Part shown: positions 1 through 64,000 of the stretch, piece after piece
Layout of the letters: each line of letters starts with the position of its first letter
Numbering within the stretch: the first letter of the stretch is position 1
Origin: Bolinopsis microptera
Lineage: Eukaryota; Ctenophora; Tentaculata; Lobata; Bolinopsidae
Assembly (NCBI RefSeq): GCF_026151205.1
Contig: NC_087079.1
Location: 6,668,169 to 6,732,168 of the forward strand
Length of the DNA stretch: 64,000 nucleotides
Direction: 5' to 3'
Made by a program: the position numbers and the translations under genes
The notes under the pieces: model-generated
Told to the model about the DNA's origin: nothing
The model's database searches: none
Seen by the model: only the letters and a program-made list of their open reading frames with translations

Positions 1-1480
1 TTGGGCAATTTTTTTAACTGTTCCTTGTTTAGAACTTTTTGTTGAATAAATCTTGATACTGGATGGGCCGAGGCAGGGAAAAAAGAAAATCGCGATTATT
101 TTGCCCAAAAATCGCAATACCGCGATTTTTAACAGACTATACATTAGGCTATACATAAAATTTTTCGCAAATAATAGGAAAACTCGCGATTCCGCACATG
201 CCGCAATTTCCTTTTTTCCCTGGGCCGATGTTAATCATATTCTTCTCCTGACACGTGACGGATATCAAACAATAACCACTCAAAACCAATAATCTCTGTC
301 ACGTGTCAAACAAATATGATTTGCCTCCCCATCATTATGCAGATCTATAGCACAACATTACTAACACATCTTAGGGTTAGTAGGAACATAAGCGGTCACG
401 TCCGCGAGAGTCGGGATGTTTGACCCATACTGTCAACGTATACTGTTAAATTCAACAGAACTGTTTTAACTTCATTGATAGTATCGTTGTTGAGTTCCTA
501 GAATTTTTCCAGTTTTATACAGTTGATTCTGCAGAATTGTTCAAACTTTGTAAATTCTGTATTTCATAATGGCTATTATTTTGTGGACGCGCTGCACCTA
601 ACTTAGGTCTCATTTTACTAAACACTACCATCTATACGTTTTGTCTACATTGTCACTGCCACTTTTTAAGCTTTTACATTTTGCAGTGCCTGAGTTCTAG
701 CCGACAATTGTGTAAAATAATTAAGAAAGCTATAAAATAATTGTGTTTCAACATATAGAAATCCAAAAATATTTAACAACTATAAATGCACTAACTCGGA
801 CTCATTGGTGTTTGCCTTTTGCATTGTGGGCAGAATGCAAAGTCATTGGTTAAACGTTATTTCGGCAAACAGACGGTCGCTATCGAAGCGGCCATAAAGC
901 TTTTCACTGATTGAATAAGCTGTTGACAGAAATGTCCGTGATATAGAGCAGGCTGTCTTCGTCTGAAGGCTGGGTACCAGCAACTGAGCAACTGGTACCC
1001 AAAATAGCAACGAAAATAAATAAACTCGGGGCCGTTATGATTGAATTTGTCGCTGATAATTAATGCTTATTGTTTGTAGACTCTGCCAAAATACCAAATT
1101 CTTCTAAAACTAAATGGAGCACCACTTTGATAAGTTCCGCAATTTCTGCTTTTAATGATACAAAATATTATGAAGGAGCAGTTGCTACGAGGTCTGCAAA
1201 TTGGAATTTGTGCACGAGGTCAGGTGATTTTAACAAATGACACGTGGTTTAAGAAACTGTCACGTGACCAATTCGGCCGGTGCGTTGACAGCACGTGATA
1301 AGACCACCTGGTGATTGATTTAAAATTTGAGGTGAGCTGTTCACACAAAACTCAACGGTTGCCTGCTGTTTTCTATCAAAAACACCCTACCAGAGCGGAA
1401 GGGTTCAGTGTACACGAAAAATGGATTATCGTATTAAGTCAGGTGCTGAAATGCTGACCTCTCATAGGACCAGCTGTGTG
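1..1480. other. 5' flank of the first troponin C-like gene, with E-box cluster
   Basis: No coding exon is visible. The palindrome CACGTG occurs at 252, 300, 1241, 1261 and 1292, with another at 1481 at the edge of the next block. A pair of inverted purine-rich segments near 61-90 and 205-232 (GGGCCGAGGCAGGGAAAAAA against its rough complement) may be the remnant ends of a small inverted-repeat element. A short hairpin formed by GGGTACCAG and CTGGTACCC lies near 971-1000. The regulatory meaning of the E-boxes is inferred only from their density and their recurrence around the second gene copy. Confidence 0.5.
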
Positions 1481-1556
1481 CACGTGACCGTTGAAGCTAA
1501 CGCCGGTACTGCAAAAACCGTCCACAAAACATTTCATTAAGTTCAACATCCGTCTT
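1481..1556 (+). promoter_or_regulatory. Conserved promoter block of troponin C-like gene 1
   Basis: An E-box (CACGTGA) at 1481 is followed by a 28-bp block at 1529-1556, starting ACATTTCATT and ending CCGTCTT. The same arrangement recurs upstream of the second copy, with the E-box at 4370 and the 28-bp block identical at 4427-4454. The block ends 57 bp before the start codon in both genes, so it probably covers the transcription start or the 5'UTR. Conservation between copies whose introns have diverged suggests function, although a recent duplication could also explain it. Confidence 0.55.
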
Positions 1557-1613
1557 AGCAGTGCAGATTTTATTTTTTTGTTTAGTGCCCTGTAACTTTG
1601 CTCCTCCACCAAG

Positions 1614-3201
1614 ATGCTGACCGATGTAAGTTTCTCATCCTCTACTAGCTTTTAACTGAGATCGATTAATTTCCTTAATCAACTTATTCGAAATAGTTAT
1701 CATGGACCGAATTTGTCGCAGGCTTAATTATTCCTGCAAGTCGACTTCAAATGTTTTAAAATTCTTGATTTTCTCTAGTTTAATAAAAGAATGAAATAAA
1801 AATCAAGTTCCACTATTAAAGCGTATTAAATTTAATATTATTGTGAATTGTGGGATGAACGTAATAAAATTCAATTGTCAGCAGAAATAATCTGACTCAA
1901 AATTTTCGACTGTTTTTTTAACAGGCTGAATTTTCGCGGCCATATGCGAGATTTGCCATAAAGTCTGTGAAAATTATTTCTTCGTGGTATTATAAATAAT
2001 ACAAGACAAAAAACATATACTAGTCCGGCTGGTTTTATTTTAGCATACTAATTTCTTCGATTAATTAAATAGTGACGTTAAATAATTTTCTTGACCAAAT
2101 GATCTTCACACCAGTTCTTTTAATTTAGTAAAGCTTTCCTTTCCTAATATTGCATTTTTACAGACCCTCAAAGCCCAACTTGGTTTGAACGAGGACCAAG
2201 TCCGTGAATTCAAGGTTGCCTTCGACATTTTTGATGAGGATACCTCTGGAACTGTTTCCACTGGAGAGTTGGCCAGCGTAATGAAGACTTTGGGACAGGA
2301 CATTGACGAGAAAGAAGTCGGTGTAATGATCTCTGAGGTCGACAGTGATGGTAAATTTTAATTTAATCTCATCTTTTCCATTTGGGGGTCGTTCACATAT
2401 TACGTAATCAGCGAGCTATGTGTAAAACTGATTACGGAGTGGAGGTGGGGGGGGGGGGGGGGGGTAAAAAGAAGTCGAGTTATTTTTATCATTATATCCA
2501 TATTTTATGGCAAAAATGTGGATTGTGAACTGTTCTGTCGAATTATAAATGTTAATACTTCGTTACCTAACTAATTTACCAACTCCCCAGGTTCGGGAGA
2601 AATCGATTTCGCCGAGTTCTGCACACTTATGGCCCGTCAGATGGAGAAGTCCGACCCCGAGATGGTCTACAAAAAGGCTTTCGCTATCTTTGACAAGAAA
2701 CACGACGGTTTCATCGATCCCTCGGAACTGAAACATATCATGACGAACATTGGTGAAGACATGGGCGACAGCGAAAGTAAGTTTCTTTGACTGAATTTGA
2801 AGCGATATATTGCCAACATACCAAGAAATACCATAAAATAAAGTGTTTGGAATTTACAGACCAGTTTATTTTTCGAAGGATCAATACTTTCGAATAAGAG
2901 AAAAACGTTTTCAATTTTATGAATATTTTCTCTCCCTCAGTTGCTGAAATGATGAAGGAAGCTGATGTTGACAATGACGGAAAACTGAGTTACGACGGTA
3001 AGTGACAAAATAATAAAATATAACGAAATATAATGGCCTTTGAATTAGTGTTCATGTTTATTACAATTTGGTTAAAATGTTTGACACACTTTCTTACTTT
3101 ATTATTCGAATATTAATTAATGTTTCATATCAATGATAAGTGTTTAAGTTATTATTATATTTTTTCACTCAGAATTCCTGGAGGTTATGTTGGCCAAATA
3201 A
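1614..3201 (+). CDS. Troponin C / calmodulin-like EF-hand protein, copy 1 (five exons)
   Basis: Exons 1614-1625, 2164-2350, 2591-2776, 2941-2997 and 3173-3201 join in phase to give 156 aa. The first exon encodes only MLTD. Four EF-hands are visible: loop 1 [12 protein letters not shown] (about residues 27-38), loop 2 [12 protein letters not shown], loop 3 DKKHDGFIDPSE and loop 4 DVDNDGKLSYDE. Loop 3 has Lys at the third coordinating position, so its calcium affinity is probably reduced. Length, the N-terminal helix before EF1 and the ending MLAK are closer to troponin C than to 149-aa calmodulin, so a muscle regulatory role is inferred. A calmodulin-like sensor remains possible. All introns are GT-AG; intron 2 holds a run of about 18 G at 2446-2464. 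The neighbouring gene at 4511-7373 is a tandem paralogue with identical exon lengths. Confidence 0.9.
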
Positions 3202-3280
3202 ACAGAGAGACGACCACACAAGGGAAGAAAAAGAAGAGCTTCATACCGCACCCGGGGCACTGCCGATCACACCATCTAAC

Positions 3281-3296
3281 GCGTGATACCTCACGC
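3281..3296 (+). promoter_or_regulatory. 3'UTR stem-loop shared with the second paralogue
   Basis: GCGTGATACCTCACGC forms a perfect 6-bp stem with a 4-nt loop, 80 nt after the stop codon. It is followed within 10 nt by an E-box-like CACGTGACGTCA. The identical stem-loop occurs twice in the 3' region of the second gene (7456-7471 and 7479-7494), again followed by CACGTGA. It could be an RNA element or a DNA site, and the sequence does not decide between them. Confidence 0.45.
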
Positions 3297-3510
3297 AAAT
3301 ACCACGTGACGTCACTCGTGTCGTCACAGCGGTTAAGTTTACCATCCTCGTGTGAAAGATATGATAATTTTGGACGATTTTTTATTATACGGACACAGGC
3401 AGTTTTGGTTATACATTTTGTAATAGGATCCAATGTATGTTATGATTATGAATAATTGGTTTTAATGCGAGATTTTATGTAAATAGAGGGAGGTGTACAA
3501 AGTTATTAGA

Positions 3511-3571
3511 GTCTATCATTATGTCTACCATTATGTCTACCATTATGTCTACCATTATGTCTACCATTATT
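3511..3571. repeat. Short 12-bp tandem repeat
   Basis: About five units of ATTATGTCTACC lie downstream of the first troponin C-like gene, in its 3' flank or 3'UTR. Confidence 0.85.
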
Positions 3572-4369
3572 CAATAATTTATTGTCTGGAATTCAGCTGT
3601 CAAGATTTTCACACACAACTCCCATGAACGCGGAATCTCACTAAAATAACTTCAGAAGCCTACCAACTAAACTCACATACCTCTAGGCTCTAAAGTAAGT
3701 ATGCAAACCTTGAACCAGGAAGTCTGCCGCACAAATCAAGTGTATCTCCGGTAATTTAGTAGATTACTTAAACATTGAACTCACACTATACTCATGTGGC
3801 ACTCTCAGAATTAGCAGATGTGACATAGCAAATGATACACGACAGGCCGGCTTTACTTCTACAAATGCGTTTCATTACGTTCATTAATAAACTAGCTCAT
3901 CTTCACGCAATACTCATCAAGAATCGTTTTGATTTTATAAAACCATTCGAAGAAAGTATGGCGAACCTCCACATCAGCGTATGAAAACAATTCGCTAATA
4001 GTTGTTGAGGTGTCCATTCAGACCAATTAAAACAATTAAGCTTAAAGTTGGAAGCTGCGTGTCACATATCTGCACTTGCAAAGCTTCCAAATGAGGTTTG
4101 TGCCACGTGCAGCATACCATTCCACACGTGACTGCAGCAAACTAACACGTGCGTTCCACGGTAGTTGTGTTGAACTGGGTATCCCGGGACAAGCTAATCT
4201 CTAAAGATCGACTTGACACTACCAGACAGTCTTAAAAGTAAATCTGAAACAGTCCCTGAACTGTTCCACCGTGCAAAAATACAGTGATTTGGGAAAACTT
4301 TGCTGTACACGTAGAATGTACATTAAATAAGGCGTTGAAATGTCAGACTATCACTGGGCTAGAAGCTCA
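3572..4369. other. Intergenic spacer between the two troponin C-like genes
   Basis: No exon is recognised. CACGTG palindromes at 4104, 4125 and 4146 form a cluster with 21-bp spacing, two turns of the helix, which could place bound factors on one face of the DNA. Confidence 0.5.
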
Positions 4370-4454
4370 CACGTGATCATTGGAATCAACGCTGGTTGGA
4401 TGGAAATTTTAGAAAGCGTTGACGGAACATTTCATTAAGTTCAACATCCGTCTT
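4370..4454 (+). promoter_or_regulatory. Conserved promoter block of troponin C-like gene 2
   Basis: E-box CACGTGA at 4370, then at 4427-4454 the same 28-bp block seen upstream of gene 1. The short segment in between (ATTGGAATCAACGCTGG) also resembles gene 1 (GTTGAAGCTAACGCCGG). Confidence 0.55.
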
Positions 4455-4510
4455 GGTAGTATTGAATATATTTTGCTGTTCTGTTAGTTCGCACCAAACA
4501 TTGTACCAAT

Positions 4511-7373
4511 ATGCTGAATCCCGTAAGTTTCTTGCAATTCTTTAAACTATTTAACTATTCTTTAATTCAGGTGAAATTTTTACCAAAAATCACCGTCAAA
4601 CCGGATTGCGCTCGAATGAATGTTATTAAGCGCCCTCAAAATAGAGTCGGTGAAGACATTTTATTCAATTTTAACATGAAAGGTGCGATTTAAAACCAAG
4701 TACTAAAAGTCAATAGTAGGTTTTCAACGAATTAACTACTTTATCTCTTTATTACTATTTTCTGCACTGGAAATAACAATCTTCCAGACTCTCAAAGCTC
4801 AACTCGGTTTAAACGAGGACCAAATCCGTGAGTTCAAGGATGCCTTCGATATTTTCGATGAGGATGCATCTGGAACAGTCTCCACTGGCGAGTTGGCCAG
4901 CGTGATGAGGACCTTGGGACAGGACATCGATGAGAAAGAAGTCGGAATTATGATTTCTGAGGTCGACAGTGACGGTAATTATTGTTGGCTTAATCTGTAT
5001 TATAACCCAGCCCTTCAATTGATTTCAATTATACTGTTATACAAATTAAATCAAAAGTGTCTCTCTCAAATGTTGACAGTGATAGTATTGACTGTCAGCG
5101 GCCGAAATGATAAACTTATGCTGAGAGATATCGAATGAGGTTTGAGAGCTGTTAAATTAAAAGAAGCTCCTCGATCTGCGCTGCAAAGCAATTATCAATT
5201 TACGAGGTGGTTTCACTGTCAATCCCAGGTTCCGGTGAGATCGATTTCGCCGAGTTCTGTACTCTTATGTCCCGTCAAATGGAGAAAGCTGACCCAGAAT
5301 TCGAGTACAAAAAAGCTTTCAAAATCTTCGACAAGAGGGGTGATGGATTTATTGACAACGCTGAACTTAAACACGTCATGACCAACATCGGTGAAGACAT
5401 GAGCGATCATGAAAGTAAGTTTTTGAAACTGCATTTAATAGTTGCTATAACTATAAGCGTAAGACCGATCACCAATTATTGTCACTTAACATCACAGTGC
5501 CAGTGGTTTTTTTTTATTGTAGTTGCCTCATATCGGATCCATTTGACCTGTAGCCTGTCATTGTGATTAGATATTGTCAGTAAAATCGGGTATTGGCATA
5601 ATTGGTGATGGTTGCCGCAGTTCTGATGGCGATATCCAATAAGTTACCCTGATGAAAAGTTAAAATCGTTATTTCGATGACACCAGTAAGTGAGAAAGGT
5701 GTAACCATTATTTGCATACAATGGTGACATTACACGATACAACCAAGCGCAAACATTTTCAGTTTTACCATCCCTTGCGATGATGTACGCCTCATTAAAT
5801 GACGAGTAGCAATTTATATTAATGAATGATGCCTTTCGTCTAATTGAAAAGTGATAGCACAATTACTTAAGTACTAATTATTGAAGTGGGAGTTGGTAGT
5901 GAAAATATTTTGCGATCCAAGATTATCAAATGTGACTTCTAAAATAATTGCACTGGTTATCATGGTAACGGATAGCATCATTGTTACTGGTTATCATGGT
6001 AACGGATAGCATCATTGTTACTATGCTGTCCCCTTCATGATGGTGCTCACCGTAATAATTGTCTTGACCTTGTTTGACGCAAACTGAGAAGCGGGGAGGC
6101 GGACGAGGTGGACGAGGCGGGGGTTAGTGGAGGCGTGCATTTTCATCTTTTTTAACATTTCCTTATTGAAATATCTTTCTCTCGTTAAATATTCTCGTTT
6201 CAGTTCTTGCAATGATCAAAGAAGCTGATTTGGATGGAGATGGCATGCTCAATTACGATGGTAAGATACTTTTACATAAAACTAAAACGTTCTGCAATGC
6301 TGGAGATGGCATCGCTCCACCCCAACTAAAATCTTGTTTGATGCTTTTACATAAAAATCAAAAGTGCATGTTCCATTGTTCCAACTGAGCGCAGCCACAG
6401 TTTTTTTACGGGCGTACAAGCATCAATTCGGTATTTGTGCTTAGAATACCCAAAAATGCTCCTATAATTAGCTTAAGTTTCCGGGGCCGGTGACGCCGCC
6501 TGCAAACCCCATCGGTGTTTCGCCCCTGGCCCCACTGGGGCTGTGCCCTTCCGTGGTTAAATCAGCTAACGCTTCGCCCTGGTTAAAGTAGTCACTTTCT
6601 GAAACACATGGTGCACGCTTCACTTTTTTGTAGTCGACCATTATTCTTCCCTGAAAAATGCATGATATGCCCATATATTGTTTTTTATTCCTGATCTGTT
6701 TGAGTATGCCGTAGAGGGAGCCGTGGTACTACTAGGCACGGTCTTATTAGACAGTCGTCCAATAATTGTGCAAATATTTGTCGGCTGAACAGGTCTTCAG
6801 GGAGAATCTTCCAGGTTTAATATTGAACTGCCTTGTTGGACACTGGTCAGATATTTGTTATAAATGTGTCGCCCGGACAACATATTTTATTTACCATTTC
6901 ACTCGATACGGAATCTTGTTATATCGAGGAAAGGTTGCGAGCTTGGACAGCCGGGTAACAAAAAGTGCACACTGAGCTGTGCAGGGTGTTGAAAGCTCCA
7001 CATACCATGCCTACACCTAACATCTCTGCAGTGAGCGAGGGTGTTGACAAGCTCCAAATTGTATTGCCAGCTTCCTGTCTCAATACTGCTCATTGTATTC
7101 CCTCCACAAGCCAGAGATGTGGCGGCAGCTCGGCTATTTTAACACATTCAGCAAAAGTATTTTGCGGTGGCTGGCAGGTTTCTTGCTGCGGAACGAGGGG
7201 TGATGTCAAGCATTATTGACAGGTTGAGGAGGTGCAATGTTCTGAAGAAAGGTTGCGGCTTTGCTGGTTGTGTTGTTTAGGGTTTCGCAAATTATTTCGC
7301 CCTTAGATTCTATAAATAATTGTCAATAACATATTTTATTTCAGAATTCCTGAACATTATGTTGGCCAAATAA
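4511..7373 (+). CDS. Troponin C / calmodulin-like EF-hand protein, copy 2 (five exons)
   Basis: Exons 4511-4522, 4788-4974, 5229-5414, 6204-6260 and 7345-7373 give 156 aa. Exon sizes (12, 187, 186, 57 and 29 with stop) and intron phases match copy 1 exactly, so the pair arose by tandem duplication. The first exon encodes MLNP. EF loops are [36 protein letters not shown] and [12 protein letters not shown]. Loop 3 has Arg at the third ligand position, so a weakened third site is shared by both copies. The other loops look competent. The introns are longer than in copy 1 and do not align by eye. Intron 3 carries a 42-bp direct duplication at about 5945-6027. Function is inferred as for copy 1; substitutions such as VAF/DAF and MARQ/MSRQ suggest isoforms rather than identical products. 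Confidence 0.9.
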
Positions 7374-7455
7374 ACAGAAAGACACACTTAGATCAAGAGG
7401 AGAAGAAGATGAGCTGCAAATCACATGCGGGGCATTGCCGACCATAGGGACTGAC

Positions 7456-7494
7456 GCGTGATACCTCACGCAACAACTGCGTGATACCTCACGC
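7456..7494 (+). promoter_or_regulatory. Duplicated 3'UTR stem-loop
   Basis: Two perfect copies of GCGTGATACCTCACGC at 7456-7471 and 7479-7494, followed by CACGTG at 7501 and 7533. Copy 1 of the gene has a single stem-loop in the equivalent place. Confidence 0.45.
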
Positions 7495-7899
7495 AACTTC
7501 CACGTGATGTCATGCTGTAGGCTTGTGACTGACACGTGACTGCAACGTTGTGTCAAACAACTAGGTTTAATATCTTGTATGAATTTGATATGATATCGGG
7601 ACATCATTCATAAAGATCTATTTTATGGAGACAAGCAGTTTTTTGTGCTATGTTTGTAATATGCTGTATATAATATAATCCTTGTCGTATAATATTATGA
7701 ATAGTTTGTTTCAATTGATCAGCAAACTTACTAACTTAAGAGTTAAGTAGTATTTCGAATTCATTTAGGAAAGTACGAGATTTCACTGTAAATAAATGGC
7801 TGCGTTCTAGATTAACTATTAAGGGTACACAAATTTGAGTAGAAAGAATAATAAAACACAGCCAGTAAAACAATTCCACTGGTTTTTCATAGTAAAGTA

Positions 7900-8027
7900 C
7901 TGGGTGGGCCAAAAGTCAATACCCATACGTTGGCCTTAATAGCTCCGCCGTGTTATTATTTCAATTAGGCAATCAGTGACTGAGCTATTAAGGCCAACGT
8001 ATGGGTACTGACTTTTGGCCCACCCTG
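7900..8027. mobile_element. 128-bp mariner-like MITE with TA target site
   Basis: Arms of about 44 bp (7902-7945 and 7982-8025) are inverted repeats with one mismatch, beginning GGGTGGGCCAAAAGTCA. The element is flanked by TA on both sides (7898-7899 and 8028-8029). Its termini resemble those of Tc1/mariner elements. It has no coding capacity. Confidence 0.8.
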
Positions 8028-8549
8028 TATTAAGTGTGGATAAAGTGCGAGAGTGTAGTTTAAAAACATTTGTTGCCGTCACCACTATGATGTGTAATAT
8101 CGCACAGCTCAAGAAATTATAAATATAAAATAATATAACTATAAACATGAACATGGTCATGCTTACACAAACCCCAAGTGTGAACATATTTCATGTAGCA
8201 AGCTGTAATTTATTTGTCTGCACTGCGTGCATTTAAAGTTAAAACAATCGGTCGAAGCTAGAGTCACATACTGCGAAGATATTAAACTCTGAGATAAATG
8301 AGATAAGCTTGTGACGATCATACTTGCTCAAGACTGGTTGCTTTGTTCTTCGATAAGTTCGATTAATTTGATAGTTGTTGTACCGTTGATTCAGTAGTAG
8401 TTCACTGTTTGGAGGTCTGACTAAGATACTGGTGATTTTGGAACACTCTTATTATTACACGGATCGAAGACGAAATGTGACCTTGAAATTGAGGAACAAT
8501 GAAAAATAAGACACTCTAAAATTTCAGTTTGTGCTCTTGTTAACATACC
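8028..8549. other. Spacer and promoter region of the serine protease gene
   Basis: Apart from the start of the protease gene at 8550 nothing is recognised. No convincing TATA box could be assigned. Confidence 0.4.
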
Positions 8550-11500
8550 ATGAAATGGGTGATCCTCGCACTGTTTCTCATATTTTCTAAACTTGGCCGA
8601 ATCTCAAGCAGTCAGGCATCATCAAATCATGAGCTGGTTCATCACAGTGACTCTGAAGATGTTCACAACAACATCTTCAACACTTCTTCAGACCATTTGA
8701 GAGGACTCAAACCAGAGATTAGATTGAACAGAGTTGCTCTGACACTGAATCAGAGTTTAACGAGGAATGTGGACTACCCCTCGGTGCGGGTGTACAACGG
8801 AGATCCGGCCACAGTCGGCCATATTCCTTTCATTGTGAGTATCACTATGACAACAGTATTTTAAAAGAAAGATTTTTACTCAGTTCTCGGTAAAGCTAAA
8901 TCGTGAATCGGGTGAACCCTCTACACCTCTAAGTCGGTAGAAATCAGCGTTTTGATTCCCTCCTCACATTTCAAAATTTAGTATTAAACCTTGATGACTG
9001 TGTAAAATGTGTCTCTAAATAACGAGAACAATCGACTGGCAGGTCCGTATCTACACCTACAAGAGTGGTTACCGTTACATGTGTGGCGGGTCTATCCTGT
9101 CAGAGCACTGGGTAGTAACAGCAGCGCATTGCATCCTGGACCAGGCTCAATATGAGGGTACTAACCACTCTTTTACTATCCACGGCCCTAATATCCAGGT
9201 TAGTAGACTTGTCAAGGGTTGCAGGGTGTTATAACATAATGTAGTCATAATGTAGTCATAATGTAGTCATCAAGTAGTCATAAAGTAGTCATAATGTAGT
9301 CATAAAGTAGTCATAATGTAGTCATAATGTAGTCATAAAGTAGTCATAATGTAGTCATAAAGTAGTCATGATATAGTCATAATATAGTCATAACGTAGTC
9401 ATAATGTAGTCACAAAGTAGTCATAATGTAGTCATAAATTAGTCAAAAAGTAGTCATAATGAAGTCATAAAGTAGTCATAAGGTAGTCATAAAGTAGTCA
9501 TAAAGTAGTCATAATGTAATCATAATTTGTCATAATGTAGTCATAATGTAGTCATAATGTAGTCATAAAGTAGTCATAATGTAGTCATAATGTAGTCATA
9601 AATTAGTCATAATGTAGTCATAAAGTAGTCATAAAGTAGTCATAAAGTAGTCATAATGTAGTCATAAAGTAGTCATAATGTAGTTACCTTAGTTCCCAAA
9701 AATTTGTGTGCCATTATATTGAGCACAATTTATTTGAGCCCGAAAAATTTGGGCAGAAAATTTGAACTCATTTGGGCGACCGAAAATTTGGGCACAAATT
9801 CTTCGAAAAATGAACGATTTTCCACTAAAATTTTAGATAGATATTTGCCTTACGGGTAAATGCCTCACAGAATGGCTAGCCTCACAGAATGGCCAAATTT
9901 GTAAATGTTTTTGTAACTAATTTTTTATAAAAGACTGGTAGGTTTTGTGGATACCATATGAAACAAAAGTCTTCTGGCAACACTTCCTGTGGTGAAATCA
10001 TTAACTAGGACCACATTTTCTGGCATAAATATGACTGTTTATGTAGAAATTTTGAGCACTAAAAAATTTGTTTTCAAATTTTTGAACTAAGTTTACATTT
10101 TGGTGAGAACTTCTGGCACCAGTATGACAGAAGATGTTCAAAGAATAGTATTCATCAAAAAAAACGAACATTGTTCAATATAGGAAGAAAAAAATGCTAA
10201 AATGGCTACACGCCTCACAAAATGGCCAAAATATGCCTCACAAAATTTGTTTTCAAATTTTTGAACTAAGTTTGCATTTTGGTGAGAACTTCTGGCACCA
10301 GTATGACAGAAGATGTTTAAAGAATAGTATTCATCAAACAAAACGAACATTGTTCAATTTAGGAAGAAACAAAATAATAAAATGGCTAAACGCCTCACAA
10401 AATGGCCAAAATATGCCTCACAAAATGGCCAAAATTTGAAACTCCTTTTATTCAATGAAACCATAAGTCTAAAGTATTCACAAGCTATTTATTATACAAT
10501 AACACCCCAGATGGAGTGTTTTTACAGCCGAATGAAGGTTATAAATCATGAAATCAGGGAATATGAACAACGCCACACAAAATGGCCATTTTTGGTGTAG
10601 GAAATTATGCCCTTTTTATTCAGTTCTAAGAAATTTCACCTATATGGGGGTGTTAACAAGGCATATTAATACCAGCAGCATGCCTGAAACAAGAGCCAAA
10701 GGTTTTAGAAAAATAAAATTTTCTCGTTTTCTTTTTTTTTTGCCATTTTGTCAGGCATTTTTTCTTTTTTGTGAAATAATTTTTCACAGCTCAGTTTTTT
10801 CGTGAGTTTTAGGTTATTACCCCATTCCTTAATAGGTTTTCTAAGAACGTGTGGTGATAGAAATTTAAAAAGTATCTCCATCAACAAAATTATAGAAATT
10901 CAGATTTGGCCATTCTGTGAGGCATGTTTTTTTCGAGGAAGATTTTCCGGCCAATTTTTCTCAAAGAAAAAATGGTTATGAGATTAAATGAACCCCCGGG
11001 AAGAAAAATATGAGTGTCAACTTAGCTTCTTATGAGATAAAAACTGGAATAAAGTTTGTTTTGTGACTTTGAGAGACCTTCCTTTTTTTTGGCCATTCTG
11101 TGAGGCAAATACCCGTAGTTCATTATTATTCCTTATTATTCCAGTCATTTTGCTTTCAATTTTAAGCATGTAGGTGGTAGTCTGAGTTGTTTCACATTAT
11201 GAAATTGACGATCTGCCCAGTAACTACTAAAAAATACAGTGATGATGGCACAGTACAAAATGATAGATATACATTATACAATAGTGATATTTAGTCTCTC
11301 AATCAGATAGTTTAGTCTACTTACACTCAGCATATCTTATCATACCCCTTTCACATACAATTATCATTATGACGCCTCATCAGATGGTCGAAAGCTTTGG
11401 AAGAAAATTAGAAGGTTTACATCATGATCTATCAAACTAAGCGGCACATACGCTTAGCTTTGAGGTATCCGTACCTCTAACCATTTGTTTTATTAGTAGC

Positions 11501-14500
11501 TGTTAGCTATTCCAGTTATTTCTATTCATTTAAAATATAAGCCTTTTTACTTGGTCAAGCCATGAATGACAGATTAGAAAACTAAAATTTCAAATATTAT
11601 TTCACTTGGATATTTAAAAAAAGCCATCTTTCTATAGATTTCAGGGCCACAGGCCAAATGCAAAAAGTTTGGTTAGCAAAAAATTTAGCAGACGGAAAAG
11701 ATTTATGCAATTAATTTGGTCTGCAAAATATTTGGGCGAGAGGCCCGCTCAAATTTTTTGTCGCCCAAATTTTTGGGAATTAAGGTATAATGTAGTCACA
11801 AAGTAGTCATAATGTAGTCATAAAGTAGTCATAAAGTAGTCATAATGAAGTCATAAAGTAGTCATAAGGTAGTCATAAAGTAGTCATAAAGTAGTCATAA
11901 TTTAGTCATAATGTAGTCATAATGTAGTCATAATGTAGTCATAATGTAGTCATAAAGTAGTCAAAATGTAGTCATAGTGTAGTCATAACGAAGTCATAAT
12001 GTAGTCATAAAGTAGTCATAAAGTAGTCATAAGGTAGTCATAATGTAGTCATAATGTAGTCATAAAGTAGTCATAAAGTAGTCATAAAGTAGTCATAATG
12101 TTTTCATAAAGTAGTCATAATGTAGACATAAAGTAGTCATAATGTAGTCATAAAGTAGTCATAAAGTAGTCATAATGTAGTCATAATGTAGTCATAATGT
12201 AGTCATAATGTAGTCATTATTTAGTCATAGTGTAGTTATAATGTAGTCATAATATAGTCCGAGGAGTCCTCACTCTCCTCTCGGCCTAAGATGGCGTTTC
12301 TCGTCCTAAGATGGCGTTTCTCGTCCTATATATGATTTGGGGTTTAGGTTATTCCAGACTACAAAGGGTTTAGGGTATCTATTTACAATTTAAATATGAT
12401 TTATTTACAGACGTGTTAGGGAATTTAAAATTTACAGTTTACTGAGGCTTCTGTGGTATTTTATTTGTAAAAGTTCTCCCTTTTATAATATCTAAATTTT
12501 CTGTCTGTAATATTTGAAAACTAAATTTCAAATTGCTGGCCAAGTACTGACCATTATTATACTTAATAGATAATTGCGGGGGACGTTTCAACAAGATTGT
12601 ACGAAGCATCAACAGTTGTGAAATCTGTAACCCAAGTTTATACCCACGAAAACTACAACCAGTGGTATCTCCAGGTACGAAATACTAAACTTAGCCAGGG
12701 GTGCAGGGTCAAAGGGAAACCGACCAATCTCAATCATCAGTGGTACTGTCATCATTAGCGCCACTTGAAGCTAATAGTAAATTACTACACTGTGGTTATT
12801 GTAAGGAAAGACATATTACTAAAGGAGACGATGAGACATTACACAATACTCATTACACAATACAAATTACACAATACACATGCACCGTCAGTATAATCTA
12901 TCTGCTAACTAAAAAGAGAGTAACATGAAAAGAATGCAAATCTTTGAAACGCGTGGAAACTTTAAAGGTAATGTTGGAATAAAATATGAATTGTGAAGCC
13001 CAATCAGTGTACGACTGTCAACACTGGAAAACTTGATCTACTGTTAAATATACTTCAAAGTTCAAACCTTCACCAAATATTCTTTATTTTCACATATTCA
13101 TACCGAGTGCTATAGCAACGTTTATGGAAAGGGTTACTAATGATGAATGCGGTCGGTTTGTTTCTTTTGACCTTCTACTTAATCAGCATACTCCTCTTCA
13201 TGGCCTTCACGAGAATTGATCAGCAGTTGGTCATGAACAGCTACAATTAATATTACTGTCTGCTTATTCTGCAACAATTTCACTAAAAACCATTAAAAAG
13301 GGTCCCCTACTCTTTTGATACAATTGAGAAACCCGCCACAGCTGACAATAACGTTACCCAGAGTGACATAGCACTGGTGACAATAACATTACCCAGAGTG
13401 ACATAGCACTGTTGTACATAGAGGACGGGTTTGATCTAACTTCTGCCAACATAAAGAAAATCAGTGTAGCAGATTCTCAACCAGCTGCTGGCACTCAAGT
13501 AACTATTGCAGGTATGTGTAAATCTCCTGGCTCTCCAGTAACTATTGCAGGTATGTGTAAATCTCCTGGCACTTCTTTGGTAGCTTATCTAAGGGGGCTA
13601 TACCAAAACGAAACATTGGAATGTTTCCCGTGTCCAACAACGATCAGCATCAGTAATCATTGATGAATATTATAATGAATCGCTAAATCCTTCACTTTGT
13701 TCGGGTTACAGCGGCCCTCTTTGTGCAATAAACGTTGAAACATCTGGATACAACCAAGAAGAGCACTATACAATACTGTTTATAGAATACTAGCTGTTAA
13801 TACCTGTAATCTCACTGCAGGATGGGGCACTACAATACTGTTTATAGAATACTAGCTGTTAATACCTGTAATCTCACTGCAGGATGGGGCACTACAATAC
13901 TGTTTATAGAATACTAGCTGTTAATACCTGTAATCTCACTGCAGGATGGGGCACTACAATACTGTTTATAGAATACTAACTGTTAATACCTGTAATCTCA
14001 CTGCAGGATGGGGCACTATATAATACTGTTTATAGAATACTAGCTGTTTATACCTGTAACCTCACTGCAGGATGGGGCACTATATAATACTGTTTATAGA
14101 ATACTAGCTGTTAATACCTGTAATCTCACTGCAGGATGGGGCACTACAAAACTGTTTATAGAATACTAGCTGTTAATACCTGTAATCTCACTGCAGGATG
14201 GGGCACTACAATACTGTTTATAGAATACTAGCTGTTAATACCTGTAATATCACTGCAGGATGGGGCACTACAATACTGTTTATAGAATACTAGCTGTTTA
14301 TACCTGTAATCTCACTGCAGGATGGGGCACTATACAATACTGTTTATAGAATACTAGCTGTTAATACCTGTAATCTCACTGCAGGATGGGGCACTATACA
14401 ATACTGTTTATAGAATACTAGCTGTTAATACCTGTAATCTCACTGCAGGATGGGGCACTATATAATACTGTTTATAGAATACTAGCTGTTAATACCTGTA

Positions 14501-17500
14501 ACCTCACTGCAGGATGGGGCACTATATAATACTGTTTATAGAATACTAGCTGTTTATACCTGTAATCTCACTGCAGGATGGGGAACTACAATACTGTTTA
14601 TAGAATACTAGCTGTTAATACCTGTAACCTCACTGCAGGATGGGGCACTATATAATACTGTTTATAGAATACTAGCTGTTTATACCTGTAATCTCACTGC
14701 AGGATGGGGCACGCAGGAGACGGAACTGATAGCAACAGTGCTCCAGTTTGCTAACTACACCGTCCCTGATCAGAAATACTGTCAACAGATCTACCGTCGA
14801 AAAGGGTGATTACAAGTTCTACCTTGACCGAAAAAACTTTTGAGATTATCTGTTTGATCTAAAAGATCTCATTAAGTAGTTTTGCTAGTTGATAATGGTG
14901 ATAGATAATTCCTCACTTGATTAACTATCAGGTATTACATATTACCGGGGATGTTGTGTACAGGAGATGACGAGATGACATCTCACAGTGCTATAGGGGA
15001 CAGTGGGGGACCTGTTTTCAGGGACCATGGTAACGGCAACTTCACTCTGGTAAGAGATCCGGGCAGTTATTGTACGGGGATTTATGAGCATGGTTATATA
15101 TGGGATAATTAGTTTTATATTCGAAAAGATAAATAATTTCCACCCAGGTAATTGTTGATCAATTATTCAATCAATGGACCAATTCAATCCAGCTGGAATT
15201 TCAGTACGGTTTGGTGAGTTGGGGGGTTGGGAAGAATGTTGAAACTTACGATTACGATATCAACTCTGATGTGGCCTTTTACAATCAGTGGATATTCAAC
15301 ATCATGGTACGGTGTGAATTGTTCATTTGTTCATTGTGGATTTGATTTGATTAGCGAATTATCACCGTATTCCACCAAGTTCCAACTTAGTATCAGAATT
15401 GATCAGTCTGCTTTAACTGCCATGACCATAACAGTGGCGTAACGAAACTTAACTGAGGTACTAGCAAAAATGCGCGTTTTGCTCTGGAAACACACTTTTT
15501 AAAAGATTTTACCGGCGTATCCTCTAAAATCACCCAATTTGTTCAATTTTCGGGAGGGGCACCAAAAGGGGGCGCATTTTCGGCGGGGGGAGGCGCCAAC
15601 AGGCAACGTTACGCCACTGGACCATAACACGGTTTGTTTGGGCAGTAGGATATCAATACCATTTAACCAGTAACCAACCTGAACAACAATTTTGATACCT
15701 AAGATAGTTTATGAAAAACACTTATTGTAAATAATAATTTGATGAAGGAGTAACTGTAAAACTTCAGGAGTCATACAAACAGTACCGAGTGGAGTTGCAC
15801 GCTGACACCACCACAAAGTGGTTGTCGTGGAGAAGCGGGACTGATACTTTCAGGTACCAAGTCTACAATATCTCCTGTCAATCTGGTAGATTTGTTAATG
15901 TGAGTTGTGCTGAACAATAGAAAATTATGTAAAATAGCGTTGAATCTGTTGGAATAGACTATTAAAATAAATACGGTTATGTAAGAAACTTGGTTCATTT
16001 ACAGTTTGTGCAGTCCATGGGCACGTGCCTAGCTGAACAGGTTGTGATGCACAATAATTGTTCCTAATTAGAACTTTATAAGAAGCCTCGCGCGTTCACC
16101 AGTCAAATCTGCTCTCTAGATGCTGCTACGAGCAAGAGTAGGAGTATGATAATTATATGAGTATATGTAATATAACCAACTGTTCCCAGTATTCGCATAA
16201 CGTTACATTCCACCCTGCAGGTAGTGATCACAACACTGATTCTTTCACAAGACTTTAGTAATGTTATCGTTAGAGACGGTAACCAATACGACAGTCCAAT
16301 CCTTCTCGAGCAACATCGTGACCTGGCTGAAAACCAAACTCTTAGTAAGTTTAGCTTTTGTCAAACACAAGAAAAATGCTTCGATTTTAACTCAAATATG
16401 GTACTGTAGTAGTAAACCCGCGATGGGGTGGCATGTGCCTCAATAAAAATATTACAATCATTTATTATTATATCAATTTATCGTTAAATATTTCAAAAAT
16501 ATTAATAACGTATGGTTGATCCTTCACACTTGGTAAAATATATAAAAATAAAGTTAATCTACACTAAAGAATAAATAATCTATATTATATAAATCAACAA
16601 TATTAACTCCCCATCTTCTTGTAGTCATTTATCAAAGCGGTAGAAATCCAAGTAATTTTAGTACGCGGTGCGCAAGGAATTTCGTTTTTAAAAAATGTGT
16701 AGGCAAGATAAGCCTAAGTGTGGCAGTGAAAATTGAAAAATAAGTTGCAGAATAAATTGCAGTGTCTGACTGTCAAATGCATTATCGCAGTTCATTTATT
16801 TGACTGCACTAACGTTTAGGATTCTTACAGCTGTTATATTTTGCTAATATTTTGTTTAAAAGTTGTAAAGGACAAAGTTCTTGTCCGTCCACGAAAGGTT
16901 TTCTAGGTCAAGTTTTTGTTTGTCCTGTAAGTAACGTACAATGTTGTCCTTGTATGAATGAATAAACTTATCTTGTAGCTTAGGTACGTTGAAGGGAAGG
17001 ATTTTGTTTATTTCGTTTATCGTGTTGTTATATAATCGTGGTCCTACGTTAGAGATGCTATAATCGGTGATCCGTAATCTGTTGAACTTAATTTCAAAAT
17101 ACTTTGGATTTCTCCTTTCCGTTTGTCTAAGCGGTGATTTTTCAAATATACTACAGATACTCGATGGTGCTACTCCCATATAAACCTTGTGCATCAAAGT
17201 TAGACAGCTTTTAGCAATGAGATTAGGAAGAGCTAAAATTCCTATTTTGTTGAAGATGGATTTTGTGTGAGATGGTAGTTTACGTTTTTCTTTGTCGTAA
17301 AAATAGTTATGATATTCTGAATCAGTGGCGCGAATAGCTTTCTTTTGAGCAGAGAATAAAGACTGAATAGAATTTAAAGATTTAGTACCCCAAACAGTAG
17401 CGCAGTAATACAGGTGAGATTGAATTAAACTATTGTATAGCATTTACAATAGTACTGGGAAAGCGTCATTACCACTTTTTCCTCATAAATCACTATTTAT

Positions 17501-18132
17501 TTCAGCTTCTGTATTTTTATTTGATCTGTTGCGATTTCATAACAATCTAAAATTCTAAAACTCAGGTGTCACCTCGAACTCTAACAAACTACTAATACTG
17601 ATAAGAACCACCAACTCCTTCAACTACAAACTAGTGAGATTCTTCTACTCCTCAGTCTCCGGTCCCGCTAAAGTCTCTGATCCACTTAAATGCGGAGGTA
17701 AGACAAAACAAAAAACTCGTCTTAAAAACTAAAGAGGTTTTATCCATAAATATAAACAGCTGTTCAAACAGCTGCAACTGCTTGTGTTGACATTATAGTT
17801 GATGTTATCTGAACCCTGATAAACATTTCATGTACACAATTAAGATGTGGTTTTTAAAACTCGTAACGACATAATAACCACTCTATAACGGTACCCTTTA
17901 ATAACCACTCTATAACGGTACCCTTTAATAACCACTCTATAACGGTACCCTTTTCTTCCCAGACCTAATATCCTGCTCTAACAAGTGGGAGTGTTACGAC
18001 CCGCAGTACCAATGTGACGGTGAGATAGCGGACTGTGCTGACTGGAGTGATGAGCAGTATTGTGGGGCCTCTGGGAGTTGTCACCTGATGGGTGCTGCTC
18101 TGGGATTGTTGGTCATTGTTTGGAGTTACTAA
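8550..18132 (+). CDS. Secreted S1 serine protease with CUB and LDLa domains, probable GPI anchor (11 exons)
   Basis: Exons 8550-8834, 9043-9198, 12570-12674, 13397-13511, 14703-14805, 14932-15049, 15148-15306, 15768-15899, 16221-16344, 17566-17697 and 17963-18132 join in phase to 532 aa. A signal peptide (MKWVILALFLIF) precedes a pro-segment and the activation site RVYNG. The catalytic triad is present: His in TAAHC, Asp in SDIALL, Ser in GDSGGP. GWGT and SWG motifs also fit the S1 fold. The residue six before the active Ser is His, where trypsin has Asp189, and the Cys191 equivalent is Ala, so trypsin specificity is unlikely. A CUB-like segment (about residues 350-460, with IVRDGNQYDSP) and an LDLa module ending DCADWSDEQYC follow. 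The tail GASGSCHLMG plus a short hydrophobic end lacking basic residues fits a GPI signal. An alternative exon near 16013-16046 cannot be excluded. Confidence 0.87.
9237..9684. repeat. 11-bp minisatellite, left half
   Basis: Tandem units of AGTCATAATGT and AGTCATAAAGT in intron 2 of the protease gene. The array resumes at 11788 after a 2.1-kb insertion, so it was once continuous. Confidence 0.95.
9687..11785. mobile_element. 2.1-kb non-autonomous TIR element inserted in the minisatellite
   Basis: The ends are inverted repeats: CCTTAGTTCCCAAAAATTTG on the left, and the complement of the right end reads CCTTAATTCCCAAAAATTTG. They are flanked by TA at 9685-9686 and 11786-11787. Sub-terminal motifs GCCTCACARAATGGCCAAA occur several times in direct orientation on the left (about 9866, 10204, 10385) and inverted on the right (about 10903, 11087), like transposase-binding clusters. 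Neighbouring segments around 10080-10240 and 10240-10440 are near-duplicates. No transposase ORF is recognisable, so it looks non-autonomous. The superfamily is not identified; the TA target suggests Tc1/mariner or a relative. Confidence 0.75.
11788..12260. repeat. 11-bp minisatellite, right half
   Basis: Continuation of the AGTCATAATGT/AGTCATAAAGT array of intron 2. It ends about 310 bp before exon 3 of the protease. Confidence 0.95.
13343..13412 (+). repeat. 35-bp tandem duplication of a splice acceptor and exon 4 start
   Basis: Two 35-bp copies (13343-13377 and 13378-13412) each carry TTACCCAG followed by AGTGACATAGCACTG. The second acceptor opens the exon that encodes the catalytic Asp motif SDIALL. 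Use of the first acceptor would add 35 nt, shift the frame and reach a TAG within the duplication. Confidence 0.85.
13499..13576 (+). repeat. 39-bp tandem duplication of the exon 4 splice donor
   Basis: Two 39-bp copies each contain ACTATTGCAG|GTATGTGTAA. The first donor (after 13511) gives the standard model. The second (after 13550) would add 13 codons in frame with no stop, so an alternative protein isoform is possible. Confidence 0.85.
13764..14711 (+). repeat. 62-64-bp minisatellite made of the exon 5 splice acceptor
   Basis: About 15 units. Each contains TTAATACCTGTAATCTCACTGCAG-like acceptor sequence followed by GATGGGGCAC, the first ten bases of exon 5 (encoding GWGT). Only the last copy (acceptor at 14701-14702) continues into the exon. 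Every upstream acceptor leads to a stop within about 10 codons. Units differ by TACAATAC, TATACAATAC or TATATAATAC. Confidence 0.95.
15432..15619. mobile_element. 188-bp hAT-type MITE with perfect 8-bp TSD
   Basis: The termini are CAGTGGCGTAACG and its inverted copy CGTTACGCCACTG, typical of hAT elements. The flanking GACCATAA is duplicated exactly at 15424-15431 and 15620-15627. It lies in intron 7 of the protease gene and has no coding sequence. Confidence 0.9.
16856..17443 (-). mobile_element. 3' fragment of a non-LTR retrotransposon reverse transcriptase
   Basis: A 195-codon open stretch, antisense in intron 9 of the protease. It begins MLYNSLIQSHLYYCATVWG, which matches the thumb and C-terminal region that follows the palm in LINE reverse transcriptases, and continues with QKKAIRAT and VGPRLYN-type motifs. 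No palm (YADD) or endonuclease is present, so it is a 5'-truncated remnant. The open frame suggests a fairly recent insertion. Confidence 0.75.
17872..17952. repeat. 27-bp tandem repeat before the last protease exon
   Basis: Three units of about 27 bp (AATAACCACTCTATAACGGT plus ACCCTTT) end 10 bp before the exon 11 acceptor and form part of its polypyrimidine region. Confidence 0.9.
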
Positions 18133-18591
18133 GTTACTAAGTTACTGAGTTACTAAGTTACTAAGTTAATGAGTTACTAAGTTACTAAGTTACTAAGTTA
18201 CTGAGTTACTAAGTTACTAAGTTACTGAGTTACTAAGTTACTAAGTTACTAAGTTACTAAGTTACTAAGTTACTAAGTTACTAAGTTACTAAGTTACTAA
18301 GTTACTAAGTTACTAAGTTACTAAGTTACTAAGTTACTAAGTTACTAAGTTACTAAGTTACTAAGTTACTAAGTTACTAAGTTACTAAGTTACTAAGTTA
18401 CTAAGTTACTAAGTTACTAAGTTACTAAGTTACTGAGTTACTAAATTAATCAGTTACTAAGTTACTAAATTAATCAGTTACTAAGTTACTAAGTTACTAA
18501 ATTAATCAGTTACTAAGTTACTAAATTAATCAGTTACTAAGTTACTAAGTTACTAAGTTACTAAGTTACTAAGTTACTAAGTTACTAAGTA
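18123..18591 (+). repeat. Octamer array starting at the protease stop codon
   Basis: Units of AGTTACTA run for about 58 copies, with some ATTAATCA variants near 18446-18540. The first unit is the last two codons and stop of the protease (AGT TAC TAA), so the array arose from coding sequence and forms the start of the 3'UTR. Confidence 0.95.
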
Positions 18592-20632
18592 ACTACATAC
18601 TGCAGACAGAAAACAAGAAATCATGTTCATAAGCTGTGCCGACTGTGACAAAGTAATCGTGGTATTCTTTGGATTTTAATTGTGATATATTTTCGTTCGA
18701 ACACTTTATGTGACCCTATGTGACCCTGAATTTGTTCAGAATTTACTAAGAGTAAACGTCAGAAATCAGAATTTCCTGTTTTTATGATTGGAATTTATGT
18801 AAAATCATATATTAAAGCTTTTAGATTCCAGACCGAAATATTTGGGTTTTATACAGAACTAAACCTTTCAGTGACAATTACTGTTTAACTAGCTGTAAAT
18901 TAAAGATATCCACTAGATTATCCAGTTTATGGGTTAAAATGGTAGGAGATTATTTGGAAACAGGCAGAATCTGATACAGAACAATATTTGTGGATGGACC
19001 CACCATTCACTGATCTAAATAATCCGGGATATGAAGGACCAGTTCACAAAACTGATCGTCATATTAGTTTCCATTCAAACGGCACTAATCGAAGTGAACT
19101 GCAGTATTGCTGGGAAATAAGCTCCAGTCAGTGTTACAAATCAAGAAATTCATCTGGAATTTCAATTTATCCATCATCTAATCTGATGCACCAAAACTAA
19201 AATGAAACAATTTCTATATGTCTCTTTAACTTTGGGAGTCTGTTCTGTGCGACTGAGATAACTTCCGACACCCAGAGTCTGGGTAACATTGAGAAACCAG
19301 GGCCGGGTTTGAAATAAATTGAAGGCAGATGAAGGAGGTAAGATAATGACTGCACAACGTATAGTTATATCTCATATTAAAGTGTTCTATCTTGATTAGT
19401 CCAGTGGCATTACCATTATATGATTTCTTAAAACATTAACAAATGAAACACAGGTTTGCTAAGCTGGGGGACTACGAACCCACTGCAGCCAGTTTCAAGC
19501 TTGTCGCCCCGGGGCTCTATTACTTATTTATAAGTGAGCTGTAAAGTAAATCAATGGAGTATCATTTACTATTACAACGGAGTGTATACATTTTAAAATT
19601 CCGGTTAATATGGTCGAATGATTTAAAAACAAACGTTGTCCACGGGCTAATTGAGAAATCATTTCCAAAATTCATCCTCAGTTCTAAAAATATCGAACAG
19701 CTGTTGATTCGATTCGATTTGCGATTGAGAAATGAAAATGACACCAAAACGTTCATTGATATGTCAATTGTCGAATCGTGATATTAGTAGATAACTTATG
19801 GTGATTTTGGTAATGGACAAGTTACTTTTTTGTTGACCTTTTTCTATCCAAAAGAAGATCACAGATGTCATTTAATTTGATAGGAATAAGCGCTGTCATT
19901 CATGGGCTTCAGTTTTCGTTGGGATTATACCTAATATAGCTCCCGTTTAATGTTGGAAACAAACGAAATCTAGAATACCTAGGATCGTGATACATTATTT
20001 ATCAACGTTGAAGATGTGCAATGCTTATTGCTTTATTGGTATTTGGCACTGCTCAAATTTGCGCTGGACACTAATTCCTTTAATTCTAATACAGTCATTC
20101 AACACACCAAGACTCAAGAGGTGCTTCAATCAACCATTCATGCTTAAGTACTTTGAAGTCTTTGCAATGAGCCACAACTTTTCACGGAAATTTAGAACTT
20201 CTGTGATGATGAATCACATGACTTTCTTTCTTATGTAATGAATCACATGACCCTTCATTACCCAATCGCAAGGCAATACCATACAAAGGGAGGTACACTG
20301 TCCTATCACAAGTCTGTATAGTGCATAATGCCTCACTGTTCATCATAAAATATATGTATGGAAGGACTGAAGTTTAACCTCGTGGCACCAAGTGAAGATA
20401 AGAGTGGAGTAACACCTTCCAATAAGAAAGGAGAACACCCGGCCTGGACTAACTCACCTAAAGGACAAATTATCACGAAATTTTGTCCGCAGGTCCGTTC
20501 ATCGGCCATTAGAAAGGGACCTGTAAATATCCGAATTGCCCTTCATTGATGGAGAAAAGGTTCGTTGTTTAGTGCCATTATTATGACGTTCTGTTCAGTT
20601 TTGTCGATATTTGAAACTTTACACTGTTCGGG
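18592..20632. other. Intergenic region, no recognised gene
   Basis: Short open frames near 18988, 19554, 19987 and 20358 show no domain, codon bias or splice context to support them. The region ends with the first exon of the cysteine-rich receptor gene. Confidence 0.5.
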
Positions 20633-23600
20633 ATGATGAATGTTAAATCACAGATTCGACTGACTCTAATATTGATTGCAGGTATGTTTCTGCTTAAAAA
20701 TGTTATGATTTGCTTGTTCTAATTACAATTAGCAGGATTCACAAATCTAACCTTTGATTTTAACCAATTCTATGACCCTTCTATGTCCCAACTTTATTCC
20801 TTGCAATGACCCTCACTCTATATCGTTAATCTTTAATAATGACAAATCTTAAAATATTGAGATGCATCTTTAAAAAATTCGAAACTGTAGTCAGAGTCGC
20901 ATATTACACTAAAATATCCACGCAGCTGTCGCTGTCGCTAAAGGGAGTGGTCAGGACTCTTGCGGTTCTGGAACCTTCTTTAACGGAGGGAACTGTGAGG
21001 ATTGCCCCAAGGGTCAGTACCAGGTAAAACATTGCAGTTTGAGGCAATTTTGTGGGGTTTTTTTGCTATTCAATGTTACTTGAATCTGGAGCATCGTTTC
21101 ATTGGAACAATGTTACTTTGTTCGTCAAATTATTTAAACTTGATTAAAACGTTTTGAGATATTATTCTTTTTCGATCCAATAAAATTGGATGAGTTGATC
21201 GCAACTGTTGTTACGACTCAGGCTGTAGTTATAAAGTTATAACCATGTTCCAACTGCCATATCATAAAGTAAAAGTCCACTCTTTCAGCCAGACAGTGGT
21301 CAAACGAGTTGTTTTAATTGTAAAAAAGGAACACACCAACATTTACCGGGACAGACAAGTAAATTTACTGTAGAACACTCTGATAATGAGTTCAGCAAGT
21401 CATCTTTGCTTTTATAACTTAGCTTATATCTTTCAAGTCTGGATCTTTTTCGTTTCTATCTCATCATTTGAACAATTAAGGTGCAAATGCTGTAAGTTTT
21501 AAAGTTAATAGAATTGTTTTTGTTTTAATGATGAAGGTCTGAGATTAAGATTGTTATTATTGTTGTTTGTAATTTAAGATTCCTCGACAATTCTCTTATG
21601 TTTTGATGAATTGAAATTTATGGCGATCGTTTAATCCTTATCTCATCTAATTCCGCACCATTTATACGGTATAAAATCTAACACCTACTCAGAGTCGGTT
21701 ATACGTTGCTTTAGTAACCACGAACTTTGTCTCCTCTCACTAGGCTGTAACGATTGTCCGGTGGGTTGGATGGCTGGAGCTGAGGGATTGAAGGCCTGCT
21801 CAGAATGTCCTCCAGGTACGATCATAACACAATTAATGCTTACGTCATCAGGGTTGCTTACGTCATCAGGGTTGCTTACGTCATCAGGGTTGCTTACGTC
21901 ATCAGGGTTGCTTACGTCATCAGGGTTGGCATTGCTATTTAAGCTTGTCAACTAGTAAGCGGTTCCTTCTTGTTTTCTTCTTTTGACAATTTCCGAGATG
22001 TAATTTGCATTTAATTCTTTGAATAAAACAGTTTGATAACGCACGTATTACAAAATAATAACAACATACATTGGTAGGCACGCACTCAAATAATACTAAA
22101 GCAGTAGATTGTCCTGGATGTGAACCTGGTACTTACAACAACTCTACTGGAAAAGAAAGTTGCGACCTTTGTCCACGTGGAAAATACCAGGTACTATTAG
22201 TATTAGAGTATTAGCTTATTAGTAAAATAAACCATTCTTTTTTCTCTACAAATACGACACTTTCTGTACAAAACTTCATCAAGCCTGCGATATTGACATT
22301 CGCGCGATTTTCAAAGCTACATCTTCATCAAGCGATTGTTCCATTTCCGTTTAACGACAAAGTTATAGTTCATTAAACACGCAAGCACATTCCTACCACA
22401 ATGTATAATAACCATGGTAACATTCCTACCATAATGATCACCTAATTCCTCAGGTAACCTAAAGTAACCTAAAGTAACCTAAAGTAACCTAAAGTAACCT
22501 AAAGTAACCTAAAGTAACCTAAAGTAACCTAAAGTAACCTAAAGTAACCTAAAGTAACCTAAAGTAACCTAAAGTAACCTAAAGTAACCTAAAGTAACCT
22601 AAAGTAACCTAAAGTAACCTAAAGTAACCTAAAGTAACCTAAAGTAACCTAAAGTAACCTAAAGTAACCTAAAGTAACCTAAAGTAACCTAAAGTAACCT
22701 AAAGTAACCTAAAGTAACCTAAAGTAACCTAAAGTAACCTAAAGTAACCTAAAGTAACCTAAAGTAACCTAAAGTAACCTAAAGTAACCTAAAGTAACCT
22801 AAAGTAACCTAAAGTAACCTAAAGTAACCTAAAGTAACCTAAAGTAACCTAAAGTAACCTAAAGTAACCTAAAGTAACCTAAAGTAACCTAAAGTAACCT
22901 AAAGTAACCTAAAGTAACCTAAAGTAACCTAAAGTAACCTAAAGTAACCTAAAGTAACCTAAAGTAACCTAAAGTAACCTAAAGTAACCTAAAGTAACCT
23001 AAAGTAACCTAAAGTAACCTAAAGTAACCTAAAGTAACCTAAAGTAACCTAAAGTAACCTAAAGTAACCTAAAGTAACCTAAAGTAACCTAAAGTAACCT
23101 AAAGTAAGTATCTTCCCCAGGACAATACAGATGAGGTGGAGTGTAAGAGATGCCCTGATGGGCAATATAACGACCAGGAAGGTAAAGCATCCTGTAAACC
23201 CTGTTCTTGGACTCTAAGTGCTGACCGTTCTACTTGCTACTGCCCACCAGGTTTATTTGGTTAACCTTCATAGTAGGATCCCAATTTCAACAAAAATTCA
23301 TTCTTTATCATGTTAATCTATTATCTTTTGAATGATTTTATTTGACATACTAGATTCTTAGCAACCTGAGAAATCTGAAAATATCGTCAATCCAGGTACC
23401 TACAAAGACGGATCAGTTTGTTCGTACTGTCCACCAGGAACCTACCAAAACAGGACTGACGCAGACAGATGTGTGAGCTGCCCGGCTGGCTATTACCAGC
23501 AGTCTAATACTTCAGTACAGTGTGAGCCATGTGGTCAGGGCAGTCACCAGATGAAAAGTGGGGAGGTCACCTGTTTGGATTGTGGGCTGGGGTTCTATCA

Positions 23601-24977
23601 GAATCAAACAGGTCAGAGTTTCAACCTTTTCATGGGTGAATAATCTGAATTATGATTGATCCATAAATGTTCTCAATATCTTACAAATTTTGAAATGATT
23701 TCCACAGCTACATCAACGGATAAATTTCCTCCCATTTCAGGACAAGAATACTGTTTACGATGTCCAGGTGGGACAACTACGAAAACTGAGGGGTCAGCCC
23801 AGTGTGAAGGTTTAATGTTATTTTCGAGTACCACCTATAAATATTACTTAATATTACAAATATTCATAATATTACTCAATATTACTTAATATTACAAATA
23901 TTCTGTTAAAATTCTCACGTGCGCGCCTTTATTCCTTTGCCTTGGTGTTAAATTCATTCAAGTGTTGCTAACATATATATATGTTCTTAAAACACATCTG
24001 CATAATCTATCACGTAATTTATCACAGAATTACGGCCACCTATTACCCACAGAAAGATACTGATAACATCCCCCCAACAGATACCGACCCTGGAGATCAG
24101 TGCAAAGCAGGTCACTACTCAACGTCTGGTACCGAGCCTTGTCGGTGTTGTGAGATTGGGACTTACCTACCAAGTGAGGGAGGGACTGTATGTTATCCCT
24201 GTCCGGGTACCACCGCTGCTCAGATTCCAGGTGAGATGATAATAATTGATTCCTTCAAGATCAATATTCTGCTTGAATTTCTTGTGCAATTTACCAATGT
24301 AATATGCTTTATGAAAAATGAATTCCAGGTAGTAAGAAATGCGAGGAGTGCGATACGCAAATGTGTGCTTTTCAAGGAAAATGTCATAATTGCTCAACTA
24401 TTAAAAATTGCATCGATGAAGGGATCGGTCTCTGTCATTCCTGTAACCATCAATGCAAGGACGGTTCTTACTTATTTTGTTAGTCAAATTTTACATTTTT
24501 TACCACTTTACATTTCTTAGATAGCCATCTGCCATATATACATTATATATTCATTGTGGTAAAAGTTACAAAAACTGGCAGTAACATTCCCTAATCCTGC
24601 TCCTTTTCAGCTGTAGCTGGAATCACAATCTCGATGGAGATTTCGACGATTTGCGGCGGTGGCTTATTATTTCTAATTTCTTTCTGCATTTTCTGTGAGA
24701 ATCTAGTTTTATAGAATTTCTATTTGATCGGTATAGCAAAGGAAAATTTGTTCGGTTTGAATAGTTGATTGAATGAGCATTGAGCACATATAACGGATTA
24801 AATGTTTTCTTTACAGTGGGATCTTGGAGATGGAAGAAAAGAAAGAACAAAATCTCGGCCACTAAACGAAAGCAAATATTCGAGAAGAAATCCAGCCCTT
24901 CAAAATCCCAACTCATCATCGACATCAGAATCAGACCCCACAAATTCCAAGATATGCCGATAGACTTGGACTTTTAA
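20633..24977 (+). CDS. Type I membrane protein with GCC2/GCC3 (ephrin-receptor-like) cysteine repeats (12 exons)
   Basis: Exons 20633-20681, 20926-21023, 21289-21358, 21744-21815, 22078-22190, 23121-23250, 23396-23611, 23741-23809, 24081-24230, 24329-24478, 24611-24694 and 24817-24977 join in phase to 453 aa. A signal peptide (MMNVKSQIRLTLILIA) is followed by about nine repeats of the type CxxCPPGTYxNxTxxxxC, characteristic of the GCC2/GCC3 family found in ephrin-receptor-like ectodomains, then a CxxC-rich region, one transmembrane helix (CGGGLLFLISFCIF) and a basic cytoplasmic tail of about 55 aa beginning WRWKKRK. No kinase or other catalytic domain is present. A cell-surface receptor or adhesion role is inferred. 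The acceptor at 24080 was chosen because the earlier AG at 24050 gives an immediate stop. Confidence 0.85.
21841..21927. repeat. 18-bp tandem repeat with CRE-like motif
   Basis: Five near-perfect units of TACGTCATCAGGGTTGCT just inside intron 4 of the cysteine-rich receptor. Each contains TTACGTCA, a match to CREB/ATF half-site-like sequence. Confidence 0.9.
22454..23106. repeat. Homogeneous 10-bp array in intron 5 of the receptor gene
   Basis: About 65 units of AGTAACCTAA with essentially no variation over 650 bp, ending 15 bp before the exon 6 acceptor. The lack of divergence implies very recent expansion or ongoing homogenisation. Confidence 0.97.
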
Positions 24978-25628
24978 ACGAATTTTGTTTAAAAATGTGG
25001 CCGATTGTCAAACCCACGTACCGATTTCCAAACCCACATACCAGTTCACATGCCGTTAAAACTGCCACCGAATTATTAAACGTTCCGAAGTCGTATAAAG
25101 CACCAAAGAATCGTGCCTTGCTTATATGTGCTAACTTCACATGTTGCTTTCAGACACTTTTGTTGATTTGCCGGCCTTGTTTCGCTGTTAAACTGAACGA
25201 AAAATGCAAACTCTTGGATGAATTATGGTCACCACTCTCCAGCAAATTCGAGGAGGATTTATTTTGTATCATAAACTTGTTCATGGTTGTGGGATTTGGT
25301 TTATTCTGCAAAACAGACAAGACCCGGTCTGAAACTCAGAAACTGGGCCCCGTAAAATAGTATAAATTTATGGCGTTGTAACTTGCAGTAGCGCGCGGCC
25401 GCCGCACAGGAGATTTAGATTTATGCCGTTGTTTATCAGTTGATAGAATTATGATGATTTAAATTACTAACTGTTGACCGAAAGTAAGACAGGTCGTGAG
25501 AATGTAAAACTAACATCACATACAAGGTTTATTTTCGCAAATAGATTGAAATAGATAATACTATAAGCTGTGTAAAATCCGGATTGGAGTATTATTTATG
25601 AGTCGCATTGTTGTAATGTATTCTGTGT

Positions 25629-25768
25629 AAAAATGCTCTTATTAGGGAAAGGAGATTACTCGACGTTTCAATGTAACTACATCATATTCATGATCTCAAA
25701 TTATTTGTTATATAGTAGTGTTGAAAGTATATATCGAAAAATCTCCTTTCCCTAATAAGAGCATTTTT
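25629..25768. mobile_element. Hairpin/MITE-like element with shared core
   Basis: Arms of 29 bp (25629-25657, AAAAATGCTCTTATTAGGGA onward, and 25740-25768) are a perfect inverted repeat. The loop contains a 38-bp segment (25693-25730) identical to one inside the long palindrome at 53582-53619. Outside the arms, ACTATAAGCTGTGT occurs in direct orientation on both sides (about 25560 and 25812). Confidence 0.65.
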
Positions 25769-26474
25769 ACTTGTCGCAACAACGGGGATAAAGATAATTT
25801 TACACAGAATACACTATAAGCTGTGTCATAAAAGTTAAGATAAAATTTCAAACAGTAACTCAGAAACACACGGAAAGACATCCATCCTAAATTAAATCTG
25901 ATTTTCAGAGAAAAGTCAATCATTCTACTATTTAATAGATGACAATTAACACTATAGCTTGAATAATTTACAATCACTGCTCATCATCATGCCTGCTCAC
26001 GTCTCCCAATTACGGCTGTTAATTATAATATCTAATCATAATTAAGTATCAACATTTTTACAATAATCTCAAACTTCATTATTTATCTGACTGTTTGTAC
26101 TGTGTAGTAATTCTTGTGCACTTTAAGAGCGGTTATTAATATTAATCGGTCTCAGATACTAGGCGACTTGTCATTAATTTCAGTAGCGCTCATGGTGTTG
26201 TCCGGTACTTTATGTTTCGTTGAAATTATTGTTTGATTCATGAACTTTAAACTATAAAAGTTAAATGCGGCATTATAATAATATGTGAACATTAGAAATC
26301 TGGCCGACTGAGTTCTTTTATTGAGCACCCAAATGTTTATCTGTAGACTTGTAATTGTTAACAATATGCCAAATTAAACTGATGAGTTGCCCTTGTTTGA
26401 GTACTTTGCTCTACAATGCTCATAATTAAGGCAGGCTGTAACTAGGGCCTGCCACTCCCCTGTCTGGTCGTGTA

Positions 26475-26759
26475 ATCGCCTTTCGATGGAGTATGCTTGG
26501 ACACATCCTTAGAGGAATGGAAGACTCTCCAGCTTATTTTTCAATCTTATTTGGTATTAATGCTGACGTAAAGGGAGGCTTCAGGCTTGGTAGTCTTAGT
26601 ATAAATTTACTTTACATGATTATAAATTACTTAAAACGAAAGGAAATTTTAAATCCTCTACTTTCAATGTCAGATTTTGAATATTTGACAATGAGAGCTG
26701 CATTGCTCTTGATAGAGTTACATGGAAGTTTTTTGAGAAAATTTAGTTTTATCTTTTGA
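26475..26759 (+). pseudogene. Possible degenerate LINE C-terminal fragment
   Basis: The reading frame gives FRWSMLGHILRGMEDSPAY, similar to the conserved RWxGHxLRM motif found after the palm domain in many non-LTR reverse transcriptases. Upstream the frame is closed. The rest of the frame is not recognised. Confidence 0.35.
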
Positions 26760-26953
26760 GGACTTTTTTATGTTTTGAGACAGCTACCAATAAAGTTTTT
26801 AGGATTGCTGTTTTTAGATATTTTGAATTTGAACTTGATATGGTTTATATTTTATAATTATAATAAGTAACTTGGGCCGCGGATGAGGTAGGTCATGGAA
26901 TCTAAAATAAATCATAGACCATTATGAAATATTTTATGGACAAGGTGCTTGTG

Positions 26954-29260
26954 TTAAGGACTTTGTGTTTGTGTTATTTTAAGTTGACCAAGTTGATCGA
27001 TATCAATCTTGAAAGAAAAAGATAGCGCGTTTCTCTCAGCAGGAAGTTCTTTTCTTTCCGTCTTTTCCATTATCTGGTGTATCTTTTGAATAGTTTCGGG
27101 ATGAAAACTCTTTGAAGGCATGTTTTGGAAACGTCTCAGACGTCTGATGGGGCTAGGAACGTGTTCTTTAAGGAAGGGCACGTTGTTAAAAATCCAACGG
27201 ACTACAGTTAAAGACCTCCCAGCGTTAAAAATATGTCGTATCGTGAGAACATTCATTGCCGCCTCCGCACCTCGCCGAATCTTCTTAATATCCTCAATCG
27301 CCAAACCGGTGGCAAGATTGAGAAATAGCACTTGCACAAGGATTGCAAAAGCTATCAGACCAATTAGAGTGGCTTCCGGGAAGGTCAGTCCATAGTCCTC
27401 GGCTTTGTAGTCCTCGTAAGCCACCCCGGACACTCCCTGTGACAAGGTCTTGTAGATAGCCTGGCCACTCACTGCTTCTTCGTATATATCCGTGTGACTC
27501 AGCAACATGTGGAATATTATTACAAACGCTATCACGAAGAATGTCAAAAGGGCTAATATCTTGGAGATGAATGTCCAGAGAATCCTAAAGAACATGGTGA
27601 TATAGACTCCGATGAGTGGAACTATCTGGAATAAAATGAGGAGGTTCATGAAGCTGGTTAAAACACAGAGGGTCCCTAGTTGCCAGTGCAGAGAGGATAT
27701 CACCCCTTTTTCTAGAACATTTAGAGAGAACAATACGGATGTGCCGTATAGGGTGACCTCCAACAAATTCTCAGTGTGCCCAAAATAGTTACCCACGCCA
27801 ACTACCCATGTCCTCAAGTACCTAAGAACGTGTTGTGGCAATGAATGATCGAACTCGAAGGAAACATTTTGATTTTTCGAATGAGACTCGACAAAAATCT
27901 GATTGAATAGATCCAACATCTCAAGGAAAAGCCGAAGACCAGACATTATCAAGACAAAATATCCTGTAGTAAAGTTTGCCGTTGACTTCTTTTTAAAGCA
28001 CCCATCAGGATATTCTTCACAAGAGTGGCTAGAGTTTGCTATCCAGGTCCGAACTATTGTCCCATCTTCCAGACGGACAAATGGTTTGATCAGGGTAAAC
28101 TGATAAACCATCAGCATGCTGAAGAAGAGAAGATAAAAAAGAAAGGTGACTGAATAGAAGTAGAATTTAGCAAATTGTTCCCACTTTTTCGTGATCAAAG
28201 CGTATACAACAGGATGCATTAGCAATTCATGTCGGTTTGTTCTAGCTAGGACTTGAAGTGGGTTAAGACCGTGCCTATAGTGCCGTAGCTTGGCAGGTGG
28301 TCCCGCATCTTCTACTGTAGAGCTATCATCAGTTGTATTACCATCCTTTCGTTTAGGATGGTAAGCTAGAACCCCAAAGTCAACTATGACTCGATGAATA
28401 TCACCTTTATCTTTCAATCTATTTGTGGTATCTTCCGGGCACCCATCCTCCGCCAAACTAATTGATTTATCAAGGAGTTGTTCAACTAGATCCGGCATTT
28501 TTCTGAGAAGCACGTCAATAAGGCTTTTGTCGCGGTCATTTTTCTTGTGATAATCTATAATAGGTTCATATTGTTCAACAAATGTTTTCACCATTTCTGG
28601 TTGCAATTTGCAGAATCCGAGACGGATTGAACCTGGAACTTTTATTCCAGAGAAAATTATGCCTAAATCGTGGCTCAAGGTCTGAACACTTTCAGTTTTT
28701 TCGTAGCGAAGCTGTTCTACTTTTTCTTCCAACTCATTTCGATCAACCCTGAGTGTTTTAACGAAATTAATAATGGCAATACAGGATTTCTTATGAAAAC
28801 AGGAAGCTGCATAAGAGATAGGTGTCTCTTTATCCTTCTCATCCGGTAAATTTATGAGATCTGTCATGAGGTTACTTTTATCTGATCGTTCTGCAGCAAG
28901 AAGAATAACCCTCACAGTTTCTGGTTGGTCCCATTTTGAAGCTTCAAAGAGTGGATTGTCCCCTTTCTTATTTTTTACCATCGCAACAAGTTTTTGGATA
29001 ATATCGTCTCTAGCACAGAACTCTTTAACTGTATCTACTTTTCCAAGAGCCGCTGCTTTCTTCAGTTCCAACATATCATCATCAAGCGAGTCTTTCAAGG
29101 GAGTTTTTATATGATCTGATGATGAAAAATTTGGTCGATCCTTCTTAAAGGTTAATGCTGTGGAGCTTGGATTAACGATAAGTTCGAAAGGCTTGTCATC
29201 AAGGTCTACTTCTTTGCTTTCGATACAAAGGGGATCAATCCCATCAATCTCCACATCCAT
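26954..29260 (-). CDS. TRPA-like cation channel, single exon, few ankyrin repeats
   Basis: 768 aa without introns. Residues about 62-170 contain two or three ankyrin-like repeats (for example NPLFEASKWDQPETVRVILLAA). The TRPA pre-S1 signature is clear: NPLQVLARTNRHELLMHPV (about 333-351). Six membrane segments follow: S1 about 366-390, S2 about 432-456, S3 about 498-516, S4 about 528-553, S5 about 566-588, a pore loop around 600-620 and S6 about 627-652 with LNLATGLAIEDI. The S4-S5 segment GVYITMFFRILWTFISKI closely parallels TRPA1. Typical TRPA proteins have 14-18 ankyrin repeats and over 1000 aa, so this one is short. The residue 171-330 region may hold diverged repeats. An in-frame TAG lies 9 nt before the ATG, and CCTTTTAG there could be a 3' splice site for a non-coding 5' exon. 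Ligand and gating cannot be inferred. Confidence 0.85.
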   Translation of the reverse strand: MDVEIDGIDPLCIESKEVDLDDKPFELIVNPSSTALTFKKDRPNFSSSDHIKTPLKDSLDDDMLELKKAAALGKVDTVKEFCARDDIIQKLVAMVKNKKGDNPLFEASKWDQPETVRVILLAAERSDKSNLMTDLINLPDEKDKETPISYAASCFHKKSCIAIINFVKTLRVDRNELEEKVEQLRYEKTESVQTLSHDLGIIFSGIKVPGSIRLGFCKLQPEMVKTFVEQYEPIIDYHKKNDRDKSLIDVLLRKMPDLVEQLLDKSISLAEDGCPEDTTNRLKDKGDIHRVIVDFGVLAYHPKRKDGNTTDDSSTVEDAGPPAKLRHYRHGLNPLQVLARTNRHELLMHPVVYALITKKWEQFAKFYFYSVTFLFYLLFFSMLMVYQFTLIKPFVRLEDGTIVRTWIANSSHSCEEYPDGCFKKKSTANFTTGYFVLIMSGLRLFLEMLDLFNQIFVESHSKNQNVSFEFDHSLPQHVLRYLRTWVVGVGNYFGHTENLLEVTLYGTSVLFSLNVLEKGVISSLHWQLGTLCVLTSFMNLLILFQIVPLIGVYITMFFRILWTFISKILALLTFFVIAFVIIFHMLLSHTDIYEEAVSGQAIYKTLSQGVSGVAYEDYKAEDYGLTFPEATLIGLIAFAILVQVLFLNLATGLAIEDIKKIRRGAEAAMNVLTIRHIFNAGRSLTVVRWIFNNVPFLKEHVPSPIRRLRRFQNMPSKSFHPETIQKIHQIMEKTERKELPAERNALSFSFKIDIDQLGQLKITQTQSP

Positions 29261-30264
29261 TGGCCCCTAAAAGGTATTAACTGAGTAACTCTGGAGATGA
29301 AGGACGCTTCTGATACCTAAAACATGATGGTTTGCATCAGTGATATCCGGCATCAGTATCCGGTTTGGAAAGTATTTGAGTACTTGGCCCGGTTATCAAA
29401 AACCCCAGACCGGTCGGTTTCTAAACCAAACTTATAAGGAGCTCTAAGGTTATCGATTCGGATTAGAATTACGCCCATTTGACCAATCAGTGATTGATCG
29501 TTACAATAAAAATATAAAATTTCACCTCTCAATATTTCACCCCTAACCATTATAGCATTATATTTAAGCAAGGTCTTACAATTTGGGGATGATTTCCCAT
29601 AAAATTAAAAAGAATCGCTGCTCATTCAAAAGTCAGATCAATTTATCAGTACCTGTAACAAAGATTATTGTAATTTTCAGAGACTAGCGAGTAAACCGAT
29701 CAAAGCAAAGACAATAGCTGGACTTAATACAGTCATACTAACCACACGAAGGTAGGTGCCGAAAAACAATGTAGACATTCTATGAGTTATAATGAGTGTA
29801 GAACACATAACCGGTATTTGTTTACCAGTCGAGACTGCAGTCGTGTTAAACTACATCACTTAATCAGGAGGCAGGTTAGCGATGCAGAGAGACACGTTAA
29901 AATCACGAAATAACAGTGCACAAATCAAAAATCAAGGTTTAGGGTCTTGAAGGAAATATAAGTTAAGACCTTCATGGTTTTTCATCTTAGGTTTAATCTG
30001 CAGTCATCAGAGGGGGCCTTTCTTCCCGAATTTTAGGTCTGGTTTGATAGCAAAGTGTACCATATCCCGGCCAACTGAACGTTAACAAATATTTGGGGTA
30101 CGAAAAGCTGCTAGTGCTGGGGCGCGAAAAAGCTGTAAAGTGGGCACCAAAACTCTTTTTTTAGAACATAAGAAACTTTTTGTAGGGGCGCCAAAATATT
30201 TTAAAGGGCGTCAAATGGTAATGCTACGCCACTGATACATTTTAGACTTTGTACTGACCATTTA

Positions 30265-30268
<4 letters not shown>
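29261..30268. other. 5' flank of the TRPA-like gene with a partial hAT MITE
   Basis: No gene is seen. At about 30100-30234 a segment ends TACGCCACTG and has GGCGCCAAAA-type sequence inside, resembling the interior and right end of the hAT MITE at 15432-15619. The left terminus is not evident. Confidence 0.45.

Positions 30269-30335
<67 letters not shown>
30269..30335. repeat. (TC)n microsatellite
   Basis: About 33 uninterrupted TC dinucleotides. Confidence 0.99.
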
Positions 30336-30338
<3 letters not shown>

Positions 30339-31409
30339 CTGGTCAACGGTTTCTGGCCTCCTACTTTAAGAGGGAGGTCTTATCACCGTGCCCACAGAAT
30401 GCAACTCCTGCTAGCTGCACGCCAGGACTCCCAGGACTACCATTTAGCTAACCACTAACGTTTGAATTACCAAAAAAAAAGATCGGAGCAACAAAGTTAA
30501 TTATGGGCATGACCCAGGGGCTACGTTCAATATTCGCTCTCCAGTGCAAGGGTATCTTCGCTTCTGAAGGTCCTAAAGACTTCTTGGTGAACTTGAACGA
30601 ACCCGAATTTGCATATTTATAGACAAGTTATCGATAAACATCTGGAACATCTAAGTTCTACTCGATGTGAATACCTAGTGAGTTGAGATGGTCTGAGATG
30701 TTCAGAACGACCCTGGAGTTAAAAATGGTGCTTTTAAGCACCATTCCTGTATTGTTACCATGTAACGTCGAGCTAACATGAAGTTGAATCCAAATTTTGC
30801 GTAATGCATTCCTTAAAAGTTGAATATATGTCCTATTTGCATCCACGAAGAGTTCCCATTGTATTGTTGTTTATTCCTGGTCCGGTTAGCTTTGCGTCTC
30901 AGAACTAAAGAGGTCCGCTATGCTTTAATGAGTTATACTGTCCACCAGGGTACTGTTCATCTAAGTGTTCCCCTTGTAATGGGACAGTCTGTGATAAAGC
31001 TTCTCTGCAGGATGTCTGAGATGAACTGTTTTCGAGCGTTGAGATCTTCCGCTGTAGAAACTGATTAGAACCAGGGTGTCAGTAAAACTCTGCTGCTACT
31101 AGATGATTGTAGAGCGTCCAGTCACACTTCGATGAATAAATTGGCAAAGCTGACCCGGTCCCCTAGTCCTAGGTTAAATGTGATGGCCTCAAGATGAGCT
31201 CTTTTTGCGTTAGCTGTCTAGCTGAGAAGACCTGAAAAGTGGTTACTGGAAGAAGAAGTGCCAGGAATTCTCGCTATCAGTGTGTCCTCGTAGTCAGAGT
31301 GAGAGAGTTGAAATCCCTAACTCTGTCTTATCACGAGCCTGTTTCTAGCGTGTTTCAGCCCTTGTGCATTAGCTGTCTTAACTGAAAAGACCTGTCTTAA
31401 CTGAAAAGA
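30336..31409. other. Intergenic region, no recognised gene
   Basis: No exon or element is recognised. A short duplication CTTAACTGAAAAGACCTGT at about 31378-31412 leads into the 32-bp satellite. Confidence 0.45.
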
Positions 31410-33362
31410 CCTGTTGTGTAACAAGCCTGAAGTCCTCAGGTAACATTGTGTTACAGACCTGAATTCCTCAGGTAACGTTGTGTTACAGGCCTGAAGTCCT
31501 CAAGTAACGTTGTGCTGCAAGCCTGAAGTCCTCAGGTAACGTTGTGTTACAAGCCTGAAGTCCTCAGGTAACGTTGTGATACAAGCCTGAAGTCCTCAGG
31601 TAACGTTGTGTTACAAGCCTGAAGTCCTCAGGTAACGTTGTGTTACAAGCCTGAAGTCCTCAGGTAACGTTGTGTTACAAGCCTGAAGTTCTCAAGTAAC
31701 GTTGTGTTACAGGCCTGAAGTCCTCAGGTAACGTTGTGTTACAAGCCTGAAGTCCTCAGGTAACATTGTGTTACAGGCCTGAAGTCCTCAGGTAACGTTG
31801 TGTTACAAGCCTAAGGTCATCAGGTAACGTTGTGTTATAAGCCTAAGGTCATCAGGTAACGTTGTGTTACAATCCTGAAGTCCTCAGGTAACGTTGTGTT
31901 ACAGGCCTGAAGTCCTCAGGTAACATTGTGTTACAAGCCTAAGGTCATCAGGTAACGTTGTGTTACAAGCCTAAGGTCATCAGGTAACGTTGTGTTACAA
32001 GCCTGAAGTCCCCATGTAACGCTGTGTTACAAGCCTGAAGTCCTCAGGTTACATTGTGTTACAAGCCTAAGGTCATCAGGTAACGTTGTGTTACAAGCCT
32101 AAGGTCATCAGGTAACGTTGTGTTACAAGCCTGAAGTCCTCAGGTAACATTGTGTTACAAGCCTGAAGTCCTCAGGTAACGTTGTGTTACAAGCCTGAAG
32201 TCCTCAGGTAACGTTGTGTTACAGGCCTGAAGTCATCAGGTAACGTTGTGTTACAAGCCTGAAGTCCTCAGGTAACGTTGTGTTACAGGCCTGAAGTCAT
32301 CAGGTAACGTTGTGTTACAGGCCTGAAGTCATCAGGTAACTTTGTGTTACAGGCCTGAAGTCATCAGGTAACGTTGTGTTACAGGCCTGAAGTCCTCAGG
32401 TAACGTTGTGTTACAAGCCTGAAGTCCTCAGGTAACGTTGTGTTACAGGCCTGAAGTCCTCAAGTAACGTTGTGTTACAAGCCTGAAGTCCTCAGGTAAC
32501 GTTGTGTTACAAGCCTAAGGTCATCGGGTAACGTTGTGATACAAGCCTGAAGTCCTCAGGTAACGCTGTGTTACAAGCCTGAAGTCCTCAGGTAACGTTG
32601 TGTTACAGGCCTCAAGTCCTCAGGTAACGTTGTGTTACAAGCCTGAAGTCCTCAGGTAACGTTGTGTTACAGGCCTGAAGTCCTCAAGTAACGTTGTGTT
32701 ACAAGCCTGAAGTCCTCAGGTAACGTTGTGTTACAAGCCTAAGGTCATCAGGTAACGTTGTGATACAAGCCTGAAGTCCTCAGGTAACGCTGTGTTACAA
32801 GCCTGAAGTCCTCAGGTAACGTTGTGTTACAGGCCTGAAGTCCTCAAGTAACCCTGTGTTACAGGCCTGAAGTCCTCAGGTAACGTTGTGCTACAAGCCT
32901 GAAGTCCTCAGGTAACGTTGTGTTACAAGCCTGAAGTCATCAGGTAACGTTGTGTTACAAGCCTGAAGTCCTCAGGTAACGTTGTGTTACAAGCCTGAAG
33001 TCCTCAGGTAACGTTGTGTGACAAGCCTAAGGTCATCAGGTAACGTTGTGTTACAGGCCTGAAGTCCTCAGGTAACATTGTGTTACAAGCCTGAAGTCCT
33101 CAGGTAACGTTGTGTTACAAGCCCGAAGTCCCCATGTAACGTTGTGTTACAGGCCTGAAGTCCTCAGGTAACGTTGTGTTACAAGCCTGAAGTCCTCAGG
33201 TAACGTGTGATACAAGCCTGAAGTCCCCATGTAACGTTGTGTTACAGGCCTGAAGTCCCCATGTAACGTTGTGTTACAAGCCTGAAGTCCTCAGGTAACG
33301 TTGTGTTACAAGCCTGAAGTCCTCAGGTAACGTTGTGTTACAAGCCTGAAGTCCTCAGATAA
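31410..33362. repeat. 32-bp satellite array, about 60 units
   Basis: Consensus unit GTAACGTTGTGTTAC followed by AAGCCTGAAGTCCTCAG. The first half is an imperfect palindrome (GTAAC...GTTAC). Variant units carry AAGCCTAAGGTCATCAG or AGGCCTGAAGTC, and CCCCATGTAAC variants occur near 32010, 33128, 33227 and 33255. The variants recur in clusters, which suggests higher-order homogenisation. There are no unique spacers. Confidence 0.97.
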
Positions 33363-35995
33363 CACTGTCTGACCAGTTAGACGAGACAAAATCACGACAG
33401 AAATGAATATAAAGGCCATTGCCTCTAAACCACAACGTCGCCGTCTGCTCTACATCAAGCTCTTATCCTCTTGTAAACATATTAAGCCAGATTTGAAATT
33501 GAATAACTTAGGCTACTCTAACCGACTAGTCATACCATTTACAGGATCCCGACCGGCTACTTAATTATTTCGTTCTTTACTCAAGCATACGCGGATTTAC
33601 GTTTACCATTTTAAATATGAATAACATATTACTACATATTATTATACATTATATGGCATATATATATTATATGGCAGTGCCTCGAGTTTTCGTTTTTAAT
33701 TTTATAATTATCTAACGTTTGTATGGTTTGTTGTTCATTTACTTTGTATCACTTGGTTATTTATTAAAATTGAGTGCAGTATAAGATCAAGATATGGTGA
33801 AGACTGAAGATGTCTAGTAAAATGGTGTATTAATGAACTAAGTAGTAAAGTAAGTAAGTAAGTAAAGAGTCATTCAACTTAATTAGCTTGAATCAGAAAA
33901 TTTAATTGAATAAAACTGTTAATAGGGTGGACATATTCCCAGGGCCTAAAAATATTTAACTTCACCTGGGCGTCCACGACTTTTGTCTGTGATTACTACT
34001 CCTTAGTCCTTTCATTACATAATCACTGTACCGTGCAAACCGTTTGCACAAAATTAGCCTGCATAAACGACACTGTTTAAACGACACTGTTTAAACGACA
34101 CTGTTTAAACGACACTGTTTCGTCATTCTGCCCAATATATCAGTGAAACGCCATGCAATTCACGTACCACTAACCTTCATTATTTCGTTTTAGGTCGCCG
34201 ATGATTTACCCCTGCATGCTGCAGACTCAATTATACAAATATTTGTGTCCTCTATTTATGTAATAAAGCTTTCCATAAGAGCCGTGCACCGAGACTGCAT
34301 TTAGATGGGCGCAGCGGCGGTTTGGAACTTTTACTTAATCACTCGCTCAGTACAGATTAATCATATCTTGTGAAAGGGGCCTGAGGGTATAATAAATGTA
34401 GCTTTATTTTCGATATATTTTATTATCCTGATTCCGAATCACCCCTAAGGCCCCTTTAGTGTTACATTATAATTTGTAAGCAATGAAATTAAGTAAAAAA
34501 AACCCCTTAAATCTTCCAACTTTATGTTTTTAATCTGACATCGTTTCAAAAACCAGCGGCGCGGTGGCTGAACAAAGACATGCTGTTAGAAGGACCACTT
34601 ATTGAATATTTAGTTATTGATGACTTCAAAGAAAGACGTGCATGAGTCAAACGACAAGACATCATTTCTGACTTCCGCGTTAACTTAGCTTCAGTTAAAT
34701 GGTAATTGATTTATTTTGTCCCGGCTCTTTTAACACAGTCTTTTAGCCCAGCCGAAGTAATCAGTATTATGATTGTTAAGAAAATTTACTTTTTTAATCA
34801 GCAATATCAGAGCCCAGAGGTATACTGATTAGTATGTTGTAGCTTTGCTCTAATATCAAATATAAAAGATTTCTTGTGAGAGTGGCAGCAACATTCTTTC
34901 ATCAAACTTTTCCAGTTTTCCTGGGAAAAGTTTACAAAAGTAAACCTTTACCTTTGCTTTCATTATAACGAGGATACTTTCTCTAAATTATGTACAATTA
35001 ATTATTAAGTGACCATATTAATGCCTCTGCAACCGTGCGTCCGTGTCAACCGTGTTATACTAGGCAACTGTTTCATGTGCGTTAACCGTACGTCATTTTG
35101 CAGGTTGCAAAGCTGGCGTTAGGGCTTTAGGGGTAGTAGTAAAACTATAAAAGATCCGGTCAGTCAACCCTTCCCATACTATTGTTCTTAAAAAGATCCT
35201 TTATCTACGCATTTGAAAATGGAGACAGTGAAGAAGTCAGTTTGTTAAGTAAAGCCCTGATTCATGTTTCAGTCTGAAGAATTGTTATTTTGCCACCCCA
35301 CACCACGTACTAGAATATTTACTTTTAGTAATTTGGGTCGATATCAAAATTCAAAATAGTTGTATTCGCACTCAAATTTTACTTGACATACGTTGCATGC
35401 CACTTTTCGCGCGCGAAACGTGTATCAATTTTACGGACAGACTGAACACGACAACCCTTGATCTACATACGAATACTGCGACATTCGTGTGACAAAAGTC
35501 TGCCCCAAAGTTGCATAGTGAAGTTTTCACTCTTCTAATTAAATAAATATCGATCCCTGCGTGTCCTGCGTGCTTCTAAATTGTAAATTTATCCCAAAGT
35601 TGTGCACAATTTACTGGAATGTTACAGACAAAGTGATGTCTTCACTTTATTCTAGATGAATTCTTTCATTAAAATTGCGGATTGTTTCTGAAAAGTTGCG
35701 GATTGTTTCTGAAAGGACTTTATTCAGAAACAATCAGAAATTTGAATGAAAGAAACATCAAATCATGAAACTCAATAGACTCAGTTTATTCTACTTCTAT
35801 AAATACAATTTTATAAAATTAAAACGTAGTACGTGTCATTTGATTTTATTCCCTGGTTGCTCTAGTGAGCTTTATGGTCGGAAATGGAAAATGTATAACA
35901 TCGACACCACGTACCGTACCATTACACATTATTAAGCAATGTTAGTCTCGTAGTTGATTGCCATGGGTTGTATAGTCTTTCAGATTTTTCAGGGA
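33363..35995. other. Intergenic region with a small 15-bp repeat
   Basis: No gene is recognised. A 15-bp repeat (AAACGACACTGTTTA, about four copies) lies at 34063-34120. A duplicated phrase GTTGCGGATTGTTTCTGAAA lies around 35675-35715. Confidence 0.5.
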
Positions 35996-36509
35996 TCACA
36001 GTGCTGGCAAGCACGACCGTTGCATTTATTGTGGGTATACTATGTTCCCCATTTACTATTATACCCCCTTTACTATTATACCCCCTTTACTATTATACCC
36101 CCTTTGGTACACGTTACAAGCCTCTTTTGTGCACGCGAAGCGTGCACTCCGGCCTCCGGCAGTAGTTTTCCAGGCATTAAGACTCATCGGAAGTCGTTAA
36201 GCAGAATTATTTTTAGTTCAAAACATTCTAATTTGATGTCAAAGATGACAGGAATAAAAAATAGTTATGTTGAGATTTTTAAGAAATTTGCATAAAATAC
36301 TCGCCAGCACTGTTATACGAAATTCGGTAAAAAACCCAAAATCGCCATATTCAGGTGCCTTTAAAACCATGTTAAAATTGAGTTAGAGATCTGAAATTTT
36401 TCAGGGCGTCTAGACGTTGATCAAATCGACTGCAAAAAAAGTTTCAGGTTTCAGGAGTATCGGGAAATGGGTTTTCTAGAACCCCTGTTTTACGACAGAT
36501 TGTCGTGAT
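35996..36509. mobile_element. Element A, left copy (forward)
   Basis: This 514-bp block recurs inverted at 38091-38586. It starts TCACAGTGCTGGC and ends GATTGTCGTGA, so the termini are TCAC/GTGA, and it abuts a (TA)n run on its right. It contains three TTTACTATTATACCCCC units and the strong hairpin GTGCACGCGAAGCGTGCAC. No ORF is recognised. Confidence 0.7.
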
Positions 36510-36532
36510 ATATATATATATATATATATATA

Positions 36533-38068
36533 TTTTACCAAAACCCATAATCATGGGTAGAGTGGACCGCTGTCAGTGTCTCTCTTTCCCAAACAAAAGG
36601 AAATGATATTACTTTGATTGACCGTTCTCAAATGCAAAATGATACCGAGAATGAAATCGGTCGCTCGCTTTTCCCATTCATTCACGGCTTACGAATTGTA
36701 ATAAGTTTCGATTGATTACATCAATCAGATGCTGTAAAAATCTCTTTGGGTTGCGTTCGGGTCGATACCTAGTATTTCGGGGTAAGGGTGGTAGTTATTA
36801 GTATTACTTATTGAATTAGCTGAAGTTTATTGAATCTTCATTGCCGAGTACAGCTGCCTTTGGGTAGTTTTTCTTAATCTATTACAATTGTAAATGAATG
36901 GGAAAAGCGAGCGACCGATTTCATTCTCGGTATCATTTTGCATTTGAGAACGGTCAATCAAAGTAATATCATTTCCTTTTGTTTGGGAAAGAGAGACACT
37001 GACAGCGGTCCACTCTACCCATGATTATGGGTTTTGGTAAAATATCATCTCTTTTTGATTATAATGTCAGGGTACTTTATAAAGTCGAAATATAAACTGA
37101 TATCTTCATTAATAAGGAGGAAGTTTCAACGATTTCGAAATCTATCCTTTAAAAACATTTCCTTGTGTTTAGGGAAGCATATCGGTCGATCACTGACTGA
37201 ATATGCCACTTAATACTCATTCAAGTTGGCATTAAATTCATATATAATGACATTAAACTGTCGTGGCAAAGCAGAATTTGTTGGAAATCACGAATGAGCA
37301 AAATTCTCACCTTTCGCACGTGCAAACTTTGAGCAGACGTTGCGTGCGCATCCAATATTGAATCGCCGTAAATTTTTGCATGTAATTGTTTTATATATAG
37401 CTTGATAAGCATGCAAAGTTTCAAAGTATTTTAAGAAGAACTGTAATCACAACGGCACTCTAAAGTTGACAGAAAATGACGAAAACAGCAATTTTCAGTG
37501 ATTTTAGCGATTTTCTATCAATTTGGGCGTGTCCCAACGTGTGCAACTTTTCGATTTTCAACTTTAAAACTAGCCTATGACACAATTTATACCTATAGGA
37601 AGCAGAACTGAGCTCCACAACCCAAGGCATGGCCCAACACCAGAGAATACTAAATCGCAAAATTGACGTTTTTATAAAATAATTCTTCAAAAAAGCACAA
37701 ACTTCAATGACGAATATCTTTATGAAGGAGCAAGCTAGAAAAACTTTCCGGTAGATTTTCAGAATGCTTGAACAATTATCTAAGATGAAAATTTCCTCAG
37801 ATTTTGAATAAAATTACTCCTTAATGGTTTAAAATTAATTTTAAAAGTTATTACTTTGTCAAAAATCAAGTTTTAAAAACGGTTAACTTGATGACGTCAT
37901 CAAGGGGTGTTTATGACGTCAAATAATTTGTTTATACAATGTAAACTAAAGTGTAAACAATTATTTGCAAGACCTGTGGTCGGAAATGCCTTTATCTTTT
38001 ATACTTTTGAATCTATGGACAATTAAATACAGGCTACAATTGACTGGCAAAGCGTCTATCCCTGAATA
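36533..38068. repeat. Arm B of a large inverted repeat
   Basis: About 1.53 kb, inverted and nearly identical to 38592-40124. Its outer 510 bp (36533-37042) is itself palindromic, with arms of about 152 bp starting TTTTACCAAAACCCAT. Its inner part carries TGATGACGTCATCA near 37890. No coding sequence is recognised. Confidence 0.9.
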
Positions 38069-38090
38069 TATATATATATGTATATATGTA

Positions 38091-38586
38091 TCACGACAAT
38101 CTATCGTAAAACAGGGGTTCTAGAAAACCCACTTCCCGATGCTCCTGAAACCTGAAACTTTTTTTGCAGTCGATTTGGTCAACGTCTAGACGCCCTGAAA
38201 AATTTCAGATCTCTAACTCAATTTTAACATGGTTTTAAAGGCACCTGAATATGGCGATTTTGGGTTTTTTACCGAATTTCGTATAACAGTGCTGGCGAGT
38301 ATTTTATGCAAATTTCTTAAAAATCTCAACATAACTATTTTTTATTCCTGTCATCTTTGACATCAAATTAGAATGTTTTGAACTAAAAATAAATCTGCTG
38401 AACGACTTCCGATGAGTCTTAATGCCTGAAAAACGCCTCCGGCCGGAGTGCACGCTTCGCGTGCACGAAAGAGGCTTGTAACGTGTAGGTACCAAAGGGG
38501 GTATAATAGTAAAGGGGGTATAATAGTAAAGGGGGTACATAGTATACCCACAATAAATGCACCGGTCGTGCTTGCCAGCACTGTGA
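38091..38586. mobile_element. Element A, inverted copy within the palindrome spacer
   Basis: Inverse complement of 35996-36509, with one fewer internal TTTACTATTATACCCCC-type unit. It sits at a (TA)n tract between arms B and B'. The hairpin GTGCACGCTTCGCGTGCAC is retained. Confidence 0.7.
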
Positions 38587-38591
38587 CATAC

Positions 38592-40124
38592 ATATTCAGG
38601 GATAGACGCTTTGCCAGTCAATTGTAGCCTGTATTTAATTGTCCATAGATTCAAAAGTATAAAAGATAAAGGCATTTCCGACCACAGGTCTTGCAAATAA
38701 TTGTTTACACTTTAGTTTACATTGTATAAACAAATTATTTGACGTCATAAACACCCCTTGATGACGTCATCAAGTTAACCGTTTTTAAAACTTGATTTTT
38801 GACAAAGTAATAACTTTTAAAATTAATTTTAAACCATTAAGGAGTAATTTTATTCAAAATCTGAGGAGATTTTCATCTTAGATAATTGTTCAAGCATTCT
38901 GAAAATCTACCGGTAAGTTTTTCTAGCTTGCTCCTTCATAAAGATATTCGTCATTGAAGTTTGTGCTTTTTTGAAGAATTATTTTATAAAAACGTCAATT
39001 TTGCGATTTAGTATTCTCTGGTGTTGGGCCATGCCTTGAGTTGAGGAGCTCAGTTCTGCTTCCTATAGGTATAAATTGTGCATTAGGCTTGTTTTGAAGT
39101 TGAAAATCGAAACGTTACACACGTGGGGACACGCCCAAATTGATAGAAAATTGCTAAAATCACTGAAAATTGCTGTTTTCGTCATTTTCTGTCAACTTTT
39201 GAGTGCCGTTGTGATTACAGTTCTTCTTGAAATACTTTGAAACTTTGCATGCTTATCAAGCTATATATAAAACAATTACATGAAAAAATTTACGGCGATT
39301 CAATATTGGATGCGCACGCAACGTCCGCTCAAAGTTTGCACGTGCGAAAGGTGAGAATTTTGCTCATTCGTGATTTCCAACAAATTCTGCTTTGCCACGA
39401 CATTTAATGTCATTATATATGAATTTAATGCCAACTTGAATGAGTATTAGGTGGCATATTCAGTCAGTGATCGACCGATATGCTTACCTAAACACAAGGA
39501 AATGTTTTTAAAGGAAAATTTCGAAATCGTTGAAACTTCCTCCTTATTAATTAATGAAGATATCAGTTTATATTTCGACTTTATAAAGTACCCTGACATT
39601 ATAATCAAAAAGAGATGATATTTTACCAAAACCCATATTCATGGGTAGAGTGGACCGCTGCCAGTGTCTCTCTTTCCCAAACAAAAGGAAATGATATTAA
39701 TTTGATTGACCGTTCTCAAATGCAAAATGATACCGAGAATGAAATCGGTCGCTCGCTTTTCCCATTCATTTACAATTGTAATAGATTAAGAAGATCTACC
39801 CAAAGGCAGCTGTACTCGGCAATAAAGATTCAATAAACTTCAGCTAATTCAATAAGCAATAACTACTACCCTTACCCCGAAATACTAGGTATCGATCCGA
39901 ACGCAACCCAAAGAGATTTTTACAGCATCTGACTGATGTAATCAATCGAAATTTATTACAATTCGTAAGCCGTGAATGAATGGAAAAAGCGAGCGACCGA
40001 TTTCATTCTCGGTATCATTTTGCATTTGAGAACGGTCAATCAAATTAATATCATTTCCTTTTGTTTGGGAAAGAGAGACACTGGCAGCGGTCCACTCTAC
40101 CCATGAATATGGGTTTTGGTAAAA
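38592..40124. repeat. Arm B' of the large inverted repeat
   Basis: Inverse complement of arm B. It ends with the second copy of the 504-bp sub-palindrome (39621-40124), terminating GGTTTTGGTAAAA. It differs from arm B at scattered substitutions and small indels only. Confidence 0.9.
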
Positions 40125-41637
40125 TTATATAATATAGTAATATGGTTTTTTCTGTTCAGTTCCATCCAGTATTCCTCAACATATATTTTATAGTTTTGCT
40201 CCTAAATTATTCGTTATTACCAAATTCCTCCATTTCTATTTAAGTCGCGTCGTTCGTGAATTTAATCGGTAATTAACCTTTTTAATTATCTTTGCTCGAA
40301 CTCCCAGGTGATTAAAACAGGTGATGTTACCTTATGTTCTACATTTCTATACTTCCTCACCTTCATCTCTCTACTTAGAGTTACACCTATTATTCACACC
40401 AAGTTTCATACTTATTCATAAATTGATCATTTGTCGTATTTCAACTTAGAGGAATGAATGTTACCGAGGCCATTTTTTTTTCTAGATAATTTTACGGCCA
40501 ATCGCAGCTTCCCTCATGCCAATTTCGACACCAAGTTCAGTGAATGTACTGCTTCATAACGATACTAGTCACACTAAGAGGACTATAGTGCAAAAAAACT
40601 GCTGCTAAAGTTAGCACTAGCAGCAATTAGCAGCATTTAAATACACTCGCGCCGTGCATTCATTGGCCACAGGCTAGCTATACATCACATCTCCGCAAGC
40701 AACCCTCGCGCGCTGCGCGCGGCTAGTTGTCATGGTAACGGACGTTAGGAATACGACATATTGAGACCTATATCGCGATCTCCAAAATCCACGTTTTTCT
40801 GCAAAAACGATGATTCGTAACCCTTCAGTTTCATTATTGCTTTTTTACAAAAGGGTGTGAATGAAAAATCAAGCTACAAGTATAGAACATTTTATTAGTT
40901 ACCCTTTATATCAATTGTTGTCAGAAAGATGCATAATATTTGATAAATTTATGAGCTTTTAATTTGATGCCATTAAATTTGGCGACCAGACCAGGAGCCG
41001 ACCGGTCTAATGTTTCTAGACCAGACTCGCCTCGCAGATGTTATTCCTAAATAAAAATCCTGGTTATACCGTACGTTAAATTGCAGGAGTCATTATTTAA
41101 TTTAAAGTATATGATGCAGGAGCAAAATAAAGCAGTCACTCTGAAGTTGTTTAATTAAGCCATTAGAGACGACTGTCTTCTAAAAAGGACTAATTATTTC
41201 ACTTACAGTTACAACGTTAATGTATATCAATTAGATAATTAGGCTATTGTCAGAAATTGGATTATAGAGCTTCATCAGATAAAGTTCAGCCCAATTTCAG
41301 ACAATTTTGAATTTCCTTTCAGTTGTTTAGTAAATTAGGAGGAGGAGAAGAAGGATGAGGGAAGGATAATTAGATGTGAGCATTATTGCGTTGACTTTCC
41401 TACCCTCCGTTGAAACACTGTTTTTATGACCCCGTTATCCCCCCCCCCCCCTATAGTTATTTGGTCAAAGCATGGCATCTAAAGCTTAAGCATGGAATCG
41501 AGCTTTAAATTTAATGAACTATTCACTATTCAGCCTTTTTAGAAACCCGCTCAGAAATTTAAGTTTAAAGGAATATTTTGCATCGTTCGAATCACTAACA
41601 TCATCAATTGCATACAGTAAGAAGAACTCCAAACAAA
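40125..41637. other. Intergenic region and promoter flank of the Kv channel gene
   Basis: No gene is recognised before the Kv start codon. The region is AT-rich, with a poly-C tract at 41439-41450. Confidence 0.45.
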
Positions 41638-44600
41638 ATGACAATGTTCCACGAGATACAGAACCTGTTCTCATTCGGAACACTACGTCTATCGGAGAAC
41701 TCTCAGACTCAGCTGGTACGAGAACTACCATCTAGATCTAAAAGTCCCGACTTTGATCACGATAACTGCCAGATCTTCATGGAGCCGAGCAGGTCGAGGC
41801 GGCAACTGATGGGAGGGGCTGTGCATACCAAACAGAGACACATGCGAGAGTCAGTGATAAGCCTGATCGGTCATCAGCCTGGTATGGCAACTAGTTGTGG
41901 CAATGATCACAATTTAGGTAAGCCTTGATTAATCATATTTATCGTGTACAAAGTACAAACCAATTAAAAAGTATTATTATATACTTTATGATTTCTTCAT
42001 TTTTGGTCATTTATTAAATTACAATTTTTTTACACAATTTACTCTAATTCTAAATGATTCTAAATATTGAGCAATCCATGTGTTCATTTGACCCAACATC
42101 GCACATATTTATCATCTAAAGATCTAATCAAGGAGGATTAGTCAACACTGTCTTTCATAAATACCAACTTGACAATGCGAAGAGACACCCAATCCCATAT
42201 TAAATTATCATGAAATTATAAAATGAACTTATCATAACATTATTTATCATAAATTATCATATTATGAAATTATTGTATTATTAAATCATAATACTATTTA
42301 TTATGAAATTATGATGTAATGAAACTGCCATATAGTGCTTTAAGGCATTAACTGAAATCCCAGATCATTAAATACAAACCGTTATAAATTTAAGGTTCTG
42401 ACCTTCCTACTACCTAATGTCCTTATTGGTAAACACATGATGCGGCATAACAGTAAGTTTTAAAAGTCAGTCTATATGGTAACCGTTTAATATTAATAAG
42501 ATGTAGAAAATAGTCGGCTCACCTCATGATATGAAAAAAAGTATGTTGAAACTTAAATGGCAACGTGGCTAGAATTTATTAGTGAATTCAACATTTATTG
42601 GACTTGATACCAAGATGAAATTAGAAAAGGAAAAGGATTCAGACAGCAGTAGCTGCAACTTAAACTTACCAATCTTCAGATTTTCCCAGTACGATAAGCG
42701 AAACTCTTTCCTTAAACCAAGTATCGACAACAACGGAAGTTGCTGGAGCAGGAAAATCGCATTCAGAAAAAAAGATACTTATCAACGTATCCGGGAGAAA
42801 GTTTTTAATTTATCGCAGCTATTTGGAAAGGTACTAAAACTGTTATGAAAATATGAAAACTTTAACTGTTTCCATTCTAACTAGATACTGCTGCATACTT
42901 GTTACTTTTGTTTTTGGAGTAATAGCTTTAAAGTCAACTTGACTCAAACTGTAGAGTAATCGGAAATGGACCAATCAAAAATATCGAACTCTGATGATAT
43001 CCCAAAAATATTAATATTGGTAAATAACTAGCCTGATGATCAGGTACCCAAAGACGCTGCTCGGATCGGCTGACCTAGATAAACACTACGACACACATTA
43101 CGGGGACTACTTCTTCGACACAAACCAGGAGGCCTTTGAGAGTATCTTTGATTTTTACCTCTACGGAAAACTCTACCAACCAGCGTCTATACCCAGCGAA
43201 ATGTTTGAGGTAAACAAAGAGGGTGTGCTTAATTTGGATGCTGCATTATTGCAACTCTTCACAATTTTAATAGGTAAGGTAAGTATATTACTCGTTTGTC
43301 TAAGTTGCTTCTCAATCTCAATTGTAAACGCTTTAACACGCTTATTATGAACACTGTCTTCAGGATTCGTTAGAATATTTCCGGATGGTGTCTGTGATTA
43401 AAGAAGCTGAAGCTCAAGAAAAACAAAAGGAGAAAAGCAAGGTACACTCACATACAATTGCAAAGACTTGCTTAGGGCGAATCAGACAGCAAATTGATAA
43501 TGCATTTAAAAATCCCAGCTGCAGCAAAGCTGGTCTTATCTATGGATGGGTTGACATCGCTTGTATCATCCTTTCAATCATACTTATGATCAGTGAGACT
43601 GACCCTAAAATAGATGTAATGTTAATGGACAAAACTTTGAAAATCACTAAAATATGGGCTTCTTTGGAATTGGCAACAATCATCTTTTTTACATTTGACG
43701 TCCTACTAAGATTCGTAGTAACCTACGGAAAGTTCGAATTTGTCAAAAGCCCAGGGACATGGCTGGACCTCTTCACAATTCTCCCTTTCTTCCTCGAGGT
43801 ACTTGTAGATGTAGCGCATTTTGGGTCGATAAAAGTTTTGAGAGTAGCCAGGATCGCCCGAATCTTGAAACTGATTAAGAGGAACAAAAGATTATTGCTG
43901 ATGGTGACTGTTCTGTCAAGATCTATGGGTGAGCTGAGCATGCTGTTTATTGTGTGGAGTATGTGTATTGTTGTGGCTGGGATGAGCCTCTACTTCATCG
44001 AGGAAACGGACAATTCTGCAGATATCAAATCAGGTAAATTAGTAATGTCACCATTCGTGATATTGTAACGCGGTTAAATTTTAAGATTTTAATTCCAGTT
44101 TAATTCTAGTTTAATTCCAGTTTAATTCCAGTTTAATTCCATTCTCTTTTATAGCGCAGTTATTTGTTTTGCTCTACGTGGGCCGATTTAATTTCTTAAA
44201 TGGGAACGTGCTGCTACACAGCTACATGTTTAATACATGTCATTATATTTTACTCTTAACCAAACTTATGTTTTTATAAAATTTGATATATTTAAGTTTC
44301 TTATTAATATTTATTTTTACGTATCACTATTGTGGCTGACGGAGCTGGAAAATCTTAACCCTGTCAAACTGGTTGTATACCCTGTTTACTGGATTTTTTT
44401 GTGAGAAGTTGATTAAACATTAAATATTTATTCTCAGGGTTTCACGGCATTTGGTGGGCTGTAGTTACTTTAAGCACTGTCGGATACGGTGATATAGTAC
44501 CTGTAAGTATGTATTTATACTTATTTCTGATAATTTATTACTGTTAAAAAACCTTTAAAAATACTTACGTGGTGAATTACCGATGAATGAGCTAATATAC

Positions 44601-44920
44601 ACACATGCGTAAATAATATATATATATATACACATATACATATACAATATACATACATAATATGTTCATATCTCATTTCCCAGAATTCAACGCAAGGCAA
44701 GCTGTTCGGGTCCGTGTTTGTGTACGTAAGCATGATCTTCATGGCTCTGCCTTTAACAATCATTGTGGGGGCATTCAGCAAACAATATGAGTCAAAAACG
44801 TGCCTGAAATTGAAAGAAACTCAATCAGAAGCAGACCTCAATCTTCGAGTTGAAAATGAAGCAGACCTCAATCTTCGAGTTGAAAATGAGCAGCTGATGG
44901 AAGTGATCATTCAAGTTTAG
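41638..44920 (+). CDS. Voltage-gated potassium channel subunit, possibly electrically silent (six exons)
   Basis: Exons 41638-41917, 42680-42830, 43044-43278, 43364-44033, 44438-44502 and 44684-44920 join in phase to 545 aa. The N-terminal T1 domain begins ILINVSGRKFLIYRSYLERYPKT split across exons 2 and 3, and contains YFFDTNQEAFESIFDFYLYG. S1-S5 lie in exon 4. S4 reads KVLRVARIARILKLIKR, so the voltage-sensing charges are present. Exon 5 encodes the pore and the selectivity filter TVGYGD. Exon 6 encodes S6 with MALPLTIIVGAF, where most Kv channels have PVP or PIP; Thr replaces the second Pro. A C-terminal 10-residue unit (EADLNLRVEN) is directly duplicated. The start is the first ATG in frame, in the context CAAAATGA. 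The loss of PxP resembles modulatory Kv subunits that work only in heteromers, which is inference. Confidence 0.9.
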
Positions 44921-46189
44921 AAATAGCTGAGACACATTTAAAAATTTTTATTGTACTTTCCATTTTTGTCATTAATTTTTAATTTATTTGTGATTGAGTC
45001 AATAAAAGTGGTTACAGAGTTTTTGAATAAAGCGGTAAATAATGGAAAATAACCGAAATAGGGCCAATACGTGAGTATACAGCGGACAGTGGATAAAACA
45101 CAGGTTCTGAGAGATATTTTAATTTGGGTGAAATGCAGTTCAAAAACTGATTGTTTGTTGAGTTTCATAGCACGATCCCGACATTAGATGCTTTACACAC
45201 AGCTTTTTTGTAGAACACACTCTAATGTAAATTTACCAGACCCCCTCCCCAATTCAAATTCGGATTGTCTTTAGTAATAATAACAGTTGAAAGACGCAAA
45301 TCTTTATTTCTCAAGTTTAATACATAGCGATATAATACAATCGTATAAGTGAGCACTAAATCATTAAATTTAATCACTAAATCATTCTGGGATTTGATGT
45401 ATAGCTTTAAGAGTAACAAATGAATTTCTTTAAAGATCTGTTCTTCTGCAGCTCGCTTTAGTTCTTGATAATCAAGTTATAATTATATATTTTGTTAAAT
45501 CTAAAAATATAGTTAAACATATGTAACGATAAAAATTAAGAAGAATTAAAGAACATGCTCTTGAATGCAATGTCAATCTTTAAAATGACGACCTGTTTAA
45601 ACTTGGAGCGGTTTTAACCTATAACAGTTCAACATTAAAGTGGCAAAGTGACTAGCCTACTTTCGGACTATTCAAAAATCACGTCTCATAATATCATGTT
45701 AAAGTATAAAGTTGTGTAAATTAATTGTACAGAATGTAGATTAATTAAGCAGCACGGAAATAGTTAATACCACAGTATTACTATTAGTTACATAGTAGCC
45801 CTAGTAGTTACATACAGAAATTCGTGACTTATTACCGCCGTGGCCTTAAAGAGTCATAGTATATTACAATATCAGCAAGTAACCATGACTGTAAGGTGCG
45901 CATTAAAACAAAACGTTGGCTCCAATTTGCTATTTCGGCACCATCTTTTAATTAAATGTTATGCTCCCAAGACTAAGTCTTATGATCAGTCCACTATATT
46001 ATTGCATTTCTTGATTTACTCCGTTTAGGCAGTCGAGTTATTATTAAAATAATCCATATCATGTACAATTCAGGGTATAACATAACAATCAGATTTTAAT
46101 AAAAATGTACATTGCATCTCATTGTATTTATAATGTTTATACTACTTCAGTTACCCCTAATAAACGCAGAAGTCCTAATAAAATCCCAA
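44921..46189. other. Intergenic region between the convergent Kv and apextrin-C-like genes
   Basis: No gene is recognised. It holds the 3' flank of the Kv gene. Confidence 0.45.
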
Positions 46190-46563
46190 CTGTGCTCTCT
46201 GGCTGTGTGCCGACTGTGCTCTCTGGCTGTGTGCCAACTGTGCCATGGCTGTGTGCCAACTGTGCCCTGGCTGTGTGCCAACTGTGCCCTGGCTGTGTGC
46301 CAACTGTGCCCTGGCTGTGTGCCAACTGTACCCTAGCTGTGTGCCTACTGTGCCCTGGCTGTGTGCCAACTGTGCCCTGGCTGTGTGCCAACTGTGCCCT
46401 GGCTGTGTGCCAACTGTGCCCTGGCTGTGTGCCAACTGTACCCTAGCTGTGTGCCTACTGTGCCCTGGCTGTGTGCCAACTGTGCCCTGGCTGTGTGCCA
46501 ACTGTGCCCTGGCTGTGTGCCAACTGTGCCCTGGCTGTGTGCCAACTGTACCCTGGCTGTGTG
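46190..46563. repeat. 22-bp minisatellite abutting the apextrin-C-like stop codon
   Basis: About 17 units of CTGTGCCCTGGCTGTGTGCC plus AA, with some CTGTACCCTAGC variants. The unit is not a multiple of three and has no stop codon in any frame on either strand, which creates several spurious cysteine-rich open frames. It ends two bases from the stop codon of the minus-strand gene, so it forms the start of that gene's 3'UTR. Confidence 0.95.
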
Positions 46564-46565
46564 CT

Positions 46566-47872
46566 CTACTTACAACAAGACGTTATAATGATGTCAACGT
46601 TCCAGTAGTTAATACTGCGTGAACAGCCACTATTGCACCCTATACTGCTGTCTCCAAATGTCACTGCTTTTGTATACCCGTTATTAGCGTATGTCCAAAT
46701 AGCCTTAGACCACCCCTGATACCTTGTGAATCCCTCGGGGCAACTACCCCCACTTCCTAGTATACAATAAGATCCCTCTGGCCAAGAGATTTCCTCAACC
46801 TTCGCTAAAACGTCGCTTATTTCGGAACTGGTATCTGTTTTCACTCCTGCTATTGTCTGCTTTAATTCGATCTCCAAACTTTTCATATCTGTTTTGGTAT
46901 CGTTTTTATACGAAGCTATATCAGTCAATTTTACTTTCAGCTCCTCAATGTCCGTTTTCGTTCCGTTGATGGTCTTATTTCGTTCCACTTCTAGAATCTC
47001 GATCTTAGCATAAAGATCGCTAGAGTTCCTTTTCTGGTGTGCTTGCTCCTCTTCTAAAATCTCGATCTTAGCAGAAAGATCGCTCCTCAGTCCCGCAATT
47101 ACTTTCCTAGTTCCATTTATGGTCTTATTTTGTTCCACTTCTAAAACCTCGATCTTAGCATAAAGATCGCTCCTCAGTCCCGCAATTACCTTTCTAGTCC
47201 CATTTATGGTCTTATTTTGTTCCACTTCTAAAATCTCGATCTTAGCAGAAAGATCGCTAGAGTTCCTTTTCTGGTCTGCTTGCTCCTCTTCTAAAATCTC
47301 GATCTTAGCAGAAAGATCGTTCCTCAGTCCCTCAATTTCCGTTTTAGTTTCATTAAGGTTATCATATTCTTCAATCTTGCCCTCTAGCTTGTTGATTGTG
47401 CTCAGTAACTTCTTATTTTCTGCCTTTGATTCGTCTAGCTCGGTCCTAATGGCGACTATCTTATCTGCTTGGTCTGTCACTAGTTGCGTAAGTCGGGCGT
47501 TACTGAGTATACTCGATGCTAATAATATGTCCTGAAGAATGTCATGTTTTAATACATCTCTTGCAGATAAAATGCAAAATAATACTCAGTACCCATAAAC
47601 TTAAATGTAAAGTTTGTTTTTGTGTTGGGCGGGAAATCATCTGTTGTTCAGAAAAACAAAAATTCCACTATCAACTTATGTGTATCAGCATAAGTTTGCG
47701 TTATTCTATGAAAGTATGAATATGATACCGGATACAAATTCAACAATTTCAACTGTAAAATCCTACTATAAATTACTCACCGACTCTGCTGACGTCTGAG
47801 AGCTTTTACTCCTCCGAATAGAGCGGACAGAATAAGAATAACACAGGAAAGTACATTGGCATTGATACCCAT
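46566..47872 (-). CDS. Secreted coiled-coil protein with apextrin-C-like (ApeC) domain (two exons)
   Basis: Exon 1 (47781-47872) encodes a signal peptide (MGINANVLSCVILILSALFG). Exon 2 (46566-47502) encodes the rest, for 342 aa in total. The acceptor at 47503 was chosen because it keeps phase; the stronger-looking AG at 47532 would give a stop. A coiled coil of about 220 residues consists of near-identical repeats such as SAKIEILEVEQNKTINGT, with several NKT/NGT/NSS glycosylation sequons. The C-terminal 75 residues (SWPEGSYCILGSGGSCPEGF ... IIITSCCK) have the W-P-G-YCI, CPxGF and final CC pattern of ApeC domains, which in other animals occur in secreted apextrin-type proteins. A matrix or defence role is inferred from the family only. 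The domain lacks the acidic WDDED core, so it is divergent. Confidence 0.75.
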
Positions 47873-50691
47873 GGCTAAAGCTTAGAAATATTTGCAAATT
47901 AGATGCTATCAACTAGAAAAATGTAAATAGTTGTAACCGGACAAGAATTTTATAAAATAAGTTGGGCGTCGACCTCTACTAATTTGATAATTATATCCCC
48001 TTAAGGTTTGATATCATTTGCATTTTTCTTATTAGTAATTTAACTCGCCTAAATTTAAAAAGTGGGTGGATGTTAATTCTGGTTTGAGTAATTTTTTAAT
48101 TTCTTCTGGGATTTTTGATCTAATGTAGAATTTTATCGTTCATTATTATAAGTATGGGGGTCCAGTGGTTATAATATCAGCAAATACAACTTTATATCAG
48201 GAAGTTCGACCTTATATAATTATAAAAATCTATAAAATCACTAAAATCACTAGAGTCACAAAAATCACTAAGATCATTAAAATCACTAAAATAAATGAAT
48301 GATTCGGCCTAGTCACTTAGTAAGAGCTTGTCATGTATTTGCGCACTACTGTGACTCGGAGTATAGGGTTTGTGTTTCAAATAGTCACCCAAGGCCACTA
48401 CACTACACTACACCTTAAAGAGCGTGTTAAAGCGAGTCACGTAATGCTCTGTGCTTATTTCCCTCTACAGCAGCGGGAAACGATCCTATGACTAAGAGTA
48501 GAAGATAAGGTAGTAACACTTTCAGAAGTGTTTTTCAGACCGGCAACACCGTAACAAAAAAAGCGGAGTGTACGCACAGAAAGGTATCCTTGTTTAAGAA
48601 CCAACGCGGGTGCTATGACTCAATGTTATGCAGTTACATGGAGGTTTGGTTTATTTCAGGAAGAGATTAGCAAAGGAACCAGAGCTCGTATGGCATCCAA
48701 CCAAAGCGCAGCTGGGAGGTCACGTGACAGCAAAGTCCGGGTATTTTTTAAGTTCACGAACTGTTTTTGGCTCATGGAAAGAATTATCGGCATAATTTGG
48801 GGCGATTCAATGGTATGCAGTTACATGGAGGTTTGGTTTATTTTAGGAAGAGATTAGCAGAGGAACTAAAGTTCGCCTGGCATCCTATCATAGCGCAGCT
48901 GGGAGGTCACGTGACAGCAAAGTCCGGTTTGAAGCAGGTTTATGGGAGGGTTATCAGATTATGTGAAGTGAGCGGCAGTGCTGATTAATTAAGTTTTATC
49001 GGTTGGCCGCTGGGACCCTGGTGAGGAACAAAACAGGAATCGCGTTGAAAGGGAATATGTGTCTCGGATACTGGCTCAGTATACAGACACATGTTTAAAT
49101 CTTCTTTGTAGTTGTACTCTATTATAGTCTAGTTTTACGTATGTTTAGCGGATTAGATTATATTAAATATTCAATATAATTTAGTGAGAATATGCGTTAT
49201 TAATAGTCCTGTATAGTAAGTATAGTAGTGTTGAGGGTAAGTGTAATTATTACGAGAGGAGATCAGAGGAATTATGTTAATTCAGTTTTCAACCAGTCAC
49301 AGCGCAGGTATCACAAAAAAAAAGAGTCTGGGATAAAGCTTGATTAACATCGGGTTACTGAATGGATTGATGATAAGTTCGGGCTATCATGATGAGAAGT
49401 TCGTACGGTACGTACTTTCAAAAATGGCTGTACCGTACGCACTAATAAAATTGGTTATAAAGTACGATAAATGGGTTTTCGATGGAAGTCCGACTTTCGT
49501 CATGACTTACCTGGGGACCTCAGGCTATCATGTTCATAAACAATAGAGATTAGGCGGAATGACAGGCTGAGCGCGGCCCAGTAAGTCACGTGACAAAATA
49601 ATAGCAGGAACACTTGAAATTGCGCTACGGGCACCTAAACTTATGTCGCCGCATTCTTATTTCCGTCATTGGAATAGTATTAGTATGACTGTACGTACTC
49701 CTATCGAGTATAATTGCAGGTATTCAAATTAATTTGTTGTTTTAAAAATTGTTTAGTTCGACTTTAGCATTCATTGGAACCAAAATCGTGGTTTGAAAAT
49801 TGCATACATACCTGCCAATTTTACAACAATAGAAAAATAAGGTAAGAAACGGACACCATTTTTTTCGGACAAATTTCGTACTTTAAAGTTGTTGTATGGT
49901 ACGTACTAATAAAAAACCTCGTACCGTACGTACTTTAAGCCGGGTACGGTACGTACTTCTCATTTCAGGTTCGGGGTTGCATTGATCTTGGTCTCAAAAA
50001 GCTCAACCTTATAGTTATATCAAAATGTTCCACCTTATAGCATAACGCTATAAAAATCGCTAAAATCAGTAAAATAACTAAAAATTGCGGTTACAAATGT
50101 TTGTGTCAGCATAATCTTTTTTTGTAAATATAGTCCTAAAAACGAATCCTAATCACGCGTACAAGAAAATTTATTATAGAAGTCATATTACCATATTAGG
50201 TTATTCAAACTTATTCACATTGGAGAAAACTTTCCGGTACCATGCAAATTACAATAGGGCTTATATTATTTTGCGGGACAAAAACAGTCATTACTCGTGC
50301 CAGAAAAACACAGGGGGACTATATATTATATATATAATAGTGCAAACAAACTGCTGCTGACTGCGGTTGAGAAAGTATTAAAATATATATTTGTTGATAC
50401 TTAATCTAATTTACCAAGAAAACTTATCTGACATAAAAGTTAAAGGAAAAATAATCCGACAATATACTATAAAAGGTTTTTTCATGAACATTTTTGAAAG
50501 CTTGAAAATGAAAGTCAAAACGGCATCAGAGCAGTTGTACTTCTAGATATGTCTTCACTGTCAAATCTCATGTCTAATATATAAAATGAGGAGCACATTG
50601 ATACAATTGATTGCATAGAAATACTTTCTGCTTCATTCGTGTTAAATTATTAGCATGCTAGTGTTCACAGTTCTTTATTTGATGTATTGTT
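47873..50691. other. Intergenic region with several repeats
   Basis: No confident gene. A segment of about 112 bp is duplicated at 48628-48740 and 48813-48926 (sharing GCAGTTACATGGAGGTTTGG and GGGAGGTCACGTGACAGCAA). Inverted GTACGGTACGTAC segments bracket about 49391-49966. One copy of a dispersed repeat (GACAGGCTGAGCGCGGCCCA) lies at about 49509-49582. Confidence 0.5.
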
Positions 50692-50960
50692 GTTAGGTTC
50701 CTTATGGGATCATGCTGTTAGGTGCCTTCTGGGACGTTGTTAAGTTCCTTCTGGGATGTTAGGTTCCTTTTAAGATATTGTCAGGAAACTTCTGGGATGT
50801 TAGGTTCCTTCTGCGATGTAAGGGTCCTTCTAAGATGTTGCTAGGTTCCTTCTGGGATGTTGTTAGGTTCCTTCTGGGTTGTTGAATGTTGGTAGGTTCC
50901 TTTTGGGATGTGAAGTTACTTCGGGGATGTCGTTAAGTTCTTTCTGGGATACAAGATACA
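50692..50960. repeat. Degenerate minisatellite
   Basis: Irregular units built on GTTAGGTTCCTTCTGGGATG, with gaps and substitutions, about 11 copies. Confidence 0.85.
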
Positions 50961-51323
50961 TGTTGCTGATGCTCTGAAATATTTAAATGTAATTAATTAC
51001 ATGGACCGTATATATCTAATCGTCGAGAATTATAACCTAATTTACTATTTAGTAATTGGCTATACACATACATACGCATATGTAGGGACACACACACAAA
51101 TGTCAATGGAAACAGTTACCTGACTTTATTATTCACGGACCTAGCTTAATTCCACAGACATTATTTTCTTAGACATAATTATTCATGCTAAGGTCTTTAA
51201 CGTGAAAGAAATGTCCGTTATAATTATTACCGATAAGTTAAATAATGGGATGTATCAAAGTTAATTAAATCACGAGTTCATGCTATTAATATTTGTATAT
51301 CATTTAGCGATTAAAATTATACT

Positions 51324-51864
51324 TGAGGGACCACATGCAAAACTGGTATATCTGAACATATACCAATTTTGCGCAGGTAGCACATAGTCTTCAGGGTGAA
51401 AAGGTGCATCTTTGGAACTTTTTTTGAACAATTTTGAAGAAATTTTTGAAAAAAAGTGAAATTTTATTTTTCCAAAACTGGTATACGTTACAATATACCA
51501 TTTCAGCTTTTAACAATCATGATAACAAAATGGTATATCTGCAGATATACCACCTTCAAGAAACTTATCTTCTATAAAACCGGTATATCTATACAAATTT
51601 TATAGACTTTAGCCAACCCAAATGGTATATCTTCAGATATACCATTCTCAGTTAAATTATTTTATTGTTAATAGTATAGAAAAAATGGTATATCGTGAGA
51701 TATACCAGTTTGGAACAATTCTAGTTTTAAAAATGGTATATAGACAGATATACCATTTTTTAGAAGTGTGTTTTACACATGATATAGAATTTTATAAATC
51801 AGTAAAATACATTTATCTCAAAACTATCAAAAACAGATATACCAGTTTTGCATGTGGTCCCTCA
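51324..51864. mobile_element. 541-bp MITE with 31-bp perfect terminal inverted repeats
   Basis: Both ends read TGAGGGACCACATGCAAAAC inward and continue CTGGTATATCTG on each strand. The interior contains at least six short palindromes built on GGTATATCTNNAGATATACC. No transposase is present. A clear target-site duplication could not be assigned; only CT flanks both ends. Confidence 0.85.
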
Positions 51865-52367
51865 CTTCCTCATTTACACTACGATCCAAAACTCACATTG
51901 ATGAGACAGAAAGCTCAAAAGCTTATCTGCGAGATAAGGGTTTTCCAAGTGATCATGAGTCGATGTTCGCTCTTGAAGAGCAGCCCTGAGGGGTTGAAAT
52001 AACGTCACTAACTTAGAACTTACAAATAAACCACACTAATAACCTTTAAAAAATAACATTTTTCAAGTAGCTGCCATTAAAGTAGTTATTTTATTAAAAA
52101 ATTATTATTATCTTACTTCCTAACTTTAAAGTCGTGTTGGCGTTGGTTTGAGTTTTTAATCGCTGTCAAACTATTCGATGACTGTCGTTCACCAATCGCT
52201 AAAATAATTAGTTAAATTACTTATAAAATTGGTCGTTAACAAATTTGATTATAAAACCCATTTATAAATGCTATGAATAGCATTTTAATGGTGGTATGTT
52301 GTTAAAAATATGTATGTTCATTTGTAAAGTTCAAACTTACATTTAAACCCTGCGGATACTTGGTAGG
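51865..52367. other. AT-rich spacer
   Basis: No gene or element is recognised. Confidence 0.4.
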
Positions 52368-52647
52368 CTAGGGCTGTTTTCCTTGCCGACCTTGTTGCTC
52401 TGAAATCAAACAATTGAACAACTCAGTAATATAAAAAATTAAAATTTTATCAGAGACCTTTACCATATTTAAGGTATTATTATTTGTTTAATATATGTCA
52501 AATACGTGATAAAACGTCATTTCATTCAAGTTTGGTTCACCTTCAGAGACTCTTAAACTCACCTTTTTGAATGCGTATATTTCCATCTACAGGCGGGAGG
52601 CCGGATGGGGACGCTAACTGCATGGTATTGGGGTGGTAGTGTACCAT
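52368..52647 (-). CDS. Tentative two-exon small gene or gene remnant
   Basis: Exons 52563-52647 and 52368-52399 on the minus strand would encode 38 aa beginning MVHYHPNTMQLASPSGLPPV and ending GRQGKQP. The ATG has the context CACCATGG and the splice sites GTGAGT and TTTCAG are good. The second exon starts in phase 1 with AGCAAC, like the last exon of the secreted gene at 54211-56205. It could be a small peptide gene, a decayed paralogue, or chance. No domain is recognised. Confidence 0.3.
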
Positions 52648-53469
52648 GGTGTGGATTGTTTATGTACTACTACTCAAAGTTGAAACCCAGTGTTTTGTAA
52701 CACAAATTCTGAGCAGCATTATTTAAAGATACGAAATCAGTTTCATTGATGTGAGACACACATTTAGATGTTAGATGGGTGGTTGTACTGTTCTATGATA
52801 TGGTACCAACAGTTTAAGGTCGGACCCTAAATGTTTATGTTCGGTGCTTGAAGGATCAAAATTACAGGAAAATTTAAATGTATTAGGCTGATCATGTGTT
52901 CCGTGCATTTAGATCCTTCCCCTCCTCTCCCTCCCCTCCATGCGGCTGCTGACTAGTCAACTCTACAATCTTTGTTCCTGTGTCCTCAGGAACCTTCCTG
53001 GGGATTAGAAATTACTAGCAGGAACCCGTCAAACCTTTAAGACTGGTGTCAAGGCTCTTTGGTGGTCGGATCAGTTTCCTACCCTAAAGTCTCCCAGTAA
53101 AAATAATTATTACCTATTTAATTCGCGTTTTTGACACCACTTGGGGGTCCAAATTTTGGGTACTAAAATTCTTATTCCTTGGCCGATTTTCGATTTTTTC
53201 ATGCTGATTTGAAGGCCATTAAAGCATTTGAATCAGTTAAAAAAGTCTCAGTTTTATATCTTGTACGGTTTTTGCGGAAACCCGTGTTAAAGTTGATGCC
53301 GTGGTGTCAGTAAAATGGTGCGGATAAATAAATATATATATATCGTCTCGCTTTATATATAGTAAGATTAACGATTTGATAAAGCTTTCGCTGACGTTAA
53401 GGAAAGTAGAGATTGTCCAGCAAGGGTGTTAATTAGCCGCAATCCTCCCAAGATAAAATACGTTAGGAT
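52648..53469. other. Spacer, no recognised gene
   Basis: Nothing is recognised beyond a 13-bp direct repeat (AAGATTAACGATT) at 53364, which recurs at 53786 and brackets the following palindrome. Confidence 0.4.
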
Positions 53470-53788
53470 CTTAAGATTTTTTAGATATCATTGAGCATAA
53501 GCAGTGATACAACGTATCTCGGAATGATCCGCAGAGTCTCGACTAGTTTCGGCTTACCGCCATCAACAGGATCGATGAATCATCTCAAATTATTTGTTAT
53601 ATAGTAGTGTTGAAAGTATTAAAATAATAAAACTTTCAATACTTTCAACACTACTATATAACAAATAATTTGAGATGATTCATCGATCCTGTTGATGGCG
53701 GTAAGCCGAAACTAGTCGAGACTCTGCGGATCATCCCGAGATACGTTGTATCACTGCTTATGCTCAATGATATCTAAAAAATCTTAAG
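53470..53788. repeat. 319-bp near-perfect palindrome
   Basis: Arms 53470-53620 and 53638-53788 (151 bp each) are inverted repeats with a single mismatch noticed (CGGAATGATCC against CGGGATGATCC), separated by a 17-bp AT-rich loop. The arm contains the 38-bp segment also found at 25693-25730. Confidence 0.93.
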
Positions 53789-54210
53789 ATTAACGATTAA
53801 TGTTTTTCCAATTTTGGCAGTGACCACCTCACCTATTTTTTTTGTTAACCATTCAGTAAGAATAAATAACTCACTGAAAGTATATTTCAGTTAAATATCA
53901 AAATATAAGTCAGCACTCCCCGTACATTCTAATCTATACTGTCATTAATTAAACTTTGTTACGTGGTTGAGTTGAGACGAGAGTATTTCATTATGAAGCT
54001 AAAAGTGAGAGGTTTTTAAATCGCCATGGATGTAGCTTAAGTTAAAGCCATAGTATTTCGACACCCCATTATGCCAATGACTAGATAACAGTGTTTGAGG
54101 ATAGTGCAGTACTAGAAATTATAACATTTTCTATCAATTTTATGATCTAAATGAATGGTCCTAAGTATGGAACTGTAATAAAAATGTAATATAACCTTGA
54201 AGGAACTAAT

Positions 54211-56205
54211 TCATGGCGACAGATTGAGTAGGATCATCATTTGTGAACGGTCCCCTGTTCTTTTTATTTCTCGTTGCTCTGAAATTAGAACTTGATTAAT
54301 TAATATAATTTGCCTACAGTATTATCAGCAGTAAAACGATTTTAATCAAGCATGAGGTTTTAGGAGATCAAATTTATAATTGACGATGATTTCACTTATT
54401 GAGATCAAAAAAACATTACAGTATATACATAGCTATATATATAGCTATAAAGCTATATATATATAGCTTATGTAGAATGGTTCAGCATTCATCACGTCCC
54501 TTTCTCGTGTAGAAATTCCTGCTTCATTGTTAAGTTACTCACCTGAATTAGAGTTATTTAGAGTGTTATCTACAGATATTGCCGGCAGAAATTTTGAAAT
54601 TATGCTTGAAGCTTGCAAGGGAGATATTCAAAAGGGTGTATACATTTCGAATAAAGATATTTGGCAGATATGTAGTTATAAAGTTTTCTTGTTTTAATTG
54701 ATATCTAAGTTATCAGATGGGTAGGGTGGGGTAAATATGGACAGGGGTAAATTACAGGAATTAAGGACATGGTAGGGTCAAGTTGGGCAATTAGATTTTA
54801 TCCCGGCCACTAGATTTAAATAAAAATAGATTCGTTGATTGGGGACATTTTGAAGTGTTGACCTGTTTTATGCATCCATCTTCCAAAAAGTCAGTTCTCA
54901 AATCATGTATTTAACCAGATTATGCGCATAACAAATACTATTATAATGATTTACCCAGGCTGAAGCAACAAGGCTCTTTTGAGAAGGTGAATTCTGTCCC
55001 TATCGTGCAAGTCACTTCATTGCTCCCTTTGTTGAGAGCTCCTGGGTCAGCTGAACAGGTCACTTCCAAGACAGTTCCTGGGTCTACTGGAAAGTCGGCT
55101 GCTGCCTCAATCGTACTTGTCCACTCAGCCTTCAGTTTGGTACATCCTGAAAAATATTGCCCTTGCTAATTAAAAAAAGTTTGATAGTTCACAAATTTTA
55201 TACAGGGCTCAATTATTCCATAAAAGAAAACAAATTGAAAACAAATACATCGAGTATTACACGTCACGTTCATGATAGGTACGTAAAACAATTATGCAGG
55301 CTTTACAATCAACATTTATCTTCGTATTTTAGATTTTAGCTCATGAATTACCCAGTTACCTGTTAGAGGTCTGTAAAAATCCGAGGCAGTGTCTTGGGGA
55401 AGAAACTGCATCTTTGCAATGCTCCTGCTCCAGTTAGTGCTCCAGCTATTGTCAGCACACGTTGAGCCTGATATCAGGTAGTTGAGCACCTCCGCCTCGT
55501 TACAGTGTACCACTAGCCTGATACCTGAGGTTCTAGCTAACGTTATCCTCCATACCTTGTCTCTTGCAGTAGGTAGGTCAGTAGGGATGTTAGACTTAGC
55601 ACCGCCCGAGTTGCAACCCTCGATAAGGTACTGAGGAGAGGAGGTGAAGTAGAGGTTGAGTCCTCCTATAAAGTTTCCCTTTGAATTCCAGAACAACACA
55701 CGCACTAAATTTCCACTCCCTAGCGCGCTATCAGTCTTTATTTCAAGAGAATACTGCTCCAGATTGAAGTCTATATCAACCCCACGATGTATAACTGCTA
55801 CCCAGCCTGTTGTTATAACCACGTTATTATCTCAAAGTAGCTATTACAGTATATCAGCTGGTAGATAATAATATCACGAGTAAAATATTATCAATTATAG
55901 TAATTACTCGACGATTGTGTAATGAATATATTATAGATATTATATTATAGATATTATATTATATTATATTAGATCAATTGTAGATATTATATTATAGATA
56001 TTATATTATAGATATTATATTATATTATATTAGATCAATTGTCCATTTCATAGTTCAATAGACTACACATATTATTTAAAAATATTATTTGACTGCTAAC
56101 AATATAAATCATGTAAAAACCATGGTGAATGGTGATCCTACCTTCATCTAGATCCTCAGCAGCATTTTCAATAAAGAAAAGGGACAGCAGCAAGATTATC
56201 CCCAT
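54211..56205 (-). CDS. Secreted protein with an unrecognised domain plus sushi-like domain (four exons)
   Basis: Exons 56142-56205, 55360-55806, 54955-55146 and 54211-54278 join with every intron in phase 1, giving 256 aa. A signal peptide (MGIILLLSLFFIENAAEDL) is followed by a 149-residue single-exon domain with motifs VRVLFWNSKGNFIGG, DKVWRITLARTSG and IRLVVHCNEAEVLNYL, and paired cysteines. I do not recognise this domain. The next exon encodes CTKLKAEW ... FPVDPGTVLEVTCSA ... NEVTC ... FSKEPCC, matching the spacing of a sushi/CCP module. The last exon adds 22 residues rich in charge. Symmetric phase-1 exons are typical of shuffled extracellular modules. A role in recognition or adhesion outside the cell is inferred. 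The final exon is the least certain. Confidence 0.75.
55922..56040. repeat. AT-rich duplicated repeat in intron 1
   Basis: Units of TATTATAGATATTATA are organised in a larger duplicated block ending ATTAGATCAATTGT, present twice. Confidence 0.85.
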
Positions 56206-56360
56206 GATACGAAATGATACGTTGAAAACCTCCGTTAAAAACTACACGGGAAAATAGGCCACATTATACAACAAATAACGACAGTTAAATAATCAATAGT
56301 GCTATATTATCAGATATCTAATATGAATGTAATGATATTTCCCGGATATCAGCTAGATGT

Positions 56361-56550
56361 CTTATTAAAATGGGGTGGTAAATGGGATGGTAAATGGGGT
56401 GGTAAATGGGGTGGTAAATGGGGTGGTAAATGGGGTGGTAAATGGGGTGGTAAATGTGTGGTAAATGTGTAGTAAATGGGATGGTAAATGGGGTGGTAAA
56501 TGGGGTGGTAAATGGGGTGGTAAATGGGGTGGTAAATAGGGTGGTAATTA
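56361..56550. repeat. 12-bp minisatellite
   Basis: About 15 units of GGGTGGTAAATG with a few variants. Being a multiple of three without stops on the minus strand, it makes a spurious histidine/proline-rich open frame. Confidence 0.95.
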
Positions 56551-56949
56551 CTGAGGGACATCAGCAAAATGAAGAATAATATGTCGTGTGTCGATTTTGC
56601 ATACTGCATTGTGCACAAATATCTTTACAACCAAATTCTATGAATTTGTACATTTGAGTAAGTTATAATACATTCTGGAGTCTGCCCAATATTAACACTA
56701 AACTCTCGTGAGAAGCTGAAATATTTCGAATTAAGTGTACTTCAACTTGCTACTCACGAGAGCATTAAAACTAGGTTATAACTCAAGAACAAGATGTCTG
56801 AGAACTTGGTCACCATGCTCAATTCTGAACCAGTGGATCTCTGATCCTGCATACAGATCACTTTTCAACTAAAAAATGGTTAGATTCCAGTTGACTCAAC
56901 TATATAAGGCTGGATGAATGGGGCGTATGCGGTGCAGCTCTTTGACTGA

Positions 56950-57137
56950 GGTCAATATTACCGTGCTGTCCCAATACCATTAGTGAACTAATAACTCACT
57001 ATTCAGAAAGATCAGTATACCGTTTCGTTGCAGCTGTCCCGATACCATTTGTGAACTAGTAACTCACTATTCAGAAAGACCAGTATATCGTTACTTTGCA
57101 GCAGTCCCAATACCATTAGTTAGCTGGTAGCTCACTG
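56950..57137. repeat. 76-80-bp tandem repeat, three copies
   Basis: Each copy contains TGTCCCAATACCATT, TAACTCACTATTCAGAAAGA and CAGTATACCGTT or close variants. Confidence 0.85.
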
Positions 57138-57250
57138 TCTACTCGCCCGGTTAAGGACTAAGGACGTATGTAGAAACTGTTACATACTAAAAGTATATTG
57201 TCGTTCTAGAGAGCAAAGTAAAGCAAAGGAATATCAGAGTCACCCACTCT

Positions 57251-57971
57251 TTTTTTCCTTCTTTTTTTTAAAGAGAGGCTGGGCCTGGTTGGCCCACGAG
57301 AGGATAGCATATGAATGCTTTGCCTACCTCTGGGTTATGGCAGTCCTGTGGGAGGATGCCAGTGGAATCAAGATGTGTAATCAAGGATGATGGCAAGTGT
57401 TGTGGGGTGTGTCATAGATAAACGCTTAAGTGGTGGTTGAGTGTGGAAGAGAGAGGCGAAATAAGACGGCGTTAAAGTAGTCGCTATGTTACACCTGTCT
57501 GGTCCAACTCCTCTGGCACCACTAAGCGTTTAGTGTGGTTTGTAAAGTTGACAATGGTGGAGATGTGTTGGTTGTCGAATATGTCATTGACAGAGAGGTA
57601 GTAGTCCCGGAAATATTGACCTCTTATTTGAGCAATAGCCGGGCACTGTCCGAGAAAGTGTGAGACAGTCTCCTCTCCGTCGCCGCATTTAGGACAAGCA
57701 CTTGTGTCTGATTTGCGAATGGCGTGTAGGTGTTTGTTGAGGCCACAATGTCCCGTGATGAGGTGCACTGCAGTTCTGTAATTTTGTCTGTTGTTACTGA
57801 GTGTAGTGTTGAGATTTTTGATGATGTTGATGTTTTTATGTCCAAGTGTCAGTTTAGTGTGTCTGGGACCATCAGTAATCCATGATTCTTGATTAAGTTT
57901 TGTGACTTTGTCGTTGATCAGGCGTTTGATGTAAGATTGTGGAATTGGGCAATTCAAAGTGGATTCACTCT
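57251..57971 (-). mobile_element. 5'-truncated LINE with poly-A-like tail and 12-bp TSD
   Basis: GTCACCCACTCT is duplicated exactly at 57239-57250 and 57972-57983. Between the copies, on the minus strand, lies the 3' end of a LINE: an open frame (57484-57957) with LITGHCGLNKHLHAI and the terminal zinc-finger-like CPKCGDGEETVSHFLGQC, then about 230 nt of 3'UTR, then an A-rich tail (AAAAAAAAGAAGGAAAAAAA) next to the left duplication. This is the expected product of target-primed reverse transcription with incomplete extension. Confidence 0.9.
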
Positions 57972-57983
57972 GTCACCCACTCT

Positions 57984-59440
57984 GTCTGTGTTATAAAAAG
58001 ATTTATTAAGCTTTTAGCCGGGGACCTCAGGATTTTGAGTTCATAAAAGATATGGCAGAATGACAGGCTGAGCGCCGCCCAGTAAATAAGCTCTAGCTCA
58101 ACTCTCAAGTAGGTAAATTTAAAGAACGCATGAATCACAGTATCCACCACACCCGTGTGTCACGTACCATAGGCATAGGCATAGATTCACGTCACGATAC
58201 CTGCTGTTTGTTAAATCTGGCTGGGGCCACAGCGTGCTAAATCACTCTCCACTCGATCTTTTAGTTTTTCTTCAGGGTTGGGTTGGAAGCAGATTAAAGG
58301 GTGAGGGTTTCAAATTGAAATAGTCATTCAGGGTCAAAACGGGTTGAAAATGTCATGAGTCATTCGAGTGTAGGGTGATTAATCATCATCCCAGCGCGGA
58401 GCAACAATTTGGGTCTCACTCTCAGCTTTAGTGTTGGTGTCTACTTTCAGGAATCTGGTCGGACAAATACGTCAGCTGATAAGTTAGCTCATTATTTTTA
58501 TAGCAGCACCAAACGCAAAATACTTTAAAAAACCGTTCCGGCGTTACCTGGGGACCCCAGGCTATAATAATGTTCATAATTATAAACGATAGAGATTCGG
58601 TGGAATGACGTACAGGCTGAGCGCCGCCCAATAAAGAAAACCCGAGCTCGAAATCGAAATTAAGGGAACGATTGAGTATGGAGTACGAGTTTAATTTACA
58701 GTGACGAAACTAAATTTGATTTGATTTATTGATCACAATCTTTGAAAAATAAAATTATATAACATAATTTTTAGAAATATTGGATCGAGTACACGGACAC
58801 CTGAAAATTTGCAAACATAATCATTTATATTTATTTATTACTTTATGCTTTATTATATATATGTAATCAAAACACAAGACACATAAAACAGACATAACAA
58901 GTAGATTATATTAAGTTTAGTTGTCGGTCAACCCGCAACTCCTCCTTAACCCTTTTTAACGGGTGATACTCGTAAAATATATGTTCGACGAGTCCAACTC
59001 GGCGCGCGTCCTGGTAGGTTATAAACATACATCGTGGCCCAGTGGTGCATCGTGCTACAAGATGTGATCAAGGATGCACATAGTATATAGTATGTACGTG
59101 TAGTCGGTGGCGCGCGCACGAGCTTCAAGTCGCTCGTGCACGGTGTGACTTTCAGTTTACAGTAGTTGCGAGTTGCGCGCTGTGTCATACTCGATGCTGG
59201 CAAATAAAAAAAGATTTGATACTAGACTTTGTACTTTTACTCATTACGTTGTGGCGTGTTACATTATAATTTTTATTTAGTGATCTAAATATAGCCTAGA
59301 AAGGATTTGTATCACGTCGTGACCCCCACGGTCGTTTCTACGATACAGGGGGAGCCGCGCACTTGTGCGCGGCGGGTCATACAACATATGACAAGAATTA
59401 GAAAAGATCACCAGACTTTTTGCCTGTAAAACCAAATTTA
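57984..59440. other. Intergenic region with two copies of a dispersed repeat
   Basis: Segments at about 58015-58086 and 58546-58633 share GGGGACCTCAGG, GTTCATAA and GACAGGCTGAGCGCCGCCCA with 49509-49582. A strong hairpin GCCGCGCACTTGTGCGCGGC lies at about 59352-59371. No gene is recognised. Confidence 0.55.
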
Positions 59441-60297
59441 GTAGAGGCTCTTACGGGCAAAAAGACGTGTTTTCTGCTACGAGTTTAGAGACCTAACCGC
59501 TAATTGGACACAATAGTATGATGTCTAAAGATCGATAATATGTTAAGAAGTATAAATTTGGCCTTATTAGTCACGTGCTATACCAATGCGCGTTTTAAAC
59601 TTTGACAGTCTATTACTCTAAGGCAAATAGAGTAATTATATTCATATTTTGTCAGCAATAAGATCACATTATTTTCTATTTAGTGTGAAAATATGAGCTA
59701 GAACGGACATAATCTCGCTGAGTTATAGCTGTTTGAAATTTATGATGAACGCGCGGCTGCCAATTGATAACAACTAAATGCTTTTGCGCGTAGTGCGCGT
59801 CGAAAATTTGGCAAAAACGCTTGCGGAGTGACAATATTCAAACTTCGATAAAGTATATGAAGTGGGTACTTCTCGGAAAGGAAAAATTTTGGCAAACACG
59901 ATGTGACTATTTTTGGGTTGATTTAATGCAACTGCAAAAAATTATTCAAACTTCAAGCAAAAAAAGTCAAATTTTTACCACTTTTTTGGATTTTTACCCC
60001 CAAAAAAATAGAGGGATTTTTCAAATTTTTATATCATCTTGTGCGGCTGTGTTTTAGCTATCTCCATGCAAGTTTTGCCGACATGCCAACAAAATTAACT
60101 TGTTCAAAATATCAAAAAAACATGGTTTTTGGCCTATTTTTTGCCCAAAAATCGGTTTTTTGCAATTTTACCCCCAAAAAGTCAGTCCAATCATCTTAAA
60201 ACTACTTTTAATCGATTCTACGGTCAAAAATACGTCTAGTAAGGTGTATCTGGGGTCCCTAGCGTATCGAGCAGACAATGCCCGTAAGAGCCTCTAC
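59441..60297. mobile_element. 857-bp TIR element with TA target site
   Basis: The termini GTAGAGGCTCTTACGGGCA (59441) and the inverse complement ending at 60297 match exactly and are flanked by TA on both sides. The interior has inverted-looking GCGCGCAAAAGCA/TTTACCCCCAAAAA stretches but no recognisable transposase, so it appears non-autonomous. Confidence 0.85.
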
Positions 60298-60435
60298 TAA
60301 ACGGATTAAACGGATTAAACGGATTAAACGTTAATTGGTCAAGAGAAGCCCTAACACTCCTGGCTTGACAATACAAGAATGAAATCATAACCTAGAAATC
60401 AGATACGAAAGCCGTGAAAAAACAAATATCATAAT
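60298..60435 (-). other. 3' end of the intact LINE with 9-bp tail repeats
   Basis: On the minus strand, downstream of the LINE stop codon, about 110 nt of 3'UTR ends in three units of TTTAATCCG. Short 3' tandem repeats instead of poly-A are known for several non-LTR clades. The repeat directly abuts the TIR element. Confidence 0.6.
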
Positions 60436-63400
60436 TTAAGCTAAGTCTCTCGGGAAACGAAGTGAATCTATATTAACTAAAAATTTAGCAATCTCTTTTA
60501 AAAGCTTTGGTTGAGTGAATATGAGATCCATTCCCTCGAAGAGGTTGGTTTTAGCTTCAGGGCTAAGGCGGTCCCTGTTGTCTTGGTAGAGGGGGCAGGT
60601 TCTAAGCACATGAACCTCATCTTCAATTATGGGATCAAAGAAGGGTAACTCTGCCATGTACTCCAGAGTGTTCTTGTCCTTAGTGGAACATGTAGGACAG
60701 ATACGATTTAGGATGTTGTTTCTTCTGTCTTGTCCATGGCGTCCCGTTTCAATATTTAGGCGGTGAGAGCTAGTCCTTATTTGGGCTAGTCTTTTTGACT
60801 GGTTATATGGAAGATAGAGAGAGAGGTATTTTTCACAACCAAAACTTGATTTAATCGAATTGTAAAATCCAAGTTTTCTGTTGAGCTGTCTCTCTTCATC
60901 CCATTGCGTTCTAAAGCAAGAACGGAGAACATCTCGTTTCTGAATGGGTGATAGTTGCCTTTCGTTCGTTTCTGCCAGAAATTGATTCATCGACGTAATG
61001 CCGGAGTACCATGATATGCCCATTTTCTTTTGTTCTGTGAAAGCATGTCGAACAAGGGCGTCCGATCCGGAAGTTTCCATGCTTTCTAGTCTTCGAACAT
61101 AGTTAAATACTTGGGGACTGGCCTCAATAGCAAGAGGGTATCGACCCGTATCGCCCCACACTCCTGCATTGGAGGTTCTTTTGCCGACGCTTATAGTCCA
61201 CTTTAGGAAGGAGAGGTGAACTTTCTCGATCTGATCTTCGGCAATTTCCTTGAGTTGAGGGAACTTGTTCCGGGAAGAGAATGCCGTCGTGAATTTGGTC
61301 TGGGGTAACCATATCTGACAACCGTAAGAGGCGATAGGGAGAACTAAGGCGTCGAAAAGCTTAAATATCACAGTTTTCTTAATTGACTGTAGGTCAATCA
61401 TACTTTTGAGTGAGAAGTAGCTTCTGATAGCTTTCTGCTTCAATTTCACTTGTGCTAGCTTCAGACTTCCAGTAAGAGTAAATGTTATGCCGAGGTAGGT
61501 ATATTCTCGGACAGAGGAGATGGATATTTGGCCGTAAGTGAAGTTTTTGCTTTCTTTTAGTATCCTCCCAGCACGGTTGAAAACCATGATAGCTGTTTTA
61601 GATATGTTAACTGACAAGCCCCACTCAAGGCAGTAGGATTCGAGAGTGTTGAGCATTTTCTGGAGACTCATCGAATTTAGGGCAAGCAGTATTAGATCAT
61701 CAGCCCAGAGTAAGTGAGTTACTCGTGTCGAATTGATGATAGGCACTTCAACTTCTTCCAGCTCGTTAAGGTCTTCAGAGAGCTGATGGATAAATATCTT
61801 AAAGAGTTCAGGAGACATTGGGTGACCCTGTTCTGTGCCACAAAGAACATCAATCCTTTCTGACAGTTTGTTCAAGAGTTTAATTTTCGCTGATGAGTTA
61901 GTATACATGTGTTTCAAACAGCTGAAGAATCGGCCTTGTATTCCTAAGTGCCAAATCTTGTATAAGAGAGCTTCTCTGCAAACTGTGTCGAAAGCTTTGG
62001 CATAGTCGACGAAGCACGCGTAGACTCGCTCTTTCTTCTTTGATATATACTTCTCTACACATGTTGAAAGGGTTAGCATATGGTCAGCAGTTTGTGCTCC
62101 TTTGCAGAACCCTAGTTGATTCGAGGTGTCAGGACAAGCAAGATTTCTGAAACTGATCAGGCGCTGTAGAAGTATACCAGAAAATAGCTTCCCGATATTA
62201 CTAGCAACAGCAATTGCTCTGTAGTTGTTTGGGTCGTATATACTACCTTTTTTGTGCAGCGGGGTTACGACTGAGGTGCTCCAGGGGTAGACACCAAAAG
62301 AGAGGCACTGATTGAACAAGTGTAAGATAGCGGTCTGCATGTTCATGTTCGAAGATTTAAGAAATTCGTTCAGGACACAATCCTCGGAAACCGCTTTGCC
62401 TCTTTTAAGGGAGTTGATGCATCTAAGGAGTTCTTCGTGTGTTATGTTTTGATCGAGAGATTCAGAGAGTTCCGACTGCAAATTACTCCTAGTCATCCCG
62501 TTCTGCAGTTGCTCGATTCTAGTTTCATCGATTGAAGGTTTGCCATATAGATCTTTAAAGAATTTGCAGAAGTTTAGCATGTCAAAGACGTCAAGTTTGC
62601 TACCTTCTGTCTTCAGTTCTTTAAGTTTCTTGAATCTTGCCCAATTAATATTGTCACCTGATTCAATATCACTACACAGTTCTTTAAAGAAGGATGACTT
62701 CTTAAGTTTGATGAGTTTTCTGTGAAGACGACGTTTCTCATAGTAGCTGTTTCTAAGGTATTGGCTTGCCGGGTTTTTTCCGTATGACTTGGCGAGACGA
62801 TTCAGTTCTCGCTTGCTATTGATGCACGCAGCATCAAACCAGGGTGCTTTGGGTTTCATCCGAGCCTTTTTTCCTCGGTATTTTTGGCGCTTTTTCCTAT
62901 TTTGTTTTGTTTTATTATTAGGAGTCATTTTTTCGGCAACATCATTTAGAATCTTAACAATACCTTGACTTAGACGTATCACGTCTTCTTTGTTATAACA
63001 TTCAGTTCCTATTATACTTTCAATTTGGTCTGCAAACTGAGGGGTATTTTGTACTGCAATATAGCGATACCGGTTCGCTTCATTTTCAGCCCCGTTCCAT
63101 TTATGTTTTTGGGGTGCATCTTCCAGGGTTTCTGTTAGCGCTTCCGCGTCGGAGATAACACTTTTACATTTTAGTTTGCAGAAACACGGTTTGTGGTCAG
63201 AGAACTTGGTGAGTTCTAGGATTTGGAATGAAGATACTCTCTCGCGGGTATTAGGAGTAGCAGCAAAATAATCAACTACACTGCTTCCGTTGTAGTTAAC
63301 CGAGGTGAAATCTCCGAATATATCTCCAAGTGTACACCCATTTAGGATTTGTAGATTGTTGCATGCTAAGAAGTCCAGAAAAAGCGCTCCCCTTGAGTTG

Positions 63401-64000
63401 TGTATTTGGTCCTTACTAATTCTCTCGACCGACTCAGGAAAACTTATAGGGTAATTTACTTCCGGTTCATGTTCATCACTGAGCTCTTCTGGTGTGGTGT
63501 TTTTACCGGCAGTTCTTGCATTCAGATCACCTACCAGGAGTGTTTCTCCTAAATTGGGGGTTTTGGCCCTAAATTCCAATAAGAGATCTAATGTACTCGG
63601 TTCTGACAATCCTTTTCGTCGTGCTTTGTAAGAGGATTGTTCAGGGGAGTCATACACATTTATAATAGTGAATTTCCGACTATCATCTTGGGGGAATACA
63701 GTGATGGCCTGGAGATCCGGACATCCCGTTCTTAACAGCTTGACGTTCGAAGTGAGGGAACGGTGTACACCAATACATATGCCACCAGAGCGAGAGTCAG
63801 CTCTTAAGCTATTGAAACACTCGTAATTGGGAAGCGAGAAGTTTTGTTTGGTTTCTTGGAGACAGAAAATCAAGCTTTGCTGCAGGATTTCCACAAAATC
63901 ACTGTCATTTGTTTTAAGGCCCTCTTCGCTCATCACGGTGTCGTGGATGTTCCAAGATAAGATCGGGAGTTCCGAGAGGATTTTGGTTTCCAGTCTAACA
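60436..64000 (-). CDS. LINE ORF2: endonuclease plus reverse transcriptase, partial at the right edge
   Basis: The frame is open from the stop at 60436-60438 to the window edge, over 1185 codons without a break. The apurinic-like endonuclease begins LPILSWNIHDT near the edge, with CLQETKQ, LLVGDLNAR and SDHKPCF motifs. The reverse transcriptase has TPLHKKGSIYDPNNYRAI, FVDYAKAFDTV (catalytic Asp at about 62008) and LLWADDLILLA (about 61700-61715), where Trp takes the place of Tyr in the usual YADD. After the thumb, a CPTC ... HVLRTC zinc-finger-like motif lies near the C-terminus. There is no RNase H signature that I can see. The unbroken frame suggests a young and perhaps active copy. The clade was not determined, and the 5' part and any ORF1 lie outside the window. 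Confidence 0.93.
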   Translation of the reverse strand, partial: VRLETKILSELPILSWNIHDTVMSEEGLKTNDSDFVEILQQSLIFCLQETKQNFSLPNYECFNSLRADSRSGGICIGVHRSLTSNVKLLRTGCPDLQAITVFPQDDSRKFTIINVYDSPEQSSYKARRKGLSEPSTLDLLLEFRAKTPNLGETLLVGDLNARTAGKNTTPEELSDEHEPEVNYPISFPESVERISKDQIHNSRGALFLDFLACNNLQILNGCTLGDIFGDFTSVNYNGSSVVDYFAATPNTRERVSSFQILELTKFSDHKPCFCKLKCKSVISDAEALTETLEDAPQKHKWNGAENEANRYRYIAVQNTPQFADQIESIIGTECYNKEDVIRLSQGIVKILNDVAEKMTPNNKTKQNRKKRQKYRGKKARMKPKAPWFDAACINSKRELNRLAKSYGKNPASQYLRNSYYEKRRLHRKLIKLKKSSFFKELCSDIESGDNINWARFKKLKELKTEGSKLDVFDMLNFCKFFKDLYGKPSIDETRIEQLQNGMTRSNLQSELSESLDQNITHEELLRCINSLKRGKAVSEDCVLNEFLKSSNMNMQTAILHLFNQCLSFGVYPWSTSVVTPLHKKGSIYDPNNYRAIAVASNIGKLFSGILLQRLISFRNLACPDTSNQLGFCKGAQTADHMLTLSTCVEKYISKKKERVYACFVDYAKAFDTVCREALLYKIWHLGIQGRFFSCLKHMYTNSSAKIKLLNKLSERIDVLCGTEQGHPMSPELFKIFIHQLSEDLNELEEVEVPIINSTRVTHLLWADDLILLALNSMSLQKMLNTLESYCLEWGLSVNISKTAIMVFNRAGRILKESKNFTYGQISISSVREYTYLGITFTLTGSLKLAQVKLKQKAIRSYFSLKSMIDLQSIKKTVIFKLFDALVLPIASYGCQIWLPQTKFTTAFSSRNKFPQLKEIAEDQIEKVHLSFLKWTISVGKRTSNAGVWGDTGRYPLAIEASPQVFNYVRRLESMETSGSDALVRHAFTEQKKMGISWYSGITSMNQFLAETNERQLSPIQKRDVLRSCFRTQWDEERQLNRKLGFYNSIKSSFGCEKYLSLYLPYNQSKRLAQIRTSSHRLNIETGRHGQDRRNNILNRICPTCSTKDKNTLEYMAELPFFDPIIEDEVHVLRTCPLYQDNRDRLSPEAKTNLFEGMDLIFTQPKLLKEIAKFLVNIDSLRFPRDLA

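What the first reader, a model, noticed from the sequence alone, without database searches (positions are those of the whole stretch)
13764..14711. A splice acceptor and the first bases of its exon are amplified about 15 times
Each 62-64-bp unit carries the intron 4 acceptor plus ten bases of the protease exon 5 (G|GATGGGGCAC). All upstream copies are plausible decoy acceptors that lead to early stops; only the last continues into GWGT coding sequence. The spliceosome must choose the distal copy of 15 near-identical sites, or the gene pays a cost in non-productive mRNA. Array length could tune expression.
Basis: partly seen in the sequence, partly recalled or inferred. Interest (0 to 1): 0.82.

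Follow-up and report, generated by a model that had tools for sequence, protein, structure and literature searches.

The report
Splice-site minisatellite in a comb-jelly protease
In a protease gene of what is probably a comb jelly, the signal that marks the end of an intron has been copied 15 times in a row; such splice-site repeats were known as 'mirages' in lancelets, and this genome holds several, which makes it a natural test of how cells choose the right splice site.

Summary
At 13763-14712, 15 tandem 62-64-bp units each carry CTGCAG|GATGGGG, the intron 4 acceptor plus the first bases of exon 5 of a trypsin-type protease gene. Joined to exon 4, the 14 upstream acceptors stop within 5-11 codons; only the last reads through. 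By a matrix from 39 introns of the same genome, decoys score 8.0-9.6 against 8.9 for the productive copy, and units 13 and 15 are letter-identical, so local upstream sequence cannot mark the right copy.

Two more junction-spanning duplications lie in this gene: the exon 4 acceptor (35 bp x2) and donor (39 bp x2.2). The genome, probably a ctenophore's, holds others: a dynein heavy-chain donor copied 12 times, only the first giving an open join, and two smaller ones.

This kind is known: amphioxus 'mirages', reported not to disturb splicing (PMC3087553, PMC3902484, passages read). Junctions were not hit more often than intron positions (1 of 78 against 99 of 1131), so random minisatellite birth is likeliest. 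Decoy use and tuning by array length remain untested. New member of a known kind, apparently in a new phylum.

The parts
8784..8834 (+). End of exon 1: VRVYNGDPATVGHIPFI, trypsin activation-type N terminus, donor ATT|GTGAGT; left end of the exon not determined
   Evidence: (aligns to VKIYNGDDAVEGEFPFM of paralog L013)
9037..9198 (+). Exon 2 with catalytic His (VVTAAHC); exact acceptor not determined; donor CCAG|GTTAGT
12609..12674 (+). 3' part of exon 3 (STVVKSVTQVYTHENYNQWYLQ), donor CAG|GTACGA, phase 0; its acceptor not determined
   Evidence: gapless with paralogs
13343..13411 (+). 35-bp x2 tandem duplication spanning the exon 4 acceptor; exon starts at 13362 (frameshift and stop) and 13397 (in frame, SDIALL)
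13397..13511 (+). Exon 4 with catalytic Asp (SDIALLYIEDG...VTIA)
13488..13573 (+). 39-bp x2.2 tandem duplication spanning the exon 4 donor; donors at 13512 and 13551, both in frame (the second adds 13 residues)
13512..14702 (+). Intron 4 (1191 nt), containing the array in its 3' part
13763..14712 (+). Array of 15 units of 62-64 bp, each with acceptor CTGCAG|GATGGGG plus exon-like bases; GCAC at both ends
14703..14805 (+). Exon 5 proper (GWGTQETEL...YRRKG), reached in frame only from the 15th acceptor; weak donor GG|GTGATT
14932..15049 (+). Exon 6 with catalytic Ser (GDSGGPVF)
15205..15306 (+). Exon 7 (YGLVSWGVGK...NQWIFNIM), end of the trypsin domain; start chosen by alignment to paralogs, but this acceptor scores below all 39 reference introns (1.1), and a start near 15149 (CACCCAG) is also open

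Best explanation
The array is a 'mirage': a minisatellite born when a short stretch straddling the intron 4/exon 5 junction was tandemly duplicated between two GCAC tetramers, one in the intron and one ending at the tenth base of exon 5, and then expanded to 15 units by unequal exchange or slippage. Shown: anatomy, GCAC at both ends, near-identity of units, a stop after every upstream acceptor. Inferred: in transcripts that make the protease, exon 4 is joined to the last copy because only that acceptor lies next to the body of exon 5 and its donor, so exon definition favours the shortest exon (103 nt against 167-985 nt for decoys); transcripts using a decoy carry an early stop and are lost. 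The array is most likely a tolerated by-product of a minisatellite-rich genome, not a dedicated regulator.
For: 15 units and exact junctions. GCAC at both ends. There are 60 combinations (2 exon 4 acceptors x 2 donors x 15); 5 of the 15 units were read with each of the four exon 4 versions, and all 15 with one of them: open only with exon 4 acceptor copy 2 and unit 15, with either donor. The gene keeps His, Asp and Ser exons, a hand-joined protein matches Pfam Trypsin at 4.1e-22, and the exon 3/4 and 4/5 joins align without gaps to paralogs. Junction repeats also sit in dynein genes: donor x12, donor of an 18-bp repeat with four CAG|GT copies, donor 55 bp x2. In the x12 case only copy 1, next to the exon body, leaves the join open; copies 2-12 stop. 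Arrays were not concentrated at junctions: 1 of 78 splice sites against 99 of 1131 intron positions. Amphioxus mirages are reported not to disturb splicing.
Against: No transcript data: neither use of the last copy nor loss of decoy transcripts was seen. Exon definition is not demonstrated in this organism; the exon 5 donor is weak (8th percentile of 39) while the exon 4 donor is stronger than all 39, and a nearest-AG or first-transcribed rule would predict decoy use. The exon 4 acceptor copy needed for an open frame scores only 4.8 (21st percentile). That the 'right' copy lies next to the exon body follows partly by construction. GCAC is four bases only, so the microhomology origin could be coincidence.
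Confidence: 0.72

Rival explanations
1. The array is a working brake: nascent RNA is often spliced to one of 14 decoys, the mRNA is destroyed, and the number of units sets protease output.
For: All 14 decoys score like real acceptors (59th-79th percentile of 39), all give stops within 5-11 codons, and the productive one has no local advantage (units 13 and 15 identical).
Against: No RNA evidence; the closest precedent reports undisturbed splicing. The acceptor core is invariant, but with seven substitution columns in about 62, none falling in the last 15 is not surprising (my arithmetic, about 0.14), so there is no sign that decoys are selectively kept.
Confidence: 0.15
2. The gene is a decaying pseudogene, freed from constraint, in which splice junctions are being scrambled by tandem duplications.
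For: Three of 11 tested splice sites of this gene are duplicated, one duplication breaks the frame if the wrong copy is used, and two of its acceptors score at or below the weak end of real ones (4.8 and 1.1). Paralogs whose protease domain reads almost without introns exist.
Against: Exons 3-7 read through without stop or frameshift when the exon-proximal copies are used, and the catalytic exons and GT-AG sites are intact. The same kind of array sits in dynein heavy-chain genes whose neighbouring exons read open. Selection could not be measured.
Confidence: 0.1
3. Assembly artefact expanded or collapsed the array.
For: Tandem arrays are error-prone in assemblies; the amphioxus authors note an aberrantly assembled mirage.
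Against: Units differ at seven substitution columns plus an indel and are not a simple block copy; arrays of the same type exist elsewhere in the assembly. The copy number itself could not be verified.
Confidence: 0.03

Closest known systems
Amphioxus 'mirage' minisatellites (Adh3, globins BflGb6 and BflGb9, TnC, PGBD5)
   Same: Tandem repeats spanning an intron/exon boundary, acceptor or donor side; otherwise regular gene structure. BflGb6 repeats the 3' end of an intron plus the 5' part of the exon, as here (passages of PMC3087553 and PMC3902484).
   Different: Here 15 units of 62-64 bp against 6 and 3 units of 150-160 bp in the two BflGb6 haplotypes; probably a ctenophore, not a cephalochordate; three junctions of one gene affected; no RT-PCR here.
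Human IFI6 (6-16/G1P3) minisatellite giving multiple splice donor sites
   Same: A minisatellite supplies several copies of a splice site at one exon end (a sentence and a reference title seen in PMC4526556).
   Different: Donor, not acceptor; repeat copies are used to make different mRNAs there. The original paper (Turri 1995) is not held and was not read.
Intron gain by tandem duplication of AG|GT sites (Rogers model; internal tandem repeats in human segmental duplications)
   Same: Tandem duplication across splice signals changes the number of possible junctions (passages of PMC2812944; model described in PMC3087553).
   Different: No new intron is evident here; in the two units scored, no internal GT looks like a donor (best -1.4 against a minimum of 2.4 in 39 real donors).

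Membership tests
Mirage minisatellite | Tandem repeat whose unit spans an exon-intron boundary | tested here: met
Mirage minisatellite | Several units contain the AG or GT splice signal | tested here: met
   15 of 15 units have CTGCAG|G
Mirage minisatellite | Regular splicing undisturbed | not testable with these tools
   no RNA available; only frame analysis
Mirage minisatellite | Length instability between alleles or tissues | not testable with these tools
   one assembly, one copy of the locus found; unit variants suggest past exchange
Mirage minisatellite | Found in cephalochordates (the range given in the passages read) | tested here: not met
   contig sizes and a best PDB match to ML032222a iGluR, up to 75% identity, point to a ctenophore; range is not a mechanistic criterion
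S1 trypsin-type serine protease (host gene) | Pfam PF00089 match and His/Asp/Ser motifs | tested here: met
   4.1e-22, 79.5 bits against a cut-off of 20.6, for a hand-joined protein; TAAHC, SDIALL, GDSGGP

The most novel reading that the evidence does not exclude
In this ctenophore, splice-junction minisatellites are a recurrent genome-wide feature, and the spliceosome copes by always taking the copy that gives the shortest exon: the last of repeated acceptors, the first of repeated donors. Array length would then set a variable fraction of mis-spliced RNA, making copy number a heritable dial on gene output.
Probability: 0.15. Interest if true: 0.7.

Novelty: new member of a known kind. Interest (0 to 1): 0.45.

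Why it matters
Fifteen acceptors of about equal local strength, of which only one makes protein, and a mirror case of twelve donors in a dynein gene, separate position and exon context from splice-site strength. Counting junctions in RNA would show directly whether nearest-AG, first-transcribed or exon-definition rules decide. It also carries a phenomenon described in lancelets to what is probably a ctenophore, a lineage that PMC10232365 (title and abstract start) places as sister to other animals.

Tried and rejected
Coding repeat: rejected, each upstream acceptor meets a stop within 5-11 codons. Units as microexons: not supported, GTs in the two units scored (13821-13944) give -3.5 to -1.4 against a minimum of 2.4 for 39 real donors. 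Dispersed repeat or satellite: not supported, the array sequence matched only this place. Targeting of minisatellites to splice sites: not supported; 1 of 78 solved sites duplicated against 99 of 1131 intron and 14 of 1175 exon positions (by its bins 46 of those 99 lie in the one dynein array at C2), and 3 of 11 sites of the trypsin gene against 231 of 770 positions of its own region and 380 of 3190 of the window.

Limits of the survey: of 73 myosin and 67 dynein match rows, 48 and 60 were put in. Neighbouring pairs gave 44 solved and 21 unsolved introns; 39 of the 44 were kept. Splice sites were picked with consensus weights that I wrote from memory, so the matrices lean to consensus. Mirages can hide in unsolved pairs: of the three dynein ones only the x12 is among the 78 sites; the 18-bp one was spotted from its repeat row and the 55-bp one from the edge scan, where 8 of 198 match edges were flagged. 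Of those 8 I read three as donor mirages and two as arrays that reach an acceptor without copying its AG (C8:10877606, C1:12745211); one is a 17-bp x2.3 repeat just before an acceptor (C9:11996713), one lies about 95 nt from its exon (C3:9157378), and one AT-rich repeat at an exon end (C2:20663295) was seen only as a repeat row. The 72-bp x3 array with TTCTTTCAG at L035 2836-3058 could not be tied to a myosin exon.

Paper searches: and 34 for the organism. No title or abstract start shown was about junction minisatellites in ctenophores; one search showed 12 of 453 papers and one search showed 15 of 114, and only open-licence papers are searched, so this is no proof of absence.

Full report
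The finding is real. The array occupies 13763-14712, and direct search gives 15 copies of CTGCAG|GATGGGG. Full units are 62 or 64 bp; their alignment shows seven substitution columns and one 2-bp indel. The last 15 columns, which hold the acceptor and the exon bases before the GCAC, do not vary; with so few variable columns this is no sign of selection (my estimate, about 0.14). The array matched only this place in the assembly.

The host is a trypsin-type protease gene on the + strand. A hand-joined protein from its exons matches Pfam Trypsin at 4.1e-22. The His exon is near 9037-9198, the Asp exon 13397-13511 and the Ser exon 14932-15049. The four best paralog matches, on contigs C7 and C8, are 35-40% identical; the eight paralog loci inspected read across the intron 4 position without an intron. 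Alignment to paralogs places the exon 3/4 and exon 4/5 joins without gaps, which puts the exon 4 start at CAG|AGTGAC and the exon 5 start at A|GWGT. The exon 7 start is less sure: the chosen acceptor scores below all 39 reference introns, and an upstream start is also open.

Three splice junctions of this gene lie in tandem duplications. A 35-bp unit repeats the exon 4 acceptor twice: the first copy shifts the frame to a stop, the second is in frame. A 39-bp unit repeats the exon 4 donor twice: both are in frame, the second adding 13 residues. The 15-unit array repeats the exon 5 acceptor. With exon 4 acceptor copy 2 and donor 1, acceptors 1-14 stop after 5, 9 or 11 codons and acceptor 15 is open. 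Of the 20 combinations printed across both exon 4 acceptors, both donors and five units, 2 are open, both with acceptor copy 2 and unit 15.

What could mark the right copy? A matrix trained on 39 myosin and dynein introns of the same genome gives the productive acceptor 8.9; the 14 decoys score 8.0 to 9.6, and the median reference acceptor 7.1. Units 13 and 15 are identical. The information must therefore lie downstream, in exon 5 and its donor, or in position. The exon 5 donor is weak (8th percentile) and the exon 4 donor very strong, which are points against a simple exon-definition account.

Origin. The first unit begins at GCAC after GA, and the last ends with the exon's GGGGCAC, so a duplication between two GCAC tetramers would explain the unit's limits. 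The 39-bp unit is likewise bounded by CTGGCACT in exon and intron. These are readings of the sequence, not tests.

Organism. The window lies in a 264.65-Mb assembly of 232 contigs. The sizes of 12 contigs, C1-C13 without C4, were seen and sum to 241.7 Mb; C4's length was not seen. A glutamate-receptor ORF (L026) has ML032222a iGluR as its best solved relative, and other loci reach 72-75% identity to that chain; that ML denotes Mnemiopsis leidyi is recalled. PMC10232365 (passages) gives 13 chromosome-scale scaffolds and about 254 Mb for the ctenophore Bolinopsis microptera; PMC11797021 (abstract start in a listing) gives 247.97 Mb and a karyotype of 13 for Mnemiopsis. A ctenophore is likely; the species is not determined.

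Elsewhere in the genome. I surveyed myosin-head and dynein AAA_6 genes in part. A dynein heavy-chain donor, RPVAMTLPDFGLIIE|GTTAGT, is repeated 12 times (C2:21035794-21036560); copy 1 gives an open join with the next exon, copies 2-12 all meet a stop. Another dynein exon ends in an 18-bp repeat with four CAG|GT copies (C1, about 13076600-13076682). A third has its donor in a 55-bp unit x2 (C1:12745770-12745879). So the trypsin array is not alone in kind. The counts do not show targeting: 1 of 78 solved sites duplicated against 99 of 1131 intron positions and 14 of 1175 exon positions; 46 of the 99 lie in the one C2 array, and introns with mirages may be among the 21 unsolved pairs. In the trypsin gene 3 of 11 sites are duplicated, but so are 231 of 770 positions of the region. 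The likeliest account is a minisatellite-rich genome (54 repeat rows in 64 kb, some overlapping) in which some arrays land on junctions.

Comparison with the known. PMC3087553 (passages) describes amphioxus 'mirages', minisatellite-like repeats of intron/exon boundaries, including a repeated 3' intron end plus exon start in globin BflGb6, with 6 and 3 units in two haplotypes, and says that Adh3 and globin RT-PCR data suggest regular splicing is not disturbed. PMC3902484 (passage) adds PGBD5 and cites Adh and TnC. The original Adh paper (PMC117041) is not held. The present array meets the anatomical criteria; splicing and length variation could not be tested.

Judgement. I hold the tolerated-mirage reading most likely (0.72), the brake possible (0.15), a pseudogene less so (0.10), an artefact unlikely (0.03). 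The value of the case is as a clean natural experiment on splice-site choice and as an apparent extension of mirages to ctenophores.

Noticed in passing
L051/L057, contig C2:21035794-21036560: Dynein heavy-chain exon donor repeated 12 times in 62-65-bp units; only copy 1 gives an open join to the next exon.
   Followed up: yes
L048 2312-2394, contig C1 about 13076600-13076682: Dynein exon end in an 18-bp repeat with four CAG|GT copies (donor mirage).
   Followed up: partly
L063, contig C1:12745770-12745879: Dynein exon end duplicated as a 55-bp unit including its donor CATTAG|GT.
   Followed up: partly
L035 2836-3058, contig C11:11964838-11965060: 72-bp x3 array with a strong-looking acceptor TTCTTTCAG in a myosin locus; no exon could be assigned.
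   Followed up: partly
L061 (C8:10877304-10877605) and L063 (C1:12745072-12745204): Minisatellites that run up to an acceptor without copying its AG, as if supplying its upstream tract.
   Followed up: partly
window 15445-15620: Dispersed repeat of about 175 bp after exon 7; 39 other matches of that length at 82-92% identity listed in the assembly, from a capped list (40 of 1679 candidates scored).
   Followed up: no
window 31413-33363: 32-bp x61 minisatellite; 22454-23107 is a perfect 10-bp x65 array.
   Followed up: no
window 46186-46564: 22-bp array (17 copies) that ends two bases from the end of a 339-aa minus-strand open frame (46566-47585).
   Followed up: no
window 44828-44893 and 44088-44141: Potassium-channel-like gene with an in-frame 30-bp duplication in its last coding part and an intronic 11-bp TTTAATTCCAG x4.9 repeat.
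   Followed up: no
L013 (contig C8): Paralogous trypsin-type protein with a long EDDK tandem repeat between protease domain and C-terminal part.
   Followed up: no
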